From IMG/VR virus record IMGVR_UViG_3300023074_000002, positions 1 through 61,219 of that record: a DNA stretch of 61,219 nt, one strand, 5' to 3'. Origin of the DNA: a virus. Under the pieces are notes generated by a model. It was given only the letters and a program-made list of their open reading frames with translations. It did not search any database and was not told the DNA's origin. The position numbers were made by a program, and so were the translations under genes. Of the stretch, positions 1 to 61,219 are shown piece after piece (position 1 is the first letter of the stretch; each line of letters starts with the position of its first letter).

Positions 1-123
1 CTGTTGCAACATGGCATAAATAGACTGTTGAACGACTAAGGAACTTTTTTCGATTAGTTCTATTCGTCCGTCAACGTAATTGGCTATTTCAATAACCTTG
101 CTTTCTATTTGTCCGTAGTTCAT
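1..123 (-). CDS. Minor head protein, N-terminal part (cut by window start)
   Basis: The reading frame opens with ATG at 121-123, directly after the TAA of the 81-aa gene upstream, and runs 41 codons to position 1 without a stop. The residues are amphipathic and helical, as at the N-terminus of Mu gpF / SPP1 gp7-type minor head proteins that follow the portal. The rest appears to be the open frame at the far end of the window (60517-61219). The two frames differ by one base if the ends are joined exactly, so a base is missing or extra at the junction, or a short piece is absent. The position after the portal supports the call; the family assignment is inference. Confidence 0.6.
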   Translation of the reverse strand, partial: MNYGQIESKVIEIANYVDGRIELIEKSSLVVQQSIYAMLQQ

Positions 124-369
124 TTAGTTCAAACAATGTTCTATAAAGATGAACCTTTGTATGTAGAATGTTTGTGGCAATTCGCTACCTAGATAATCAA
201 TGACACGCACACCATAAGGCGCAAAGCCTTTTTCTTTTACAAACTTCTTTACTATGTAGGCGTGTCCTAAGTTCACCATATCACAATCACCATCCCCACC
301 AAAGGTATCGTTTACGCATAACGCAAACAAATCAATGTCCTTTGGGATACTAGGATAGTAATGGTTCAT
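124..369 (-). CDS. Small protein between portal and minor head genes
   Basis: An 81-residue protein that I do not recognise. It begins inside the 3' end of the portal gene (20-base overlap) and its TAA is followed at once by the ATG of the minor head protein, so all three are translationally coupled. It has a tyrosine-rich N-terminus and no membrane segment. Its place in the head operon suggests a portal- or connector-associated role, but nothing in the sequence shows this directly. Confidence 0.6.
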   Translation of the reverse strand: MNHYYPSIPKDIDLFALCVNDTFGGDGDCDMVNLGHAYIVKKFVKEKGFAPYGVRVIDYLGSELPQTFYIQRFIFIEHCLN

Positions 370-2113
370 TAGGATTAAATAATGGCGTTTGTATGTCAGC
401 TTCCCTTAGTTTATTTACCTCTATTTCGACCGTTTCATAAGTAGCATCCAATAACCATTGTTCGCCTTTTAATCGTATCAAAGTATCTATGTAAGATGGT
501 AGCTTTCGACTTAGGATTATATCTTCTTTGTTGATAGTCCCGATTGTTGAAAGTGTCAATATTTCATCATCGCTATAACCTGCCAAATCATCCATTTCAA
601 GTATCAAAGATGTTTTGCGTTTCATCAAAGCATCACCTGAATATTGTTTGTCCACGAAATCAAATACCATCTTGTTACGAACGAACGCTGGCAACCCTGA
701 CGCTTTCCCTTGCTTAAATTCGTTCAACAATTGTTCCGCCGTTTTCATTTGGAACTGTGTAGGCTTTTGAACGCTGAAAGGGTTATTGATTGGGGATAAA
801 ACACCATTAACCACACCTAGATTTCGATAAGCTATAATATCGGAAATGGTATTGTAGATTATCTTATCGAATAGATGGTTTGATATTTTGCTGATGAATT
901 GATAAAGCCTTTCTTGATCTATTGCTTTTGCTTCGCCGCTTTCTGCTTTGTCTGTTTTGTAAAGGTTGAGCGCGTGAAGTATCTTATCAAAAATATCTTC
1001 GTTCTTTTCGTGGTGGTATGTGTTTATGCCTACGTCTGGATTAACTATTTTAACCAAGTCGTTTTGCATGTCTTTTGCAGGGGCATAAATACGGTCGGAC
1101 GGGTTCATTGATACCGTCCCACGTCCTTTACATGAACGGCAATCCACAAGCTCATAATCAATACCTTCTCCGCAGTCATCGCAGGGTATGTTTTCTTTAC
1201 CTACGCCTTTACATGTGGTACACTCATCATTAGCAATAATAATAAAAGGATGGCTTGCTTCTTTATCCACCATTTGTTCGGCAGAATAAGACGAAATATA
1301 ATCATCGGCCGCCGCTTTAGCTTTCATTAAAAAGCTATCGTAAAAGCCCTGACTATTCCATACACCCCCTGCAACATCTACTGGCAAACGACCTAGCATG
1401 TGCGAATAATAACCGTCCGAATCTTTGCCTAATGCAGCCCACTTGCCATCTTCACCTTTTGTATATCTCCAAATTGTTTTGGTGTCAATGAAATAAATGT
1501 ATTGGTCACGTTTGAACAAAAGACTATCCCTATCATAAGCTAGAATATCCTTTGAGTTGACAAACCACAACCCAACATCTACCTTACCGAATGTAGGCTG
1601 ATCGTACCATGCAAGTAAGGGCATACGTAAAATAAGCCCGTTTGGATCTTCCATTATGTTTTGGATACCAACATTGGCAAACCACCCTATAAGGTCGTAA
1701 TCAATAAAATTGTTAGTCCAAATGTATTCGTTGTCCAACTCATCTTCTACCGTTATTTGGTAGTTGCTATCCTGAAAAATAGCCCCTGTAATAATGTCTA
1801 TTGTTTGTTGGAACGGTGCGCGTGTTAACGGCTTGTATTGGCTCAGTCTCCAATTCCTAGTATCTTCATGTTCCCTCGGATGCCTTGCAAATAACAGGTT
1901 TTCAAAAAACCATTGGTATTCACTACCGAAATAATAAGGAGGATTTACAATTCCTCTCTTACCCGATTTTAACCCCATGAATGCAGGACACGCGCCCGTA
2001 GTGTGCAGGCTCATGCCATAATAAACATCGCGCCACCGCTTTATCTTATCGTGGTGTTGTAGTTCGGTTGAACTTGGGCTATTGATAAAGTCTAAGGCTT
2101 CTTGGAAGTTCAT
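350..2113 (-). CDS. Portal protein with DnaJ-like zinc-ribbon insertion
   Basis: A 587-residue protein placed just upstream of the minor head gene. It has the size and make-up of a siphovirus portal: an N-terminal helical region, a core with an R-A-P-F-Q-Q-T-I-D-I-I-T-G-like segment near residue 97, and an Asp/Glu-rich C-terminal half. The portal forms the twelve-subunit ring through which DNA enters the head. Unusually, residues 298-332 hold three Cys-x-x-Cys-x-G-x-G type repeats (C298/C301, C311/C314, C325/C328), the hallmark of the DnaJ zinc-binding domain. The odd Cys pairs would leave one pair without a partner unless a further ligand exists. The portal call rests on context and size; the zinc motif is directly visible. 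Confidence 0.72.
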   Translation of the reverse strand: MNFQEALDFINSPSSTELQHHDKIKRWRDVYYGMSLHTTGACPAFMGLKSGKRGIVNPPYYFGSEYQWFFENLLFARHPREHEDTRNWRLSQYKPLTRAPFQQTIDIITGAIFQDSNYQITVEDELDNEYIWTNNFIDYDLIGWFANVGIQNIMEDPNGLILRMPLLAWYDQPTFGKVDVGLWFVNSKDILAYDRDSLLFKRDQYIYFIDTKTIWRYTKGEDGKWAALGKDSDGYYSHMLGRLPVDVAGGVWNSQGFYDSFLMKAKAAADDYISSYSAEQMVDKEASHPFIIIANDECTTCKGVGKENIPCDDCGEGIDYELVDCRSCKGRGTVSMNPSDRIYAPAKDMQNDLVKIVNPDVGINTYHHEKNEDIFDKILHALNLYKTDKAESGEAKAIDQERLYQFISKISNHLFDKIIYNTISDIIAYRNLGVVNGVLSPINNPFSVQKPTQFQMKTAEQLLNEFKQGKASGLPAFVRNKMVFDFVDKQYSGDALMKRKTSLILEMDDLAGYSDDEILTLSTIGTINKEDIILSRKLPSYIDTLIRLKGEQWLLDATYETVEIEVNKLREADIQTPLFNPNEPLLS

Positions 2114-2125
2114 AAAGAAAAGGTA

Positions 2126-2154
2126 ATATAGCCCTACCGAGTTAGCAGGGCTAT
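2126..2154 (-). terminator. Hairpin after the major tail protein gene
   Basis: An 8-bp perfect stem (ATAGCCCT / AGGGCTAT) lies between the tail protein and portal genes. On the minus strand it is followed by an imperfect pyrimidine stretch. It resembles the hairpin after the major capsid gene in position and in its trailing bases. It may be a partial terminator or an mRNA 3' end stabiliser that raises output of the abundant protein relative to the portal. Confidence 0.5.
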
Positions 2155-2157
2155 AAA

Positions 2158-2823
2158 TTAGATGTTAAGACCGATTATAGCGGCAAGGGCAGAACAATCT
2201 GCATCAGCAGCATCAATAACCAAAGCAGGGGCATAATCAGCAGTCAAAGCCAACGGATCGCCTTTAAATACAACTGTGCCTTTTTTGATTTCCAATGTGT
2301 AAGAGTTACCACCAGTACCTTGTCTTTCGAATGAACGGAAAACTTGGAACGAAGCTGCCATAGGACGGCCTAATTCGTCTTTCGCCAAATCAATTGTACC
2401 ATCGCACCATACGAACATGTAACGAAGCGACAATCCGATACTTTGTTTGTTGCCCCAAAATTTAAGGTCGGCAAACATGTTTGAAGCAGGGACACCGCTC
2501 GCACCTTCAGGAACATCAACCGCAATACGATCTTGGAAGTTCAAAGTACGTGATACTACGTTTTGTAAGGCTGGCAAACAATCCGCAACAACAAGTTCTT
2601 CAAATTCAGGATCTCCAAATTCGGCATTTACCAAAGGGCTTGTAAACACAATATCCCCCGAATCCACCAACGCCTCAACATTTGTACATGTAAGGACATC
2701 AGGTAAATCAGTTGAACAAGCAAAAAGCCCCAACTTGTAAAGACCGCGTTTTCTTATCTTGGTTTCACAACCCGCATCGGGCATTGCTGTTAATTCTACG
2801 TCTGCGCAATTTGCTGGACACAT
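2158..2823 (-). CDS. Probable major tail (tube) protein
   Basis: A 221-residue protein with a cysteine-rich start (four Cys in the first 20 residues) and a beta-rich body. No family motif is decisive. Three things point to a very abundant structural protein: its own strong promoter (2968-2975), a long structured leader, and a 13-base ribosome-site segment (CTTTAAGATTTAA on the plus strand, 2826-2838) identical to that of the major capsid gene. A trailing hairpin follows. With the capsid assigned elsewhere, the tail tube is the best guess. A head decoration protein is the alternative. Confidence 0.5.
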   Translation of the reverse strand: MCPANCADVELTAMPDAGCETKIRKRGLYKLGLFACSTDLPDVLTCTNVEALVDSGDIVFTSPLVNAEFGDPEFEELVVADCLPALQNVVSRTLNFQDRIAVDVPEGASGVPASNMFADLKFWGNKQSIGLSLRYMFVWCDGTIDLAKDELGRPMAASFQVFRSFERQGTGGNSYTLEIKKGTVVFKGDPLALTADYAPALVIDAADADCSALAAIIGLNI

Positions 2824-2967
2824 AGCTTTAAGATTTAATATTTTTAAGTATTAACCGCTTAAAGGTGTGTTATTAGACCTGATAGGGATTTAAGTCCCCC
2901 ACGACTGATACATACTATGCCTAGAGCCTTTTGGGTGGTGGCAAGCCTTACAGATAAATACTATTCA
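2824..2967 (-). promoter_or_regulatory. Structured 5' leader of the major tail protein mRNA
   Basis: About 140 untranslated bases lie between the promoter at 2968-2975 and the start codon. On the minus strand there are GC-rich segments able to pair (a CCACCACCC stretch with a GTGGGGG stretch, and GGGA with TCCC), ending in the A/T-rich ribosome site. Long stable leaders on phage structural genes usually protect mRNA or expose the start site. This role is inferred. Confidence 0.45.
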
Positions 2968-2999
2968 CAAAGATAAAGATAATTAAATATACTTTACAA
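2968..2999 (-). promoter_or_regulatory. Bacteroidota-type promoter for the major tail protein
   Basis: On the minus strand a TTG at 2999-2997 is followed after 21 bases by TATCTTTG (2975-2968), a perfect match to TAnnTTTG. Transcription should start near 2961. It sits right at the end of the preceding tail gene. Confidence 0.7.
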
Positions 3000-4568
3000 C
3001 TAAAGTACTGTTGATGAAATTCTTATTCTTATCGTATCTCCATCTACTATTCCCGTTGGGGAAGCTGGCAAATGGAACATCGAACCGCCACCATAAGCAA
3101 AGGTATTTGTTGTTATTAAAGTTCCGTTCTGCAACACCTCAACCTTATAATTCCGCCCCTGTGCCACAATAGGATCGAGATAAACCCCACATGAAGGGGA
3201 GCCTATCCAGCCTGGCACATTGTAAAATGTTTGCGTATTGTTTTGCGGTTGCATTGGCGAGAATGTAATTGTAGAACCTGGGATTGCAAAAATACCGTGT
3301 ACCTGATGCGTAAGAACATTACTAGCAGTCGTATTTTCAACAATCAAAGTAATTAAGTTGCCCTCATCATCTTCTGCACATCCAGCAACAATATTCCATG
3401 ATGTATTTTCTAAAGGCGCATATACTTTCAACTGAATGAACGATGCAAAGGTAGGATTAGCAAAAGCAAAGTTTGTGCCGCCCATCATAGGGGTGATAAC
3501 TTCTGTAGGGTCTCCCAACGCAGTTAGTGCCGCGTCTAATTGAGGTTGATAACTTGCATTGCCAATGTATCCCGTATTAACTACCTCAACACCCCCTATA
3601 AGAACAATGAATTTGTCTGGCACACTTGCTGGTTCTATGTAAATTGACTGGCTTAATGTAGGGTTAATTTGTATTGTCATTGTGGTAGGGTAAACTTGCC
3701 CACCCTGATATTCTACATTTATACCACATTGAGCAATTGAAATTATCCTATAATCGCTACCACAACTATTTGAAACCAACACATAATATTCTATATTATT
3801 AAACGGTTCGGGGTCTAACGGTATTTCAAAATATCCGTCCGCTACGGTTGGCGTTGTTACCTCATTAAACACAGCAGGGTTAACCGTTTGCTGTTGTTTG
3901 GCGTATATCGTGTGCGCTACGTTCGAACTTGTAAAGTTGATGCAAAGTAAATATTCGTCTGTTGTAGGGTCGTAATTAATCCATGCTCCCGAAATATAAG
4001 GGCTTACACAATCGCAATCTTGATTTCTAATATCTGTTATTTGTCCTGAATTACAAATGTTTGTAGCACCATCGCAGCAATCTACCCATGTGGTAACGGT
4101 TGGTGCAATAGAATTCCCTGTTGTTGGAATTATAAGATCCAAAAACGCAGGAATATTATTTGGGGTATAGGTTAATGTTTGTTGACCTCCGCCGCCCCAT
4201 TGTGTGTATTGTACGTTGAATTGACAAACACCGTTCCCAACGCCGCTAAATGTCATGTGAATGACGCTAGTATCATCACACTTTCTTGTGATGTACAATT
4301 CCGTTAAATCGGGGCAAAGGCATTCATCAGGCGGAGGGTCTTCGCTAACCGTAAATTCACGGGTAACAGCAGGGCAAATAACGCCTTCTTCATTAACAAA
4401 CCTTACCTCTAATTCATATTCGCCGTCCGCTAATCCCAATATCTGAAATGAAGCGTTTGTTTGTGCGCCTAAATCTACCCATACACCAGCAGGGAGCAAC
4501 CGATAACGCACCAAAAAATATTCGGTGGTCATTAGTACGGGATCATTAATTTGAATCGTTACGTCCAT
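3000..4568 (-). CDS. Tail-associated protein with FN3-like N-terminal domain
   Basis: A 522-residue beta-rich protein with many Cys residues. Residues 1-75 have the pattern of a fibronectin type III domain (a Tyr-Phe-Leu-Val-Arg-Tyr-Arg strand, then L-A-D-G-E-Y-E-L-E-V). It overlaps the stop of the upstream 79-aa FN3-like gene by one base (TAATG). FN3 domains are common on phage tail tips and tubes, where they help bind carbohydrate or the cell surface. The rest has no motif I recognise. Probably a tail-tip or fibre component. Confidence 0.5.
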   Translation of the reverse strand: MDVTIQINDPVLMTTEYFLVRYRLLPAGVWVDLGAQTNASFQILGLADGEYELEVRFVNEEGVICPAVTREFTVSEDPPPDECLCPDLTELYITRKCDDTSVIHMTFSGVGNGVCQFNVQYTQWGGGGQQTLTYTPNNIPAFLDLIIPTTGNSIAPTVTTWVDCCDGATNICNSGQITDIRNQDCDCVSPYISGAWINYDPTTDEYLLCINFTSSNVAHTIYAKQQQTVNPAVFNEVTTPTVADGYFEIPLDPEPFNNIEYYVLVSNSCGSDYRIISIAQCGINVEYQGGQVYPTTMTIQINPTLSQSIYIEPASVPDKFIVLIGGVEVVNTGYIGNASYQPQLDAALTALGDPTEVITPMMGGTNFAFANPTFASFIQLKVYAPLENTSWNIVAGCAEDDEGNLITLIVENTTASNVLTHQVHGIFAIPGSTITFSPMQPQNNTQTFYNVPGWIGSPSCGVYLDPIVAQGRNYKVEVLQNGTLITTNTFAYGGGSMFHLPASPTGIVDGDTIRIRISSTVL

Positions 4569-4807
4569 TAGCTTCCTGTTGTGAAATTAGTTGTTTCAAT
4601 TGGGCTTGCCTGTCCGTTACAGCACATTCTAGTAATTCTTACATTGTATGTGGTGCCTGCATCTAAAGGCAAAATGTTGAATGGCGGGGCGGTTGGATTT
4701 GGGTTCATGGTCGTGAACTGTGTTTCAAAATCCTTTTTATATTGCACGATGTAATAATTTGTGCAATCCCCAGCGTCTTTTATGTTTATAGTTGCTCCGT
4801 ATGGCAT
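4568..4807 (-). CDS. Single FN3-like domain protein
   Basis: A 79-residue protein that is essentially one fibronectin type III-like domain: a Y-Y-I-V-Q-Y-K-K strand, then L-P-L-D-A-G-T-T-Y-N-V-R-I-T-R. Two adjacent Cys lie near residues 61-62. It is coupled to the larger FN3-bearing gene that follows and lies 10 bases after the 487-aa tail gene. It could be an accessory tail-tip subunit. Confidence 0.55.
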   Translation of the reverse strand: MPYGATINIKDAGDCTNYYIVQYKKDFETQFTTMNPNPTAPPFNILPLDAGTTYNVRITRMCCNGQASPIETTNFTTGS

Positions 4808-4817
4808 TGTATTAAGT

Positions 4818-6281
4818 TTAAACGTTGTAAATTATATCTATTACTTCAATAACCGTTCCTGTCATATCAGAACTTGTTGGTGCGCCTATCCATTTCACAT
4901 TACCCATAGTATCGATCACCAATGTGGAGCCTAAAGGTATTGAAGCGTTATTTGCGTTGCTCAAATACAAAGTAGTAGGTGGCAAACAAGATGAACCTGT
5001 AATGACCGCTATTATTTCATTGTTGAATGTTGGCGAAGTTCCTGCAATGGTGTATTTAACGGTAATTTCAACATCCACTCCTACACATGGAGAGAATGTC
5101 ATTTCTTGTGTTGATGGGTTGTAACTATATTCCGATGGCGATATTGGCACCCCGTCAAATTGCACCTCATAAACATCTCCGTTTGGTGGCACGCCTGTAT
5201 CTATTATACAAGTAACCTCGTCTATTGGCGTTGTTTGGTTTACAGAACCGTCAGTTTCACCGCTTCCTATATAATTGTCGTTAAACACGCTAACACTCAA
5301 CGTCCGAACATTACCAGCACTAATTATATCCGTATCTCCTGTGTGTTGAACCCAATCAGGGAACGGTACTACATCGCAGCTTTCACCTAGAATAAACACC
5401 TCAACGCCTGTAATTTCCACAACCTCACATGTTAATTCATAAATAACAACAGGATTGATCTGTATTTGACCGCACGATCTATTGTCAACATTACCACATA
5501 ACGCAGCGTAATTAGGGCTGTTACAATCCAATGCTTTACCGAATATCTTATTTGATTGTGTAGGCGTATCAAAGAAAAGAAAAGAAGGAACGTAACCCGT
5601 GCCAACTACTTTGAATATCCTGTAGTAATCGCATTGTATTTGAATATCGGCGTTAATATCCGTTACTTCTGAAATGTTCGATTGTTGCCTATACCAATCT
5701 AGTAATTGGGTGTATGTTGATGCTACTTGCTGACCTGCCTCGTTAAAGAAGTTTTGGGTAATGATGTTAGCAGGGATTAAAAAGTGGTAGCAATTAGGCT
5801 CGCATTCGCTTTGACAGCCGTATATTTGTTGCTTCCTGCATTCGTCAATAGCCGCCCTTAATCGGTAAACAGGATTACAGAAAGTTCCAATTTCTTCAAA
5901 TGGTGTTTGGCTTGGGAATTTCATCTCCAATCCATCCCAAATCATTTGTTTTGCATGAAACTGTTCCTCCAGCTCCCTCATCTTCCACGTAGGGTAATAA
6001 TCGCCTCCCTGTAATTGATACGACACCTTAGAAAACACCTTTTGCGTCCTACAATTCAAACTATCTTGCCTTGTTATTTCGCGCGGCGTGTCTTTAATCC
6101 ATCCTCTTAAATTCGTTACCTTTTGAAAAGGGAATGCAGATACACTACCGCTACCATCGATAATGGTACCCGTGCCATAATAATTGTCCGCTATATTGTC
6201 CTTACATTCGGTAGTCGTAACCAGCTTAATAACAGGCTTGCCACACGATGTTGTAGGTCTTTTAATTCTTGATAGGTTCAT
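4818..6281 (-). CDS. Tail-tip / adhesin-like structural protein
   Basis: A 487-residue, cysteine-rich protein in the tail gene run. Residues 50-200 are rich in aromatic residues and Cys pairs. The C-terminal third is beta-rich with Ig-like strand spacing and includes a segment ending S-Y-N-P-S-T-Q-E-M-T-F-S-P. I do not recognise a family. Its position between the 170-aa and FN3 genes, with one-base overlaps, argues for a part of the tail tip or receptor-binding complex. Confidence 0.45.
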   Translation of the reverse strand: MNLSRIKRPTTSCGKPVIKLVTTTECKDNIADNYYGTGTIIDGSGSVSAFPFQKVTNLRGWIKDTPREITRQDSLNCRTQKVFSKVSYQLQGGDYYPTWKMRELEEQFHAKQMIWDGLEMKFPSQTPFEEIGTFCNPVYRLRAAIDECRKQQIYGCQSECEPNCYHFLIPANIITQNFFNEAGQQVASTYTQLLDWYRQQSNISEVTDINADIQIQCDYYRIFKVVGTGYVPSFLFFDTPTQSNKIFGKALDCNSPNYAALCGNVDNRSCGQIQINPVVIYELTCEVVEITGVEVFILGESCDVVPFPDWVQHTGDTDIISAGNVRTLSVSVFNDNYIGSGETDGSVNQTTPIDEVTCIIDTGVPPNGDVYEVQFDGVPISPSEYSYNPSTQEMTFSPCVGVDVEITVKYTIAGTSPTFNNEIIAVITGSSCLPPTTLYLSNANNASIPLGSTLVIDTMGNVKWIGAPTSSDMTGTVIEVIDIIYNV

Positions 6282-6793
6282 TAGCTTGCAAGATAGTCGT
6301 TAATGTTATAATCAAGTGCATCATATTCGCCTAAGTCCGTAACTCCCTGTGAAACAATTGTAATATCCTTAGCCAAAACGCAGCAATTATCGATACAATA
6401 TCTTTCGGTATATTTTTGGAAAATAACTCGTGGAACCGAAACAACACCCCCGCCCGAACTAATCCATTCTATTCTATTAATCGTAACGCGCAAAATAAAA
6501 CAGCTATTGGCACACATCGCAGGGCTGAATCTCTTTGCCCTCATGTTCATGTAAAACACCCCGTTAACGCCTTGAAAAACATACCATTCAAAGTACATTG
6601 TTGCATCTTCAAATACCACCAATCCATCGGGCTGCATCACTTCTATTAATAGCGAATATTGACCCGTTGGCGAAGGCGTTACGATGGCTTGAAGTATTAA
6701 GTCGTTCGCCTCAATTAAAAGGTCGCAGTAACAATCAACTCCCTGTGTGGGGTTGTTAAACTGTAAGTCATCCAATGAATTTATCCAAACCAC
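6281..6793 (-). CDS. Small tail structural protein
   Basis: A 170-residue beta-rich protein with six or more Cys. It shares its last base with the following gene start and its first with the preceding stop, so translation is coupled. It probably works with the 731-aa tail protein upstream. No motif I can name. Confidence 0.45.
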   Translation of the reverse strand: MVWINSLDDLQFNNPTQGVDCYCDLLIEANDLILQAIVTPSPTGQYSLLIEVMQPDGLVVFEDATMYFEWYVFQGVNGVFYMNMRAKRFSPAMCANSCFILRVTINRIEWISSGGGVVSVPRVIFQKYTERYCIDNCCVLAKDITIVSQGVTDLGEYDALDYNINDYLAS

Positions 6794-8988
6794 TATACGT
6801 ATCCTTTAAGGTTAATGTGTTTACCAACTTCATTCGCTGAATCGTAATCTACCGTTATTTCGCTTATCCTTCCTTCGTTATAGTAAGCCGTTGGTAATAA
6901 AACCTTAGCCCCTAACTTAACATCGCTTGCATCGTTCAACACTCCTAATCGCTCTAAATCTTCGCAGCACAGTTCTATCTTACATTCCCATTCCCTACTC
7001 GTTGCTGGATTTATTCTTGTATCATCTATCCAATGGAAGAAGTCGTAAATATTTTCTGTGTATTTTGAATTAAAGAACATTGGATAATTGCAAAGCTCGG
7101 CAGGCCGTGCATACAAATCTATGCCAAAATATTCTTGTACGGTGTATTTACCTATTGGAGTGCTGCCAAATGTCAATTGGCTTCCCGTTACATAAGTATC
7201 AGGGAAATGGTTTAGCATCCACGGTATCTGTAATTCATTGTAAATAATATTTGGTGTTGGCTCTGGATAGTTCGAGCCATTTAAACTACTTGGCGCTGTG
7301 GACTTATTTCGTATCGATTTGGCATAATCTACACCCGTATCGGTATCCCAAATGATAATCTTTGGCAAAGCACACGTTTCATCAGACATTAGCAAAGCAT
7401 AATCAGCGTATTTCTCAACGGCTGGCACAATTCCATTCGATACTATTGCAGGGATGGTAGGATTTAGCGCAGCACCGCCCAAAAGAACCTGCATTGCGTT
7501 ACTTAGATAATCTTCACTGGCACCGTCTAATCTAAATCTTGTGCCTCCGAATTGCACTGTTTTATCCAACTCACCTTCGTAGTTAGGGTTATTGGTCTTA
7601 TCTCCCATTGGTATCAAATCGTTCATGTAACCTAAAGCTGCATTTGCGCACGTGTCGGCTGCGTCATCAGCGTATAAGCCCCTCATGTAGGCGTATTGTC
7701 TTTTGTCCAACCAACTAAAACACATACCCTGCAATATTTTGTTTCTATCTTCGGCATTATCCTGAAAGTTATATAAAGCCGCGCCTGTTGTAAATTGGTC
7801 TTTCCTGTAAAAGAATAATGTAGGCGTTACGCCGTTAACATTGGTTAATCTCCACTCATGGTTGAACGCGCCTTTTAATTCATCTAGGAACATATCCAAA
7901 GATATGGGCGGCCTATTATCTGTAATGTAGTAGTCTGTAAGATTCGGGTCATTATTAAAAAGTCCCCGAAATATACGTATCCCTCTTTTAATTGGCGCAT
8001 GTAAGTATGTTGCATTATAATATGGGTTATCCCTTTGCTTTACTTGCCTATCGCTCGAAAGGTCAATGTTTAAAGTGGTGCTATGAGTTAACGGTGAAGT
8101 AATACCATCAACATAAATACCGCACTTCTTACAAACATTGTCTATATAATCACGAATTAATGGTGCGGGATGAACCCGCCCACAACCCGAACTTTCCATA
8201 AAGAAAGACTCCGCTAAGTCCAAAGGATTAAAGAACGAAAGGTAATCAACTGGATCTTGCCCCGTTAGCCATGCGATGGCGTTTATTATTGCGATGACTA
8301 CGTTTATAATCGCAATTATAGTATTGATAATTGGAGTTAAAAGAATAAGGATAGTAAAAACCAAAGACATCAGCCACCAAAGAACGATCATCATTCCGTT
8401 GGGCTTAACTTCGTTGCAATAAACAAATCTAGGGTGCTTCTTTGTAGGTTCTGACTGAAACCATCCTTGCCAATTATCGCTAATAATAGTCGTTTGCATG
8501 CATTGCAAAGCAGGGTCTTTCTGTTGTATCGTTACGCTAAACTCACATATCTCATCGGCGCACCAAGTGACTTGTTTTGCTTTTATGATCCAATCTTCGT
8601 ACCGTCCGCAACTTGTATCTATAATCCTTACGTCAATGGCGTTAAGTGGTGCCGCAACATGATCTATAAGCCATTCCTTAATGAATTGATAGGCGTTATT
8701 CTCAATTAGGATATTACTACTGGCTGTCTTTTTTGAAAACATGGCACCAGCGCTAACAACGCCTTGTTGATCGCGCTCTTTTGTCCACGTTAATTGAAGT
8801 GTATCTAAGTTTGCAACATCTTCAGTAATATCAAAGTAATTAGGAACGGGAACGGTACCAGATACGGGGTGTAACTGCGAAGGATTAAGCCCCGCATAAA
8901 CAATATTTTGCCCTTGTACCAACCCCTGTGTAGGGCTTGTTTCAATAGCTTGGTATTGCGTGTGTCGTATCTGTATTTGTAACTCCAT
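6793..8988 (-). CDS. Large tail-tip protein with a hydrophobic segment
   Basis: A 731-residue protein directly downstream of the tape measure gene, where distal tail / tail-associated lysin proteins lie in siphoviruses. Residues about 200-243 are almost entirely hydrophobic (WWLMSLVFTILILLTPII and an Ile/Ala-rich stretch), long enough for two membrane passes, which is unusual in a virion protein. The C-terminal end (V-K-L-G-A-K-V-L-L-P-T-A-Y-Y) is echoed by a short frame at 13.4-13.6 kb. A membrane-penetrating tail-tip role is plausible but inferred. Confidence 0.5.
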   Translation of the reverse strand: MELQIQIRHTQYQAIETSPTQGLVQGQNIVYAGLNPSQLHPVSGTVPVPNYFDITEDVANLDTLQLTWTKERDQQGVVSAGAMFSKKTASSNILIENNAYQFIKEWLIDHVAAPLNAIDVRIIDTSCGRYEDWIIKAKQVTWCADEICEFSVTIQQKDPALQCMQTTIISDNWQGWFQSEPTKKHPRFVYCNEVKPNGMMIVLWWLMSLVFTILILLTPIINTIIAIINVVIAIINAIAWLTGQDPVDYLSFFNPLDLAESFFMESSGCGRVHPAPLIRDYIDNVCKKCGIYVDGITSPLTHSTTLNIDLSSDRQVKQRDNPYYNATYLHAPIKRGIRIFRGLFNNDPNLTDYYITDNRPPISLDMFLDELKGAFNHEWRLTNVNGVTPTLFFYRKDQFTTGAALYNFQDNAEDRNKILQGMCFSWLDKRQYAYMRGLYADDAADTCANAALGYMNDLIPMGDKTNNPNYEGELDKTVQFGGTRFRLDGASEDYLSNAMQVLLGGAALNPTIPAIVSNGIVPAVEKYADYALLMSDETCALPKIIIWDTDTGVDYAKSIRNKSTAPSSLNGSNYPEPTPNIIYNELQIPWMLNHFPDTYVTGSQLTFGSTPIGKYTVQEYFGIDLYARPAELCNYPMFFNSKYTENIYDFFHWIDDTRINPATSREWECKIELCCEDLERLGVLNDASDVKLGAKVLLPTAYYNEGRISEITVDYDSANEVGKHINLKGYV

Positions 8989-11714
8989 TAACCGAATCTA
9001 TTTCTATCTGCCCTTTTTTGTTTCTCAACGCTTTGAATAAATCCGTTTACTCCTAATGACTGATTAGCAGTAATCTTGATATTGTCAACGGCATCAATAA
9101 CGCCGTCTAGTTTTGACGCTATTCGCTTTAACTCCTTTCTCGAGACACTTGCCTCACTACCCATTTTCGGAATCAAAGGAAGGTACAAAGGATGTTGAAC
9201 GGTATGGAACATTTCTGGCACCATTGGCACCGCGCCCCTGTGAATCTGCTCGAAAACATCGCGATACTTTGATGTTGTTTCTTTATTGAAAACAAATTCT
9301 CCTTTGTGTACCGTTCCTGCCGCTTCGTGTTTTCCTCCGTTACCCGTAAACCCCCCTTCCGCAAATCCACTTGATAAGGCATTGTTTGAACTTGAAAAAG
9401 AGGCGGTTATAGCTACTATGGCACCCGTCACAGCCGCAGCCGCAGCGATAACACGGGCAGCTAGTAAGTATGGGTCACCTTTTGCAGCCGAAATAACCGC
9501 CCCAATAGCTTCAGCAACGTTTACCGCCATTTGCGATATTTGAATAATTCTATTTAATTCTACTTGCCTACGCGCTGCATTTTCGCGCTCCGCAGTAAGT
9601 TTCTTTAATTGTTCTTCTTCTTCCTCAAGTACGGTTACATTACCGCGTTGAGCCAACTCCCTTGCTTTCTCTATATTTCCTTGCCTTGCTGCAATTTCAG
9701 CATCATAAGCGGCAATCTGTTTATCTAATATTGTGTTTATTGCAATTGAAGCGTTTTCGACAATAGCAGCATACGCTTGTTTTGTGGCATCCACCCTTTG
9801 CTGCATTAAATCTTCATAATCTTCTTTATCTTTCTGATCTTTTTTTGCCTGAAAATCGTTTTGGTCGTTCTTTATTGAATAAGTAGCGGCATCTGCTATT
9901 TGCTGTTGCGTTGGCCTATCGGATAATTCTTTATAAGCATTACCTATTAAATTGGATGCAAAAGATGTGTCTGTAATGTAGTCGGATGGATCTGCTAATT
10001 CTTTAGCTAAATCCGCGTTTATCTTTCTATACCCTGCTATTATTTGCGCCCTTAATTTATCGAAATCTTCGGGCTTAATTTTAGGGCTCCTTATTTTTGA
10101 TCGTATCGCGTTAGGAATATCTGGTGGCTCATACCTTTTGAGAACATTTGATATGGCTTGTTGTTGGCGAAGGTTGGTTGCAATAGCCGTAGGGTCGTTG
10201 CCAATATCTCCCAATTGTTGTTGTAGCGATTCTTGTGCTTTTTTTAATTGGTTTTGTGTTGCGCTTGTAATATTGTCAGCCGAAATAGTGGCAAGATTAA
10301 CGGGCGCACTTGAAATTAAAGCCTTTAACCTATTAAAGGATTGTGTTTGAGCATAGACGTAGTTGTTAAACGCCACAATATCTTCACCATAAAAGGCCTT
10401 AGCATCTGCAATGGATTTATTGTAAAACATTTCCGCGCTGGCAAGTCTTTCATTTCTAGAATTTAGGTCTAATACATTTATATTTTCTCCAAACCTCTTA
10501 TAATCTAGTATATATGCCGCGTTAACAGCGTTTCTTCTTGATGCCGCTTCCTCTTCTGCCTTTACCCTTAAATCTAATTGCTCAATGGTGGTTCTTGTAT
10601 TGTTGAAATCTGCATCCCCAAGTTTTCCTGCCGTTGCTAATGTCGTAACAAAAGAAGCAACATCCTTGCCTATGCTTATAAACCCACTTTTAATGAAGTT
10701 GAAATAACCACCTAATTCTGCCTCGTTATTTTCAATTTCCGCATTTATTCTAGCTAACTTTTCGGCAAATGTATCTACGTCCGCACCCGCTTTCGCGCTT
10801 TCTTCTGATATTATTTTAAATGCGGCGGCCGAGAAGTCGCCAGTCATTTCAAACTCTTCCCTTATCCTTCGCGCATTAATACCTAAGTTATCCAAAATTA
10901 ATACCGATTGCCTACCGATACCCATAACTATTGATTGCACTAAATAGTCAACGCTTTGCCCCGTTTCACGCGCTCTTATTCTTGCAAACTTCAAAGCCTC
11001 CGCCAACCTTTCAACGGGTAAACCAAAGTTTGAGAATTGCACCGCTTGCTTCATCAATTCAAGATCGGAAACGGTTCCTTTTGTTGCATCGCGAAGCCCT
11101 TGTAATAAATTAGGGTCGTTCAATCTTTCGAACGCAGGGCGCACACCTTCAACTTCAGCCGCTAATCTACTTGATTCGCTTATTAATTCTCCTATCTTAC
11201 CAATTACGGTATCGAATATTTGAATACCTGACCCGATACCTATACCTTGTAATATTGAGCTTTGCACACCGCCCAATATACCACCGCCACTTGCGCGTCT
11301 CATTTCTCTTTCCGCCGCTCGTATTTGCCTGTCATAGTTTCTTATGTCGGCAGTTGAAGTTGCTGAATTACGTGAAGTGCGCAAAGAATTTAAACGTCCG
11401 TTGAGTTCGTTTATAATTCCTATTTCGCGCTGTAATGATTGTTGAAATGTCCTATCCGTTTGGATAGTTCTTTGTATGGCCTGCCCTTGTTCGTTAATAA
11501 CCCGTGTTCTATTTGCGATAGCTTGGGTAAGTAAGTTTTGACGGCGCGGGTCTGTTGTTTGGTTAAGTTGGGCTTGCAGACGTGCTAAGGAAACTGTATT
11601 CCTTGCAATGGTTTCTACATTAGATTGGAATTGACGTTGAACGGTAGCAATACGTTCTTGCCCCGTTATCTCGTAACTAATGCGATGCACAATATCCAAA
11701 ATGTTATCGGCCAT
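8988..11714 (-). CDS. Tail length tape measure protein
   Basis: A 908-residue protein, the longest in the window. The N-terminal 130 residues form long coiled-coil helices rich in Gln, Arg and Asn. The middle holds many helical heptads. Residues about 725-775 are an Ala/Ile-rich hydrophobic region, and the segment after it has the G-F-A-E-G-G-F-T-G pattern seen near the C-terminus of many tape measures. It sets tail length and is delivered through the tail. It has its own promoter just upstream and is followed by tail-tip genes. Confidence 0.9.
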   Translation of the reverse strand: MADNILDIVHRISYEITGQERIATVQRQFQSNVETIARNTVSLARLQAQLNQTTDPRRQNLLTQAIANRTRVINEQGQAIQRTIQTDRTFQQSLQREIGIINELNGRLNSLRTSRNSATSTADIRNYDRQIRAAEREMRRASGGGILGGVQSSILQGIGIGSGIQIFDTVIGKIGELISESSRLAAEVEGVRPAFERLNDPNLLQGLRDATKGTVSDLELMKQAVQFSNFGLPVERLAEALKFARIRARETGQSVDYLVQSIVMGIGRQSVLILDNLGINARRIREEFEMTGDFSAAAFKIISEESAKAGADVDTFAEKLARINAEIENNEAELGGYFNFIKSGFISIGKDVASFVTTLATAGKLGDADFNNTRTTIEQLDLRVKAEEEAASRRNAVNAAYILDYKRFGENINVLDLNSRNERLASAEMFYNKSIADAKAFYGEDIVAFNNYVYAQTQSFNRLKALISSAPVNLATISADNITSATQNQLKKAQESLQQQLGDIGNDPTAIATNLRQQQAISNVLKRYEPPDIPNAIRSKIRSPKIKPEDFDKLRAQIIAGYRKINADLAKELADPSDYITDTSFASNLIGNAYKELSDRPTQQQIADAATYSIKNDQNDFQAKKDQKDKEDYEDLMQQRVDATKQAYAAIVENASIAINTILDKQIAAYDAEIAARQGNIEKARELAQRGNVTVLEEEEEQLKKLTAERENAARRQVELNRIIQISQMAVNVAEAIGAVISAAKGDPYLLAARVIAAAAAVTGAIVAITASFSSSNNALSSGFAEGGFTGNGGKHEAAGTVHKGEFVFNKETTSKYRDVFEQIHRGAVPMVPEMFHTVQHPLYLPLIPKMGSEASVSRKELKRIASKLDGVIDAVDNIKITANQSLGVNGFIQSVEKQKRADRNRFG

Positions 11715-11791
11715 TCCCTAAAGTTTGTTTTTAACGCTCTTTAGGTGGCTGAAACCTGATAGTGTTTTTGGTGTATCGCTTCACCGTTTCA

Positions 11792-11799
11792 CAAAGATA
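11792..11799 (-). promoter_or_regulatory. -7 element upstream of the tape measure gene
   Basis: The minus strand reads TATCTTTG, identical to the elements before the tail protein and terminase genes. I see no clear TTG at the -33 position. The leader to the tape measure start is about 75 bases and holds a small GGTG/CACC hairpin. Confidence 0.5.
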
Positions 11800-11810
11800 T
11801 AGAAATTAAA

Positions 11811-12131
11811 CTATAATTTAGTTGGTGTTGTAAATCTAAATCTTCTTTCTGTTTTTAATGGGAAAGAAACGGCTATTGGCAAGCTACCATATGCAGTTTC
11901 ATTATCCAACTTAAAGTGTGCTTCTTTCTTTACTTTGCCGTAAATGTCATAATAACTATTCCCAATCTTTGTTATCATGTGTCGCGCATCTTTGCTCCAA
12001 TAAGGCAATGCATCGGGATATACAGTTTTAAGGATACGGTAAAGCATTATGCAACTACCTTGGGTATAAACCTGCTCCGCACCTATGAACGATTGGCGAA
12101 TAGCTTTTATTAGTTCTTCTGGCTTAACCAT
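11811..12131 (-). CDS. Hypothetical protein before the tape measure
   Basis: A 106-residue mixed alpha/beta protein (Tyr-rich middle, basic C-terminus) that I do not recognise. Its start overlaps the stop of the 73-aa gene by one base. It looks like a small structural or assembly factor, but there is no motif to confirm this. Confidence 0.55.
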   Translation of the reverse strand: MVKPEELIKAIRQSFIGAEQVYTQGSCIMLYRILKTVYPDALPYWSKDARHMITKIGNSYYDIYGKVKKEAHFKLDNETAYGSLPIAVSFPLKTERRFRFTTPTKL

Positions 12132-12352
12132 TACTTTTGTTTAGGATGCCTTACCGATTGCTGCCGTTTCTTTTCTACCTTCTTTGCGCGGTCGATTAAC
12201 GACTGTATTAAATCTTTCAACGATTGTACGGGCATCCCTGTTGCTGGAAGGTTGTGCTTCTTTTGTAACTTAACAGCTTCCTTTACTGATTCTTTGCACC
12301 AATCCCCTGTTACTGGCACCCCTAAGAACTCTTGCATCTTTTCGATACCCAT
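12131..12352 (-). CDS. Small peptidoglycan-binding-like domain protein
   Basis: 73 residues. The first 45 follow the pattern of a peptidoglycan-binding type 1 domain (V-P-V-T-G-D-W-C-K-E-S, then A-V-K-L-Q-K-K-H-N-L-P-A-T-G). The tail end is strongly basic. It might be a wall-binding virion factor. Weak similarity, and no catalytic part. Confidence 0.45.
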   Translation of the reverse strand: MGIEKMQEFLGVPVTGDWCKESVKEAVKLQKKHNLPATGMPVQSLKDLIQSLIDRAKKVEKKRQQSVRHPKQK

Positions 12353-12380
12353 TCGCTATTTGTTTTGATGTTGTTTAATT

Positions 12381-12396
12381 CCCCCTAATTCGGGGG
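12381..12396. terminator. GC-rich hairpin downstream of a 58-aa gene
   Basis: CCCCC / GGGGG stem with a six-base loop, 2 bases past the stop of the 58-aa minus-strand gene. The T stretch lies on the plus-strand side, so as a minus-strand terminator it is weak. It may be an mRNA 3' stabiliser. Confidence 0.4.
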
Positions 12397-12398
12397 TT

Positions 12399-12575
12399 TT
12401 AATTTGTTCCCGTTTTGGAAATGTCTGAAGTGTTTCCATTTCGGAAAGTGTTGCCCTTCTCATGCAACCATTCCCCAACAGGCGTAAAGTCGGACATGTC
12501 AGCGTATTTTGACACTTCAAATTCTATTTCTTCAATTTCTTTATCGGTAAGGTTAAATTGGTTTCTGTCCAACAT
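12399..12575 (-). CDS. Small acidic protein (58 aa)
   Basis: An ATG at 12573-12575 opens a 58-residue frame (MLDRNQFNLTDKEIEEIEFE...) ending in TAA at 12399. The N-terminal half is an acidic helix; the C-terminal half is Gly/Asn/Thr-rich. It lies in the same direction and spacing as its operon neighbours and fills an otherwise empty stretch. No family recognised. Confidence 0.5.
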   Translation of the reverse strand: MLDRNQFNLTDKEIEEIEFEVSKYADMSDFTPVGEWLHEKGNTFRNGNTSDISKTGTN

Positions 12576-12609
12576 ATGTATTTTTTAGAGCATTACGTTT
12601 TTAAAGGTG

Positions 12610-12678
12610 TCGAATTCGATATGTTAGCTGAACTATCCGACAATTCCAGATAGTTCAGCTATTCGAAAAATTCGAATA
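12610..12678. repeat. Cluster of three palindromes
   Basis: Three inverted repeats in 70 bases: TCGAATTCGA (12610-12619), a perfect 12-bp arm pair AGCTGAACTATC / GATAGTTCAGCT (12626-12637, 12649-12660), and TATTCGAA / TTCGAATA with a 3-base spacer (12660-12667, 12671-12678). They lie after the 160-aa gene on the minus strand. The first and third share TTCGAA cores. They may end or process transcripts, or be protein sites. Confidence 0.65.
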
Positions 12679-12688
12679 ACTCGATTAT

Positions 12689-13171
12689 TTATTTTCTTAA
12701 ATTGGCGGGGTTACATTTATTTAATATTGTTTCACTAACGCACTTAATGTTTTGTAGCTTTTTTTGTAATTCTTCTATGTCAGAAAATTTCTTTTCTATC
12801 TCATCAATAACCGCCCTAGACTCGTCAATGCCTGTCGTTTTTATTTGAATATTAAAAGCGTCAACAAAACCATGTTCATCCCTTGTCTTAACTTCTTCCA
12901 TTTCTTGTTTGGCCATCTCTATATGATAGCATGCTTCCGTATATAGCCGTAGGGTATTGCCAGATGTTGGTACCTTAATTAGCTCTTCGTAAAGCTTTTT
13001 GTATATCTCCTGCTCGTTATCGGGAGCCAACCTACTTAAGCTTTCTTCAACATCCAAAGCCCTTGCTTTTATATAGTCTATCTTTTCCCCTGGCCCTACA
13101 TTAATAGGTCTTTTTTTAAAAGAATCATAAAACTTCTTATAGATTTCTAGTTGTTCTGATTGTGTGGCCAT
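12689..13171 (-). CDS. Coiled-coil hypothetical protein
   Basis: 160 residues, strongly helical and charged (Glu/Lys-rich heptads from about residue 60 to the end). It ends just before the palindrome cluster. I do not recognise a family. It lies in the late operon between the tail chaperone and the tape measure, so it may be a tail assembly factor. Confidence 0.55.
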   Translation of the reverse strand: MATQSEQLEIYKKFYDSFKKRPINVGPGEKIDYIKARALDVEESLSRLAPDNEQEIYKKLYEELIKVPTSGNTLRLYTEACYHIEMAKQEMEEVKTRDEHGFVDAFNIQIKTTGIDESRAVIDEIEKKFSDIEELQKKLQNIKCVSETILNKCNPANLRK

Positions 13172-13239
13172 GTGGTTTTTGTTTAGTGTAAATATAGTAT
13201 AAACGGCGGCGCCAAATAGGCGCCAATATGGATATTAAT

Positions 13240-13524
13240 CTACGTTTCTGGCCTCAATATCGCATTTTGGGGCGGCGCTAAATTTGAGTCTTGTGACATG
13301 TTTCTGATAAAACTATCCGCTACTGCCCTTGCCCTATCCAATTCGTCTTTATTGTCTAAGGGAATGTATATGTCGTCTAGGAATTTATCAAAGTTTGGCG
13401 TGGTGCCTTTTTGCGATTCCCTCCACTTTTTCATGGATTCCTTTTGCTCATATGTTTCATTCTTTTCAGCCTCAGCCCACCACTTTTCCCAACGTTCGCG
13501 CAAGATATTTTTATTCGGTTCCAT
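13240..13524 (-). CDS. Small hypothetical protein, Trp/Glu-rich start
   Basis: 94 residues with a charged, Trp-containing N-terminal helix (R-E-R-W-E-K-W-W-A-E-A-E-K) and a Pro-rich end. It overlaps the 3' part of the frame at 13431-13637. No recognised domain. Confidence 0.5.
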   Translation of the reverse strand: MEPNKNILRERWEKWWAEAEKNETYEQKESMKKWRESQKGTTPNFDKFLDDIYIPLDNKDELDRARAVADSFIRNMSQDSNLAPPQNAILRPET

Positions 13525-13637
13525 AATGAATTTGGATTTTTAAATTTAATGTTAGAGATTGCTCCGTCTGAATAGTATGATGTAGGAAACAACATTTTTG
13601 AAGACAATTTAAAGTCTGGCATATTATTGAAGTCCAT
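13431..13637 (-). pseudogene. Fragment resembling the C-terminus of the 731-aa tail protein
   Basis: The first ~33 residues (D-F-K-L-S-S-K-M-L-F-P-T-S-Y-Y, then D-G-A-I-S-N-I) align with the last part of the 731-aa tail-tip protein (D-V-K-L-G-A-K-V-L-L-P-T-A-Y-Y, then E-G-R-I-S-E-I), 13 of 23 matching by eye. The frame then runs on into the start of the next gene. It starts 4 bases after the stop of the frameshifted chaperone. It may be a remnant of a partial duplication, or a short active peptide. Confidence 0.4.
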
Positions 13638-13640
13638 TCG

Positions 13641-14368
13641 CTATTTTTTAGTTTGTTCCTTAATTTGTTCGTTCTTATTCTTTACAAACTTACTACTTTG
13701 AACTAATCGGTAGTAGTACATGTAAACGTTGGTATCCAAAAAGTAATCCGCCTTTTGCCTGTCTCCGTCGCAATAATTCATGGCCGTCTGTTGGAAACTT
13801 TCGTAAAGCCTATCTATTTTTGCTGTGACACTATCTGATTCAGGCTGTGTATTGTTATCTCCCGATTCCTGAAATATTCCGTGTCGTTCAAAACTGCTAA
13901 CAATTCCCGATAAGACGGCGTGGACGCGAGTCCCAAATGCAAAAAAAAAGCGTACAATTCAGGATGCTCCAATGCTAAGGTAAGTTTTCTTTCAGTCCAA
14001 AGGTTGACTACTTTGTTCGGATCTTCCCCTTCCATGAAAGTATAAATAGCACCCATTCGAATAGCGCAATCTTGGTCTACTGGATACTTTGTGCGATACT
14101 TTACCTGATTGGCAAGCATGGCAATATCGGTCTTTATCGTTGTGATAATGTCCTTGCTGTTGCACATCTTGATAATGTGATCCATTACACTATTGAGCAT
14201 GTCGGACGTAATGCCCGAAGCAGAATAGATGTTTTGGGCTGATGCTGCCACCATTCGGGATATGTGGTATTCCCCCGCACTTTTTACTTTGTAAAACAGT
14301 ATTGGCTTTTGTTCGCCTCTTTTGAGCGTAAATGCCAACTCGTATTCTGGATTGTCTTTGAAATTCAT
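13641..14368 (-). CDS. Tail assembly chaperone, -1 frameshift extended form
   Basis: The 184-aa chaperone frame contains a run of nine T on the minus strand (13941-13949), read GCT TTT TTT TTG, which gives a canonical T-TTT-TTT slip site. From there the -1 frame stays open to TAG at 13641. It includes a plausible C-terminal extension (A-M-N-Y-C-D-G-D-R-Q-K-A-D-Y-F-L-D-T) that would otherwise lie in a gene-free gap. This matches the G / G-T arrangement found ahead of tape measure genes in many long-tailed phages. The extension could instead be translated separately from an internal start. Confidence 0.5.
13814..14368 (-). CDS. Tail assembly chaperone (G-like)
   Basis: 184 residues. The C-terminal part (A-F-F-L-H-L-G-L-A-S-T-P-S-Y-R-E-L-L, then T-E-Y-F-R-N-R-E) has the pattern of tail tube or tape-measure chaperones. 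It follows the large terminase in the late operon rather than sitting next to the tape measure. It would hold the tape measure in an assembly-ready state. The family assignment is by pattern and by the frameshift feature, not by a search. Confidence 0.55.
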   Translation of the reverse strand: MNFKDNPEYELAFTLKRGEQKPILFYKVKSAGEYHISRMVAASAQNIYSASGITSDMLNSVMDHIIKMCNSKDIITTIKTDIAMLANQVKYRTKYPVDQDCAIRMGAIYTFMEGEDPNKVVNLWTERKLTLALEHPELYAFFLHLGLASTPSYRELLAVLNDTEYFRNREITIHSLNQIVSQQK

Positions 14369-14448
14369 TTTATCGCTTAATTTTTTGTCTAAACCCCGTA
14401 AAATCGGAGACCTTTTGATTTATATCAATTCTATTTTGTGATTAAAAG

Positions 14449-15900
14449 CTACTTTTTTATCGCTTTGAAATAGGTGTTTTTGGCAAAATCGTTGAATAAG
14501 GTTTGAAACATGTAGCGCATTGAATCTAGCATATCGTTCTTAAACATCCCCCTATCCTTTAATAACTTTGATGGCGTTGAACTTTTAATATCCACTTTGG
14601 CAGTTTGTATTTGTCGTATCAAATTTGGGCATTTTTCACCGTTAATGTAGAAGTTAGGGTAGTTGTGTATCATTGCGTTACAAAGTATCCTACTGTCCGA
14701 ATGCTCCAAATTGTGCGTGTTCAATAGATATTGCTTTTGGCTTAACCCCATTTCACCGCCTATTATCTGGTAAATGGTTTGATTGCGCCCCACATCTTCG
14801 TTCTGTCCGCTCCTATCCCCACCTAGAAATATAATACTATTTGGATATTTCGCCTTTACCCTTTGCCCTAATTCAGTAGCTTTTATCTTGCCGCTCATTT
14901 CATCAATGCAGTGTATAAAACTATTCCTTTCGCCTTTATTCGGGCTTATCTGCCATATACTTGCCTCCAATGGGTCGTTATTAACATCCATGAAAACATA
15001 TATCGGGAAGGACGGCATAAAGTTAACGTTCTTTACGTGCTTATTCCTATTAAATGAATATATCCACGGGTCTTTGTTCTGCAATACGCCCCACGCGCCT
15101 TCAGCAATCGCTTGTAATGTGGTTACGCTACCACCTGATGCAAGCTTCAAAGACTGATAATACGCCTCCTGATCAATGAAATAGTTATCTACATAGTTTG
15201 CAAAAGTTTTTGTTATGCTAATGCCATCCAATAGTTCAAACTCCGCTTTATCATCTCCCGAATATAATTCAGGGAAGAAATACTTCATTATCCAATGGGT
15301 CGAATAAACAGGGTCTGTATTGAACGATGCTATGAATTGCGTTTCCGCTTTTGTCGTTCTTAAACGCGGGAAAAGCAATTGAAAATCCCCCTTACGCCCT
15401 GTCAATTCGTCTGCATCTTCGAACTGGTCAAACTCTTCACACCAAATATGTGTAGGATCTTTAATAGACTTTAGCTTATCTGGCTTATCCGAACCGAAAG
15501 GGACAAACTTGTTGCCTGTTTCTTTGTGAACGATAACCATTGATGAGGTGTTGGCTTTTGAGTAATGAAACTCATCTTCCAGTCCTAGTTCCTCAATCGT
15601 TTCATATATCGTTTCAAAGCATGAACCGCGCACCGTATCAAAGACCTTCCTGCCATAATAGCACTTAAAATACTTATCGTGCCTGCATTTCTCAATTAAA
15701 TCTTGAACTATGAAAATGCTCTTTCCACTACCGTACGACCCGAAATATAATTTTATTTTATCACGTGTACCGAAATCATCCCAAAAACAATCATTTATAA
15801 CTATGCCACCTTTGAGCCTACGAAGTTCATCTCTTACCATTGACGGGAAAGAATAGAACTCACTTGCCCTAATCTTTTCTAGTTCCCTCACGCGCTGCAT
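14449..15900 (-). CDS. terL: Terminase large subunit
   Basis: 483 residues. ATPase domain first: Walker A GSYGSGKS at 54-61, then a Walker B-like H-I-W-C-E-E-F-D at 151-158 with the catalytic Glu after the acidic pair. C-terminal RNase H-like nuclease: Y-V-F-M-D-V-N-N-D near 301-309 (first Asp D305) and an acidic D-M-L-D-S near the C-terminus. It drives DNA into the prohead and cuts it. It overlaps the small subunit gene by 32 bases, as terminase pairs often do. Confidence 0.93.
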   Translation of the reverse strand: MQRVRELEKIRASEFYSFPSMVRDELRRLKGGIVINDCFWDDFGTRDKIKLYFGSYGSGKSIFIVQDLIEKCRHDKYFKCYYGRKVFDTVRGSCFETIYETIEELGLEDEFHYSKANTSSMVIVHKETGNKFVPFGSDKPDKLKSIKDPTHIWCEEFDQFEDADELTGRKGDFQLLFPRLRTTKAETQFIASFNTDPVYSTHWIMKYFFPELYSGDDKAEFELLDGISITKTFANYVDNYFIDQEAYYQSLKLASGGSVTTLQAIAEGAWGVLQNKDPWIYSFNRNKHVKNVNFMPSFPIYVFMDVNNDPLEASIWQISPNKGERNSFIHCIDEMSGKIKATELGQRVKAKYPNSIIFLGGDRSGQNEDVGRNQTIYQIIGGEMGLSQKQYLLNTHNLEHSDSRILCNAMIHNYPNFYINGEKCPNLIRQIQTAKVDIKSSTPSKLLKDRGMFKNDMLDSMRYMFQTLFNDFAKNTYFKAIKK

Positions 15901-16456
15901 TTAGTAGTTGTTCAAACCTTTGCTTTTCTAATTCCTCACTATTTAAACTTTCGCCTTTTGTGGTAACATCTTGCTTCATTGGGGCATAATCCCCTTCAAT
16001 CTTTGATATTTCAGCCTGAATGCTTTTGATAACCTCCGAAATCTTAGCACGCTCTAAGCTATTCATTGAGCGCGTTCCCGTTACTATTTGACCGTCCGCG
16101 AAAGAATGGAAGTGCATTTTGTTGTTTGCTATCTCCAACTTTAGTTCGTCAACTTGATTTTGCAAAAGCAACAACCGTTCGCTTTTTGATTTTAAGCCCT
16201 CTTTAGCCACTTCAACCTCATTAGCGTACATTGTATCGGCTTGAGCATTTAGCTTTAATTTCGAGGCTTCCTGTTCGATTGTATCGTACATTCTGATACA
16301 CCTTTGCTTCTCTAATTTGAACGAGGTTCGTAAAAGTCCGTAAAAGTTCGTTTTCCCTCTTTCGCCGCTTGCCCAAAGACGGTTCATTTCAATGATAAGT
16401 TCGTTATCAGTGAGTTTCTTCTTAGGTTCGCTAGTTCGCGTTTGGTTCGTTTCCAC
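15869..16456 (-). CDS. terS: Probable terminase small subunit
   Basis: 195 residues directly upstream of, and overlapping, the large terminase. The N-terminal 60 residues are HTH-like (L-T-D-N-E-L-I-I-E-M-N-R-L-W). The centre is a long coiled coil, suiting an oligomeric ring that recognises DNA. The start used is GTG at 16454-16456. The promoter -7 element ends only six bases upstream, so this mRNA may have almost no leader. An in-frame ATG 23 codons in is the alternative start. Confidence 0.7.
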   Translation of the reverse strand: METNQTRTSEPKKKLTDNELIIEMNRLWASGERGKTNFYGLLRTSFKLEKQRCIRMYDTIEQEASKLKLNAQADTMYANEVEVAKEGLKSKSERLLLLQNQVDELKLEIANNKMHFHSFADGQIVTGTRSMNSLERAKISEVIKSIQAEISKIEGDYAPMKQDVTTKGESLNSEELEKQRFEQLLNAAREGTRKD

Positions 16457-16461
16457 AATAT

Positions 16462-16491
16462 CAAAGATAGATATTTATTTTGTAATGCAAA
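16462..16491 (-). promoter_or_regulatory. Promoter of the terminase / late operon
   Basis: The minus strand has TTTG at 16491-16488, an 18-base spacer and TATCTTTG at 16469-16462, a perfect TAnnTTTG. The predicted start falls at or within a few bases of the GTG of the small terminase, suggesting a leaderless or nearly leaderless transcript. Confidence 0.65.
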
Positions 16492-16533
16492 TATTACCGT
16501 CTGTTTCTGTCTTTTTGTTTTGTTGTTCCTGCA

Positions 16534-16779
16534 TTATTCAAATTCTGCGCACACGAAATACGTTCTTGGTATATGGAACATTCCGCCATCCCCCTCTAGA
16601 TCATTTAAAAACATTATTAGGTGTGTATTATAGGTTGTGTCATAGTCTATTCTTTCGCCGATGCCAATTGATATCGGCGTGTAGTAGTACCCTTTTATTG
16701 GGCAAACTGTTTCTTTGGGCTGCTCTTTCTTGCAAGATGCCAGCATTGCTATCAATGCGATTAATATTAGTTTTTTCAT
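16534..16779 (-). CDS. Small lipoprotein
   Basis: 81 residues with a classic lipoprotein signal peptide: M-K-K start, hydrophobic core, and lipobox L-A-S-C with Cys16. The mature part is short and Tyr/Ile-rich with no known motif. It would be anchored in a host membrane. Phage lipoproteins of this size often block adsorption or DNA entry of other phages. That role is only inferred here. It overlaps the preceding gene (ATGA). Confidence 0.6.
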   Translation of the reverse strand: MKKLILIALIAMLASCKKEQPKETVCPIKGYYYTPISIGIGERIDYDTTYNTHLIMFLNDLEGDGGMFHIPRTYFVCAEFE

Positions 16780-16967
16780 ATCTCTTTCATTTTAATATCC
16801 CTCAAAGCAAGTACATACTTTTTGGTGTTGGTTTCTAAATGGTATTCTACGTGCATTACGCTCCAATCTTCGTTCTGGATTATTACGCTGCTTCCCTTTT
16901 GTAGGTTAGGGTCTTCGGGTAAATATGTTATTAGGTCTTTGTGTTGGTCTAGTAGTTCAAATTTCAT
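16776..16967 (-). CDS. Hypothetical protein (63 aa)
   Basis: A small acidic beta-type protein. Its 4-base overlaps on both sides place it in the accessory operon. Not recognised. Confidence 0.55.
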   Translation of the reverse strand: MKFELLDQHKDLITYLPEDPNLQKGSSVIIQNEDWSVMHVEYHLETNTKKYVLALRDIKMKEI

Positions 16968-17179
16968 GACTCAATGTCTTTTTTTCTATTTATTTTATTC
17001 AGATATTCGGTTGCGCTGTGTATTGCCGTATCAAAATCGCCACCAACATCATATAAATCAATACCGTCCTTTGAAATGTAGACAGCCGTTTGTTTAGGCC
17101 AAAATTGGATGGATATTTCGTAATCATCTGAATATACCAAAAGGGCGCGAAGCCGTTTGCTTTGTAGTTCGGTTATCAT
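16964..17179 (-). CDS. Hypothetical protein (71 aa)
   Basis: A small protein with a pattern I-S-K-D-G-I-D-L-Y-D-V-G-G and a helical C-terminus. Coupled to the next gene by a 4-base overlap. Not recognised. Confidence 0.55.
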   Translation of the reverse strand: MITELQSKRLRALLVYSDDYEISIQFWPKQTAVYISKDGIDLYDVGGDFDTAIHSATEYLNKINRKKDIES

Positions 17180-17181
17180 GG

Positions 17182-17463
17182 CTATAATATTTCATTGTCT
17201 AAAAAATCCTCTAATCCATTCCCGAAAAGATGGTAAATACTATCGAAATCTTGTTGTTTGTCACACCATATAGAAGGGCACTTTTCAATTGTTGGGTTAT
17301 CGCCACAGTCGGATTCAAAAGTTCCTTCAACAAGTTCAATAATTTGCCCTTCCTTGAAGTTGCCACTAGTTTCCAACTCATACTTTTTGCCTATTTTAAT
17401 CTTCGCTCCTACAATCAGCTTTGATTCTAATTCCGAGTAACTATTTATTTTCTTTTCCATCAT
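17182..17463 (-). CDS. Hypothetical protein (93 aa)
   Basis: Acidic, with a possible small beta-barrel core (K-I-G-K-K-Y-E-L-E-T-S-G then I-I-E-L-V-E-G-T-F) and two Cys close to Trp. Overlaps the preceding secreted-protein gene by 4 bases. Function unknown. Confidence 0.55.
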   Translation of the reverse strand: MMEKKINSYSELESKLIVGAKIKIGKKYELETSGNFKEGQIIELVEGTFESDCGDNPTIEKCPSIWCDKQQDFDSIYHLFGNGLEDFLDNEIL

Positions 17464-18287
17464 TCTTGAATATATTTAGCCCCGTTTTGAAAATATAACT
17501 GCCCTTTTGATGGTGTGATTTCCTGCCCTAATACATTGAATTTCTTTCCGTTCCGATATATTATTTCACGTTTATTATTGACAAATATAACGCTCGAATA
17601 CTGTTCCCCTACTTTCATTCGCCAGTAACCGTTAGTAGGTCGGAACGTTCCTTTACTCATTGAATGTAGGTAGGTTTTGTATTCGGCCGTGTCCTTTACT
17701 TCTATCTTCGCCGACTCGGTAGATTCAAAACTTATCAGTCCGTTTGCGTGCTCGAATTTAATTATCTTGTTTCCTAATGGTGTTGGGTTGCATGTGATAA
17801 CGTCAACATCATTAGAGGCATTTCCTTGCCCTTGTATTGTTTGTCCTACGTAATACTGCGTTCCTTTTACAAAGATCGAGCCTTGGGGAGTTAATGCAAT
17901 AACATTACGGGAATTAGGGTTGCTGTTGTTGCTTATCAATGTGTGAATGTTGGTTGGACAGTCGGCAATGAGCGTATCCGCTCCTGTCATGTGGACTTGA
18001 TTTAGGGCTATTGCGACACCTCCTGTATAGATAAAGGGTATCCCGTTCAATGGGTGGTTTACTGTTATGTTCCCTACGTAGGAAACGAAATCTGCATTGT
18101 TTACGTTGTACATGTTTCCTATTGTTCCCGTTCCTGTGTGGCACTTGCTACCTGATTGGTTATTGTAGGTGTTTTGATTGCCTAAAGGAACGGTAAAGGT
18201 GCTTGATGGCGCACATGCTGGTGTTGGGCATTGAGCCGATAATGTTGTTTGAATAGCAAGTGCTGCTAATAGTAGAATTTGTTTCAT
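17460..18287 (-). CDS. Secreted beta-rich protein with signal peptide
   Basis: 275 residues starting with a Bacteroidota-type signal peptide (M-K-Q-I-L-L-L-A-A-L-A-I-Q-T-T-L-S-A-Q, cleavage after A-Q likely). The mature part is Asn/Thr/Gly-rich and looks like beta-solenoid or adhesin repeats. The end reads F-N-V-L-G-Q-E-I-T-P-S-K-G-Q-L-Y-F. That recalls type IX secretion sorting domains, but the last part also matches a G-K-L-Y-F-F-D-G-A-K-Y motif in this phage's own 527-aa fibre-like protein. It may be a secreted surface modifier or a virion accessory. Uncertain. Confidence 0.5.
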   Translation of the reverse strand: MKQILLLAALAIQTTLSAQCPTPACAPSSTFTVPLGNQNTYNNQSGSKCHTGTGTIGNMYNVNNADFVSYVGNITVNHPLNGIPFIYTGGVAIALNQVHMTGADTLIADCPTNIHTLISNNSNPNSRNVIALTPQGSIFVKGTQYYVGQTIQGQGNASNDVDVITCNPTPLGNKIIKFEHANGLISFESTESAKIEVKDTAEYKTYLHSMSKGTFRPTNGYWRMKVGEQYSSVIFVNNKREIIYRNGKKFNVLGQEITPSKGQLYFQNGAKYIQE

Positions 18288-18439
18288 TTTTGTTTTGATT
18301 TAAGTATTTGTAATGCTTTCTTAGCTCGTTTTTTGTCTAGGTCTTTAAGATATTTTGGCAACCATTCAGGTATGGGAGAATTAACAATTTCTTCCAGTTC
18401 CCACTTTGATTTTGTTTTAAGGTAATCATCGAATTTCAT
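18284..18439 (-). CDS. Small helical protein (51 aa)
   Basis: An ATG at 18437-18439 opens a 51-residue Lys-rich helical frame (M-K-F-D-D-Y-L-K-T-K-S-K-W) ending in TGA at 18284. It overlaps by ATGA on both sides with its neighbours, which strongly supports it as a real gene. No family recognised. Confidence 0.6.
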   Translation of the reverse strand: MKFDDYLKTKSKWELEEIVNSPIPEWLPKYLKDLDKKRAKKALQILKSKQK

Positions 18440-18669
18440 AACCTATTTTTAGGGTGTTCATTTAATCCCAGCTCTTCCATCTTTCGAAATAAGTTGGCTA
18501 TTGCTAGTTTTATTTCAGTAGGACAGTTGCCGACGCTCATGGCACATCTAAAGTTTATTCTTTGGAATTTTCCGCTATCCATTAGGTTTATGTAATAATC
18601 GCCATTGCCGCCTAGTTCCATCCAAAATTCTACTTTACGAATATCTTCATCATCGGTTCTTATGCTCAT
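18436..18669 (-). CDS. Hypothetical protein (77 aa)
   Basis: A small acidic protein with a central beta segment and a helical C-terminus (L-A-I-A-N-L-F-R-K-M-E-E-L-G). Coupled to the 51-aa gene downstream. Function unknown. Confidence 0.55.
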   Translation of the reverse strand: MSIRTDDEDIRKVEFWMELGGNGDYYINLMDSGKFQRINFRCAMSVGNCPTEIKLAIANLFRKMEELGLNEHPKNRL

Positions 18670-18691
18670 TTTATTTATTTTTAGGGTTAAT

Positions 18692-18699
18692 CAAAATTA
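18692..18699 (-). promoter_or_regulatory. Possible -7 element (TAATTTTG)
   Basis: The minus strand reads TAATTTTG, fitting TAnnTTTG, 22 bases before the 77-aa gene. No TTG at the proper distance upstream, so the assignment is weak. Confidence 0.35.
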
Positions 18700-18723
18700 G
18701 GTTCGGGAGCGTTTAGGATGGAA

Positions 18724-18984
18724 TTAATCTAATGATTTTATAAATGTTTGAATGTTTTGAGTTATTTCCGAAAAGCCATCAATCCCGTCAACCTCAAAAT
18801 CTTGTTCGCCTTTAGTTTTCCCGTTTTCAAATTTTACTGTTCCATACCAATATTTTCTTCCTGAAAGAAACCCTACTGAATAATTAATAGAAACTCCAGT
18901 AATGCAGCTTTGCTTAAAAGGGTCTTTTTGTATTTGCATTTTAGTTTCAGGGCTACCTTTGCCCAATAAATTGAATATTCCCAT
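18724..18984 (-). CDS. Hypothetical protein (86 aa)
   Basis: 86 residues with a Gly-rich start, a beta-strand series (Y-W-Y-G-T-V-K-F-E-N-G-K-T-K-G) and a helical end. Not recognised. It lies in the accessory block. Confidence 0.5.
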   Translation of the reverse strand: MGIFNLLGKGSPETKMQIQKDPFKQSCITGVSINYSVGFLSGRKYWYGTVKFENGKTKGEQDFEVDGIDGFSEITQNIQTFIKSLD

Positions 18985-18998
18985 TTTTATTTTCTATT

Positions 18999-19073
18999 TT
19001 ATCCCCCACAATTAGGACAAACACCCTTTACTAAAGGAGTTCCACAATCGCAAAGATGGTTAGTGTTGTTCAT
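18999..19073 (-). CDS. Micro zinc-ribbon protein (24 aa)
   Basis: The frame from ATG at 19071-19073 to TAA at 18999 encodes 24 residues with C-D-C-G-T-P-L and C-P-N-C-G-G knuckles, the ligand set of a minimal zinc ribbon. It overlaps the end of the 82-aa gene by 14 bases. Very short, so it may instead be a piece of a lost gene, but the four Cys are striking. Confidence 0.4.
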   Translation of the reverse strand: MNNTNHLCDCGTPLVKGVCPNCGG

Positions 19074-19308
19074 TATTGATTAAATTGGCGGCTATTTTAG
19101 ATAGTTTATCGACTGCTGCGACTAGTTTTGACTGCGAAATAAATACGGCTTGCTGTTGCCCTGCTATTTGCCTTTTATTGTCAGTCAATCCATCTAATAA
19201 GTGCTGTTGAAATGAATAGAGCCCCTCTAATGTGCGCTGATTCATGTCTATTTCAATCTTTGCCTTTTCTATAAGGTCTACTTGTTCGTTGAATTGGTGC
19301 TTATCCAT
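19060..19308 (-). CDS. Coiled-coil protein (82 aa)
   Basis: 82 residues, helical throughout and Gln/Leu-rich with heptad spacing. No signal or membrane segment. Function unknown. Confidence 0.5.
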   Translation of the reverse strand: MDKHQFNEQVDLIEKAKIEIDMNQRTLEGLYSFQQHLLDGLTDNKRQIAGQQQAVFISQSKLVAAVDKLSKIAANLINNEQH

Positions 19309-19339
19309 TGTAGTTTGTTTTAGTTGTTGGGGGATTTGA

Positions 19340-20161
19340 TTAAATTCTAATTGATTTTACAAATTCTATATGCTCTTTTGATTGTGGCACTCCGCAGAAA
19401 TTGAGCTTTAAAAACTGCTCTAATACGTCTGAATCTTTGCTATTTTCGGGCAGTTCTGAATAACTAAATAGTTGATGATTACCGAAATAGTGTTGCGCGA
19501 TGTGCGAAAGATCATCGTAATAATTTCCGCAACTGTCCTTAAATTCATTATTGACAAAAGCCCTTATCGCATTCATTCTTTGCTTCCCGTCAACAATATC
19601 TTTCCATGCCGCTTCTTCGCCAGCCAATTCGCATTCGTTCCAATCTCTATTCCTAACCAATACCTTGCCGCAATCAATATTGTTGTAAATACTGTCTATC
19701 AAGTTTCGGTTATCTTCTTCGCTCCAAACAAAAGGACGCTGGTAATATTCCTTTTCGCCTTTTGAGCTAACAACAAATGGGTTCCAATTGCACGGCTTTA
19801 TTGTGTGTCCTGCCTTTGTTTGGTATTCAGTTTTGCCTATTAAAAGCCCTAGTGTGTGGATAATTGAATCTAAAGAAAAACCAATATTGCTTATCCGCGT
19901 ACCTCTTTTTGGAAAAGGATTTGCACCAATATCGCCAGTCCAATGTTTTAGGTCAACATGTGGAATCTTTTCTTTACCTATATACCCGAAATCACTATCC
20001 GCATCGGTTAATGTTGCGATGTTTCCGAATCGGCTTTTATCTTGAATGCCCAAACCTCTAACATAGACGCTGTCACCTTTTTCAAAAGGCTTGCTTATTC
20101 TTTGATCTATCAATTCTTGTTTTTTCATTTTATAAATCTTTTTTATATGGTTTATGTTCAC
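19340..20161 (-). CDS. DUF262-type (ParB/GmrS-like N-terminal) protein
   Basis: 273 residues. Two DUF262 hallmarks are visible: the E-Y-Y-Q-R-P-F-V-W-S-E-E-D motif (Q-R-x-x-x-W) followed by a helix with N-L-I-D-S-I, and the I-V-D-G-K-Q-R-M-N-A-I motif (D-G-x-Q-R). DUF262 is a ParB-related nucleotide-binding or nuclease fold. It is the N-terminal half of GmrSD-type type IV restriction enzymes. Here it stands alone without the HNH-containing DUF1524 half. A start further in (about residue 12, M-K-K-Q-E-L) would suit the usual gene start. The role in this phage is unknown. Confidence 0.7.
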   Translation of the reverse strand: MNINHIKKIYKMKKQELIDQRISKPFEKGDSVYVRGLGIQDKSRFGNIATLTDADSDFGYIGKEKIPHVDLKHWTGDIGANPFPKRGTRISNIGFSLDSIIHTLGLLIGKTEYQTKAGHTIKPCNWNPFVVSSKGEKEYYQRPFVWSEEDNRNLIDSIYNNIDCGKVLVRNRDWNECELAGEEAAWKDIVDGKQRMNAIRAFVNNEFKDSCGNYYDDLSHIAQHYFGNHQLFSYSELPENSKDSDVLEQFLKLNFCGVPQSKEHIEFVKSIRI

Positions 20162-20187
20162 TAGCGAACCGTAATTATTTGAGTTAA

Positions 20188-20505
20188 TTAAAATCCCATT
20201 TCAAAGGCCAAAACCTTGTTTTCTTTCCAATACATCCATACTGCATAGAACGGAACCCAAGCAATCAAAGTAACGCCCAACAAGTGCCCTAATGTCTTAC
20301 CATATTCTTCACCAAACATTGGATCTTCTATTTCAATTTTGTTTTCCAACGTTAGGTTCAAAATCCAAACGAAAGGGCTGCAAATAAAAAAGAAGAAAGA
20401 ATAAAGCATAATCATTGAAGTTGGGAATATTAATCCCGCTATAACCATAAGCGCATGCAACAAAAAAATAAACGGCGTGATTAAAATTTTTAATATTGTT
20501 TTCAT
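20188..20505 (-). CDS. Membrane protein (105 aa)
   Basis: 105 residues with two or three hydrophobic segments (about 5-50 and 70-92). A short acidic linker lies between them. Probably an inner-membrane protein. No family recognised. Confidence 0.55.
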   Translation of the reverse strand: MKTILKILITPFIFLLHALMVIAGLIFPTSMIMLYSFFFFICSPFVWILNLTLENKIEIEDPMFGEEYGKTLGHLLGVTLIAWVPFYAVWMYWKENKVLAFEMGF

Positions 20506-20513
20506 AATTGATT

Positions 20514-20669
20514 TTATTTTGCTTTATTTTCCGCAGCGAACCGTATTGCGTTTGATATTGTCTTATGGTTTAGCTTTGCTTTATCCCTTACTTCACGTTC
20601 TACTGTCGTTGTTACCCTTACAGTATCTACTCTTTTGTTGTGGCCTCCGTGCTGTTTCTTTTCTGTCAT
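20514..20669 (-). CDS. Small RHH-type DNA-binding protein (51 aa)
   Basis: An ATG at 20667-20669 opens a 51-residue frame ending in TAA at 20514. After a basic start, a strand (R-V-D-T-V-R-V-T-T-T-V) is followed by two helices (E-R-E-V-R-D-K-A-K and I-S-N-A-I-R-F-A-A-E). That is the ribbon-helix-helix layout of Arc/MetJ-type repressors. It lies 1 base after the 94-aa gene stop. A second, different RHH gene lies at 24.2 kb. Confidence 0.6.
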   Translation of the reverse strand: MTEKKQHGGHNKRVDTVRVTTTVEREVRDKAKLNHKTISNAIRFAAENKAK

Positions 20670-20670
20670 G

Positions 20671-20955
20671 CTATGGTTGTGCTTTAAAGTTGTAACATTC
20701 GCAATACTTACATCCTATTGCGTCCATTTTTTCGTAGCTATCAAAATGCCTGTAGTATGGGTGACCGCACTCACATTTTGATTCCTGATCGTATTCCTTA
20801 TTCCACTTCTTTTCTACATTTACTTGTATTGAATAGATGTACGGCGAAAGTGGGTCATTCATAACCTTAGGAATGTCTAGCTGCCCATCTTCATTATCTT
20901 CAAACGGCAATTCTAAAAGCATCGGATTTTTAAATAGAAAGTCTTTTAGTGTCAT
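20671..20955 (-). CDS. Zinc-ribbon-containing hypothetical protein
   Basis: 94 residues. The C-terminal part carries C-E-C-G-H-P and C-K-Y-C-E-C, with two His between, a likely zinc site. The N-terminal half is acidic. The gene has a good -7 element 20 bases upstream. Function unknown. Confidence 0.55.
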   Translation of the reverse strand: MTLKDFLFKNPMLLELPFEDNEDGQLDIPKVMNDPLSPYIYSIQVNVEKKWNKEYDQESKCECGHPYYRHFDSYEKMDAIGCKYCECYNFKAQP

Positions 20956-20974
20956 GTCTTTTTGTTTTAGGATT

Positions 20975-20982
20975 CAAAAGTA
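20975..20982 (-). promoter_or_regulatory. Promoter -7 element (TACTTTTG)
   Basis: The minus strand reads TACTTTTG, a TAnnTTTG match, 20 bases upstream of the 94-aa zinc-ribbon gene. The nearest TTG upstream (21010-21008) is spaced 25 bases, longer than ideal. Confidence 0.45.
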
Positions 20983-21056
20983 CAACTATTAATTGAAATA
21001 CGCATAGCAAGCGAGATTTATTTTTAAATTATTTTCTTTACCGTGTATGTAGTGGG

Positions 21057-21287
21057 TTACGGAATGGGCTGTTTGACTATTAATACGGCTCTTTTTTCTG
21101 TTTCAATAATTAGAAATTCACCACACGAACATTTAATTGGTGAATGTCTATTAGCATCTGCCAGCGCATCTTTCGGGCAATTTTCCAAAGTATATGCAGA
21201 GCAAAGGCAATCTCCTGACTTTGTTTGAAATTCATTCTCTTCGCCACATTTCGGGCAGTTGGCGTAAATGCTATCATACATTCCCAT
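21057..21287 (-). CDS. Small zinc-ribbon protein (76 aa)
   Basis: 76 residues with C-P-K-C-G near residue 11 and C-S-C-G near residue 53, plus two further Cys in C-L-C. This is a rubredoxin/zinc-ribbon-like arrangement common in Bacteroidota phages. Cytoplasmic, role unknown. Confidence 0.6.
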   Translation of the reverse strand: MGMYDSIYANCPKCGEENEFQTKSGDCLCSAYTLENCPKDALADANRHSPIKCSCGEFLIIETEKRAVLIVKQPIP

Positions 21288-21326
21288 CTTATTTTGTTTT
21301 ACTGTTAGTAGAATTATTGTTTTGGG

Positions 21327-21824
21327 TTAAATTGAATAAAGTTCAACTTTCATTTCTTCAAGTCTTTCTAATTTTAATCTGTCACAAAAACCGTTCAATT
21401 CCTTTTGATACATTTCGTACATCTTGCTTCCAGTATCTTTACTGTATTTCATGTTTGCCATACGGTCGCACATCTTTACAAATGGGGCATAAGGGCAATT
21501 ATTAATTCCAAAATAATACCTGCCATTGCCTCTGTCTTTTCTAGTGCGACCTTTTTCATTTGTGAGGGCATAAACCAATTCAGCTACCAAAGTATTAGAT
21601 ATGGCTTTTACATCGTTGTAAGTCATTCTACAATCTTCAATAACATCATGCAACCAGCAAGCCGCGTAAACGTCCGACCTGTCTCTTTCAGGTATTAAAT
21701 GGATAAACTTTTCGGCATAATCAACCACCATTTGAAGATGTACGGAATAATGCTTTGTCTTATCGTAAAAATGGTTTGTGTCTGCGTGTATATTACTTGC
21801 AATCTCTTTAAAAGCATTTTTCAT
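21327..21824 (-). CDS. HD-domain hydrolase, (p)ppGpp hydrolase-like
   Basis: 165 residues. It has the residues of the SpoT/MESH1-type hydrolase domain: H29, then H59-D60 within H-D-V-I-E-D (the HDxxED signature), and D120 in a K-M-C-D-R-M-A-N-M helix. This fold binds Mn2+ and removes the 3' pyrophosphate from (p)ppGpp. There is no synthetase or regulatory part, so it is a small stand-alone hydrolase. Lowering host alarmone would keep ribosome and nucleotide synthesis running during infection. The substrate is inferred; related HD enzymes act on other nucleotides. Confidence 0.72.
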   Translation of the reverse strand: MKNAFKEIASNIHADTNHFYDKTKHYSVHLQMVVDYAEKFIHLIPERDRSDVYAACWLHDVIEDCRMTYNDVKAISNTLVAELVYALTNEKGRTRKDRGNGRYYFGINNCPYAPFVKMCDRMANMKYSKDTGSKMYEMYQKELNGFCDRLKLERLEEMKVELYSI

Positions 21825-21884
21825 TATTTTATCATTTTTGGTTTTTCAAATTGAGTAAGCAATAACTGTTTACCCTTTTCTGTT

Positions 21885-22199
21885 TTAGGCTTGTTGTTCC
21901 CATTTCGGACAATTTATACACATCGATTCGGTTCTGTCGTTTGGGGCTTGTGTATAGTCTTTATCAAAGTCCATTTCGCCATTCAGACAATTCCAATGCA
22001 TCCATGTGTGAAGGTTTTGAGGCTCATGCTCCATCCCGTTTGAATCGTTTTCTAACCTTCCAAATTCACATGTCATACAAGTTTTAAAGGTAGGGTTAGA
22101 CCAGCACTTGCATATTGTTTCATGCTTTTTTGCGCCTGAATGTGACCAATACTTTTTACCGCACTCGGTTATGTATGCATTTACTTTTATAGTTTCCAT
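21885..22199 (-). CDS. Cys/His-rich hypothetical protein
   Basis: 104 residues with several zinc-ligand pairs: a C-G-K-K-Y-W-S-H-S-G-A-K-K-H motif like a C2H2 finger, C-M-T-C, W-N-C and C-I-N-C. Such proteins occur in phage accessory regions. Nucleic acid binding is possible but unproven. Confidence 0.55.
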   Translation of the reverse strand: METIKVNAYITECGKKYWSHSGAKKHETICKCWSNPTFKTCMTCEFGRLENDSNGMEHEPQNLHTWMHWNCLNGEMDFDKDYTQAPNDRTESMCINCPKWEQQA

Positions 22200-22249
22200 A
22201 AATATTAGTTTACTAAGTTTTATAAATTACGATATGTCGCAGTTTATGG

Positions 22250-22876
22250 TTAAAATTTCGGGTGTCGTGCAAAGTATATTTTCCTCATTGCTTCCATCAA
22301 ATCATGGAATGAGGTAATGTAACCCATGTCAATTGCAAAAGCCAGCTTTGTTTGTATATCTGAAAGTATTTTTAATTGACTTTCTGTTGCTGTTTGCCTT
22401 TGGTTTTTGCCAGCCTTGCCGTAAGCTATCCATTGCAATGCGATTGCCACTTCTCGGAAATTATGCCCATTTAGCTTCACAATAGAAGATGTCAGTAGTG
22501 GATAAGTATCGCCAGCCTCGTGCCTGCTTTTAATTAGTTCGTCATACACAAACTTTATTACCTTAACCTTGAATGTTGGATTTATCCACATCGCAAAATC
22601 AATAAACAAGTAAGGGTGCATCCAAGTACCCCCGTTTTTGCCCCTTTTGGATAATACGATTTTTGTCGTGTTATCATTTATTTCAATATGAAGTGCATTT
22701 ATAAACTCAATTGTTTTATCTAGTTTCAAAAATTCGGAAACTTCGCGCCCTCTAGTAATGCCCTTGGAATTAAAATATTGTTTTGCCAACTCATTAGCAT
22801 TAAACATTCCATCTTCCGTTCTTTGAAGAACATCAAACCCATCTAGGTTTCTTCTCATTATTACATTTGTTTTCAT
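22250..22876 (-). CDS. KilA-N domain protein
   Basis: 208 residues. The first 110 show the KilA-N pattern: a D-G-M-F-N-A-N-E-L-A strand-helix, then V-S-E-F-L-K-L-D-K-T, then G-T-W-M-H-P-Y-L-F-I-D-F-A-M-W-I-N-P. KilA-N is a DNA-binding domain of phages and large DNA viruses. The C-terminal part is helical. As the first gene of the minus accessory block it may be a regulator. Confidence 0.8.
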   Translation of the reverse strand: MKTNVIMRRNLDGFDVLQRTEDGMFNANELAKQYFNSKGITRGREVSEFLKLDKTIEFINALHIEINDNTTKIVLSKRGKNGGTWMHPYLFIDFAMWINPTFKVKVIKFVYDELIKSRHEAGDTYPLLTSSIVKLNGHNFREVAIALQWIAYGKAGKNQRQTATESQLKILSDIQTKLAFAIDMGYITSFHDLMEAMRKIYFARHPKF

Positions 22877-22942
22877 TTAAATACGGCTTAATTCGTGTTA
22901 TGATTTATATTAATTTGTTTGCACATCTTACACCTATCTCTA

Positions 22943-23052
22943 TTCCTGCAAGGATTCAACTCCTTATGGAAGTCCCGTCTTCTAGGCAGTAACGGGCAAT
23001 TCACATCTAACATTCCCTATACCTGTGAATTAGCATTGCAGCTAAGACTTTC
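22943..23052. ncRNA. Predicted multi-branch RNA between divergent gene blocks
   Basis: Within 110 gene-free bases: an outer 7-pair helix GGAAGTC (22968-22974) / GACTTTC (23046-23052, one G-U) encloses three hairpins (CCGT/ACGG, TTCACA/TGTGAA, TTAGC/GCTAA), giving a four-way junction. A competing hairpin upstream (TTCC, AAGGA / TCCTT, GGAA) uses the same GGAA. The strand and transcription are unknown. No T-loop or anticodon is present, so it is not an ordinary tRNA. Confidence 0.4.
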
Positions 23053-23289
23053 AAATAAGAAGCTATGGAGCCTTTCGACTTGCAGTTGACCGTTGTTAGA
23101 TTTTAAAACAGCGCGGCACATTTTCCATAACCCATACCTCATAAAACAAGCTTTTATATTCCTTTTCTAAGTTCTTTCGGAATAACCATTTCAGCCTTAT
23201 GAGTGCTGTTAAGTGAACATTTTTATTAATAACTAATATCTGCTGTTATTTGGGCAAGACCGCGCTAACGGCTAAAAATGGAAAGAAAA

Positions 23290-23395
23290 AACCCAACGTC
23301 GATTGAGATTGGAGGCTCACACGTTGGGTTAAGGAATTTTACTCCTATGCTAACAAAATTAAACTAAATTTCTTTCTTTGATAGTGAGCCTCCAA
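23290..23395. ncRNA. Predicted long pseudoknot RNA
   Basis: A perfect 10-bp stem AACCCAACGT (23290-23299) / ACGTTGGGTT (23321-23330). Its loop contains TTGGAGGCTCAC (23309-23320), perfectly complementary to GTGAGCCTCCAA (23384-23395). The two helices interlock as an H-type pseudoknot or compete with each other. They lie 120 bases before the first plus-strand early gene. The complementarity is certain; function and strand are not. Confidence 0.55.
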
Positions 23396-23514
23396 GCATC
23401 GTATCAACTTATCACAAAGGTAATAATCATTTTGATATTACAAAACATTTTACCAATTATTTTTTTACCTTCGTTTTGTCGTGAGGAATTAACCCCGATT
23501 AAAAACAAATAGTT

Positions 23515-23820
23515 ATGCTAAGTAAAGTAAAGATTGATTTGAATGAGCGCAATGAGCCTATCATTGTAATTGAATGGCAGCCGTCTGATGACCTTCGCGA
23601 TAAGATAGTAAAGCAATTCATAGAAGGCTTTGGATATGACAGTAACGAGGCTGTAATGAAGTTTGAGAAAACGGAATCAGATTACAAGCGAATATCTATC
23701 GCGCCCGTACTAAAAGAGAATCATGTGCTAACCGCCGAAGATTTCCGAAACAATCCAGAGTTTATTGAGGAAGGATTAAATGTAGGAGATAAGATAGGCA
23801 TTCCTGCGAAGATAGATTAA
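23515..23820 (+). CDS. First plus-strand early gene, hypothetical (101 aa)
   Basis: 101 residues, acidic, with an N-terminal strand pair around V-K-I-D-L-N-E-R-N-E-P-I-I-V-I-E-W. No recognised family. It is a single-gene unit, closed by a terminator at 23847-23874 and preceded by the pseudoknot region. Confidence 0.6.
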   Translation: MLSKVKIDLNERNEPIIVIEWQPSDDLRDKIVKQFIEGFGYDSNEAVMKFEKTESDYKRISIAPVLKENHVLTAEDFRNNPEFIEEGLNVGDKIGIPAKID

Positions 23821-23846
23821 GATGTTTTTTGTTAGTAAATGCAACT

Positions 23847-23874
23847 AGGTAGGCTTTCGGGTCTACCTTTTTTT
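23847..23874 (+). terminator. Rho-independent terminator
   Basis: Stem AGGTAG / CTACCT with a ten-base loop followed by a run of seven T. It ends the transcript of the 101-aa gene. Confidence 0.75.
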
Positions 23875-23943
23875 GTTTTATCTACCTTATTTATTCCTAT
23901 GTGTGAACTATTTTGGAGAGTTTGGAAAATAAATGCCTCAATG

Positions 23944-23975
23944 TTTGGCATTCTCGTATTACGGTATTACCTTTG
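23944..23975 (+). promoter_or_regulatory. Promoter with direct GTATTAC operator repeats
   Basis: TTTG (23944-23947), a 20-base spacer and TACCTTTG (23968-23975). Within and at the end of the spacer lie two direct heptads, GTATTAC at 23956-23962 and 23964-23970, separated by one base. The same heptads, inverted, lie in the promoter after the RHH gene. This placement would let a bound repressor block RNA polymerase. Confidence 0.7.
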
Positions 23976-24128
23976 AATTCTTAAAGCAGGTAACGAACCG
24001 AATATTAGCCATGTAACACAATCCAGTCCGCCCGAAAAACAACGACCCAAACAAAAGTAACATGGCGGGATATAAGTAATGATGCGGGAATTAGATTTTT
24101 GAAAAGATAGAAAAGATACAAGTAAAGA

Positions 24129-24157
24129 AATCGGGAGTGCAATTAGTACTCCCGATT
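24129..24157 (+). promoter_or_regulatory. 10-bp leader hairpin before the RHH gene
   Basis: AATCGGGAGT / ACTCCCGATT, a perfect ten-pair stem with a nine-base loop, 15 bases ahead of the RHH start codon. It has no long T run, so it is more likely a translation control or mRNA-stability element than a full terminator. Confidence 0.5.
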
Positions 24158-24172
24158 GTTAAACCGAAAATA

Positions 24173-24325
24173 ATGGCTGCACATAAGAAAGATAATCCAA
24201 AGACTGTTCAAACATTTAGGGCAGAACAGGCACTAATAGAAAGGGCAAAAAAGAAAGCTAAGAAACAAAAAACCACCCTATCCGAAAAGGTAAATGAATT
24301 GGTCGCAGATTGGGTAGAAAATTAA
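24173..24325 (+). CDS. RHH repressor (autoregulator candidate)
   Basis: From the ATG at 24173 this is a 50-residue protein. A frame extension from an upstream GTG (24137) would run through the leader hairpin and is less likely. It has a strand (K-T-V-Q-T-F-R-A-E), helix 1 (Q-A-L-I-E-R-A-K-K-K-A-K-K-Q-K) and helix 2 (T-L-S-E-K-V-N-E-L-V-A-D-W), the ribbon-helix-helix fold of Arc/omega-type repressors. The gene lies between two promoters that carry GTATTAC heptads. That is the arrangement expected for a repressor controlling itself and the gene or RNA block that follows. Confidence 0.7.
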   Translation: MAAHKKDNPKTVQTFRAEQALIERAKKKAKKQKTTLSEKVNELVADWVEN

Positions 24326-24337
24326 TTTTGAATATTA

Positions 24338-24369
24338 TTTGGTAATACCGTATTACTTGTTTAACTTTG
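24338..24369 (+). promoter_or_regulatory. Promoter with inverted GTATTAC operator
   Basis: TTTG (24338-24341), a 20-base spacer and TAACTTTG (24362-24369). The spacer contains GTAATAC-C-GTATTAC (24342-24356), a perfect 7-bp inverted repeat built from the same heptad as the upstream promoter. It should drive the 66-aa gene and probably the tRNA-like/tmRNA region beyond it. Confidence 0.7.
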
Positions 24370-24403
24370 AACTTTCAAACATTAATTCTTAAATTTACAA
24401 CTC

Positions 24404-24604
24404 ATGGTAAAGAAGATAAGTAAGAATAACCTCCCAGATGGCGAAGTGCTGGCTTTCAACGGTAGCGGAACATTGATAGGATATTTAGATAGAGATCATG
24501 ACGGAACCGCTACATGTAGTGCCGAGCTTCAAAAGTTGCGCCGTTGCACCCATTACATACCATCATCAGAAGTAATAAAGATATTTAAAGATAGTAAGGA
24601 GTAA
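24404..24604 (+). CDS. Hypothetical protein (66 aa)
   Basis: 66 residues, basic N-terminus, with a middle segment (L-A-F-N-G-S-G-T-L-I-G-Y-L-D-R-D-H-D-G-T) of small beta type. No family recognised. It is the last gene before the 1.3 kb RNA region and shares its promoter. Confidence 0.55.
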   Translation: MVKKISKNNLPDGEVLAFNGSGTLIGYLDRDHDGTATCSAELQKLRRCTHYIPSSEVIKIFKDSKE

Positions 24605-24724
24605 TCCTAAAGATGCAACAAGAGGCCGTCATTAAATAAATAGAGAAGCAGATTGGTAGTAATGTTTCCAAAGACGGTATTGTTCTACCCCAGCGAGGCA
24701 GCGGACAGTCGGAAAGACGATAAA

Positions 24725-24830
24725 GGTTAACGTAGCTCAATTGGTAGAGCGGCTCGGAATGCAGTTCGAATCTGTTTACAGTTTTGGTAACTCTGGGCAA
24801 TGATGTGGATTCGACCTCCACCGTTAATCC
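24725..24830 (+). tRNA. tRNA-like element with enlarged anticodon region
   Basis: Acceptor stem G726-G732 (GTTAACG) pairs with 822-828 (CGTTAAT), one G-U, and G725-C829 can add an eighth pair. T733-A734 take the place of U8-A9. The D arm GCTC-AATTGGTA-GAGC is at 735-750. A perfect T arm GTGGA-TTCGACC-TCCAC is at 805-821. CCA is not encoded. Between D and T arms there are 54 bases instead of about 23-38. They hold a second T-loop-like TTCGAAT and a TTTGGTA loop (possible UGG), but no standard anticodon arm. It is either an interrupted or decayed tRNA, or a tRNA-like domain of a larger RNA. Confidence 0.5.
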
Positions 24831-24845
24831 AAATTCAGTAAAACA

Positions 24846-25080
24846 AGGCAGTAAAAAAATGATAGCGAAAGCTAAAGTAAAAAGTATTGCCTAAAAAGTC
24901 GGACGGACTATAACGACACTTGCCAAAGGATAAATGGAACGTGAGTAACCTACGGACGTAAAAGGTGCTGGATAAGCTAATAGCAGACCAAAAGTAAAAC
25001 GATACATGCCGCTTTGATTAGTGTTGGCTGCGTTATTAAAGGGCGTATTGTTGCGCCTCACAAAATTAAAGTACACTATT
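24846..25080 (+). ncRNA. Gene-free stretch with small hairpins between tRNA-like element and tmRNA
   Basis: About 235 bases without a credible gene. An 8-pair stem (24846-24853 / 24885-24892, one G-U) encloses a TAGC-GAAA-GCTA hairpin with a GNRA loop. Further short stems are GTCG/CGAC (24898-24917) and a GGGCG/CGCCT hairpin at 25040-25057. It may be the 5' part of the RNA precursor or a separate RNA. Confidence 0.35.
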
Positions 25081-25100
25081 ACAACAACAGGCGAAAGCCT

Positions 25101-25173
25101 TTAAGAATATGAAAGTTGTTTGACGATTATTTGTGCCTTTGTTCGGACGCGGGTTCGATGCCCGCCGCCTCCA
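25101..25173 (+). ncRNA. tmRNA acceptor piece (mature 5' end approximate)
   Basis: This piece carries the 3' strands of P2 (25110-25116, 25126-25131, 25137-25141), the conserved TTCGGACGCGGGTTCGA region, the T arm and the 3' acceptor strand. A GGC-GAAA-GCC hairpin just upstream (25089-25100) probably marks the processing site. The same GCCTTT-type sequence begins the next RNA units. The exact 5' end cannot be read from sequence. Confidence 0.7.
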
Positions 25174-25226
25174 CAATGTAGCCTATGGTTGCAGTATTGC
25201 CGCCTCCCTTGAGTAAGGAGGCATAC
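25174..25226 (+). other. tmRNA intervening segment
   Basis: 53 bases join the two tmRNA pieces and should be removed. It contains the hairpin GCCTCC (25202-25207) / GGAGGC (25217-25222). It also repeats GCCGCCTCC (25199-25207), a copy of the acceptor 3' strand region (25164-25172). In the uncut precursor the copy could pair with the GGGGGCG strand in place of the true partner. Confidence 0.65.
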
Positions 25227-25350
25227 GGGGGCGAATGGTTTTGACGGCAAAGTGTAGGGTAATAATAGACTTTCAGAAAGCCATAAACGGCAACTCAATA
25301 CAATTTCAACCAGCCGTTGCTTTTAAAGCAGCCGCTTAGTTGACGAAACT
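25227..25350 (+). ncRNA. tmRNA coding piece with tag reading frame
   Basis: Starts GGGGGCG, then the GGTTTTGACGG region and the P2 5' strands (248-252, 261-266, 269-275 of 25 kb). A tag frame follows. The best reading starts at GGC 25289 and gives GNSIQFQPAVAFKAAA, ending at TAG 25337-25339. The resume codon could be a few codons earlier, since the frame is open back through A-I-N. The Ala-Ala-Ala end fits the small hydrophobic C-terminus read by ClpXP-type proteases. AACGGC/GCCGTT can pair within the tag region. Confidence 0.75.
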
Positions 25351-25351
25351 T

Positions 25352-25378
25352 GCCCCCTGCGACAATGGGGGCTTTTTT
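25352..25378 (+). terminator. Rho-independent terminator after the tmRNA coding piece
   Basis: GCCCCC (25352-25357), a nine-base loop, GGGGGC (25367-25372) and six T. It closes the tmRNA transcript. Confidence 0.88.
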
Positions 25379-25399
25379 ATTATCAAAATTAAGGCGAAA

Positions 25400-25572
25400 G
25401 CCTTTTAAAATAAATAACAGTTGTAACTACATTATCCCTTGTGCTGTATCTGAACGGCTGGGTTAGGCAAAGTAAAGATGATTTCTGCGTTACAACTGCG
25501 TGTCGTGTGATACTTGGTCAGCTAATCTTTATATCAGGGTTGGGTACGTTTCCAGAAACGCCTTTTAAAATA
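25400..25572 (+). repeat. 13-base direct repeat flanking an RNA unit
   Basis: GCCTTTTAAAATA occurs at 25400-25412 and 25560-25572. A related GCCTTTAAGAATA lies at 25097-25109 in front of the tmRNA acceptor piece. Two of the three copies follow a GGC-GAAA-GCC hairpin and the third a CGTTT-CCAG-AAACG hairpin. They look like shared processing or start signals for the RNA units that follow each. Confidence 0.55.
25418..25531 (+). ncRNA. Structured RNA unit with a predicted pseudoknot
   Basis: Perfect 10-bp stem CAGTTGTAAC (25418-25427) / GTTACAACTG (25489-25498). From within its loop, TAAAGAT (25473-25479) can pair with ATCTTTA (25525-25531) beyond the stem, an H-type pseudoknot. No credible gene on either strand. 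Followed by a CGTTT-CCAG-AAACG hairpin (25547-25560). Confidence 0.5.
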
Positions 25573-25665
25573 GACGGCAGTAACTAAGAGTTAGACCATA
25601 GCGATAATGGCTGCCGTCCAATTTAAACCACAATTATTAGCCATGTAGTTATCGCTGGAGCCTAC
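25573..25665 (+). ncRNA. Structured RNA unit with predicted kissing loops
   Basis: An 8-bp outer stem GACGGCAG (25573-25580) / CTGCCGTC (25611-25618) encloses two hairpins (TAACT/AGTTA and CCAT/ATGG). The loop AGCGATA (25600-25606) of the second is complementary to TATCGCT (25650-25656), which itself lies in the loop of a GTAG/CTAC hairpin (25645-25648 / 25662-25665). These elements are visible and exact; the function is unknown. Confidence 0.55.
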
Positions 25666-25835
25666 GATTGGGCAAAGAAATGCAATCATGTTACGAGAGT
25701 AGATAAATAAGACGAAAGTAAATCCTGCGGTCGGCGCGAAAGAATCAATCCCTGTAAGGTGTATGGGTACAAGGGCAAAACAGCCTGCTAAATTTTGTCA
25801 CTTATGAAAAAGTAATCTTAGAGTTTGAAAATCGA

Positions 25836-25866
25836 AAAAGGGGCAGCAATCATGTTGCCTCTTTTT
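25836..25866. terminator. Bidirectional terminator before the early operon
   Basis: AAAAAGGGGCA / TGCCTCTTTTT, eleven pairs with one G-U and a ten-base loop. It has A-rich and T-rich flanks that serve both directions. It separates the RNA region from the genes starting at 25939. Confidence 0.75.
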
Positions 25867-25938
25867 AATGCAGCACATTTTGTCCCAAGCCAAAATTAAA
25901 AATGCAGAGGGTTTTATTCACAATTAAAAATTATTGAA

Positions 25939-26349
25939 ATGTCAAATAAAACTAAGTGGACACATTTTTGGGATATGCACAGCGGAGGCGGCACGAAGGA
26001 GCCACCGTATGAAAACATATACATAGAAGCTCAAGAAGATGAAGCAAAAGTTATTTTTTACAATAGGTTCGGGCACAATCCAGATAGGGTTTCTTGTACA
26101 TGTTGTGGTAACGACTATTCTATAAGCGAAAGCGAAACGATAGAACAAGCAACTGGATTTCACAGGAATTGCGATTGGGGAAAAAAAGAGAAAGGGTACA
26201 TCGAGCAAAAGAAAGAAACAGCCTACGGGGAATACAAAACTGTTCCCGAATACGAGAAAGAGGATAATGTTTTATTCATTCGAGATGCTGAAATACAGCC
26301 AAACGAAAGGATAGGCGAAGTTCCCGAAGAGGGATATGTATGGATGTAA
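25939..26349 (+). CDS. Hypothetical protein with a CxCC-G zinc-like motif
   Basis: 136 residues. A C-T-C-C-G-N-D-Y motif near residue 53 and H-R-N-C-D-W near 77 suggest a small zinc site. Trp-rich start. First gene of the long plus-strand early operon. I see no TAnnTTTG promoter in the 70 bases before it. Confidence 0.6.
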   Translation: MSNKTKWTHFWDMHSGGGTKEPPYENIYIEAQEDEAKVIFYNRFGHNPDRVSCTCCGNDYSISESETIEQATGFHRNCDWGKKEKGYIEQKKETAYGEYKTVPEYEKEDNVLFIRDAEIQPNERIGEVPEEGYVWM

Positions 26350-26381
26350 AACTAATCACTAACCCATAAAAACTAATTACG

Positions 26382-26600
26382 ATGCCACAAGAATCAATTA
26401 TTAATCATGAATTCAGAAACAGCGTTAATGCCGCTAAAAATTATAATACAGACCAGCTGTTTCAATTAATGCAAGTATTAGAGAAAAGACGAATGGCTAC
26501 AGAGTGGTATCAAGATGGCGAGGCTATTAAAAACTACATGTCAGCATGTAACGAACAGATAAAATCAATTCTTGGATTAAATAACGAACCTAAATCCTAA
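26382..26600 (+). CDS. Hypothetical helical protein (72 aa)
   Basis: 72 residues, helical, Asn/Gln/Glu-rich with no membrane segment. The end N-E-P-K-S is echoed by N-E-P-K-N in the next-but-one gene, where a similar 3' end (AACGAACCTAAA) occurs. Unknown function. Confidence 0.55.
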   Translation: MPQESIINHEFRNSVNAAKNYNTDQLFQLMQVLEKRRMATEWYQDGEAIKNYMSACNEQIKSILGLNNEPKS

Positions 26601-26603
26601 TTA

Positions 26604-26705
26604 ATGGAACAGTGCACCCTATACGAGAATGCAATAGCACAACTAGAATTAGATGTTGAGCGGTTGCACAAACTTATTAAAGAACTATTATCTAAAATTA
26701 TTTAA
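26604..26705 (+). CDS. Micro coiled-coil protein (33 aa)
   Basis: ATG at 26604, TAA at 26703-26705. 33 residues forming one leucine-heptad helix (A-Q-L-E-L-D-V-E-R-L-H-K-L-I-K-E-L-L). It fills the spacing between two genes and starts 3 bases after the previous stop. Confidence 0.45.
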   Translation: MEQCTLYENAIAQLELDVERLHKLIKELLSKII

Positions 26706-26708
26706 GCC

Positions 26709-26978
26709 ATGAAAATCGATTTTGACCATTGGAAAGGTGCCCAGATAGGTGACGAAATCCAAAACCAACAAGACCTTGAAAGAAGGTTGAGTATAATAAA
26801 AACATTCAATCCAACACTTACTCAAGATGGCGACAGTTTCTGCTTCCTGTATGGGACATTGCCGAATGACTGCATAGTTGGGTACGGCGACAATCCACAT
26901 GATGCAATGAATGATTTTGTAAACAGTTTTTACAATCAGAAATCGTCAAAAACATTAAGTAACGAACCTAAAAATTAA
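26709..26978 (+). CDS. Hypothetical protein (89 aa)
   Basis: 89 residues of mixed alpha/beta type, with a D-F-D-H-W-K-G-A-Q-I-G-D-E-I start and a G-Y-G-D-N-P-H-D-A-M-N-D-F helix near the end. The latter is seen in small phage proteins of the 'domain with conserved G-D-N-P-x-x-A' kind. No function known. Confidence 0.55.
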   Translation: MKIDFDHWKGAQIGDEIQNQQDLERRLSIIKTFNPTLTQDGDSFCFLYGTLPNDCIVGYGDNPHDAMNDFVNSFYNQKSSKTLSNEPKN

Positions 26979-26981
26979 TCC

Positions 26982-27323
26982 ATGTCCAGAAACACACGCA
27001 AATTCAATTTCGAAATTACCATTTTTGAAACTAAATGGAACGGGAAATTACTAAAAGACGAACAAGTAAAGAAGTTCGACCTACACATTAAAGGTCAGGC
27101 AACGGACAACGGTATCGAAGAAAAAGACCGATACGAATACGATGCTAGGATATTCAAGTGGCACCGTACAAGTGGCAACACGATACTATCAATTGACATT
27201 ACAGACGAGTACTTACACGCGGCATTGGTTGAATCAATTGACTTACTAGAGGATATACACCCTGCAATAATGAATCACATAGACACCGTATTTAATCATT
27301 CAGAATTATTACAACATCATTAA
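26982..27323 (+). CDS. Hypothetical protein (113 aa)
   Basis: 113 residues, beta-rich N-terminal half, helical C-terminus. Packed between neighbours with 3-base gaps. Not recognised. Confidence 0.5.
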   Translation: MSRNTRKFNFEITIFETKWNGKLLKDEQVKKFDLHIKGQATDNGIEEKDRYEYDARIFKWHRTSGNTILSIDITDEYLHAALVESIDLLEDIHPAIMNHIDTVFNHSELLQHH

Positions 27324-27326
27324 GCC

Positions 27327-27716
27327 ATGAGAGAACAATTTGTGCCCTACGAAATAGCGCTTAAACTTAAAGAATTAGGCTTTGATGGGCTGTGTTTGAC
27401 AAAATATGGGATGGCTTCATTAAGGATTTACGAGAACTATAAACCTTACCGAAACTCAGAAGACAGGTATAATGGAGGCTCTTTCTGTAATGACTTGTGC
27501 GCAGCCCCGTTATGGCAACAGGCGTTTGATTGGTTTAGAGATAAGCATAATCTGTTTTCTTATATAGATAGGGTATATGAAAAGGCTTTCTTTGACTATG
27601 AATACCTTATTGGACACATAGTTACGGGAGGTCATGAAACCTACGAACAAGCGCGATTGGCTTGTTTGGAAGAACTTATAAAAACCATAAAAACTAAACA
27701 ATCATGTACGACCTAA
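27327..27716 (+). CDS. Hypothetical protein (129 aa)
   Basis: 129 residues. The C-W-x-x-A-F-D-W-F-R-D-K-H pattern (here L-W-Q-Q-A-F-D-W-F-R-D-K-H) and the end with E-T-Y-E-Q-A-R-L-A-C-L-E-E-L-I recall a family of small hypothetical proteins common in Bacteroidota phages. No function assigned. Confidence 0.6.
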   Translation: MREQFVPYEIALKLKELGFDGLCLTKYGMASLRIYENYKPYRNSEDRYNGGSFCNDLCAAPLWQQAFDWFRDKHNLFSYIDRVYEKAFFDYEYLIGHIVTGGHETYEQARLACLEELIKTIKTKQSCTT

Positions 27717-27814
27717 GCGGAATTACACCAATGGGATTGCTTGCCACTTTTATAGCGGCTTTTATAGCGTATGCTGTTATTTACGTTTACTGCAAAACCC
27801 GAAAGAAGCAATGA
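27704..27814 (+). CDS. Micro membrane protein A (36 aa)
   Basis: ATG at 27704 inside the end of the previous gene, TGA at 27812-27814. 36 residues with one hydrophobic segment (L-L-A-T-F-I-A-A-F-I-A-Y-A-V-I-Y-V-Y) and a basic C-terminus (K-T-R-K-K-Q). Overlaps the next micro-gene by ATGA. Confidence 0.5.
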   Translation: MYDLSGITPMGLLATFIAAFIAYAVIYVYCKTRKKQ

Positions 27815-27924
27815 AAGAATTACTTACCGAGTTACTATCTATATCGCTACCGTTAATGGTGGCTTTTTTCTTTTTAAGGGTGGCTATTTGGCTGCACGGG
27901 TTACTTAAAAAATTATTAGCATGA
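27811..27924 (+). CDS. Micro membrane protein B (37 aa)
   Basis: ATG at 27811, TGA at 27922-27924. 37 residues with one hydrophobic segment (I-S-L-P-L-M-V-A-F-F-F-L-R-V-A-I-W-L). It overlaps genes on both sides by ATGA, so three genes in a row are coupled. The pair could form a small membrane complex. Confidence 0.5.
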   Translation: MKELLTELLSISLPLMVAFFFLRVAIWLHGLLKKLLA

Positions 27925-28163
27925 CTAGCAAAACGTTCTCTACACCAAAAGAACATGCCATATCACTACGAAATGAGTTTAGAATATTTACAGGCGTTGG
28001 GAAAGATGCCGATGGTGAACCTATTAACAACTACGCTGCGAGCAAACACGTCGCAAAGAAGTCCGCAATACTCGCTGTATCACTATTGATTGAAAACATA
28101 TACGGGATAGAAGAAATTGACTACTGGCGAGAGGTTATCAAATGCCTTAACGATTTAAAATAA
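27921..28163 (+). CDS. Hypothetical protein (80 aa)
   Basis: 80 residues, helical, coupled to the micro membrane pair. Not recognised. Confidence 0.5.
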   Translation: MTSKTFSTPKEHAISLRNEFRIFTGVGKDADGEPINNYAASKHVAKKSAILAVSLLIENIYGIEEIDYWREVIKCLNDLK

Positions 28164-28167
28164 TAAA

Positions 28168-28260
28168 ATGAACATAACAGACGAACAACCAAAGCCAATA
28201 GAGGAAATGCAGCCTCACGAAATAGTAAGGCTCTTAAATATTCATAACAATCAAAAATAA
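28168..28260 (+). CDS. Micro protein (30 aa)
   Basis: ATG at 28168 to TAA at 28258-28260, 30 residues with a single short helix. Spaced 4 and 6 bases from its neighbours. Plausible but short. Confidence 0.35.
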   Translation: MNITDEQPKPIEEMQPHEIVRLLNIHNNQK

Positions 28261-28266
28261 TTAACG

Positions 28267-28581
28267 ATGGAATTCTTAGGAACAAAAGGGGGCTGGAAAA
28301 TTAAAGAAGTTTTACTTGACAATGATTCGGTTTCTTATGACATATTAGCCAATATGGAATTCGGGTGGGGCGACTACTTGGGTGCAACTACTAGCAATGG
28401 GCTTTTAGGATGTAGCAAGAAAACGACAAAAGCGAATGCTCAACTCATCGCACACGCGCCTCAACTTTTGGAGATGCTTAAAAAGATGGTAGAAGAATTT
28501 AATGCCGAACATGCTTCACATTATGCTTCCGAATTGTGCTTAGACGCAATCGACCTAATCAAACAAGCCACCACTATATAA
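28267..28581 (+). CDS. Phage hypothetical protein with A-H-A-P-Q-L-L-E motif
   Basis: 104 residues. The N-terminal half is beta-rich. The C-terminal half has A-N-A-Q-L-I-A-H-A-P-Q-L-L-E-M-L, then A-I-D-L-I-K-Q-A, a pattern found in many uncharacterised phage proteins. The function is unknown even where the family is recognised. Confidence 0.65.
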   Translation: MEFLGTKGGWKIKEVLLDNDSVSYDILANMEFGWGDYLGATTSNGLLGCSKKTTKANAQLIAHAPQLLEMLKKMVEEFNAEHASHYASELCLDAIDLIKQATTI

Positions 28582-28599
28582 CCCCTTTAAAAATAAATT

Positions 28600-29469
28600 A
28601 TGGAACTTAGAAAGGCTACACGCCAAAAAGCTAAAATAAAACTAGGACTTTCAGCCGTAAGCGGTGGAGGCAAAACATATTCCGCTATACTCATAGCAAA
28701 GGGATTAACGGGCGATTTATCGAAGGTAGCTATCATTGATACCGAAAATAATAGTGCTGACCTATATGCACATCTAGGAGATTACAATGTGCTTCCATTG
28801 CAAGCACCGTACACCCCCGAAAGATACATACAAGCTATAACCGCATGTGAGGCGGCAGGCATGGAGTGTATTATAATTGACAGCATTACCCACGAGTGGA
28901 ACGGGAAAGGCGGCATACTGGACATTCATGGCTCAATGACAGGGAATAGTTTCACCAATTGGGCGCAGGTAACGCCGAGACACCAAAAGTTTATTGATAA
29001 AATATTGCAATGCAGTTGCCATGTGATAACGACCGTAAGGCGTAAACAAGATTACGACATGGTTAAGGACGGGAATAAAACGGTAGTTAATAAAGCTGGA
29101 TTAAAGGAAGAAACTAGGGAAGGGTTTGAGTATGAGTTGACCGCCAACCTAGAATTGGATATAAAGCACAATGCGAACGCCCTAAAAGACCGTACTGGCC
29201 TATTCATGGGAAATCCACCATTTACACCGAGCGAAGAAACTGGAGTGATGATAAGGGAGTGGTGCGATACAGGTGTTGACATGGCTGCATTGAATAAAGA
29301 AGAACTTGAAAACGCGCTTGAAAATCTAAAGAATTGTACATCGGTTGAAGATTTGACTTTTCTAAAGCAAGGGCTATCAACCTACGTAATAAATAACGAA
29401 GTATTCAAAGCCGCTGGATTTATAAGATTCAACGAACTTAAACCTAAACCTGAAACACAAAATAATTAG
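28600..29469 (+). CDS. RecA-like ATPase, probable Sak4-type single-strand annealing protein
   Basis: 289 residues. P-loop near the start: V-S-G-G-G-K-T-Y-S, K25-T26. Walker B C-I-I-I-D-S-I-T-H-E-W at 90-100. Then a helicase-like sensor region T-T-V-R-R-K. This matches the phage AAA_24 / Sak4 family of truncated RecA-like proteins that work with SSB in DNA annealing. Neighbouring NinB, RusA and SSB genes fit a recombination module. The call of ATPase is firm; annealing is inferred from the family. Confidence 0.82.
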   Translation: MELRKATRQKAKIKLGLSAVSGGGKTYSAILIAKGLTGDLSKVAIIDTENNSADLYAHLGDYNVLPLQAPYTPERYIQAITACEAAGMECIIIDSITHEWNGKGGILDIHGSMTGNSFTNWAQVTPRHQKFIDKILQCSCHVITTVRRKQDYDMVKDGNKTVVNKAGLKEETREGFEYELTANLELDIKHNANALKDRTGLFMGNPPFTPSEETGVMIREWCDTGVDMAALNKEELENALENLKNCTSVEDLTFLKQGLSTYVINNEVFKAAGFIRFNELKPKPETQNN

Positions 29470-29471
29470 AC

Positions 29472-29996
29472 ATGCAAGATTTACAATTTTCAGCCACTTC
29501 AATGCTGGCACTATTCGAAACCAACAAGAAAGAACGCTCCGATTTCATTCGACAAACAATAGAGCAAATAGAAAACGGCGAAGTGGATGCCCTACAAGTA
29601 CACTTACAGGTTAAGGCAATGGAAAGTATCATCGAAGGATTAACCAGCCGTGACGTCAAAAAGAATAAGGATAACATCGAATTTGCGAATCGTTACAATT
29701 CCGCTTTAATGGATGCAGCCGATAAGCATGGTAAAAAGTTTGATTTGCACAATGCTAGTTTTTCGGTTGGTGAAGTTGGCACGAGTTACAATTACGATGG
29801 ATGCAATGATGAAACATATCTTAACCTATTATCTGAATTTGAAACGGCAAAATCAAAACTTGATGAAAGGAAAAAGTTTCTACAAAATTTGCCCGATGCT
29901 GGCATGGAATATTTAAACAGAGAAACGGGGGAATTGGAGCGAATGTTCAAGCCTATTAAAACATCTACAACAGCATTAAAAGTATCATTGAAATAG
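29472..29996 (+). CDS. Hypothetical protein in the recombination module (174 aa)
   Basis: 174 residues. Helical first half, then a beta segment (Y-N-Y-D-G-C-N-D) and a helical end (L-K-V-S-L-K). It lies 3 bases from both the RecA-like ATPase and the NinB-like gene, so it is probably part of the DNA recombination module. No known motif. Confidence 0.6.
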   Translation: MQDLQFSATSMLALFETNKKERSDFIRQTIEQIENGEVDALQVHLQVKAMESIIEGLTSRDVKKNKDNIEFANRYNSALMDAADKHGKKFDLHNASFSVGEVGTSYNYDGCNDETYLNLLSEFETAKSKLDERKKFLQNLPDAGMEYLNRETGELERMFKPIKTSTTALKVSLK

Positions 29997-29998
29997 CC

Positions 29999-30433
29999 AT
30001 GAATAAGCTAGAATTAAATGGTAGGGTGTTATTTAATGGCACTCTATCAATACCGCTTAGGTCGCAAATAACAGAATGGTGCAATAGTCATTTAGACGCA
30101 CCTGTAAAGATGACGTTGGAAGTAAAGCGAAAGATACGCAGCAATCCCCAAAACGCATATTATTGGGGCGTTACGATCCCTTTGGTAAAGCAGGGATTTA
30201 AAGACATTGGACACCCTTTGAGCGAAAATGAAACCCATGAATTTCTAAAAAAGGAGTTCAATCTAAAAGAGGTCGAATTAGAAAACGGGCATAGCCTTAC
30301 ATTACCACAATCTACAACGGAACTAACAACCGTTGACTTTATGGAATACTTAGAAAAGATTGCACACTTCGCCGCAAACATGTTATCGGCACACATCCCC
30401 GCGCCCAACGAACAAACAGCATTCGATTACTAG
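29999..30433 (+). CDS. ninB: NinB-like recombination protein
   Basis: 144 residues. The centre has the NinB pattern R-S-N-P-Q-N-A-Y-Y-W-G-V, then T-H-E-F-L-K-K-E-F. NinB (Orf of lambda) helps recombination by binding SSB-coated single strands. It ends at 30433, and a 65-base stretch without a gene follows. Confidence 0.8.
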   Translation: MNKLELNGRVLFNGTLSIPLRSQITEWCNSHLDAPVKMTLEVKRKIRSNPQNAYYWGVTIPLVKQGFKDIGHPLSENETHEFLKKEFNLKEVELENGHSLTLPQSTTELTTVDFMEYLEKIAHFAANMLSAHIPAPNEQTAFDY

Positions 30434-30498
30434 CCCACCATGACGAGGAATTAAAAGCTACAATAGTAGAATAAATCACACTTTAAAATTAATCGAAA

Positions 30499-30750
30499 AT
30501 GTGGATAGAAACAAGCGCGGAAGTTTACTCCGTAATATTAGCAAAGCACAAAAAACAAATGTCTGTTCACAGTTCTTTTTCAGACCCAACAGGAACTGGC
30601 CACAGCTTCTCTACGGGCAAGCCCGAAATGATAACAGAATGGGGCTTTAAAATTTCAGGTAGCCCTATCTTGAAGGCACATTCTAACAAAGAAACAGAAG
30701 AACAAACTGATTGGGATACAAAATATTTTATTTCTTATACACCCCAATAA
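30499..30750 (+). CDS. Hypothetical protein (83 aa)
   Basis: 83 residues with S-F-S-D-P-T-G-T-G in the middle and no Cys. Not recognised. Followed by a terminator-like structure. Confidence 0.55.
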   Translation: MWIETSAEVYSVILAKHKKQMSVHSSFSDPTGTGHSFSTGKPEMITEWGFKISGSPILKAHSNKETEEQTDWDTKYFISYTPQ

Positions 30751-30755
30751 CCTTA

Positions 30756-30815
30756 CCCCTCAGCAATTAAATTAACTGCTGTTTATCCTCTTTCTTTCTA
30801 GGAAGGGGCTTTTTT
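30756..30815 (+). terminator. Probable terminator
   Basis: An outer CCCCT (30756-30760) / AGGGG (30804-30808) pair encloses a CAGCA/TGCTG hairpin (30761-30781) and is followed by C then six T. The two-part stem is unusual. Confidence 0.5.
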
Positions 30816-30836
30816 AATTAAATAAACAAATACACA

Positions 30837-31253
30837 ATGATTGCACATATAGAAGAAATCGAAAAGAATTTGGCTGCAATGAAAGAAGCTTACGCCGAAG
30901 AACAAAAAGAGTCTTACGAAAAGAAGGAACACAAACATTTTGAAGTCGGAGAAATCGTAACCGATGGAAATAATGTTGGTGTCGTTGGTTGGACTGAAAA
31001 CAAAGCGTGTGGAGCTGCTTATGAAATGGGCTACATGGGTATAGACTTGATTAACGGCAATAAAGGTTTTATGGCTTTTGCAAAACGTGATGAATTCAAA
31101 TTGGTTGAGAGCACCTTTTACAATGATGTTCACGATGTTAAGTTAAGCCTTACAGGTGTTCAAATAGTAGACTTGAAGTATCGTTTGCGAACCACCAATT
31201 CAAGCGAAACCACACGAGAGGTTATGAAAATACTCAACCTTTTTAACCCATGA
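30837..31253 (+). CDS. Hypothetical protein (138 aa)
   Basis: 138 residues: Glu/Lys-rich helical N-terminus, then a beta-barrel-like core (V-G-E-I-V-T-D-G-N-N-V-G-V-V-G-W). It overlaps the next gene by ATGA. Not recognised. Confidence 0.55.
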   Translation: MIAHIEEIEKNLAAMKEAYAEEQKESYEKKEHKHFEVGEIVTDGNNVGVVGWTENKACGAAYEMGYMGIDLINGNKGFMAFAKRDEFKLVESTFYNDVHDVKLSLTGVQIVDLKYRLRTTNSSETTREVMKILNLFNP

Positions 31254-31750
31254 GTTGCTCATGGATTGGAGGCTGCAAAGTACCCACACCCGACACTTTC
31301 TGCACATTACATAAAAAAGCAATGGGTATAGAAAAGCCCAAGAAGGAACCCTACGTAATCAAAAAACTATCTTTAAAAGCTAAGGCTGCCGAACCTGATA
31401 AAATAGCGAACAAGAAACGGTTAAGCAAGTTCTATAACGAGCAGTTGAACATTATGCCTCATAGCTGCCAAGAGTGTCAGGAGCCGCTTTATATGAGCCA
31501 AACTATCAATCCACGCACACCCGTAGCACATTTGCTTTGCAAGAAGATTTTTAAGTCAGTAGATACCGACCAAGACAATGTAATATTTCTGTGCGCCCTT
31601 CATCACGGAGCTTTAGATGGCAACCTAGAACGGTATATGAAGGAGGCAAAAACAGCACAATACATTCGGGATAAAGTACAATTGCTACTCCCAAAACTAA
31701 CGGAATCGGAACTAGGTAAAGTTTCACATTTTTTACTCACAGCACCTTAG
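31250..31750 (+). CDS. HNH-type nuclease-like protein
   Basis: 166 residues. Cys pairs C-Q-E-C-Q-E-P-L near residue 78, then A-H-L-L-C-K-K, then N-V-I-F-L-C-A-L-H-H-G-A-L-D-G-N. This matches the beta-beta-alpha zinc fold of HNH nucleases (first His, then Asn, then His). The first 30 residues have extra Cys/His (C-K-V-P, C-T-L-H) for a second zinc site. It could act in DNA processing or be a homing enzyme. Confidence 0.65.
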   Translation: MSCSWIGGCKVPTPDTFCTLHKKAMGIEKPKKEPYVIKKLSLKAKAAEPDKIANKKRLSKFYNEQLNIMPHSCQECQEPLYMSQTINPRTPVAHLLCKKIFKSVDTDQDNVIFLCALHHGALDGNLERYMKEAKTAQYIRDKVQLLLPKLTESELGKVSHFLLTAP

Positions 31751-31770
31751 TGGTGCTTTTAATTTTTATA
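31741..31770 (+). terminator. Rho-independent terminator overlapping the end of the HNH-like gene
   Basis: AGCACC / GGTGCT, six pairs with a five-base loop, followed by T-rich sequence. The gene's stop lies in the loop. Confidence 0.7.
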
Positions 31771-31804
31771 GAAGATTCATTTTTCACTTTTAAATATAAA
31801 TACA

Positions 31805-32221
31805 ATGCAAAAAACATTGATGGATGAAGTTCCCGAACACATGAGGTTGCAAGCCTTAACGGACAGCGCGGACAGTATCGAAACTACCACGTATTACAAA
31901 CCGCTTACTCAAGATGAACTTGATGGTAAACGGGAGTTGTACTTTGATAATCAGATTAAGTTATCTGGATTTTCCGAAGAGCTTGCCGACATTAAGGCTG
32001 GATTCAAAGACAAGATGAAACCCTTACAGCAAGAGAACACAATCTTGCTTACCGAGGTTAAAACTAAGCAGTCCGAAATTAACGGTACGCTTTACCATCT
32101 TGCAAATCACGATACAGGTTTCATGGAAACCTACAACGAAAACGCCGAACTTATTTCCACACGCCGCCTACGTCCTACCGAGAAACAAAAAACAGTTTTC
32201 CAAATCACTAAAGCATCATAA
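31805..32221 (+). CDS. Coiled-coil hypothetical protein (138 aa)
   Basis: 138 residues, helical from about 40 to 100 (S-E-E-L-A-D-I-K-A-G-F-K-D-K-M-K-P-L-Q-Q-E-N-T). Basic C-terminus with R-R-L-R-P-T-E-K-Q. The next gene starts 2 bases beyond its stop. It appears paired with the 240-aa gene. No known function. Confidence 0.55.
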   Translation: MQKTLMDEVPEHMRLQALTDSADSIETTTYYKPLTQDELDGKRELYFDNQIKLSGFSEELADIKAGFKDKMKPLQQENTILLTEVKTKQSEINGTLYHLANHDTGFMETYNENAELISTRRLRPTEKQKTVFQITKAS

Positions 32222-32223
32222 TT

Positions 32224-32946
32224 ATGAGCGAAAAATTAGAGTTGAATATTTTAGGCGAACAAAAGACATTGGAAGTTCGCACGGGTGCAGCCTTGCCGCT
32301 TAAAGAGCCAAAGGTTGTTAGCATTTCGGGAGATATAAACACTATTTCCAACTACCTTAGAAAGAGGCGTGACGAAAGCGGACACTCAACGCAGGGCGTT
32401 TATCTGAATAAAGCAATTGTCTATACCGACAAGGCAAATAGAAACATTCGTATAGACGTTGACCCCGAAAATCCTTACGGTGCTACGGTGAAAGGTTCAC
32501 TAATGATTACGGACGAACTAAAGCAATTTGGCATAAACACCAATCAGCAATTTAGCAGGGAAATATTGGTTAAGCTATTGCGCTTTACTAGGCGGTTCTT
32601 CAAAAGTTCGGAGGTTCACTTGAACATCCTAACTTCTTACCAAGCCTTTAAGGCAACAGGGAAAACCGAACATGTAAGTGCAAGTGACACGCGCGGCAAC
32701 AAAACGCAAAACTTCAATAAAGAAGTGGATAGCAATTTGCCCGTAAACTTTGTGTTGAGCCTACCGATTTTCAAAGGCGAAAAGAACGAAGATTTCATGG
32801 TAGAAATCTGTTTGGAACTTACGGACGCAGGAGCGCATTTTTGGTTTGAATCTCCCGAACTAGAGGAATTGATTTCAATCCGTACAGACGAAATCTTTGA
32901 CGCACAATTGAAAGAGTTTGAAGATTTAGTAATAGTAAATATCTAA
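32224..32946 (+). CDS. Hypothetical protein (240 aa)
   Basis: 240 residues of mixed fold, with N-Y-L-R-K-R-R-D-E-S-G and V-Y-L-N-K-A-I-V-Y-T-D segments. Related proteins are common as neighbours of phage replication genes, as I recall, but I cannot name a function. Followed by a structured intergenic region. Confidence 0.55.
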   Translation: MSEKLELNILGEQKTLEVRTGAALPLKEPKVVSISGDINTISNYLRKRRDESGHSTQGVYLNKAIVYTDKANRNIRIDVDPENPYGATVKGSLMITDELKQFGINTNQQFSREILVKLLRFTRRFFKSSEVHLNILTSYQAFKATGKTEHVSASDTRGNKTQNFNKEVDSNLPVNFVLSLPIFKGEKNEDFMVEICLELTDAGAHFWFESPELEELISIRTDEIFDAQLKEFEDLVIVNI

Positions 32947-32952
32947 AGTAAA

Positions 32953-33055
32953 TCCTTTGGCAAGGTATCCACGCCTTTGCATTAAAAGTAATGCGGTTTG
33001 TTTTGAACGTTGTCACATAAACGTGTATCCGCAATTGGTACCCAAAGGACTTTTT
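32953..33055 (+). ncRNA. Structured intergenic RNA with terminator-like end
   Basis: TCCTTTGG (32953-32960) / CCAAAGGA (33042-33049) forms an eight-pair stem that closes a loop with an internal hairpin GCATTA-AAAG-TAATGC and further short pairings. A C and five T follow (33050-33055). It is either a large terminator or a small RNA before the replication genes. Confidence 0.5.
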
Positions 33056-33101
33056 AACACCCTATCCCTTCCATGAAAACAAACTTAAAAAAAGGGAAAT
33101 T

Positions 33102-33464
33102 ATGTTCACATCGGATTATTTTGAAATCAATACAGAAGAATGCTTGAGCACTTTCTTTTCACCCCAACACGAGAGAGCAACACACGCAGCCTGTATAAGA
33201 AACTACATTACGGTTGAAGTTTTAAGAGATTGGGCAAACGAGTTCAATCTTTTTTTAGCCAACCAATTTATCTACAAGTACTCCTTGCAGAAATGGGCAA
33301 GCCACTTTGGGAACTGGCTGCCGAAACAAGATAAGAGCAAACCGCCACCACATTTGAGCATGGGCAAGGCGCCCGAAACCAAACTACAAAAGAACGTAAC
33401 CGCCAACATATCAGCTAAAGAAAAAAACAGGCTATTCCATGAAAGAAATAACAACAACCAATAG
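33102..33464 (+). CDS. Hypothetical protein in the replication region (120 aa)
   Basis: 120 residues. N-terminal D-Y-F-E-I-N-T-E-E-C-L then a helical domain (E-V-L-R-D-W-A-N-E-F-N). Polar Lys/Asn-rich tail. The end overlaps the next gene by 26 bases in another frame. Not recognised. Confidence 0.5.
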   Translation: MFTSDYFEINTEECLSTFFSPQHERATHAACIRNYITVEVLRDWANEFNLFLANQFIYKYSLQKWASHFGNWLPKQDKSKPPPHLSMGKAPETKLQKNVTANISAKEKNRLFHERNNNNQ

Positions 33465-34269
33465 GCAGGTAGCGAAGGCAAGGAACGAAGAAATATTGCA
33501 GTCGTTGGACTTATCAAAGCAAGAGTTCATAAGGGCAGCGTTGGCACCAAGGATTTGCAACATGACCCCGTTATCGTGTAGTGACGAAATAATCAGCTTT
33601 ATAGTGGAAGCGCACAATAATTCGGGTCAGGTTATTGATGAAAACACTGTACTGGTTCAAGCCAATGAAACTTACGCTACGTTGATGAATTTATTTCCAG
33701 ACGTTACGATTGAAGAAATAAGGCAAGCGATACGGAATGGTGTTTATGACCAATACGGAAAATATTTCGGGCTTAATCCTAAAAGCTATGTTGGTTTTGT
33801 TCGGGAGTATCTGAAATCGGAGGCGCGAAAAGAAGCTAAAGAAAGGTACGAAGCCGAGAAAGTTAAGGCAAGCGAGCCACCACCGAAAATGACCGTTGAG
33901 CAAACGGTTGAAGCAATAGAGAATGATTACCGGATTTTCCTCGCACATGGCAAAGAATTAATCGGGTTTGCAACATTCAAGTATTTCTTTTTGATACGGG
34001 ATAACTCAATAAAGCATGTTAGCGGTGAACGATGGAAAATGTGGTTGGCACAATCTAAGGAAGAATTGTATTGGCGAAAAACGGAGCAGGCGAAGAAAAA
34101 AGGAGATAAGTCAACATTAAATGAGATAATGAAAATTACCGCCTCGTTGGAAGAAACTGGCGCATTACCAATTACGGAATACAAGAAGATAATCTTCAAT
34201 GCTAGGCGATTACGGTACATAGCATTTTTTGAGTACAAGCAAAAGCATGGTCATAAAACTATTTTCTAA
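33439..34269 (+). CDS. Candidate replication-associated protein (276 aa)
   Basis: 276 residues, basic. The middle has A-I-R-N-G-V-Y-D-Q-Y-G-K-Y-F-G-L-N-P-K-S-Y, and R-K-E-A-K-E-R repeats follow. Its place before an SSB gene suggests an initiator or helicase-loader role. No ATPase or HTH motif is clear, so the role is inferred from context. Confidence 0.5.
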   Translation: MKEITTTNRQVAKARNEEILQSLDLSKQEFIRAALAPRICNMTPLSCSDEIISFIVEAHNNSGQVIDENTVLVQANETYATLMNLFPDVTIEEIRQAIRNGVYDQYGKYFGLNPKSYVGFVREYLKSEARKEAKERYEAEKVKASEPPPKMTVEQTVEAIENDYRIFLAHGKELIGFATFKYFFLIRDNSIKHVSGERWKMWLAQSKEELYWRKTEQAKKKGDKSTLNEIMKITASLEETGALPITEYKKIIFNARRLRYIAFFEYKQKHGHKTIF

Positions 34270-34290
34270 TAATCAAAAACAAACAATCAA

Positions 34291-34683
34291 ATGAATAAGA
34301 AAGAGCAATTGCAAAAAAAACTTAATGACATAGCTGAAAACGAGGCTAAGGTGTTACGGCAAAAACACTTCCCCAAGTTTAAAAAGCTTGAAGGAAAGTG
34401 CTTCAAATATAAAAATAGCTATAGCCAGCCTAAAAAGAAATCTGACTACTGGTTTAAGTATGCCAAAGTAATCGAGGTGAGAGAGGAAGATGTATATGAT
34501 ACTAGGGGCGCGGGGGTAACATGCCATTGTAAGATATACGAGTTCCAATCCGATAAAGACGGGAATATCAGTATTGATACAATTGGTCACTCATATGCCC
34601 ACAATCTAGGTACGGAAATTTCAGAAGCGGAATTTATTGAGGCGTGGAACGATATGATGGGGCAACTCGACAAACTTATTTAA
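34291..34683 (+). CDS. Hypothetical protein (130 aa)
   Basis: 130 residues, Lys-rich, with a beta-rich centre (Y-W-F-K-Y-A-K-V-I-E-V-R). A short leader before it (AATCAAAAACAAACAATCAAATG) is repeated before the SSB gene, so the two may have similar translation signals. Not recognised. Confidence 0.5.
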   Translation: MNKKEQLQKKLNDIAENEAKVLRQKHFPKFKKLEGKCFKYKNSYSQPKKKSDYWFKYAKVIEVREEDVYDTRGAGVTCHCKIYEFQSDKDGNISIDTIGHSYAHNLGTEISEAEFIEAWNDMMGQLDKLI

Positions 34684-34707
34684 TCACAATCAAAAACAAA
34701 CAATCAA

Positions 34708-35139
34708 ATGCAAACAAAAGGATTCATTAGCCATATTGGGCAGACGGAACAAGTAACGGACAAATTCGCCAAACGAGATGTAGTAATCGAGATTGAAGAA
34801 CTCAATCAAAATTCAGGTCAATATTACAGCCATTTAGAGGCTTTTCAATGTATCAATAACAACACATCGGTACTCGATAATTTTAGGATTGGCGATGAGG
34901 TAGTAATCAATTTTAACATTAAATCCAATAAAGTTGAAAAGGATGGCGTTGTTCGTTTCTTTACTAATCTTACGGCTTACAAAATTGACAAAACAGGTCA
35001 GGAACAATATGTTTCCCAACCGCAACAAGTAGCCCAATACCCACCCCAACAAAACTACACATCACCACAGCAAAATCAATCAAGTGTGGCGGGACTGAAT
35101 ACGCCTGATTCCGCAAACGGGGACGATTTGCCTTTCTGA
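34708..35139 (+). CDS. Single-stranded DNA-binding protein (DUF3127-like)
   Basis: 143 residues. An OB-fold-like N-terminal 95 residues, then a Gln/Pro-rich linker and an acidic tip N-G-D-D-L-P-F. That tip is the classic SSB C-terminus that binds partner proteins. The N-terminal pattern fits the DUF3127 family of Bacteroidota SSB-like proteins. It should protect single strands in replication and recombination with the RecA-like and NinB proteins. Confidence 0.8.
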   Translation: MQTKGFISHIGQTEQVTDKFAKRDVVIEIEELNQNSGQYYSHLEAFQCINNNTSVLDNFRIGDEVVINFNIKSNKVEKDGVVRFFTNLTAYKIDKTGQEQYVSQPQQVAQYPPQQNYTSPQQNQSSVAGLNTPDSANGDDLPF

Positions 35140-35154
35140 TCTAAATAATGAAAC

Positions 35155-35679
35155 ATGAAGCTATCAGATGAGATTACCATCAATGTTTACAGGTATTTGG
35201 ATCAGGGCAGGAATGGGGATATTATACTTCGCAACTTTTATTTAGGCTCTTATGAAATGGATGTAATGCTGTTGAAGAAAAGCGGATACATAACGGAGTT
35301 TGAAATAAAGATTAGCCGATCCGACTTTTTTAACGACTTCAAAAAGAACCGTTGGGGAGAGAATAAACACGAGTGTATAGGCAAAGGTATTGGTAGTTCA
35401 AACCGTTTTATGTTCGTTGTTCCAAAAGGCATGGTTTCTGTTAGCGAAGTTCCAAAACATGCAGGTTTGGCTTACTACGAACCTTTCAACAATCCACTTT
35501 ATCCCAATCAGGGGCATGTGAATATAATAAAGCCAGCACCAATGATTCACAAAAACAAACACTTCGTAACCGCCGAAGATTTCCATCAACTAGCCTACAA
35601 AGTTTCATTCAGAGAAACCACATTTAGGAACATAGTTGAGAAATATAAAAGCGAAAATCGAATATCAAAATCCATCTAA
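35155..35679 (+). CDS. PD-(D/E)XK nuclease-like protein (MmcB-type)
   Basis: 174 residues. D36 in E-M-D-V-M-L-L, then E-F-E-I-K-I-S (E50-x-K52) gives the D...ExK nuclease core, as in MmcB-family repair nucleases. Followed by S-R-S-D-F-F-N-D-F. It may work in DNA repair or in processing host DNA. Confidence 0.7.
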   Translation: MKLSDEITINVYRYLDQGRNGDIILRNFYLGSYEMDVMLLKKSGYITEFEIKISRSDFFNDFKKNRWGENKHECIGKGIGSSNRFMFVVPKGMVSVSEVPKHAGLAYYEPFNNPLYPNQGHVNIIKPAPMIHKNKHFVTAEDFHQLAYKVSFRETTFRNIVEKYKSENRISKSI

Positions 35680-35699
35680 CATTACTAACCCAAAACAAG

Positions 35700-35726
35700 G
35701 GAGGCTTCTATGAGGTCTCCTTTTTT
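35700..35726 (+). terminator. Rho-independent terminator
   Basis: GGAGGC / GGTCTCC-type stem (six pairs with one G-U, 35700-35705 / 35715-35720) followed by six T. Confidence 0.7.
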
Positions 35727-35743
35727 ATTTACCCAAAAATATT

Positions 35744-36049
35744 ATGTCAAAAAGATATTTCATTTCAGCAACAGCAAAGAACGATAATGGATTTATGATG
35801 TGTTCGGCTGGATGCTCCGCAATTGACAACGAAGATTATGTTGTTACCACAAACTACCTGAAGTCTGATGAAGTGCCAGATACTTGTAGCGATGCAAAGG
35901 GCTTTACAGAATTGGTGGCTGGCTTGCTAAATGCCTTCTATAATTCGGTTGACGTTTCCAACATGGAAGAAGATGCCGTTCGGCTATTAGGCATTCAAGA
36001 GGCAAAGCTAAATATACCATCTCCCGAAAATCCACAAATTCCTTTTTGA
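35744..36049 (+). CDS. Hypothetical protein (101 aa)
   Basis: 101 residues with C-S-A-G-C-S-A near residue 20. It ends P-Q-I-P-F, like an SSB-style acidic/hydrophobic tail without acids. Coupled by TGATG to the next gene. Unknown. Confidence 0.55.
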   Translation: MSKRYFISATAKNDNGFMMCSAGCSAIDNEDYVVTTNYLKSDEVPDTCSDAKGFTELVAGLLNAFYNSVDVSNMEEDAVRLLGIQEAKLNIPSPENPQIPF

Positions 36050-36228
36050 TGCCCGAAGAACCCATACCCTACAAGATGCTAATAGATAAAGGAAAGAAAG
36101 GAAAGGAGATTGCCAAAATTGGGGAAACAGTTTGGGTTTACAATACCGATCACGGCGAAGTATATCTCGCTAAGAATAAATCCGGCGAAACCTTCAGCAT
36201 TCGAAAAGAACACCTCGAAAAAATATAA
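36049..36228 (+). CDS. Hypothetical protein (59 aa)
   Basis: Start ATG at 36049 overlaps the previous stop by one base (TGATG), preferred over the TTG at 36046. 59 residues with a small beta-barrel look (K-I-G-E-T-V-W-V-Y-N-T-D-H-G-E-V-Y). Unknown function. Confidence 0.55.
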   Translation: MPEEPIPYKMLIDKGKKGKEIAKIGETVWVYNTDHGEVYLAKNKSGETFSIRKEHLEKI

Positions 36229-36255
36229 TTAGTCCACATTTCTAATTTATACAAA

Positions 36256-37320
36256 ATGAACAAACCAAAATTACCTACCTCTTGGTGCGTAGACATTAAG
36301 AGTGAATCATTACATCCTAGATTGGGAGAGTTTAAAGAGTGGATTAACAATATCGCCTTCTATGGAGATGATTCATTTGGATTTGAATCAGCTTATTATG
36401 GGCAATTAAGTGATAGAGTTATTTACTTTTCAGACAAGCCATTTGGCGAACAAATCAATTTAGATCATTTCTTCGCAGCCATCGACCCAAAGCCATTCAC
36501 TATTGCACAACTATCAAATGGAGAATGTGCTGTTGAAAATGATGGAACGTTGGAAGAATTAGATAAGGTTTTAACGAAAGCATTCCCAAAAGACACAACC
36601 TCGGTTATTTTCAATAAGACGTTTCAACAGAACAGATTCTTTGAGGCAAACGATGACCGCGAACATTGGGGCTGGGTGGCAAAATCTAAACGCCCCACCC
36701 AATCAGTAAAGCTATTTCTAAAGGAATTAGAGGGTAAAGAAGATTTTGTGCTGCCTGAAAAGTGGTGCATAAAGCTAACGGATAATAACTTCAAAGAACT
36801 TGGCAGCCATTACGCAAACTCGGAAGGATACCATCATGACAATGGTTGGTGGGAAATAGAAAAGATAGAAGGGCACACAGAAATAACCTTCGAACAATTC
36901 AAAAAATACGTACTAAAAGAGGATAAAGAAGACAATAAACCCGAACCCATTACATCAATAAAAGTAGGGGATGAGTTTAGGTGTGTGGAAGATGCGTCAC
37001 TTGGCAATCAAAAGCCATATTTCATAGCAGGACAAAAATACAAGTCACGTCAAAGCGGAACAATACGAGATGAATTTGGTGAAGATGTTTGTGTAGAAAT
37101 AAATCCTTTTACTAACCGCCACTTCATACGCCACACACCCGAAACAAAAGAGGTAGAGGTGAAAGATTTGGACACGCCAAAAATTACCGAACTACAAAGA
37201 ATGCTTAGGAATAACGCTACCGACCTTCTTTACAACTACGAAGAATCTTGCGACCTCCAGCACCTACATGATTGCATGTGGATAATTGAAAAGTTAATCG
37301 AAAAACATACTAAAAACTAG
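36256..37320 (+). CDS. Hypothetical two-repeat protein (354 aa)
   Basis: 354 residues. Two similar segments, L-P-T-S-W-C-V-D near the start and L-P-E-K-W-C-I-K near 165, each followed by an acidic-aromatic region, suggest an internal duplication. The C-terminal part has a helical domain. Such 'L-P-x-x-W-C' proteins are common in Bacteroidota phages but have no known function. Confidence 0.6.
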   Translation: MNKPKLPTSWCVDIKSESLHPRLGEFKEWINNIAFYGDDSFGFESAYYGQLSDRVIYFSDKPFGEQINLDHFFAAIDPKPFTIAQLSNGECAVENDGTLEELDKVLTKAFPKDTTSVIFNKTFQQNRFFEANDDREHWGWVAKSKRPTQSVKLFLKELEGKEDFVLPEKWCIKLTDNNFKELGSHYANSEGYHHDNGWWEIEKIEGHTEITFEQFKKYVLKEDKEDNKPEPITSIKVGDEFRCVEDASLGNQKPYFIAGQKYKSRQSGTIRDEFGEDVCVEINPFTNRHFIRHTPETKEVEVKDLDTPKITELQRMLRNNATDLLYNYEESCDLQHLHDCMWIIEKLIEKHTKN

Positions 37321-37323
37321 ACA

Positions 37324-37677
37324 ATGTCAACTCTAAAATTAACGCTTAAAAAGAAGTGGTTTGACATGATTCTTTCGGGTGAAAAAAAGGAGGAATATCG
37401 GGAGATCAAACATTATTGGATGGGTCGATTAACGTCCGCTTATTTCGGTCAAATTGGTGGCGATATTATGGATAGGCATAAGGTAGTGTCTCACAATATA
37501 AAATCATTTGATACGATAATTTTTAAAAACGGATATGCAGCCAATGCCCCAACAATTGAAATAGAATGTTTAGGTATAGATGTTGGCGAAGCGGCTCCTA
37601 GGTGGAGCGACAATTGGGAAGGGGATGTATTTAGAATAAAACTAGGCAAGATATTAAGAACCGAAAATATCAAATAA
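37324..37677 (+). CDS. ASCH domain protein
   Basis: 117 residues. L-T-L-K-K-K-W-F-D-M-I-L-S-G-E-K-K-E-E-Y-R is the start of the ASCH fold (G-E-K then E-x-R). D-T-I-I-F-K-N-G and E-I-E-C-L-G strands follow. ASCH proteins bind RNA or act on modified nucleosides. In phages their role is unclear. Confidence 0.75.
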   Translation: MSTLKLTLKKKWFDMILSGEKKEEYREIKHYWMGRLTSAYFGQIGGDIMDRHKVVSHNIKSFDTIIFKNGYAANAPTIEIECLGIDVGEAAPRWSDNWEGDVFRIKLGKILRTENIK

Positions 37678-37685
37678 CCACTCAC

Positions 37686-37710
37686 GGGCTACCACTAATA
37701 ACGGTAGCCC
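37686..37710 (+). terminator. Hairpin after the ASCH gene
   Basis: Perfect 8-bp stem GGGCTACC / GGTAGCCC with a nine-base loop. Weak T tail, so an incomplete terminator. Confidence 0.5.
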
Positions 37711-37726
37711 AATTTAAACTTAGAAG

Positions 37727-38230
37727 ATGGTATCAAATAAATGGAAATATTCAGAAACCATTTCACTTGAAAAGGATTGGGCAAATATGACCAGCAATGA
37801 GTTGGCAATTAAATACAACCGCCCTTATTCTTCAGTAAGCAAAAAGGCAAAACGAATGGGGCTACCAATGACTTATCAAGGTGAAAAGAAGAATGTATTG
37901 TGGACGCTCAACGAATTAATGTCAATCGTTACGGATTACCCAGAAATGAACGAAAAAGCATTGGAGGCGAAATACGGACGGTCATTTAAGGCTATCCACA
38001 TGCGAGCTATTAGGTTAGGATTGAAACGGGATAGAACGCAATCTTACACCGTAAAGATCGAAGATATGGACGGTAATTTGGTTTATAACAAAACCATCGA
38101 ACGCGGCGAAAACTCAAAGGCAACACTAAAAAGTATAATTCCAAAACTCAGAGCAATGAATAAGCGAGCGATTGACCGAGGCGAATGGACATTGGCAATA
38201 ACTCATGGCTTAGAATGCTTCCAAAACTAA
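37727..38230 (+). CDS. Myb/HTH-like DNA-binding protein
   Basis: 167 residues. Two helix-turn-helix-like repeats (W-A-N-M-T-S-N-E-L-A-I-K-Y-N-R-P-Y-S-S-V and the parallel M-N-E-K-A-L-E-A-K-Y-G-R-S-F-K-A-I). Each has the N-x-L-A-x-K-Y pattern of DNA-binding modules in homing-type proteins. The C-terminal 50 residues are beta-helical. A DNA-binding regulator or remnant of a homing protein. Confidence 0.6.
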   Translation: MVSNKWKYSETISLEKDWANMTSNELAIKYNRPYSSVSKKAKRMGLPMTYQGEKKNVLWTLNELMSIVTDYPEMNEKALEAKYGRSFKAIHMRAIRLGLKRDRTQSYTVKIEDMDGNLVYNKTIERGENSKATLKSIIPKLRAMNKRAIDRGEWTLAITHGLECFQN

Positions 38231-38236
38231 CCGACA

Positions 38237-38470
38237 ATGGCAAAGCACAACAAACAAAGGGTACACTATAACATCCCCGTTGAATTAAAACAAGCAATGT
38301 ACCATGAATTTATGAGCGGAACAAAAAAGTCTGAATTGTCCGAAAAATACGGCTATCCGATAGTTGCCATTGCTTCGGCGATTGGTACGGTATCATCTAA
38401 AATAATCCCAAAGGATACAGGCTTCTTTGATTTCAGAATACACAATGTTTCACCAGTTAATTTTTATTAG
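38237..38470 (+). CDS. Small HTH protein, C-terminus altered by HNH insertion
   Basis: 77 residues with an HTH-like region (K-K-S-E-L-S-E-K-Y-G-Y-P-I-V-A-I). It now ends S-P-V-N-F-Y. After the HNH gene, a second copy of the bases coding N-V-S-P-V is followed in the same frame by G-S-C-D-Y-stop (38896-38928), which is most likely its original end. Confidence 0.65.
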   Translation: MAKHNKQRVHYNIPVELKQAMYHEFMSGTKKSELSEKYGYPIVAIASAIGTVSSKIIPKDTGFFDFRIHNVSPVNFY

Positions 38471-38909
38471 ATATGCCATGCGATTATTCAAAATATCCTA
38501 AAGATTGGAAAAGCAAAATACGCCCCGACATTTTAGAACGGGCTGGCAATAAATGTGAACAATGCGGTGTGGAAAATGGCAAGGCTGTATTTAGAGGAAC
38601 GTTATTTGGGTCGGGAAGAAAAGTTTTTCAAGATGTTGATGGCAACATTTTCGATGAAGAAACAGGCGAATTTTTAAAGTGCGATTGTTACGAAGGGATA
38701 GAGCCATCAACGGGCAATCCAAATCAAATGGCAATTAAAATAGTATTGACAATTGCACATCTTGACCACGACATAGCGAACAATGAGTATTCAAACCTTA
38801 AAGCACTTTGCCAACTCCACCATTTAAGCCATGATAAATTTCATCATGCCCAAACGCGGCGAAAGAAAAAAGGAATGAACGAGTTATTTTAAAACAATGT
38901 TTCACCAGT
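38442..38909. mobile_element. HNH cassette bounded by a 16-bp direct repeat
   Basis: ACAATGTTTCACCAGT is at 38442-38457 and again at 38894-38909. Between them lies the complete HNH gene plus short flanks. The insertion broke the last codons of the upstream HTH gene. The event left the original C-terminal codons (V-G-S-C-D-Y-stop) on the far side. Confidence 0.75.
38473..38892 (+). CDS. HNH endonuclease (inserted)
   Basis: 139 residues. C-E-Q-C-G (C28, C31) near the start, then T-I-A-H-L-D-H-D and N-L-K-A-L-C-Q-L-H-H, the HNH fold with zinc Cys. Likely a free-standing homing nuclease, given the 16-bp duplication around it. Confidence 0.85.
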   Translation: MPCDYSKYPKDWKSKIRPDILERAGNKCEQCGVENGKAVFRGTLFGSGRKVFQDVDGNIFDEETGEFLKCDCYEGIEPSTGNPNQMAIKIVLTIAHLDHDIANNEYSNLKALCQLHHLSHDKFHHAQTRRKKKGMNELF

Positions 38910-38939
38910 CGGTTCTTGCGACTATTAAAATTAAAAAAT

Positions 38940-39230
38940 ATGACAAAAAGGGAAAGGTTGGAATCCAAAATATCTAAAAACAAGGAAAAAATTAAGGCGT
39001 TGAATGCCGAAATAATAGAACTACGAAAAGAAGGGCTATTGCTTTCCGATAAAGAACAATGGTACACCGAGGCGGAGGAAGAAATAACCTTATCTAAACG
39101 TCCTAAGAAAACCGCTATAGCTTTAATGGGGAAAGTAAATTGGAACGAAGATTTTGTGGATGAAGATACAGGTGAAGTAGTGACGATAACGCGCAGCCAA
39201 TACGTCCGAAAAGATGGTGAGTGGCTATAA
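38940..39230 (+). CDS. Coiled-coil hypothetical protein (96 aa)
   Basis: From ATG at 38940, 96 residues: a basic coiled coil (K-R-E-R-L-E-S-K-I-S-K-N-K-E-K-I-K-A-L-N) then an acidic C-terminal domain (F-V-D-E-D-T-G-E-V-V-T-I-T-R-S). A TTG start further upstream would run through the remnant of the HTH gene and is rejected. Confidence 0.55.
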   Translation: MTKRERLESKISKNKEKIKALNAEIIELRKEGLLLSDKEQWYTEAEEEITLSKRPKKTAIALMGKVNWNEDFVDEDTGEVVTITRSQYVRKDGEWL

Positions 39231-39267
39231 CAAAATAAATTATCCCCTCTTAATCACTTACGGGTAG

Positions 39268-39495
39268 ATGCCCGATAAAAATAACACGAAAATGGATAAC
39301 AAAAATAAAGACCAACAATTATTCGAGATTGGCAAAATGGTTAAATATCAAATGAGATACAATTCTCAAACGAAATTTTGGGATGCTCTTGTAGTTGACA
39401 ACAACCCCATTACATTACGAATAAAGTTTCCAGATGGGTATGTTCACGAAACCGAACCTGATGAGGAACAGACTTTGACTAGGGTTAAATTTTAA
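39268..39495 (+). CDS. Hypothetical protein (75 aa)
   Basis: 75 residues with a basic start and a beta-barrel-like core (M-R-Y-N-S-Q-T-K-F-W-D-A-L-V-V-D). The inner ATG at 39292 (M-D-N-K-N-K) is an equally good start. Unknown. Confidence 0.5.
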   Translation: MPDKNNTKMDNKNKDQQLFEIGKMVKYQMRYNSQTKFWDALVVDNNPITLRIKFPDGYVHETEPDEEQTLTRVKF

Positions 39496-39511
39496 ACCAC
39501 CATTTTAAGCC

Positions 39512-39904
39512 ATGAAAGACCAATTAACAGCAGAAGAGTACAGGAAGGTGGGAACGGTAACGATTCCAGGAAACGTGCCAAGTAAATCAAACTGCTACAA
39601 GATTATCACTTTAAACGGGCATGGGTCGCTTGCAAAGACACCAGCCTTAAAGAAGTACGAGGAATCCTTTTTATGGCAATGTGGGGCATACAGAAACGCA
39701 AATATTGATACCATGTTTGAGTTTAATGTTCGGGTGTTTTATCCTAGTAAGCGTTCAGATTTGGACAATGCCATGAAAGTATTACTCGATATGTTGCAGA
39801 AAGCAAAGGCAATTACCAACGACAATCTTTGTGCCAAAATAGTAGCCGAAAAGTTTATTGACAAAATCAACCCACGAGTAGAGTTTAGCATCACACCACT
39901 TTAA
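39512..39904 (+). CDS. rusA: RusA-like Holliday junction resolvase
   Basis: 130 residues. P-S-K-S-N then the catalytic region S-K-R-S-D-L-D-N-A-M-K-V-L-L-D (D83, D85-N86, K89) as in RusA. It cuts Holliday junctions made during recombination, together with the annealing ATPase and NinB module. Confidence 0.88.
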   Translation: MKDQLTAEEYRKVGTVTIPGNVPSKSNCYKIITLNGHGSLAKTPALKKYEESFLWQCGAYRNANIDTMFEFNVRVFYPSKRSDLDNAMKVLLDMLQKAKAITNDNLCAKIVAEKFIDKINPRVEFSITPL

Positions 39905-39926
39905 TCACACACCAAAAAGAAAAACT

Positions 39927-40232
39927 ATGGCAAAGACCGCGATACAATATCTTATTGAAAAACTAAAAGAAAAACACAAAGCAATTCCCATCAATACCGA
40001 ACATAACAGAAGAATAAAAGGTGCTTATGTAGACTGCTTATTAATGGTGAAAGAACTATTAGAAGACGAAAAGCAAATGGTAATTGACACATGGATAGCT
40101 TGTGAAAACGAAAACAGTCGTGGAAATTGCGGAATGGATTTATGCGAAACAGAACTTGAATCAATTACGCGCCAAGCCGAAACCTACTACACTAACACTT
40201 TCAACACTAATAACAATGGCAAAGCTAACTGA
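39927..40232 (+). CDS. Hypothetical protein (101 aa)
   Basis: 101 residues, helical; Cys in C-E-N-E-N-S-R-G-N-C-G-M-D-L-C-E. Similar small proteins recur in Bacteroidota phages. The end overlaps the next gene's start. Function unknown. Confidence 0.5.
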   Translation: MAKTAIQYLIEKLKEKHKAIPINTEHNRRIKGAYVDCLLMVKELLEDEKQMVIDTWIACENENSRGNCGMDLCETELESITRQAETYYTNTFNTNNNGKAN

Positions 40233-40521
40233 ATTGATAAAGTACGCAAAAGAACTACGCAGCTATTTTGGCGAAAACGATAAGACTATTGAGCAACAAA
40301 TGATGTACTACAATGTAAACAAGATAGCTAAATTCTTATCCGACCTAGAAGCCAATTCTTATCATCTTGCATCAATAGCCTTTGAAGAAGGGTGTACGGA
40401 GCAAAAGAAATTGTGTGCTGATCATGCAAAATGCTTTATATCATGGAAAGGAGATGATCCACAAATTTCAAAAGGTAGCATTCTCAACGCACCCCAACCT
40501 ATTAACCCTTACTTAAAATGA
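40216..40521 (+). CDS. Hypothetical protein (101 aa)
   Basis: Start chosen at ATG 40216 (M-A-K-L-T-E-L), 101 residues, helical, with a Cys pair (E-G-C-T-E-Q-K-K-L-C). An upstream frame extension would overlap the previous gene by 130 bases and is not supported. Overlaps the HNH gene by ATGA. Confidence 0.55.
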   Translation: MAKLTELIKYAKELRSYFGENDKTIEQQMMYYNVNKIAKFLSDLEANSYHLASIAFEEGCTEQKKLCADHAKCFISWKGDDPQISKGSILNAPQPINPYLK

Positions 40522-40871
40522 AGAAATCCGAAAGGCAAATAGTATTCGATAAGTTCGATGGGAAGTGCGCCTATTGTGGTTGTGAATTGCAAAAAGGATG
40601 GCATGTTGACCACATAGAGCCAATAGTTCGTGACTGGTGGACAAACACCTGCAACAAGCCTCAAAACGAGCATGAGGCGAACTACAATCCATCGTGTGCA
40701 TCTTGCAACATTATGAAAGGTTCGGTATCATTAGAAGAATTTAGGAGAATAATCGGACAATTCATAAACAGCCTCAATCAATACAGCACCCAATACAAGT
40801 TTGCCAAACGTTACGGGCTTGTAACGGAAACTGAAAATAAAGTTATTTTTTACTTTGAAACCCTTACTTAA
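40518..40871 (+). CDS. HNH endonuclease
   Basis: 117 residues. C-A-Y-C-G (C17, C20), W-H-V-D-H-I-E-P, and N-P-S-C-A-S-C-N-I-M-K-G, the HNH core with four zinc Cys. Followed by a long helical C-terminus. It may be a homing or replication-linked nuclease. Confidence 0.85.
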   Translation: MKKSERQIVFDKFDGKCAYCGCELQKGWHVDHIEPIVRDWWTNTCNKPQNEHEANYNPSCASCNIMKGSVSLEEFRRIIGQFINSLNQYSTQYKFAKRYGLVTETENKVIFYFETLT

Positions 40872-40882
40872 AATAGAACGAA

Positions 40883-41194
40883 ATGGGAAACATGAAAAGA
40901 AAAACAGGCACGATTAAGCCTAGAATTACAAAGCTGACTGTTATAAGGGTCGTTTGTAATGGAATATTTGACCTAGTGACTGACTTTCCAAGTCAAAAGG
41001 ACTTTGATAAAATATTTATGGAATGGTTCGATAGCCCTGAAACGAACATGTGGTGCGCCGAAAGTTTGATACTATACATAAAATCTAAGCAGCCAAATAG
41101 AATATGCCTATTAGAAAAAGATTATAACGAAGCGATAAAAGGCAAAGGCGTTATCCCTGCAACAAAAGAAGAATATCAAGCCGAAAACAACTAA
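40883..41194 (+). CDS. Hypothetical protein (103 aa)
   Basis: 103 residues, basic N-terminus, mixed fold. Not recognised. Confidence 0.5.
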   Translation: MGNMKRKTGTIKPRITKLTVIRVVCNGIFDLVTDFPSQKDFDKIFMEWFDSPETNMWCAESLILYIKSKQPNRICLLEKDYNEAIKGKGVIPATKEEYQAENN

Positions 41195-41229
41195 CCCCAC
41201 ACCTAAGCAATAGGGAAAACAAAAACGAT

Positions 41230-41554
41230 ATGAAAGTATTTATTCAAGTACCAATAGAAGAAGAATTGCCAAAACTGCCTGGGTATTATTTTATAATAAG
41301 GAATGGCTACCGTGAAGTCATGGAGTACGAGGTTTTTGCTAATGGGCAAAATTGCTTTGGAATTCAAAAAAAACATTACCCATTGGCTAAAAGAAATAAC
41401 CCTACCTACCGAAGATGAAATAATTAGTAAAGCAGACACTTCTGCTCGCAACCCATTAGAACATGAGAATAATGCTTCTGTGTATTCTGACTATTATAAT
41501 TCTTTCATCCAAGGCGCAGAATACATACTCAACCTTTTAAAATCACAAAAATGA
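41230..41554 (+). pseudogene. Gene split by a shift in an A8 run
   Basis: The first frame (41230-41418, 62 aa) and the second (41303-41554) look like one protein. The first reads well to G-I-Q-K at the A run (41366-41373). The second continues K-N-I-T-H-W-L-K-E-I-T-L-P-T-E-D-E, a pattern typical of a family of small phage proteins (N-I-T-H-W). A +1 shift at the eight A would join them into ~108 residues. The cause may be a programmed shift, a mutation or a base-calling error. Confidence 0.5.
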
Positions 41555-41841
41555 ACAAAGAAGAATTAGCAAAAGCGCATGCCCTAAAAGAATTTTCAAA
41601 TTACAAAGGACAAGATTACAAAGACCTTGTTGATGCCTGCGAAAAAGATTTCATAGCTGGATACGAAGCAAAGGAAGCAGATAGAAAAGACAAGATGTTT
41701 ACTTTGGAAGATATGAATGCAGCTATTGAAAAAGCATTTAAAGATGGCTGCGAATTAGAGTCAACGGACGGTAATAGTTGCGACTTATTATCAACAAAAA
41801 AGTACATACTTAACAGCTTCCCTTCTTTACCCACCACCTAA
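41551..41841 (+). CDS. Hypothetical protein (96 aa)
   Basis: 96 residues. F-I-A-G-Y-E-A, then F-T-L-E-D-M-N-A-A-I-E-K-A-F-K-D-G, then Y-I-L-N-S-F. The last pattern resembles that of the split gene before it (Y-I-L-N-L-L). It may be a distant paralogue. Unknown role. Confidence 0.55.
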   Translation: MNKEELAKAHALKEFSNYKGQDYKDLVDACEKDFIAGYEAKEADRKDKMFTLEDMNAAIEKAFKDGCELESTDGNSCDLLSTKKYILNSFPSLPTT

Positions 41842-41855
41842 TAAATAAACAGCAA

Positions 41856-42095
41856 ATGAATAACAAACTTCCATTAAAGGATTACTTCGAAAACGAAGAA
41901 CAATATAGCAACTTCATTCAGGCAACAATTGAACAATTAGACAACCTAACAATAGGGGGCGTGTTGAAATTACAAGCCAAAGCACCGTTATTCAAGGGTA
42001 GCGCAATGGCACTTAAAACGCTCCCAAATAAAGGCATGTCCAAACAAGCCTATTGGTACTCAATTGATAGGATGTGTGAAGTCACACTAGATTAA
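41856..42095 (+). CDS. Hypothetical protein (79 aa), last early gene
   Basis: 79 residues, acidic N-terminus, basic centre. Its stop lies 5 bases before the convergent terminator. Unknown. Confidence 0.55.
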   Translation: MNNKLPLKDYFENEEQYSNFIQATIEQLDNLTIGGVLKLQAKAPLFKGSAMALKTLPNKGMSKQAYWYSIDRMCEVTLD

Positions 42096-42099
42096 AAAC

Positions 42100-42127
42100 A
42101 GCCGACCTGCAATTACGCAGGTCGGCT
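42100..42127 (-). terminator. Terminator of the late lysis operon (minus strand)
   Basis: Perfect 11-bp stem AGCCGACCTGC / GCAGGTCGGCT with a six-base loop. The five A on the plus side (42094-42098) are a T run on the minus strand. It also separates the convergent plus operon. Confidence 0.8.
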
Positions 42128-42183
42128 AATCTCATGGCACAATTTCATGCCGTCAAAATAGGAGAGCGCAAAATTGCGTTGAC

Positions 42184-42933
42184 CTAAGAATATCTAATAT
42201 AGCCTACAATTGTATTCATTTTTCTAGCACGTAAATAAACTCCGTCTCCCTCTCGCGATGAGGCGGAGTTTGTGTTTCCTTCAATCGTGTGTACAATGTC
42301 CCCTACAACACGCTCTACGATTCCAGTATGCCCGTTCCCTTTTCCGTAATCCATTATGAATATATCTCCAGCTTGTGGATTAGTTTTAGTCTTTAATCCT
42401 TTAGTGTTGTTCCAATGGTGCAACACGCCAGCCGTTTTATAAAGCGGATTAGGTACATCTAATTGCTTCGCAGCTTCAGAAAAGCACCAATATACAAATG
42501 CAGCGCACCAAGCGTAACCCTTACCAAGTGCAACAGATTTCAAATAACTTTCGACTGCCTCCCCATCGTTCTTTCCTGTCTTTTCACGAACATGCAATTG
42601 TGTTTTGGCAATTTGTAAGGCAAGTAACGAAAGGTTGTCGGACGTAACAACTTCGGGCTTTGGCAGTCCGTTTTTCAACACGCGCACTGTCAATTCTCCA
42701 ACAATGCCATCAGGCTTCAAATTGTTTGCCTTTTGGAATGCGATAACCGAAGCTTTGGTCTTTTCGCCAAACACGCCAGTCATATCAAATTTTCCATAGC
42801 CCAATTCACTCAAGATGTGTTGCAACTTTTTAACCGCCGTTACATCTTTACTGCCAACTTCCAACATTTTGCTTTCACTACCTACTACGTGCATCGTTCC
42901 GTTTATTGATGTTAGTTTGCTATCGCTTTTCAT
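42184..42933 (-). CDS. Endolysin: PG-binding plus CHAP amidase/peptidase
   Basis: 249 residues. Residues about 20-95 match a PG-binding type 1 domain (V-T-A-V-K-K-L-Q-H-I-L and T-K-A-S-V-I-A-F-Q-K-A-N). The C-terminal 140 form a CHAP domain: C143 in Y-A-W-C-A-A-F, H202 in G-H-T-G-I-V-E, N220 in E-G-N-T-N. It cuts peptidoglycan at lysis. No signal peptide, so it needs a holin. It is the last gene of the lysis cassette. Confidence 0.88.
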   Translation of the reverse strand: MKSDSKLTSINGTMHVVGSESKMLEVGSKDVTAVKKLQHILSELGYGKFDMTGVFGEKTKASVIAFQKANNLKPDGIVGELTVRVLKNGLPKPEVVTSDNLSLLALQIAKTQLHVREKTGKNDGEAVESYLKSVALGKGYAWCAAFVYWCFSEAAKQLDVPNPLYKTAGVLHHWNNTKGLKTKTNPQAGDIFIMDYGKGNGHTGIVERVVGDIVHTIEGNTNSASSREGDGVYLRARKMNTIVGYIRYS

Positions 42934-44129
42934 GGATTCGTATGTTTAAGGACAAATTTTGAAGTAGCCATTGCAGCATTTACGACAGTCGCTAACTTAG
43001 GTTGACCTAGTGCGCAATTGGGGTGTAATCTTGTTCCTGCGGTTTGCTCTACATAGTTTGCGGCAACACTTGAACTGTATGTGTTTGCAGGGTTGATGTC
43101 TGCCAATATCAAATCTATATCAGGCATTTCTACCAACATTTCTGCATAGACTTCTCTTAGCACATCTCTAATTGCAACCAAGAACGTCTTTCCAACATGT
43201 GTTCCGCTTGGCACCAGTGCTATTTTATCCGACAAGTCACTATCAGCAACATTTAGCATACAAAAACAACCACTAGGATTTTGAAGGAAATATAATCTAA
43301 TTAATTCTTTGTAATATAATTTTGATGTTCCGCTAACTATGTTTGCAGTCCCTTCATTTATTCCAACATTACAAAATACAATATCTGGACTCCACCGTCT
43401 AAATAAACCATTTCTAGCAAACTCTCTCCAATATCCTATATTACTACCCCCTTGCCCTATATTTGTTCTAAACGTGTCAATACCAAGCCCCGTTAAATAT
43501 TGTTGGGTCATTATCGTCCAACTACCTGTAATGGTCGTACCGTCATTGGTGTATTCTTTCTCCAAGTCCGCACTCACATTACAAAAACTATCGCCCATAT
43601 ATCCAATATGATAGTCCGCGTTGTAATTGGAATCATTAGCAACCGAGTACCACTCTGCGGAAATAGCGTAGTTAATACCCGCAACGGTTCCCGTCCCCGT
43701 AACGCTATAAAAAAAGGCACCTACAGTATCGTATTCTACTCTTAAAGGATTTTCCGAGAAGTCAAACACAACAGTACCGCCGTTTACATTTGGCTGCCAT
43801 CGTATGTAATTTGTAAAGGCGTTACTTAGAGAACTGTTACCTTTAGCCAAGGTGAATCCAACTTGACAGTCTCTTGATACCTCTATTGTTATTTTCTCTA
43901 TTATTAAACACCTCCCGATTGTGTAGGGGAACGGGACTATGCTTTTCCATGTATTAGAAGCAACTTGTGGTGGTGTTGCAGCCTTCCAATCTGGGCTTAC
44001 AATCGACTCGTTGAACCTCCCAAATAAACCAAGGTTGGTTCGATTAGTTGAATTAAAACTACTTGCGATGTCTTTTACAAATTGGTAATCTGTACGATTT
44101 TTGTAGTGGGTCTTTACTTTTTGTGCCAT
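42930..44129 (-). CDS. SGNH/GDSL-type hydrolase, tail-associated
   Basis: 399 residues. The C-terminal 220 show the SGNH blocks: I-G-Y-M-G-D-S-F (S181), G-Q-G-G-S-N, F-C-N-V-G-I-N-E-G (N258) and a late His (H369 in R-L-H-P). The Asp normally three before the His is Thr (T366), so catalysis may use another acid. The first 170 residues are beta-rich and likely bind to a virion or surface glycan. Such enzymes remove acetyl groups from host polysaccharide. Overlaps the endolysin gene by 4 bases. Confidence 0.72.
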   Translation of the reverse strand: MAQKVKTHYKNRTDYQFVKDIASSFNSTNRTNLGLFGRFNESIVSPDWKAATPPQVASNTWKSIVPFPYTIGRCLIIEKITIEVSRDCQVGFTLAKGNSSLSNAFTNYIRWQPNVNGGTVVFDFSENPLRVEYDTVGAFFYSVTGTGTVAGINYAISAEWYSVANDSNYNADYHIGYMGDSFCNVSADLEKEYTNDGTTITGSWTIMTQQYLTGLGIDTFRTNIGQGGSNIGYWREFARNGLFRRWSPDIVFCNVGINEGTANIVSGTSKLYYKELIRLYFLQNPSGCFCMLNVADSDLSDKIALVPSGTHVGKTFLVAIRDVLREVYAEMLVEMPDIDLILADINPANTYSSSVAANYVEQTAGTRLHPNCALGQPKLATVVNAAMATSKFVLKHTNP

Positions 44130-44132
44130 GTT

Positions 44133-44612
44133 TTATTGCTCCACCGCTACTAGGTAGAATAGTTTATTGTTGTGTCTGATAAATTGTGATTCTGTACCGT
44201 CACCATTTGGAGTGTCGTCTTTATCCGCTAGTATCACTCCGTCCGCGCCTGTTGGTGAAATAGACGATGCAAATTCCACACTAACGACTTGTAAGGCTCC
44301 GTTTGCCGTTGCTTCTATATCCTTAATAGGGTCAGAATCTAAAACGGCGGAAACGATTGTTTCTGTTGATGGAATGTTGGATGCTGCTTCGTTAGCGTTT
44401 TCTGCGGCTGTATTGGCGTTTGATATAGCCGTTTGAATCCCAGATGATGAAACCACCTCACCTATAAAGGCAGCGTCTTCTGGCAATGCTTCAATGCTAC
44501 CATCCACATAGTCGGCTATATTGTCGTTGTGTGTCCAATGTCTATTCTTGGTTACTTTCCCAGCACTTAGAATGTTGGTTTGGTTGGATTGATTTAACTG
44601 TTCGCGGTTCAT
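44133..44612 (-). CDS. Fibre-like structural protein (159 aa)
   Basis: 159 residues. An Ala/Asn-rich coiled coil (N-A-N-T-A-A-E-N-A-N-E-A-A-S-N) in the middle and a small C-terminal beta domain (L-F-Y-L-V-A-V). Typical of a tail fibre linker or tip. It lies between the hydrolase and the paralogous Cys-rich protein. Confidence 0.55.
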   Translation of the reverse strand: MNREQLNQSNQTNILSAGKVTKNRHWTHNDNIADYVDGSIEALPEDAAFIGEVVSSSGIQTAISNANTAAENANEAASNIPSTETIVSAVLDSDPIKDIEATANGALQVVSVEFASSISPTGADGVILADKDDTPNGDGTESQFIRHNNKLFYLVAVEQ

Positions 44613-44613
44613 T

Positions 44614-44946
44614 TTAATTATATTCTAAGGATAAATATTCGGATAGATCGTATTCGCTTTCTATTGGTTCGTCTAATTGAACGCAACTTACTATTTTTAG
44701 TTCGTATTGCACACCGTTCAACACTTGATTGTTATAATGAAAAGTAACTAAGTGATCGTAATTTTCATTGAAGATATTGGGCAAAATAAAAGGGTATCCT
44801 TCCTCAACAAAGATAACCTTTTCGATAATCGTTCTTTCGAATTGAACGCGCATTTTTATTTCGCCAGTAATGCCCGAAATTATATCGTGGATTATTATTT
44901 CACCACACGAACAAAAGTCACCTAAGCAAGATATTGGAAGGATCAT
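44614..44946 (-). CDS. Structural protein paralogous to the 165-aa protein at 49.1 kb
   Basis: 110 residues. C-L-G-D-F-C-S-C-G-E-I-I at the start, then P-N-I-F-N-E-N-Y and K-I-V-S-C-V-Q-L-D. The same pattern (C-L-G-E-F-C-Q-C-G-D-I-V, P-N-V-F-N-E-T-Y, K-I-V-Y-C-I-D-L-D) is in the protein at 49124-49621. Probably a small virion protein copied within the fibre region. Confidence 0.6.
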   Translation of the reverse strand: MILPISCLGDFCSCGEIIIHDIISGITGEIKMRVQFERTIIEKVIFVEEGYPFILPNIFNENYDHLVTFHYNNQVLNGVQYELKIVSCVQLDEPIESEYDLSEYLSLEYN

Positions 44947-45488
44947 TTTCTTTTAATTAAAATATAGTTGAAGCCTAAAGAAATAACACTTAAAATAATT
45001 AGGATTATACACCACGTTTTCCACGCCGATTTGGATGCTTCGGACTTTTCAAGTTTCAATTCTAGTGTTCGTAATGCAGCCGTGCTGACTTTTGTAACAG
45101 TAGCCTTATTGTTCACGAAAATGTAAGCCGTGTCACATGGTTTGTAAGACGATTTTAGCCCTATAACCAACCCTTGTAAATCTTTTATTTGGTCTATGTA
45201 TGGTTGTACTTTGGAAGCACATGTATCGTTCGCTGCCAATGGCTTTATCTGCCTCATAGCAATCTTGTAAAGACTGTCTATTATGTTTGTGTAGTCAATA
45301 TTATTTACAGGGATAAGAACGGTATCTGTAACGAATACGGAATCCGTTTTTATTGGATACCATGTGTTGCACTTGTCGGACGCAACAATTTCATATTCGG
45401 ACTTTGCGCGTTCCATTTGTTGGGCAGCCTTTCTGGAAGAATAGCATCCCGAAAGAACAAATAAAAGAATTATTATAGAATACCTCAT
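44943..45488 (-). CDS. Probable unimolecular spanin (u-spanin)
   Basis: 181 residues. Lipoprotein signal with L-S-G-C (Cys15) at the start and one membrane segment at the C-terminus (about 158-176, I-I-L-I-I-L-S-V-I-S-L-G-F). That is the layout of a u-spanin, which joins the outer membrane (lipid anchor) to the inner membrane to destroy the outer membrane at lysis. A central coiled-coil/periplasmic part fits. Context: next to holin-like membrane genes and endolysin. Confidence 0.7.
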   Translation of the reverse strand: MRYSIIILLFVLSGCYSSRKAAQQMERAKSEYEIVASDKCNTWYPIKTDSVFVTDTVLIPVNNIDYTNIIDSLYKIAMRQIKPLAANDTCASKVQPYIDQIKDLQGLVIGLKSSYKPCDTAYIFVNNKATVTKVSTAALRTLELKLEKSEASKSAWKTWCIILIILSVISLGFNYILIKRK

Positions 45489-45733
45489 TTAGCAGAAAGA
45501 TTATCGATACTATCCTTGTATCTTATTTGAATGTCAATTATAGAAATAGTGTCGTTGATGGCCTTGATTTCGCTTCGCATGCTGTCATTTAACCGCTCCG
45601 TTTCTAGCGCATATTCGTTCAATTCAATGGGCGATTGCCCTCCACCTTTAAGAGCCATAAAAGGGCATGCAATAACAAACATTGCGAACAAAGCCCTCGC
45701 CCCGCTACTTATTTTTGATAGAATCTTTTTCAT
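45485..45733 (-). CDS. Membrane or secreted small protein (82 aa)
   Basis: 82 residues with one hydrophobic segment (A-L-F-A-M-F-V-I-A-C-P-F-M-A-L) near the N-terminus and a coiled-coil tail. It overlaps the spanin gene by ATGA and the 105-aa gene by 29 bases. A holin regulator or anti-holin is possible. Confidence 0.5.
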   Translation of the reverse strand: MKKILSKISSGARALFAMFVIACPFMALKGGGQSPIELNEYALETERLNDSMRSEIKAINDTISIIDIQIRYKDSIDNLSAK

Positions 45734-46022
45734 ATTTGATGTTTAATTCTTTCCGTTTAATATCTATTTCTAGCTTAATATCTCGGTAGAAAACAAGTTG
45801 CTCTTTATCAAACGCCTCCCTAATACTATCTTTTCTATCCTGTTTTATTTGCTTTAGTTCGGCTTGAACCTTATCTTTTTCCTTTATTTTCCCATCTTGT
45901 ACCTGACTGTGCGCCATCCATACTGAAATAGCAATAAAAGGATATTGGGCTAAAAGTCTGAAAAGGCGAACTATAAGCCACGATTCTTCTGGTTTCGGTG
46001 TTTGGTCGGCCATTTCATCCAA
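45705..46022 (-). CDS. Small membrane protein with coiled coil (105 aa)
   Basis: 105 residues, one hydrophobic segment (Y-P-F-I-A-I-S-V-W-M-A) near residues 27-40 and then a long charged coiled coil. It lies in the lysis cassette. Confidence 0.5.
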   Translation of the reverse strand: MDEMADQTPKPEESWLIVRLFRLLAQYPFIAISVWMAHSQVQDGKIKEKDKVQAELKQIKQDRKDSIREAFDKEQLVFYRDIKLEIDIKRKELNIKYEKDSIKNK

Positions 46023-46414
46023 TATTGGTTTATTTGGTTCTTAATGTAAATACTGGCTGGTAATACATAGGGTGAAATTAAGTAAATAACACCATAAATA
46101 ACAAATGCCCCAAATATTGAATCATCATAGGAATAATGTTCATCAACAGTCCTTATAAAACTTTTGAAACAGACAATCGAAAACAATCCTATTTGCAATA
46201 TTAAACAAGTACGAATGATTTTAGTTTGAGCCTTAACAAAATATGATAGAAGGGTTGAGATAACAGATAATGAAACAAAGAATTGATTTCTATAAGCGTA
46301 ATCAGAGTATTCAATTTCTCCCTTTGGTACGGGCAAATAAAAGGCATATATAGCAATTGCAGTAGCCGAAACCACTGCAATTGTCATTGTGTTATTTTTA
46401 GTAATTAATTTCAT
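45971..46414 (-). CDS. Four-segment membrane protein (147 aa), holin candidate
   Basis: 147 residues with about four hydrophobic segments (10-28, 45-60, 70-90, 105-125). The gene overlaps its neighbours by 52 and 4 bases. A holin for the endolysin would be of this kind, but several membrane genes here compete for that role. Confidence 0.5.
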   Translation of the reverse strand: MKLITKNNTMTIAVVSATAIAIYAFYLPVPKGEIEYSDYAYRNQFFVSLSVISTLLSYFVKAQTKIIRTCLILQIGLFSIVCFKSFIRTVDEHYSYDDSIFGAFVIYGVIYLISPYVLPASIYIKNQINQYWMKWPTKHRNQKNRGL

Positions 46415-47025
46415 TTTGGCCTACGGATGGGTACTGCAATATAGGTCGTAGTATCTAATCTAACAAAGGTAACATTTGCAGGCTCCGTATCGTAAACTAT
46501 TTCTTTCGCCGTACTGTTGTGTACGCCGCCCGTTTGTTCTGCGTAATTATCAATAGTTTCAGGCAATCCGTTATGGTCTTTTACTTGATCCGTGTTTGAT
46601 TCGTAAGTGATTACAAATTCTTCCATTGTTTTGTCGTTTTGATTTTTAAGAATATCGTCAACTAATGTAGTATTTTCTTTTATTGCCTTATTTGCTGCCT
46701 TATCTGCCTTACTAAGCCACGCTAAAACCAAAGAAGACCCCGTATACCCAATTAGGATAAATAGCAGCTTTTGAGCCATCCCTAGCTTTGGGTAAAAGCC
46801 AACCAATTCCGAATATGCAACCATACAAATAATGCCTGCCAGCAATGCCCCTACAATCTCCAAACTATCCACACGTAGGAAATCATCAACTATCTTAAAC
46901 GGCTTACCTAAAAGTATGTTTTTCTTTTTAAGTGAGTTGGCTTTTATAACCAAGTGAAAGGTTTGCCCCAAAAGAATGCATCCAAAAAATACCAAGTATT
47001 GCTGAATGGTAAAAGTATGTTCCAT
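46411..47025 (-). CDS. Membrane protein (204 aa), holin candidate
   Basis: 204 residues. Three hydrophobic segments in the first 110 (near 8-24, 55-75, 85-105), then an acidic soluble tail. Also in the lysis cassette. Its size and long tail are more than a simple holin. Confidence 0.5.
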   Translation of the reverse strand: MEHTFTIQQYLVFFGCILLGQTFHLVIKANSLKKKNILLGKPFKIVDDFLRVDSLEIVGALLAGIICMVAYSELVGFYPKLGMAQKLLFILIGYTGSSLVLAWLSKADKAANKAIKENTTLVDDILKNQNDKTMEEFVITYESNTDQVKDHNGLPETIDNYAEQTGGVHNSTAKEIVYDTEPANVTFVRLDTTTYIAVPIRRPK

Positions 47026-47201
47026 TATTTTTTTATTTCAACGTTATGAAAAATATTAAAGATGATACCTAAACAACCTGTTATATACATTGTTCCGATA
47101 ACTATCCATTTATAACCAAATCCTGAACCGTCAGCCCAATCTAAACCTAAGAACGAAAAAAGAATTAATAGTGTCGATATAATAAAAATAGATTTTCTCA
47201 T
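47025..47201 (-). CDS. Small membrane protein (58 aa)
   Basis: ATG at 47199-47201, TAA at 47025-47027. 58 residues with two hydrophobic segments (S-I-F-I-I-S-T-L-L-I-L-F-S-F-L and I-V-I-G-T-M-Y-I-T-G-C-L-G-I-I-F). It overlaps both neighbours by TAATG. A two-pass membrane protein in the lysis group. Confidence 0.6.
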   Translation of the reverse strand: MRKSIFIISTLLILFSFLGLDWADGSGFGYKWIVIGTMYITGCLGIIFNIFHNVEIKK

Positions 47202-48784
47202 TACTGAAGTACTATGTATTTAATTCCGTTATTATAAAGCGTGACAGTTTCCCCCACATCTACGTTTAACGTATTAACATCAACCCCTGCCTCCCAAATA
47301 TCGTTACCCCCCGAATCCGTAAAAATATTAATTACCGATGCTGGTGCTGCCATGTTTATAAAAGTAAACTTTGCTCCCGTATTCCCTGCTATTGGCGGCA
47401 ATGTTAGTTCCAACGCCCCTGCGCTTGTGTTAAACGTATAATATCCAGCCTGTACCAAGTCCATAGCCCCTGCAACCGTTTGTGTTACAATTGTGTCAAC
47501 TAATGCAATTACACCAGATCGCGAAGGGACATACAACCTTTCCGAGCCAGTCGTTAGAGATCCATCTAAATAGAAGCCACCCCCGCTATTCGAGTTAATA
47601 GCCAAATCGGCAGCAGACGATAAATTAAGTTGTGTTGATGCTTGGATGTTGGCAGCTCCGCCAGAAGTGATGTTTATGGGATATGCGTCTGAAACGGTCA
47701 TTATGTTTATCCCCTTTGAAGCATAACACCCCTCCGAAAATTCACAATCGCTTATGCTGATTATATTTCCTAGAGTTGTTGCCAATTTTATGTCCGATGC
47801 ATTTTCTATACCAAGGGCATTCCCGTTCACATTGTGCATTCTAGTTGGGATAGAAGCAGGGAATAATAGATCCGAGTTGGCGAAGTTTTCGCTAGAAACA
47901 TAAGCCTCTTTTAATTCCCCGCCATTTGCAGTATCAATTACAATTGTTTTATAAGCACCACCAGACATGTTATTTAGGTTTGGAGCAAATATTCTCCCTC
48001 CAAATAAATATTTGTGCGCGGCGTTCGTACCATAAAAAGCATATGTACTTGTTGCCGCTACGTGCGTCCCTGCACCTTCTAATATCCTAAAGGCATAAGA
48101 CGTATCGATTGTATTTCCCGTAGTTACATTTTCAGGGAATTCTACAGTCATACCGTGCCATTGACCGATATGGCTATTGCCTAGCATTCTTGAAGAGATT
48201 GCCACCCCCTCGGTATAATTTAAGCTAGCATTTAGGAATTGGGGTATACCTTGAAAAGCAGTAACATGGTCTATTCCCGAAACATTCCTAAGTTCAACTC
48301 CACTGTTTACTCCGGCATACCCACTTAAATTCATACCCCCATCTATAATTGTTCTATCACTGAAGCCCCAATAGTCCTGCCCTTCCCTAGTAATTGTTCT
48401 AAATACGTTAACCGCGGCGTAATTATCAATATCATCAGAACTTGCAGTGTCGTTTACAATAATTTGCGCCGTTGTAATTTGATGGGTAGTAAAAGAATCC
48501 GCGCCCGTTACTTGTTGAAATGTCGGCGTTGTGCCAGCACCACCTAATTCAACATACTTTGCGCCATCGAAAAAGTAAAGTTTCCCGTTACTAGATTTTC
48601 TTACCAAATCTGACTTTATGCCAAACCAAGATAGCGTATCCTTTGTAGGAACCTTAATTAAAGAATCCATTACAAGTCCACCACGATTAACAACCTTAGT
48701 AGTTGCCGTCCCTTGATACGTTGTAGATTGCCCAAAAGAAACAAGGGTAGATAAGATTAAGATTGCACTAAGTATTCTTTTCAT
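47201..48784 (-). CDS. Fibre-like protein with a signal peptide
   Basis: 527 residues. It begins M-K-R-I-L-S-A-I-L-I-L-S-T-L-V-S-F-G-Q, a Bacteroidota signal peptide, yet the rest is typical of tail fibre: Gly/Ser/Thr-rich repeats, L-Y-F-F-D-G-A-K-Y near 70, beta repeats through 450, and a C-terminal domain with Y-N-N-G-I-K-Y-I. A signal peptide on a virion fibre would be odd. It might be a secreted fibre or decoy, or the start of a host-derived gene. Confidence 0.55.
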   Translation of the reverse strand: MKRILSAILILSTLVSFGQSTTYQGTATTKVVNRGGLVMDSLIKVPTKDTLSWFGIKSDLVRKSSNGKLYFFDGAKYVELGGAGTTPTFQQVTGADSFTTHQITTAQIIVNDTASSDDIDNYAAVNVFRTITREGQDYWGFSDRTIIDGGMNLSGYAGVNSGVELRNVSGIDHVTAFQGIPQFLNASLNYTEGVAISSRMLGNSHIGQWHGMTVEFPENVTTGNTIDTSYAFRILEGAGTHVAATSTYAFYGTNAAHKYLFGGRIFAPNLNNMSGGAYKTIVIDTANGGELKEAYVSSENFANSDLLFPASIPTRMHNVNGNALGIENASDIKLATTLGNIISISDCEFSEGCYASKGINIMTVSDAYPINITSGGAANIQASTQLNLSSAADLAINSNSGGGFYLDGSLTTGSERLYVPSRSGVIALVDTIVTQTVAGAMDLVQAGYYTFNTSAGALELTLPPIAGNTGAKFTFINMAAPASVINIFTDSGGNDIWEAGVDVNTLNVDVGETVTLYNNGIKYIVLQ

Positions 48785-48794
48785 TGTATGTTGT

Positions 48795-49124
48795 TTAAAT
48801 AGATAACCAAACTGTTACTTTATCCCCTGTTAATAATGTTGTACCGTCTGTAAATGTCAGGGTATCGCTTTCGGTTGTTTCCTTTTCGAATCCCGTATTT
48901 TTCATATTGTCGTTGATGCAAACCGCAGCCACCTCTCTATTTGCCATTAATAGGCTTGTAAAAGAAGTCCCATCGGAGCCAACCGTAATCACAAAACAAT
49001 TGCCTGCATAAGCAAGTAGATAGCTATTAACCTCCCTATGCTTTACAGAGCGTATTTTAACTACTGGATTGTCAGGAAGGTTTGTCAGGTTTAACGCTTC
49101 AACTTGAGCCTTAGATGTCCCCAT
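48795..49124 (-). CDS. Small structural protein (109 aa)
   Basis: 109 residues, beta-rich, no Cys clusters. Its end (T-G-D-K-V-T-V-W-L-S-I) and the sequence N-T-G-F-E-K-E-T-T-E-S-D-T-L-T-F-T-D-G-T resemble the last part of the next gene (N-T-G-Y-F-V-A-N-S-T-I-T-L-T-D-G). Possibly an attachment subunit. Confidence 0.5.
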   Translation of the reverse strand: MGTSKAQVEALNLTNLPDNPVVKIRSVKHREVNSYLLAYAGNCFVITVGSDGTSFTSLLMANREVAAVCINDNMKNTGFEKETTESDTLTFTDGTTLLTGDKVTVWLSI

Positions 49125-49621
49125 TATTCGAATATTACTGTTAGCACGTTACCAAATGTAGATCCATCAGTTAGTGTTATGGTTGAATTAGCAACGAAGT
49201 ATCCTGTATTTTTGGACAAATCATCTATCATCAACCCCGTTACTACGCGCCCGTTAATCCTATTGTCCGTAGCCTCATCGCTACCAGCCATCGTTGAAAA
49301 TATAATACTGTTTGCCATGTCGAAATCGGGTATTGGTACGTAATCTAAATCAATGCAATAAACTATTTTAACCGCGTATCTCGTTTCGTTTACTAATTCC
49401 GTACCGTTGTAAAAGCCTATTACATGCGTGTAGGTTTCATTGAAAACATTAGGAACTACAATAGGCTGCCCTGCGTAAGCGTTTACTTCTTTCTCGATAA
49501 CAGCCCCGTTAAATTCTCCGCGCATTAAAAGAACGCCAGTAATCGGAGATAACGCAGTAAGGACAATATCCCCACATTGGCAAAATTCCCCTAAACATTC
49601 AATTGGCGTACAAGTTAGCAT
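49124..49621 (-). CDS. Cys-rich structural protein, longer paralogue
   Basis: 165 residues. First 110 residues parallel the 110-aa protein at 44.6 kb. The last 55 contain N-T-G-Y-F and T-L-T-D-G-S, as in the neighbouring 109-aa protein. So three linked small proteins share parts, as if made by duplication and fusion. Confidence 0.6.
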   Translation of the reverse strand: MLTCTPIECLGEFCQCGDIVLTALSPITGVLLMRGEFNGAVIEKEVNAYAGQPIVVPNVFNETYTHVIGFYNGTELVNETRYAVKIVYCIDLDYVPIPDFDMANSIIFSTMAGSDEATDNRINGRVVTGLMIDDLSKNTGYFVANSTITLTDGSTFGNVLTVIFE

Positions 49622-50154
49622 TTACAAGGGTCTATTAAACAAGTATTGGGTATAAACTCGGTATTGAATTGTAACGTTATTCTTACAATGGTTTCTTTCT
49701 TCAATCGCTGCAATGCCTTGCTTACTTCTTCAGGTTCAAATCCTTGCATTTCGGTTATAACCACATTTTCACGTTGCCACATTGCGCCTGTTGGAATTGC
49801 ATTCGCACCTCCAAATAATAAAGCCGTATTCCTTAAATTCTCTATCAATGCGTAACTGTCCGCGTCCCTAACAATGGCAACCAAATAAACGCTTAACCTA
49901 TCATCAAAATTAAACCTACCAATTCCACAATCCGTTAAGCCAGTCTTTGAATTAAATGTTGCGTTCGGGTCACTTCTTAAATAGAAGTAATTTCCATCGT
50001 TATCATTGGGGAATATTGATTTAATACCCTTTTCTGTTTTGGCATATATTCCACTCGTCAAACTATCTTTATAGGCGTTCGCATAACCCGTCTGAAAGCA
50101 TGGATTTTTTAGCTTTATAAAATCCCGTAATTGCTCAAATATTTTTGTAGTCAT
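49615..50154 (-). CDS. Probable tail terminator or connector protein (179 aa)
   Basis: 179 residues, beta-rich with an end motif C-L-I-D-P-C-K-C. It lies two genes after the gpG/gp10-like tail completion gene, where the tail terminator usually is. Family not confirmed. Confidence 0.5.
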   Translation of the reverse strand: MTTKIFEQLRDFIKLKNPCFQTGYANAYKDSLTSGIYAKTEKGIKSIFPNDNDGNYFYLRSDPNATFNSKTGLTDCGIGRFNFDDRLSVYLVAIVRDADSYALIENLRNTALLFGGANAIPTGAMWQRENVVITEMQGFEPEEVSKALQRLKKETIVRITLQFNTEFIPNTCLIDPCKC

Positions 50155-50525
50155 TACAGAAAGTTTATAGCCAAATTATTAAGGCATGTAGAAGTAGCTA
50201 TGTAGAACATATAAACAATAATGTTTACCAATATCTGCATTGCCATTCCGTCAACAAAAAACCAAATATCAAGCCCTACATAAGACACCACACAAAACAG
50301 GGCAAATGATAGAAAGGCAACGGCATGAGAAAAACAGTAGCTACATTTTCCACCAGCCTTATACATCAATTCATTCCAAAATCCTGTTTTATGCCCCACC
50401 GCCTCCAATCTATCCTGCCAATTGAATAACTTATCCAACCATTGATCCTGTTGGATGCTGAAATGGAATATCTTGGTAAACGTTGCCGTACCTATTAAGA
50501 AAGCTATAATTAAGAGTATCATCAT
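50154..50525 (-). CDS. Membrane protein (123 aa) in the head/tail operon
   Basis: 123 residues with three hydrophobic segments (1-20, 64-84, 92-112), a C-S-Y-C pair and a W-Q-D-R linker. A membrane gene within the head-tail genes is unusual. It may be a lysis or exclusion factor. It overlaps the tail-completion gene by ATGA. Confidence 0.5.
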   Translation of the reverse strand: MMILLIIAFLIGTATFTKIFHFSIQQDQWLDKLFNWQDRLEAVGHKTGFWNELMYKAGGKCSYCFSHAVAFLSFALFCVVSYVGLDIWFFVDGMAMQILVNIIVYMFYIATSTCLNNLAINFL

Positions 50526-51085
50526 CTGAATATTTGTAAAACTATTTCTTTTTCTGCGTCAACTATGCTTTTATTAAATTCCGCTAATTCTTCTTGTGTT
50601 CCGCTAAATATCGCCCCGTTGTTTTTATCTTCTTGAGCCTTTCGAATAATGGACGCTTTTTGCCTATCAAAGCCTAACAATATCGCTTCGTCTGTTGTAC
50701 CGATTACGTAGGATAACATTGTGCTGCCTGAATAATTAATCGTGCGCACCTTAGTATCCATCCCCTGCACTTCTTTCAATCCTTTATACCCTGTATCAAT
50801 AAACATTGAACGCCTCGTGTTGCCATTCTTAAATTTGCCTGTTTCACTTTTGCCCTTTGGTTTAAACGAACCTTTCTTTACAAACGCGTCCTTACTGAAA
50901 TAAGCTGGCTTTGTGCTGTAATCGGGCATTACTGAACCCGAACTATCCTTACCCTCTCTTTGTATTCTATTTTTAATCGTGGCAAGTAGCCTATTCGAAG
51001 CCACAAAATATTCACGCTCCCTTATCCTGTTTGCCGTATCGTCGGTCAATTGTGATAATCGTTCGTTATATTGTTGTGGTGTCAT
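50522..51085 (-). CDS. Tail completion / virion morphogenesis protein (gpG- or HK97 gp10-like)
   Basis: 187 residues. The end (A-I-L-L-G-F-D-R-Q-K-A-S-I-I-R-K-A-Q, then E-L-A-E-F) and the basic central region fit the Mu gpG / HK97 gp10 group that closes head-tail joining. Its position two genes after the capsid supports this. Confidence 0.6.
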   Translation of the reverse strand: MTPQQYNERLSQLTDDTANRIREREYFVASNRLLATIKNRIQREGKDSSGSVMPDYSTKPAYFSKDAFVKKGSFKPKGKSETGKFKNGNTRRSMFIDTGYKGLKEVQGMDTKVRTINYSGSTMLSYVIGTTDEAILLGFDRQKASIIRKAQEDKNNGAIFSGTQEELAEFNKSIVDAEKEIVLQIFR

Positions 51086-51086
51086 T

Positions 51087-52058
51087 TTAAATATTTGTCA
51101 TAACGCGGATACCCTTACAAGGCAGGCACTCGTTATCATTGTATTTTTTTAGAACGTTTGGGAGCGAAGAAACAAATGTATTCCACGTTTCAACATATTC
51201 TTGTTCTAATTCCGATTTAATGGCCCTTGCCTCATCTTCACCGTAAATCACCCAATTGGTAGCGCGGTTTGTGTAAAGTCTTTCGTTCAATAGTCCTATC
51301 CGCGCCTTAGTGTAAATCAATTTACCGATATAGACTTTTGAAAGGTCGCAAAGGATACTTTCATAATCGCATTCACATGTAAAGTCAGCACTCAATCCAA
51401 ACCCTTCTTTTGCACTTATTTCACCGTCACCATTGTACCCTTTAGTATATCCGCAATCATTTGGTAAACGACCGCCGCAACCCGTAAAACATGTTAGCGT
51501 AGAACTTGCAACTGATACGCTTGTATTGTCCAATAAGACACGGGCATAAGAACCTTGCACCACATGGTTTATCTCAATCGTATTAATTAAATTAGCCGTT
51601 AAGTCAACAGGGTATTCATAAACATTCCCGTTATCGTAAATCAAGATATTGGTATCTGCCAAACTATTCAAAGGCAATACGCTTACATTCTTGATAGTCA
51701 ATTTCTTTACCCTGCTTCTTGCTGAAGGTGCTTTGTATAATGTAAAGCCCTTTTCTTTTGCTGAAGTTGGATAGCTTTTTGTTATGTCAAAGTTGCTAGT
51801 TGTGTAGATTGGATTAGCCAAAGCCAGCCCTATACCGTTGCCAGCCAGCACGCCTAAAAAATCATTCTTAATATCTAGTATCGCGTTATCCAATACGTTC
51901 CTTGCCATCGTGTAGCCGTCAATATACTTCTCATTAGCGATGTCAGCTAGGTTAAGAGGCGTTATTTCTGGAGCCTGTGCCAGATTATACCCCGACAAAC
52001 TTTCGGGCGTTATTCCGCACTTATTGGTAAGGGTAACAATATTATCTAAACAGGACAT
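51087..52058 (-). CDS. Head-tail connector or capsid-associated protein (323 aa)
   Basis: 323 residues, next to the capsid gene. Cys-rich middle and C-terminus (C-F-T-G-C-G-G-R-L-P-N-D-C-G, C-E-C-D-Y-E-S-I-L-C). No family name can be given. As it directly follows the capsid gene, a head completion role is likely. Confidence 0.5.
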   Translation of the reverse strand: MSCLDNIVTLTNKCGITPESLSGYNLAQAPEITPLNLADIANEKYIDGYTMARNVLDNAILDIKNDFLGVLAGNGIGLALANPIYTTSNFDITKSYPTSAKEKGFTLYKAPSARSRVKKLTIKNVSVLPLNSLADTNILIYDNGNVYEYPVDLTANLINTIEINHVVQGSYARVLLDNTSVSVASSTLTCFTGCGGRLPNDCGYTKGYNGDGEISAKEGFGLSADFTCECDYESILCDLSKVYIGKLIYTKARIGLLNERLYTNRATNWVIYGEDEARAIKSELEQEYVETWNTFVSSLPNVLKKYNDNECLPCKGIRVMTNI

Positions 52059-52070
52059 AAGGTAAGGTAA

Positions 52071-52096
52071 AAAGCCCCACCGAAAGATGGGGCTTT
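52071..52096 (-). terminator. Terminator after the major capsid gene
   Basis: AAAGCCCCA / TGGGGCTTT, nine pairs with an eight-base loop, and T run on the minus strand. Partial termination here would make capsid mRNA more abundant than the downstream genes. A similar hairpin follows the tail tube gene. Confidence 0.8.
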
Positions 52097-52109
52097 AAGT
52101 TTAAAATGA

Positions 52110-53441
52110 TTAGGTAGTTGCCGCTTCAAATTCGATAACAATTGTACCGTCATTTGCAGTACCTGAAATCGGGTTGTAGCCTGTGTACACTATATCGGAA
52201 CCAGATACAGTAAAGTTATAACCGTCCATAGCGGCAGTCAACGCGGCTGCATATTGAGCGATATTAGCAACTGTTACTTTTGGCTCACTTGATTGACCGC
52301 CTAAAGTCAAGTCGCCTATGTACTTAGGATAAGTACCAGTTGGCGTGAACTCGAACACACTAGGCGTTACAATAACAGGCTCTTCTGGTGTAGGACAAAC
52401 TGTTTCAGCAGGCAAACAAGTCGTGAAATGGAATATACCATTAACGCAATCAATGTTACAAACATAGTCAGGAAGGAAGAAAATATCCCACTCTAAACGT
52501 AGTTGTAAAATCCAATGTTCTTCGTCACAATCTTGGAAACGAATATCCAAATCCCACATCAAACCAGTAACGGGATCAATGAAAGTACCTTTGATTTTAC
52601 CGTTCTTTGATTCTTTGAATTGGCGATCCATATCCTCCAAACGATTCCAGTCTGTTGCAAACATACCAGCGTTACGGCTGAATGTTACGAACTTCAACAT
52701 TTGAGGATCGAAAGCGATAATATGTCCTGTGGTAGGATCGGCAAAAGTAGAATCTATAACCTTGTCATAGAACATGTTTGTATCAGTCATTCTGCCAGTT
52801 TCTTGACCGAAGCTGTTTAAACCACCGTTGCCGATTGCTTTTTTCCAAAGGAAAAGATCTGTGCCACCAATAACATAAGGGTTGCTCATACCTGCATCTT
52901 CAAATGTTTGCTCGATTGTCCATAAACCTAGTGGACGAACCGCGCCATTAGCAGGGTCTGTTAATTGCAATGCTTTTGTTTCTGCGCCGTTTGGTTGGCA
53001 GCCAGCGTTTGCTACCAATAGAGCAGATACATCTGATGCAAGACCTTTACGCACACCTCCAATCATGGAGTAGATTTGCGCTAAAGCGTGGTCACTAAAC
53101 GAAAGGTCATCATCTGTAAGACGGATGTCATCTACGTTCAAACGGAAAGGGATAGATGCGGTACATCTATTCACTCCGAATATTTGTTGTTTTGGCTCCA
53201 ATACTCTGCCAGTATCACAAACATTGTCTTCACAAGAACCTTCCGCATCACAAACTACAGGATAGTAGTTCATTTTGAATTGGCGTTTTTTACCTGCGCT
53301 ATATTGCAAGTCGGACTCTGTGATTGTATTGTTTTCGGCACGCGCAGCCATTAGCGCGTTAATTATTTTGTCGCGGGTATCGTTTTTAGTACGATTGTAC
53401 AGACTTCTTTGAATCTGTTGATTTGCACCTTGAAATGCCAT
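52110..53441 (-). CDS. Major capsid protein
   Basis: 443 residues. After an N-terminal helix, the HK97-like core features are present: G-L-W-T-I-E-Q-T-F, G-G-T-D-L-F-L-W-K, and a P-E-P-like / extended end. The C-terminal ~100 residues form an extra beta domain (T-P-S-V-F-E-F-T-P-T-G-T-Y-P-K), probably on the capsid surface. It has a strong A/T-rich ribosome site identical to the tail tube gene, a hairpin in its leader and a terminator. Scaffold lies just upstream. Confidence 0.82.
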   Translation of the reverse strand: MAFQGANQQIQRSLYNRTKNDTRDKIINALMAARAENNTITESDLQYSAGKKRQFKMNYYPVVCDAEGSCEDNVCDTGRVLEPKQQIFGVNRCTASIPFRLNVDDIRLTDDDLSFSDHALAQIYSMIGGVRKGLASDVSALLVANAGCQPNGAETKALQLTDPANGAVRPLGLWTIEQTFEDAGMSNPYVIGGTDLFLWKKAIGNGGLNSFGQETGRMTDTNMFYDKVIDSTFADPTTGHIIAFDPQMLKFVTFSRNAGMFATDWNRLEDMDRQFKESKNGKIKGTFIDPVTGLMWDLDIRFQDCDEEHWILQLRLEWDIFFLPDYVCNIDCVNGIFHFTTCLPAETVCPTPEEPVIVTPSVFEFTPTGTYPKYIGDLTLGGQSSEPKVTVANIAQYAAALTAAMDGYNFTVSGSDIVYTGYNPISGTANDGTIVIEFEAATT

Positions 53442-53562
53442 TGCCTTTAAGATTTAAGTTATTAAAAATATAAATCACCGTCTTAGAGGCACGGTAGAAG
53501 ATAAGCCTGAATAGATGTTTCTGAAAGGGTTCGCACCCTTGATATTTAAAATAAAACAGACA
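53442..53562 (-). promoter_or_regulatory. Structured leader of the capsid gene
   Basis: 121 bases between scaffold and capsid. On the minus strand: AAGGGT-GCGA-ACCCTT (53526-53541, six pairs with a GNRA loop) and ACCGT/ACGGT, ending in the shared CTTTAAGATTTAA-type ribosome site (53445-53457 on the plus strand). No TAnnTTTG promoter is visible here. The hairpin could be an mRNA stabiliser or processing site. Confidence 0.55.
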
Positions 53563-54393
53563 CTAATCGGTAAACGTCTTTTCTAAGAAAGCAAGAACGT
53601 TATTTTCTTGAGGCACTTTGTGAACCCCTGCATTTACGTTTGTTTTGCCTTGCTCAACCTTAGAAGGGGGGTCGTTACGCGTGTCTGATTTGTACAAGCC
53701 AGCTTCTTTAAGATATTTTTCAGCATAGTATTTATCTGTAACTAAATTTTTGCCTTCAAACACTCTTTTCTCTGGATTGCTTTTCTCGTATAACTCAACT
53801 TCTTTTGTTTCTGGATTGTACTTTAACGTGTGGTTTGATTTCAATTCGGCAGCGATCATTTGCGCTTGCTTATTTGAAAGTCCACCAACACGCGGCATTG
53901 ATTCTACTAAAGACGAAAGGCGTTCGTTAATATCTCTATCTTCGTACTTTTGCCTCCATTCGTTATGAACCGCGTCTTTGTCGGCTAACATCTTTTCGCG
54001 CTCAATCTCCCATTCTTTTTCGCGTTCTGTCAATATCTTAACCGTGTCGTTGTCCGCGTTTTCTTTGTTGGAAGTAACTGTTGTTTTTGACAACTCAATC
54101 ATTTCCGCCATTGTAAGCCCTTCCAAAGTCTTTTCGTCAACTCCGAAAGTACGTTTTAAGATACGGCGCAAAGAACCCAATTGCTTTCCAGCTTCTTCGC
54201 TACGGGCTGATGTTTTCAACTCAAGCTCAACGTCATGTTTAATCTTGGTTTCCATTTCATTAAAAACCGCCTTAGACATGTTTTCAAGGTCTGGAGCTTT
54301 GTCGGCTTCCGATTCATCCGCAACTACGACAGCCGCTACTCCGATTTTGGCTAATAATTCTGTTGCCTGACTTGGTGATAGATTGATACTCAT
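53563..54393 (-). CDS. Scaffold protein
   Basis: 276 residues, Glu/Lys-rich and helical for about 60-190, with a disordered, Asn/Pro-rich end. This is the make-up and position (just ahead of the capsid gene) of a siphovirus scaffold, which shapes the prohead and then leaves. A protease fold is not evident. Confidence 0.72.
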   Translation of the reverse strand: MSINLSPSQATELLAKIGVAAVVVADESEADKAPDLENMSKAVFNEMETKIKHDVELELKTSARSEEAGKQLGSLRRILKRTFGVDEKTLEGLTMAEMIELSKTTVTSNKENADNDTVKILTEREKEWEIEREKMLADKDAVHNEWRQKYEDRDINERLSSLVESMPRVGGLSNKQAQMIAAELKSNHTLKYNPETKEVELYEKSNPEKRVFEGKNLVTDKYYAEKYLKEAGLYKSDTRNDPPSKVEQGKTNVNAGVHKVPQENNVLAFLEKTFTD

Positions 54394-54396
54394 ATA

Positions 54397-54675
54397 CTAT
54401 ATCGCTTTTTTTTTGACTTTAAACTTACTCGTATCGCTGAATGCTTTGTTGTATGTTTTGGAAGTAACATTGAAATCCTGCCCCTTTTCATTACCTTCTG
54501 CATCAATGGCTACTATTTTGTACATCCCGCCGCCTGTTTTTGGTGCTACTTTAGGCTGTGCTTTGCTACTATGCTTTGCTGTTGGGCTTACTTTAGGTTC
54601 ACCAGCTTTCTTGCTTACCTTTTCAGGTTCGGCTTGCTTTGTCACCTTAACGTCAATGTTCATTTCGTTTCCCAT
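54397..54675 (-). CDS. Small basic protein (92 aa)
   Basis: 92 residues, Lys/Ala/Pro-rich, low complexity (A-K-H-S-S-K-A-Q-P-K-V-A-P-K) in the middle with a beta end (Y-K-I-V-A-I-D-A-E-G-N-E-K). Overlaps the stop of the 130-aa gene by one base. A head or DNA-linked protein, unknown. Confidence 0.5.
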   Translation of the reverse strand: MGNEMNIDVKVTKQAEPEKVSKKAGEPKVSPTAKHSSKAQPKVAPKTGGGMYKIVAIDAEGNEKGQDFNVTSKTYNKAFSDTSKFKVKKKAI

Positions 54676-55067
54676 TATACTATTGCGTATTCGTTTGGAT
54701 TTTTAATAAGACGTGCTGCGAAGCTAGCTTTCATTGTTGTTACCTTTCCTGTTCGCCTGTTAAGAACATTCACTTTGTCGTGTCCTGCCGCTACTTTTTG
54801 CGCCTTGTATTGTTCGGGCGCGGTGTGCTTTACTTTTGACTTTTCATCTACAGCGCGAACATTAGGTTTAACCACTTCGCTATCTTGCTTCACTTTGGAT
54901 TCTTGTTTTGGCGCGTCAACTTTTACAGTATTCGCGTTCGCTTCAATCTCCAATAACCTATTGTATGCCTTTTCGCTCAACCCTAACTCCAATAATTCAT
55001 AAGGGCTTTTACCCTCGTTATCGGTAATTATCTTTTGATCTCTTGGCGCGAATTTTTGGGTATCCAT
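54675..55067 (-). CDS. Hypothetical protein (130 aa), first gene of the head operon
   Basis: 130 residues, Lys-rich, with V-N-V-L-N-R-R-T-G-K-V-T-T-M near the end. Its promoter is at 55090-55097. Head-linked by position; function unknown. Confidence 0.5.
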   Translation of the reverse strand: MDTQKFAPRDQKIITDNEGKSPYELLELGLSEKAYNRLLEIEANANTVKVDAPKQESKVKQDSEVVKPNVRAVDEKSKVKHTAPEQYKAQKVAAGHDKVNVLNRRTGKVTTMKASFAARLIKNPNEYAIV

Positions 55068-55089
55068 TATGTGCTAATAATTTGTATTG

Positions 55090-55097
55090 CAAACTTA
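55090..55097 (-). promoter_or_regulatory. Promoter -7 element for the head operon
   Basis: The minus strand reads TAAGTTTG, a TAnnTTTG match, 22 bases before the 130-aa head gene. A clear -33 TTG is lacking at the usual distance. Confidence 0.5.
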
Positions 55098-55117
55098 AAT
55101 ATTATTTTAGGAGAATG

Positions 55118-55148
55118 TTTGGTTTGTTCAAAATAGTAGTTACATTTG
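55118..55148 (+). promoter_or_regulatory. Promoter of the glycan-modification cassette
   Basis: TTTG (55118-55121), 19-base spacer and TACATTTG (55141-55148), a full consensus match. It lies back-to-back with the head operon promoter, making a divergent pair. Start codon 19 bases past the element. Confidence 0.75.
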
Positions 55149-55166
55149 CTAATCAATACAATCTAC

Positions 55167-55346
55167 ATGAAGGATCACAAAACTAGGAACTACCCAATAG
55201 CTTTTTTGCTTCGTTCTATGCCGAAAGACGTTCACGATATTTTAATTCGGAGGCAAACGGTGGAGAAAATAAAATGTGGCTGCATAGTTTCAATAGAAAC
55301 AACATTGTACAAAATGATTCGTGAATCCGAAAATAAAGATAAATGA
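55167..55346 (+). CDS. Hypothetical protein (59 aa)
   Basis: From ATG at 55167, 59 residues: K-D-H-K-T-R-N-Y-P-I-A then helical, with C-G-C. It has a DNA-binding-like basic character but no clear motif. Coupled by 4 bases to the methyltransferase gene. Confidence 0.55.
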   Translation: MKDHKTRNYPIAFLLRSMPKDVHDILIRRQTVEKIKCGCIVSIETTLYKMIRESENKDK

Positions 55347-56011
55347 AAAAACACTTAGTTGACCAAAAAGTAAAGACCTTAGACGAACTAGGTTTGGAGT
55401 TCGGAACGGATAAAGCCAGTAATCATCACGACTATTTAAGAACCTATGAAAAATACCTTGAACCGTTAAGGGATAAGGAACTTGTGTTTTTAGAGTTAGG
55501 ATTTGGAGGGCATGAAGACCCGAAAAAGGGTGGTGAAAGCATTAGAATGTGGCAAGAGTACGCACCTGACTGGTACATTCATTGTGTAGAAATAGAGCCA
55601 AAGGAAAATACTCCAGATGGAATTTATTTTTTTAATGGTTCGCAAACAGACCCTGCTATAATTGAAACGATAGTAGCATGTAACGGATTAATAGACATTT
55701 GCGTGGACGATGCGTCACATCAAAGTAGCCTTACCATAAAATCATTTGAAAATATATTTCCATTAATGAAAAGTGGGGGAATTTATATTGTTGAAGATAC
55801 CCACTCTAGCCTTCATTCGTTTTGGTACGGTGAAAATGAGGCAAATGAAAATCCAAAAAAGAACGGGAAGAAAACCATTACGGCTTTAAATTATTTCAAA
55901 GACTTAACCGATGCCGTAAATAATAGCTTAATGAAAGAGGAATACAGATCCCAATACGAAATTGAATCAATTACATTTTTAAAGGACTTGATAATAATTA
56001 CTAAGCTATGA
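55343..56011 (+). CDS. Class I SAM methyltransferase (CmcI/MycE-like)
   Basis: 222 residues. F-G-T-D-K-A-S-N-H-H-D-Y at 20-31, then the SAM-binding F-L-E-L-G-F-G-G (49-56), and C-V-D-D-A-S-H near 117-123. This is the pattern of sugar O-methyltransferases such as those of macrolide and surface glycan synthesis. Together with the two glycosyltransferases it probably modifies a surface glycan of the host or the virion. Confidence 0.72.
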   Translation: MKKHLVDQKVKTLDELGLEFGTDKASNHHDYLRTYEKYLEPLRDKELVFLELGFGGHEDPKKGGESIRMWQEYAPDWYIHCVEIEPKENTPDGIYFFNGSQTDPAIIETIVACNGLIDICVDDASHQSSLTIKSFENIFPLMKSGGIYIVEDTHSSLHSFWYGENEANENPKKNGKKTITALNYFKDLTDAVNNSLMKEEYRSQYEIESITFLKDLIIITKL

Positions 56012-56406
56012 TAAACGTAATTGAATTAAGAATTGGGAATTTTGTTTATAGTAAAACTATAACGCCTTTTAGTCAAGTTGGGGTCTGTAAGGTTGAGAAT
56101 ATTCAATACGATGGAATTAATAAGTGGCAAGATATGGGTGCTAGTGGATATGTAAAGCAAGTAGAAATGACACCTATCCCGATTACTCCAGACACAATAA
56201 ATCATTGTGGGTTTACAAAACTTGGCGGAGGTTATTATATAACGGCACTTGATGGAGTTAGCATTGATATTTCTTTCCCCGAAGGAAGAGGTATAATAAT
56301 TGAGCTTGGATCCGCCGCGTTGCCTTGTAAATACATTCATCAGTTGCAAAACCTTTATTACTCACTAACTGGCAAAGATTTAGAGATAAATTGGAGTGAA
56401 CAATAA
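56008..56406 (+). CDS. Bacteroidota-phage 'LRIGN' hypothetical protein
   Basis: 132 residues. Starts M-I-N-V-I-E-L-R-I-G-N-F-V, with I-P-I-T-P-D-T-I-N-H-C-G-F and a C-terminal Y-I-H-Q-L-Q-N-L-Y-Y. This is a pattern seen in many Bacteroidota phages. Function unknown. Confidence 0.6.
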   Translation: MINVIELRIGNFVYSKTITPFSQVGVCKVENIQYDGINKWQDMGASGYVKQVEMTPIPITPDTINHCGFTKLGGGYYITALDGVSIDISFPEGRGIIIELGSAALPCKYIHQLQNLYYSLTGKDLEINWSEQ

Positions 56407-56420
56407 AATAACCTTACCGA

Positions 56421-57782
56421 ATGACTATTGGAATTGGCTTAACTACCCACAATCGATACGATGTATTCAAAAATAGCTATGTGCAAATATTACGACACAT
56501 GCCGAAAGAAGCACGTTTATTTGTCGTTGATGATGCTTCGAAAGTCCCCGTACCCGAAGCAGATTTAAGATTTGAAACAAACGTAGGAATAGCCGCCGCA
56601 AAGAACGCCTGCATTGCAGCACTTGATGATTGTGACTATATTTTTCTTTTTGACGATGATACGTTTTGCAAAGTTCCTAATTGGCATTTGCCCTATATCA
56701 ATTCGGGATTGAATCATGCTATGATGATATTTCCTAGACTAGCAAACGGACAATCTACAAACAATAGGTTAATTAAAACAGTTGGCAACTTACGCTACTT
56801 TGCTTCGCCTTGTGGCAATATGCTTTTCTTTACAAAAGAGGCTATTCAAACGGTCGGAGGTATGGATGTGGGGTATGGTACATGGGGTGGCGAACACGAA
56901 AGCATGAGCCAAAGGATATTTAATAACGGTCTTACGCCACACCCATTTATCGATGTAAAAGAAAGCCTTTCATTGTTTTATTCACACGACTATCATTTAT
57001 CTTGCCCCCGTAGCGTATCTACTGAAGTGAGAAAGGAACAAATAAAAAAGATAATACCAAAGTTGCAATCAGAAAAGAAATCAAAAGAATTTATCCCCTA
57101 CAAAGAAATGACAGGTATGGTAATAACAACTTATTTTACAGGGTTTGAAGATCCACAACGCGGCGAAAAATGGGAGCCAAACATAACAGACATTGACCCG
57201 TTATTTGTAAGCATACTAAGCCATTGTGAAAAGCCTTTGGTGGTTCTTACAGATTCATTCCCGTATTTAAAGAAGGGCATTAGAGCTGAATTTGTGCAAA
57301 CGGAATGCACAATGAACCCATACCTACAAAGATGGGTGTCAATATTAGAATACATTGAAACAGTAAAAGAAGATTACGTTTTCTGCGTTGACGCAACGGA
57401 CGTTGAAATGCTCCGTAATCCCTTTAAAGATAATTTGGGTAATTACATATGGGTTGGCGATGAACCTAGCACAATTAACAACGAATGGCTAAAGAAACAC
57501 CATTCTCAACCATTGTTCGATAAGTTTCTAAAAACACACGCCAATAAGCCACTATTGAATGCTGGTGTATTAGGTGGGCGCACATCGGTTGTTAAATCGT
57601 TTCTTGAAAGGATGGTTTGGTATATCAAAAACCATGAAATACTTTACAGCGATATGCTGTTGTTTAACTTTGTTCTTTATGCCGAGTTTCCCGAAGCAAT
57701 TAAGCATGGTAGGGAATGCACCAATGTCTTTAAATCTTATTCAGTTAATCCAAAACACAATAGTTATTTCAAACATAAGTAG
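56421..57782 (+). CDS. Bifunctional glycosyltransferase
   Basis: 453 residues. N-terminal GT-A domain (about 1-220): G-L-T-T-H-N-R, V-V-D-D-A-S, and the metal-binding F-L-F-D-D-D-T (78-80). The C-terminal half (about 230-453) is a second nucleotide-sugar transferase-like region with C-V-D-A-T-D-V-E-M near 320. Two catalytic parts in one protein suggest stepwise sugar addition. Confidence 0.75.
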   Translation: MTIGIGLTTHNRYDVFKNSYVQILRHMPKEARLFVVDDASKVPVPEADLRFETNVGIAAAKNACIAALDDCDYIFLFDDDTFCKVPNWHLPYINSGLNHAMMIFPRLANGQSTNNRLIKTVGNLRYFASPCGNMLFFTKEAIQTVGGMDVGYGTWGGEHESMSQRIFNNGLTPHPFIDVKESLSLFYSHDYHLSCPRSVSTEVRKEQIKKIIPKLQSEKKSKEFIPYKEMTGMVITTYFTGFEDPQRGEKWEPNITDIDPLFVSILSHCEKPLVVLTDSFPYLKKGIRAEFVQTECTMNPYLQRWVSILEYIETVKEDYVFCVDATDVEMLRNPFKDNLGNYIWVGDEPSTINNEWLKKHHSQPLFDKFLKTHANKPLLNAGVLGGRTSVVKSFLERMVWYIKNHEILYSDMLLFNFVLYAEFPEAIKHGRECTNVFKSYSVNPKHNSYFKHK

Positions 57783-57784
57783 CC

Positions 57785-58042
57785 ATGAACAAAATATTCA
57801 AGTACAAAACAAATGACGAGGTTTGGGTAATCTGGCAAAACAGGCCTCAACAAATGCTAATTAAAGAATGCCTATTGAGCATTGGCGTAAAGATTGCCAA
57901 GATACAAGGTGGCGGATTTATTGAAGGCGAAACTAAGATAGGATACACAGTATATAGCAAATGTACGTTGTTCAAAGACCATCCATATATAGATGAAAAG
58001 GATATTTTCCCAACCAAAGAAGCATTAATTGAAAGCCTTTAA
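57785..58042 (+). CDS. Hypothetical protein (85 aa)
   Basis: 85 residues, basic-aromatic, no known motif; 2 bases after the bifunctional transferase stop. Possibly regulatory or structural. Unknown. Confidence 0.5.
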   Translation: MNKIFKYKTNDEVWVIWQNRPQQMLIKECLLSIGVKIAKIQGGGFIEGETKIGYTVYSKCTLFKDHPYIDEKDIFPTKEALIESL

Positions 58043-58043
58043 C

Positions 58044-58259
58044 ATGAAACCAAGAGAAAAGAAGCCCGAAACAGTTTTTAGAATAATCAACAATGAAACA
58101 GGTGAGGCCGTTGGCTCGTACAGTCGCGCCTATTGTGACGAGTTTGATTTTAGAAGTGAAGATGAGGCGCGTAATGCCAATTGCCATGGCATATTTCAAG
58201 ATGAAAAGAAATACTCGATTGCCAAATATAGAGTAACATACGAATTAATAGAAGATTAA
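58044..58259 (+). CDS. Hypothetical protein (71 aa)
   Basis: ATG 58044 (M-K-P-R-E-K-K) preferred over a TTG at 58029. 71 residues, beta-rich (V-F-R-I-I-N-N-E-T-G-E-A-V-G). Unknown. Confidence 0.5.
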   Translation: MKPREKKPETVFRIINNETGEAVGSYSRAYCDEFDFRSEDEARNANCHGIFQDEKKYSIAKYRVTYELIED

Positions 58260-58268
58260 AATCCAATT

Positions 58269-58625
58269 ATGCCAAAGACCCAAAATAGAAAACAATACCC
58301 CAAAAGCTATAAAAAGCTATTCACACCTAAGCATGTGGAACTAACATCAATTCCTAAATTGATAGATGGCGAAGTGCTGCGATACTTTGTGATACTAGGT
58401 ACAAATCGCTTACCCGCACAAATTCACATAGCGGTGTTCAAAGACGGGATTAAGAAGATGGGGCATAAGCTAATACCGAACGAGTTAACGGACAAAACTT
58501 TTGGATTTGCTAGTTTGCAGGATATGGATAAATATGTTTGCCCGTGTGGTAAGTCTGACTGTCAATACACGCCTTACTTAAAAATCTGCATTGCTAACTT
58601 TAGAAAACAAATGATAAACTTATAA
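58269..58625 (+). CDS. Zinc-site hypothetical protein (118 aa)
   Basis: 118 residues with C-P-C-G-K-S-D-C near residues 96-103, a knuckle that may bind zinc. The rest is mixed. Unknown function. Confidence 0.55.
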   Translation: MPKTQNRKQYPKSYKKLFTPKHVELTSIPKLIDGEVLRYFVILGTNRLPAQIHIAVFKDGIKKMGHKLIPNELTDKTFGFASLQDMDKYVCPCGKSDCQYTPYLKICIANFRKQMINL

Positions 58626-58628
58626 TAA

Positions 58629-58910
58629 ATGAATATTAACAAAGAATCAATAATAGAGGCATTAAAAGAAAAGAACTTTTACCAAGAAGAACAACAGCCA
58701 TTTGTTGACCACATTTTAAGTGAGCTTTCAGAAGGTCAACTATTTTCTTTTTTAATTAATGGCATTCAGCAGGCAGTATTAAGTCTTATGATTATGTCAA
58801 TGCAGCCTCCTTTGCCAAACTACCCTAAAGGCGGATATAGTGGCACAGGTGACAAAAAAGAATTTAAATCAGAATTGGCTAAACTTCACAATAAAGATAA
58901 AAATGAGTAG
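58629..58910 (+). CDS. Hypothetical protein (93 aa)
   Basis: 93 residues, helical with S-L-M-I-M-S-M-Q-P-P-L-P-N-Y-P. The end overlaps the transferase start (ATGAGTAG). Unknown. Confidence 0.5.
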   Translation: MNINKESIIEALKEKNFYQEEQQPFVDHILSELSEGQLFSFLINGIQQAVLSLMIMSMQPPLPNYPKGGYSGTGDKKEFKSELAKLHNKDKNE

Positions 58911-59505
58911 AATTTGGAACATAACGCCATACGACCCACAAAAGAGATTAGGCAAAATACACAACGACTTTTGCGCGCTAATCCCTTTAGATGATTTCAT
59001 TTTGATAACAGACCCAGATATGATGTTTCTTTTGCCCCAACAAATGAACTGGATAGAAGATATAGTAGCAATGTACGGGCATAGAATAGATGTGTTTGGG
59101 TGTATGACAAACAGGATAGGAGTTGAGGCGCAAATTTACAAAAGCCAAATCCCAGTTAATCTTTATGTGGATGGAGAAAGCATTGGCGTGGGGCTACATT
59201 CACAAAGTCATTTTGATGAAACAGATATTACCGAGCATATAGGATTAGCACATGAATGCTACGAAAAACACAAATACACCATCGAAGAAACAAATTTAGT
59301 TGCTGGCTTTATGATGGTATTCAAAAAGTCACTTTGGAATAAAATAAAGTTTCAGGAAGGGATAAACTTTGATGTTAAATTCTGTGAGGCTGTGAAGAAA
59401 CAAGGCGGTATCATTGCGATAATGAAAGGGGTGTATTGTCTACACCTTTACAGATGGGGGAAAGAAAATCCAAAATCTTATAAACAACATTTACTAAATA
59501 AATAA
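58903..59505 (+). CDS. Glycosyltransferase (GT-A type)
   Basis: From ATG at 58903, 200 residues. L-I-T-D-P-D-M-M-F near 35-41 is the D-x-D sugar-nucleotide/metal motif. D-V-F-G-C-M-T-N-R-I and a V-A-G-F-M-M-V-F-K-K-S-L-W region follow, as in small family-2-like transferases found in Bacteroidota phages. Overlaps the previous gene by 8 bases. Confidence 0.72.
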   Translation: MSRIWNITPYDPQKRLGKIHNDFCALIPLDDFILITDPDMMFLLPQQMNWIEDIVAMYGHRIDVFGCMTNRIGVEAQIYKSQIPVNLYVDGESIGVGLHSQSHFDETDITEHIGLAHECYEKHKYTIEETNLVAGFMMVFKKSLWNKIKFQEGINFDVKFCEAVKKQGGIIAIMKGVYCLHLYRWGKENPKSYKQHLLNK

Positions 59506-59506
59506 C

Positions 59507-59677
59507 ATGTTAGCATTTTTAGGATTTGCTTTACTAGCAACATTGTACATGATACCTGCGATTGTGGGTATAAAAAAGAAATCGGCCGTTGCGATAACGG
59601 TTGTGAATGTTCTGTTCGGCTGGACAATTTTGGGGTGGATAGCTTGCCTTATTTGGGCATGTGAGGGGAAAGATTAA
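59507..59677 (+). CDS. Superinfection immunity-type membrane protein (56 aa)
   Basis: ATG at 59507, TAA at 59675-59677. 56 residues with two membrane segments. Y-M-I-P-A-I-V-G-I-K-K-K then A-I-T-V-V-N-V-L-F-G-W-T-I-L-G-W-I-A-C-L-I-W-A matches the superinfection immunity family (T4 Imm-like), which blocks DNA entry of a second phage. It sits at the end of the glycan cassette. Confidence 0.75.
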   Translation: MLAFLGFALLATLYMIPAIVGIKKKSAVAITVVNVLFGWTILGWIACLIWACEGKD

Positions 59678-59690
59678 GGAATAATTTTAG

Positions 59691-59698
59691 TATATTTG
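59691..59698 (+). promoter_or_regulatory. -7 element ahead of the HNH endonuclease gene
   Basis: TATATTTG, a perfect match, with a predicted start near 59704. No TTTG at the usual upstream distance. The leader to the HNH gene is about 100 bases and highly structured. Confidence 0.6.
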
Positions 59699-59701
59699 CA
59701 G

Positions 59702-59791
59702 TAGCGTAGTATCTCAACATTGAACGCTATAAAAAAACATTTGCCCGTTACGGAGAATAGGAGTTGAGATACCTATTTACTGTTTCGGGCA
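59702..59791 (+). ncRNA. Interlocked-helix leader RNA before the HNH gene
   Basis: Three pairings interlock: TAGCGT (59702-59707) / ACGCTA (59724-59729), GTATCTCAAC (59709-59718) / GTTGAGATAC (59763-59772, ten perfect pairs), and TGCCCG (59742-59747) / CGGGCA (59786-59791). Each loop reaches over the next helix, a chain of pseudoknots. It may control the HNH gene or be its own mobile RNA. Confidence 0.5.
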
Positions 59792-59806
59792 TAATTATTT
59801 TAACGA

Positions 59807-60508
59807 ATGGAAGATTTTAAAATTGGCACCTGTAGTAGGTGCAACCTACCCAAACCCTCGACCTCTTTTAAACCTGTTGCAAAATTAAAGTCTGGACATG
59901 ATTCTATGTGTAGAGATTGCAGGAATTCTGACCAAAGGACAAGGAACAAAAAGCACATTAATTGGATTGTTCCATCTACCCCACATGATTGCATGTTGCT
60001 TTCTGACATAAAAGAGCTAAGCCATTTCATCGGTTACGCAATATCAAAAGAGGGCACCCTTTTCACTTGCAGGAAAAGACAGCATGGTTATTACGACAAA
60101 TGGAATATCATATCTCCTAGTGTTACGAAAAAAGGCTATACAAGAGTGACATTAAGCATAAAAGGGGCAACTAAGGACTTGTCCATTCACAGAATTGTTG
60201 CATTGGCCTTTATCCCTAAACCTGAAGGTAAGGAATGGATTAATCACAAAGATAGTAACCCTAGAAACAATAAAGTAGATAATTTGGAATGGTGTACTCC
60301 AAAGGAAAATTCGATACATGCCGTTACTTTCGGGATGCTACCTAAAGGATCTAAGGTTGTTACCTCAAAATTAAAAGAAAACCAAGTTATTGAAATTAGA
60401 GAACTTAGGGAGCAAGGAATGAAGTTCAAAGATATTGCCTCCAAGTTTAATGTTTGTGTAGGGACTATAGAAAAGATAATATACAAAGTATGGTGGAATC
60501 ACTGTTAA
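59807..60508 (+). CDS. Free-standing HNH homing endonuclease
   Basis: 233 residues. Zinc Cys C9-x-x-C12 and C35-x-x-C38. A NUMOD4-like domain (Y-A-I-S-K-E-G-T-L-F) near 75. HNH core H-R-I-V-A-L-A-F-I-P, N-H-K-D-S-N-P-R-N-N, L-E-W-C-T near 126-165. A C-terminal HTH (E-Q-G-M-K-F-K-D-I-A-S-K-F-N-V-C-V-G-T) binds DNA. It lies on the plus strand between a plus cassette and the minus head genes, as mobile nuclease genes do. Confidence 0.88.
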   Translation: MEDFKIGTCSRCNLPKPSTSFKPVAKLKSGHDSMCRDCRNSDQRTRNKKHINWIVPSTPHDCMLLSDIKELSHFIGYAISKEGTLFTCRKRQHGYYDKWNIISPSVTKKGYTRVTLSIKGATKDLSIHRIVALAFIPKPEGKEWINHKDSNPRNNKVDNLEWCTPKENSIHAVTFGMLPKGSKVVTSKLKENQVIEIRELREQGMKFKDIASKFNVCVGTIEKIIYKVWWNHC

Positions 60509-60516
60509 CCATATAA

Positions 60517-61219
60517 CTACTTAACCATCATGCAAATATGCCTGCAAGAAAATCCTCCGACGTAAACGGGGAACGTCTCTTTTGTAGTCGAAGGCATTAA
60601 TCCAGCGGGATACAAAGCAATTAACGGAGGCATTTCATCTAATGATATTTCTCGGTTAAGCCCAACTAAATGTCTGCAAATTGGTCTTGAATCTTTAACC
60701 AATCCCCCTGCATAGATAAACTTTGTTAACTTAAACCTATCCTTAAATATATTGTTAGTGGTACGTTGTACGGAATACGCGCTATCTCTTGCCATTTGTA
60801 CGGCGTATCTTTGAAGGTTTGGTGTTGGTGTACCATTCGCTAAACGTCCGCTAGATAGTTCCCCTGCATCCCATTTCTCTAATTGCTTAACGGTATCTGA
60901 TATTGAGCGTCCTTGCATTACGTTTTGGGCTATTAGCTTCTTTAATGGCTCAACATATTCAGGTGCAACGGCCTTTGTTAGCGCATCTTTGGCTTGTTCG
61001 TAAATGATTTGCTTTGCAGGGCGTAATTCTTTTAATTCTAATTCTAGATCGTTAACGGTACGAAATAAATCAATTGTTTTATCCTGAATTGTGGTGAAAT
61101 CTGTTAAGAAGTCACGCATTGGAATAGTGTATTCTTTGCCTCCCAATATTGCGTTTATCTTCCCTTCTATTATTGCCAACCGTTTACGTAAATCCTGACC
61201 TACTACGTATTGACCCTGA
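60517..61219 (-). CDS. Minor head protein, C-terminal part (runs to window end)
   Basis: The minus-strand frame runs from the window edge to a stop at 60517. Internal TTG 61179 is not the true start; the frame continues upstream (Q-G-Q-Y-V-V-G-Q-D-L-R-K-R). The C-terminal part, with S-D-T-V-K-Q-L-E-K-W-D-A-G, Q-R-Y-A-V-Q-M-A-R-D-S-A-Y and F-S-C-R-H-I-C, is the Mu gpF / SPP1 gp7-type minor head domain. Helical and with the final Cys-x-x-Cys/His. Its N-terminus is at 1-123. Confidence 0.75.
   Translation of the reverse strand, partial: QGQYVVGQDLRKRLAIIEGKINAILGGKEYTIPMRDFLTDFTTIQDKTIDLFRTVNDLELELKELRPAKQIIYEQAKDALTKAVAPEYVEPLKKLIAQNVMQGRSISDTVKQLEKWDAGELSSGRLANGTPTPNLQRYAVQMARDSAYSVQRTTNNIFKDRFKLTKFIYAGGLVKDSRPICRHLVGLNREISLDEMPPLIALYPAGLMPSTTKETFPVYVGGFSCRHICMMVK

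Follow-up and report, generated by a model that had tools for sequence, protein, structure and literature searches.

A circularly permuted tmRNA (ssrA) of a Bacteroidota phage, from a widespread phage family and most likely permuted within the Bacteroidota tmRNA lineage

The window analyzed here is a complete IMG/VR virus record of 61,219 bp. At one locus the 3′ half of a tRNA-like domain lies upstream of the 5′ half, and an earlier note read the two as a permuted tmRNA arisen by independent permutation or by transfer. Is the locus such an RNA, and where does its permutation come from? The Rfam family RF04321 (tmRNA_permuted) matches positions 25125–25339 (+) with 64.5 bits (E 3.6e-10; cut-off 47). 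It is the only family above its curated cut-off when the whole 61 kb is scanned against all of Rfam. Independently of this match, ARAGORN calls a permuted tmRNA (tmRNA*) at 25083–25430 with the tag GNSIQFQPAVAFKAAA, and both agree with the order first proposed, 3′ half before 5′ half on the same strand. A search pattern for the permuted core gave one match in the window and none in 100 shuffles. As a false-positive control, RF04321 was run over 395 Bacteroidota genomes; it returned one match, itself a genuine permuted tmRNA. The window encodes a circularly permuted tmRNA at 25111–25378 (+), and we infer that the RNA is processed into two pieces and functions.

The concern that the halves might be fragments beside a continuous tmRNA elsewhere in the genome did not hold. 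A search of the record with RF00023 (one-piece tmRNA) gave just 24.5 bits (cut-off 47), at the permuted locus itself, which rules out a separate one-piece gene. The check with Infernal models suggested in the earlier note came out in favor of RF04321: the alpha and beta two-piece models (RF01849 and RF01850) gave no match in the window at the gathering cut-off, and the cyanobacterial model (RF01851, cyano_tmRNA) reached 41.3 bits over 25099–25405, below its cut-off of 70.

All parts of the gene lie on the plus strand. The acceptor piece carries, close to its 5′ end, the 3′ strands of a three-part P2 helix: P2c (GAAAGTT, 25111–25117), P2b (ATTATT, 25126–25131) and P2a (CTTTGTT, 25137–25143). 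The T arm (25149–25165; five of five stem pairs, loop TTCGATG) and the acceptor 3′ half CGCCTCC (25166–25172; U70 at 25170) were placed by the RF04321 alignment and a check of the pairs. The discriminator A73 (25173) is followed by CAA, so that the mature 3′ end reads ...CUCC-A-CAA in the sequence and CCA is not encoded. The intervening segment of 53 nt (25174–25226), predicted to be removed, contains by sequence and fold a hairpin, GCCTCC/GGAGGC (25202–25207/25217–25222), that copies the acceptor 3′ sequence. The acceptor 5′ half GGGGGCG (25227–25233; G3 at 25229), placed in the same way as the 3′ half, is followed at 25234–25245 by a 3-nt spacer, AAT, and GGTTTTGAC (25237–25245), a Bacteroidia-type signature by sequence comparison. 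The 5′ strands of P2a (GGCAAAG, 25246–25252), P2b (AATAAT, 25261–25266) and P2c (GACTTTC, 25268–25274) come next; all P2 strands were assigned from the fold and from compensatory variation in relatives. The tag frame called by ARAGORN (25289–25339) opens with the resume codon GGC, encodes the 16 residues of GNSIQFQPAVAFKAAA, and ends with a TAG stop. An intrinsic terminator, GCCCCC...GGGGGC TTTTTT (25352–25378), is recognized from sequence and fold.

Acceptor strands GGGGGCG and CGCCTCC pair at seven of seven positions with G3-U70, and all 12 tRNA-like pairs form; the perfect acceptor and T arm described earlier were thus re-derived. The three-part P2, tag frame and terminator were likewise borne out, by the fold and by ARAGORN, and three details of that description needed correction: CCA is not encoded, the gap between acceptor and GG is 3 nt, and no hairpin or pseudoknot (PK1) stands between P2 and the tag, a part of the model that the covariance alignment skips. 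The missing PK1 could weaken the function of the window copy.

Upstream, a motif match identifies a Bacteroidota-type promoter, TTTG...TAACTTTG (24338–24369, +), as a candidate start of the non-coding region that includes the tmRNA. Near-mirror copies of GTAATACCGTATTAC, which may serve a single regulator as operator, lie in this promoter and in a second one of the same type at 23944–23975. The surroundings hold further RNA-like elements. A tRNA-like cloverleaf at 24722–24834 (+), with 37.3 bits (cut-off 29) in a regional scan and no ARAGORN call, has an acceptor, a D arm and a T arm; a long hairpin without an anticodon loop replaces the anticodon arm. The regional scan also gave a Twister-P1-like ribozyme at 25862–25915 (+), just before an ORF at 25939, with 36.5 bits (E 1.4e-5), below the cut-off of 67; its core GUCCCAAGCC and GCxGAGGG are retained and a P3-like part is missing. 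The non-coding stretches that flank the tmRNA (24836–25000 and 25405–25625) contain other candidate structured RNAs, namely a hairpin at 24846–24892 (z −5.5) and an element at 25573–25619 closed by GACGGCAG/CTGCCGTC (z −2.4). GGCGAAAGCC hairpins are repeated at 25090 and 25393.

The unconstrained minimum-energy fold of 25105–25380 has −92.5 kcal/mol (z −2.8), a value equalled by one of 200 shuffles, and it holds the three-part P2, the T arm, the acceptor stem with G3-U70, and the terminator. When the intervening segment was replaced by a short linker, the core gave −40 (z −2.6).

Whether the two halves belong together was addressed with related phage copies. In 13 such copies all 12 tRNA-like pairs are kept, and six acceptor variants occur, all with seven of seven pairs. 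Acceptor strands pair at 100% with their own partners and at 78% with swapped ones (28 of 20,000 permutations as good). The corresponding values are 98 and 54% for P2a (0 of 20,000), 98 and 76% for P2b (1 of 20,000), and 97 and 51% for P2c (159 of 20,000), with P2 helices assigned by hand, which favors structure, and with P2b and P2c unassignable in L011 and L126. This per-helix test revealed changes on both sides at 3–5 positions per helix. When columns were fixed and nothing was chosen by hand, 50 distinct sequences gave 72% pairing in P2a with own partners against 56% with swapped ones, and the maximum of 300 swaps was 62%. These two tests were used in place of whole-duplex P2 energies, which were noisy against shuffles and swapped partners. 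Own partners pair far better than swapped ones in the per-helix test, and the two halves therefore evolve as a single structure. Covariation, whose absence from related phages would have counted against the locus, is present, and this compensatory change, as read from the aligned copies, shows purifying selection on the family.

The same observations bear on whether the window copy is decaying and no longer functions as a tmRNA. Such decay would fit the lack of PK1, the many degenerate-looking RNA-like stretches near the gene, and a changed base in the T loop of cr53_1. However, the 12 tRNA-like pairs, G3-U70, A73, the three P2 helices and the resume region are intact, the tag frame is open and ends in AAA, the terminator is kept, and relatives show compensatory change. 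We regard decay as very improbable.

The host was judged from several features of the record. Shine-Dalgarno-like motifs occur at 3 of 75 ORF starts, compared with 9% of random positions, so that the background is the higher of the two. TTTG...TAnnTTTG promoters were found upstream by motif match. Scarce Shine-Dalgarno sites and promoters of this form are Bacteroidota traits. The terminase is 37% identical to that of Segetibacter aerophilus (Bacteroidota). These three lines indicate that the host of the window phage is a member of the Bacteroidota. As the earlier note had it, no smpB gene is present: an SmpB search found none in the window record or in six related records, and did find SmpB in the control, Bacteroides ihuae. 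A phage-encoded SmpB is ruled out for the record, and the tmRNA presumably uses that of the host. Sampled Bacteroidota genomes have a one-piece tmRNA in 60 of 61 cases.

The following working is proposed for the RNA. A single transcript would fold in cis and enclose the 53-nt intervening segment in a structure of acceptor stem, T arm and P2; this structure is supported by the fold and by covariation, and we infer transcription as one precursor. Host RNase P would cleave before G1 (25227), and host tRNase Z or exonucleases would trim back to A73 (25173), to which the host would add CCA. Loss of the intervening segment would leave two pieces held together by P2, one with the acceptor (about 25105–25173, with CCA added) and one with the coding part (25227 to about 25378). 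G3-U70 would direct charging by host AlaRS, after which SmpB and EF-Tu of the host would carry the RNA to ribosomes that have stalled on broken mRNA. Translation would resume at GGC and append GNSIQFQPAVAFKAAA, whose AAA end would mark the product for host proteases. The likely benefit is that ribosomes are kept free late in infection, during mRNA degradation.

The RNA might instead act as a decoy that binds host SmpB or enters ribosomes and so blocks host trans-translation. Such a role is proposed for the tmRNA of mycobacteriophage DS6A, which is reduced to the tRNA-like part; a DS6A-like molecule inhibits tmRNA (PMC4131195, PMC11915505), and a phage without SmpB must compete for that of its host. 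A decoy would have no need for the full tag frame of conserved type that is kept throughout the family, and we consider this role improbable, if less so than decay. Ribosome rescue with tagging is the working we prefer.

How far does the permuted form extend? A DNA pattern search of IMG/VR yielded two related permuted tmRNAs (L011 and L009), the latter on a phage fragment that also encodes a BT4734-like protein. A second DNA pattern led to a permuted tmRNA in a 69-kb crAss-like contig (L010/L012). Copies from crAss-like phages are L012, L030–L033, L118–L120 and L124–L126. Within the Crassvirales, RF04321 scores are 60.3 bits for cr50_1, 46.3 for cr125_1, 41.3 for cr52_1 and 40.3 for cr60_1; cr114_1, cr115_1 and cr10_1 are further carriers, and part of the crAss-like relatives scanned with RF04321 gave no match. 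Several GenBank crAss-like records bear a feature named 'transfer-messenger RNA, SsrA', and the features shown are silent on permutation. In one set of crAss-like stretches (L030, L031, L032, L033 and L034) the permuted tmRNA is near RAGATH-7-assoc, RAGATH-9, RAGATH-20 and RAGATH-22 RNAs. In another (L117, L118 and L119) the tmRNA is a few genes upstream of a gene for a 'ribosomal protein-like protein', and in cr125_1 also upstream of an RNA polymerase sigma factor gene.

The sole RF04321 match among the 395 Bacteroidota genomes (L140) lies in a prophage-like region with an integrase and phage-type replication genes, in a genome that also has its own one-piece tmRNA (tag GEDNYALAA). The pattern TTTTGACGG, run over bacterial genome contigs, had given no prophage copy; L140 came from the later family search. 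ARAGORN's tag GRGQPKSNPLFLIE for L009/L011 was judged wrong; the frame GKVIQMFAQPVRLAA agrees with the tag of L140.

A pattern that required the 3-nt spacer and (A/T)TTTGAC matched 46 IMG/VR stretches; since the signature is built into the pattern, they are excluded as evidence for it. Acceptors with seven of seven pairs occur in 41 of them, 31 are called permuted by ARAGORN, and 42 encode no CCA. Most of their contigs, too, lack Shine-Dalgarno sites. Their tags follow a common type, G-[KN]-x-[IV]-x-[FML] ... AA, to which the window tag and related tags such as GNSNQFMFAPVKAAA and GKLIAFGRPAVKAAA belong. Intervening segments range across relatives from about 15 to 215 nt, and that of cr114_1 contains a complete tRNA-His gene between the tmRNA halves (L118, 1899–1971), which fits release of the pieces by tRNA-processing enzymes. 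No close relative of the window phage that shares its tmRNA was found: the fragments related to it by terminase are distant, and RF04321 matched neither of the two that were examined (L002 and L003). Phass-1 has a one-piece tmRNA (77.9 bits), and a Cellulophaga phage tmRNA considered as a cultured permuted example was rejected as one-piece. The window tmRNA is one member of a widespread two-piece family in Bacteroidota phages, a family whose origin is probably independent.

The origin of the permutation was approached through signature bases. The spacer from acceptor to GG is 3 nt in 13 of 13 phage copies and in the majority of one-piece tmRNAs of Bacteroidia type, and 4–5 nt in six of six other phage permuted tmRNAs and in the consensus of the Rfam permuted and cyanobacterial models. 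The sixth base of GGNTTN is T in all 13 copies and most Bacteroidia-type one-piece tmRNAs, and C in all six of the others and in those two consensus models. Glycine is the first tag codon in most phage copies and begins Bacteroidia-type host tags (GENNYALAA, GEDNYALAA, GNTQYAMAA); alanine is found in alpha- and beta-type phage copies with clear tags. With its 3-nt spacer, GGUUUUGAC and Gly-initial tag, the window tmRNA is of Bacteroidia type. None of the 13 copies encodes CCA, as in one-piece tmRNAs of Bacteroidia and Cellulophaga phages. Since CCA is likewise absent there from the RF01851 consensus, its lack was dropped as an argument against a source in cyanobacteria. The shared spacer, U and Gly tag favor permutation within the Bacteroidota lineage.

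In a maximum-likelihood tree of the 52 alignable columns, the phage copies are scattered in several places among Bacteroidia-type one-piece tmRNAs. This tree is nearly uninformative and does not decide the origin. On the same columns, a clade uniting all permuted forms was not rejected by the AU test (p 0.07), and a strict clade of phage and Bacteroidia-type forms was (p 0.04); a single origin within the family is therefore not shown either.

An already permuted tmRNA might also have been received from cyanobacteria, proteobacteria or their phages, its bases later selected toward the Bacteroidota type for SmpB, AlaRS and EF-Tu. Other phages do carry permuted tmRNAs (PMC9004378), the cyano_tmRNA model gives its sub-threshold score here, the all-permuted clade survives the AU test, and the shared signature could have come about as the RNA adapted to SmpB and AlaRS of the host. 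Yet the 3-nt spacer, the U in GG(U/A)UUUGAY and the Gly first codon fit Bacteroidia-type one-piece tmRNAs and no permuted lineage, no intermediates were seen, and the one-piece tmRNA of Cellulophaga phages has the same acceptor GGGGGCG and a tag frame readable as starting GNNT. We consider transfer unlikely, though the least unlikely of the alternatives. Between the two origins first proposed, spacer, U and Gly tag favor an independent permutation, which the 52-column tree leaves unproven. We are highly confident that the RNA is a circularly permuted tmRNA of a Bacteroidota phage, from a widespread phage family and most likely permuted within the Bacteroidota tmRNA lineage. With less assurance, we lean toward a wider reading. 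Starting from a one-piece tmRNA of Bacteroidia type, Bacteroidota phages may have invented the two-piece form independently, perhaps repeatedly, besides the alpha, beta and cyanobacterial lineages. They would have maintained it as a phage-specific lineage that has a tag type of its own, dispenses with PK1 in a minimal build, and tolerates even a tRNA gene in the intervening segment; nearly all hosts stay one-piece.

Sharkady and Williams reportedly described a third permuted tmRNA lineage in 2004. Among 133 distinct phage tmRNA structures, 53 are permuted, mostly marine or aquatic (PMC9004378), and a 2025 tmRNA database lists 79 sequences from phages (PMC11915505). A permuted tmRNA of another type (79.2 bits, very long predicted tag) is found in Tunturi_4 (L029), a phage isolated on Tunturiibacter, where it adjoins an annotated release-factor-like gene. 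Our literature search found no discussion of permuted tmRNA in Bacteroidota or crAss-like phages, and the two-piece form in viruses of Bacteroidota is apparently undescribed. The novelty claimed earlier stands in part: permutation is unnoted in crAss-like records, but permuted tmRNAs of other phages were known and SsrA features had been annotated. If the reading is correct, permutation has a further origin, restricted to phages that infect a phylum in which nearly every host has a one-piece tmRNA. It would offer a natural paired comparison, with a one-piece RNA from the host and a two-piece RNA from the phage sharing one cell and one SmpB. The crAss-like gut phages would join the viruses that supply a ribosome-rescue RNA themselves.

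Compared with the alpha, beta and cyanobacterial two-piece tmRNAs (RF04321; RF01849, RF01850, RF01851), the window has the same order of 3′ half, intervening segment and 5′ half, the tRNA-like pairs, P2 across the pieces, a tag frame with stop, and the break after the tag. It differs by a 3-nt rather than 4–5-nt spacer, GGUUUUGAC rather than GGUUUCGAC, a Gly-initial tag and no hairpin or pseudoknot before the tag, and it falls below the cut-off of every lineage-specific two-piece model. The methylophage Melnitz and pelagiphages (PMC9004378) likewise have a phage-encoded permuted tmRNA with host SmpB, but of the alphaproteobacterial type. The Cellulophaga phages phi38:1 and Calle_1 have an acceptor identical to that of the window, a 3-nt spacer, GGTTTTGACAG and no CCA, and in our own reading the frame upstream of the ARAGORN tag gives GNNT...; they differ in their standard order, one-piece form and very long tag. 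The tmRNAs of the crAss-like phages (cr125_1, NC_055900; cr114_1; cr115_1; cr50_1; cr10_1) share with the window the permuted order, the Bacteroidia signature, G-N... tags and the lack of CCA, and differ in tags like GNxxVTDYTRIAA and intervening segments of 15–215 nt. The window phage itself is unrelated to them, a homing-type HNH nuclease being the only protein found in common with one such record (G002).
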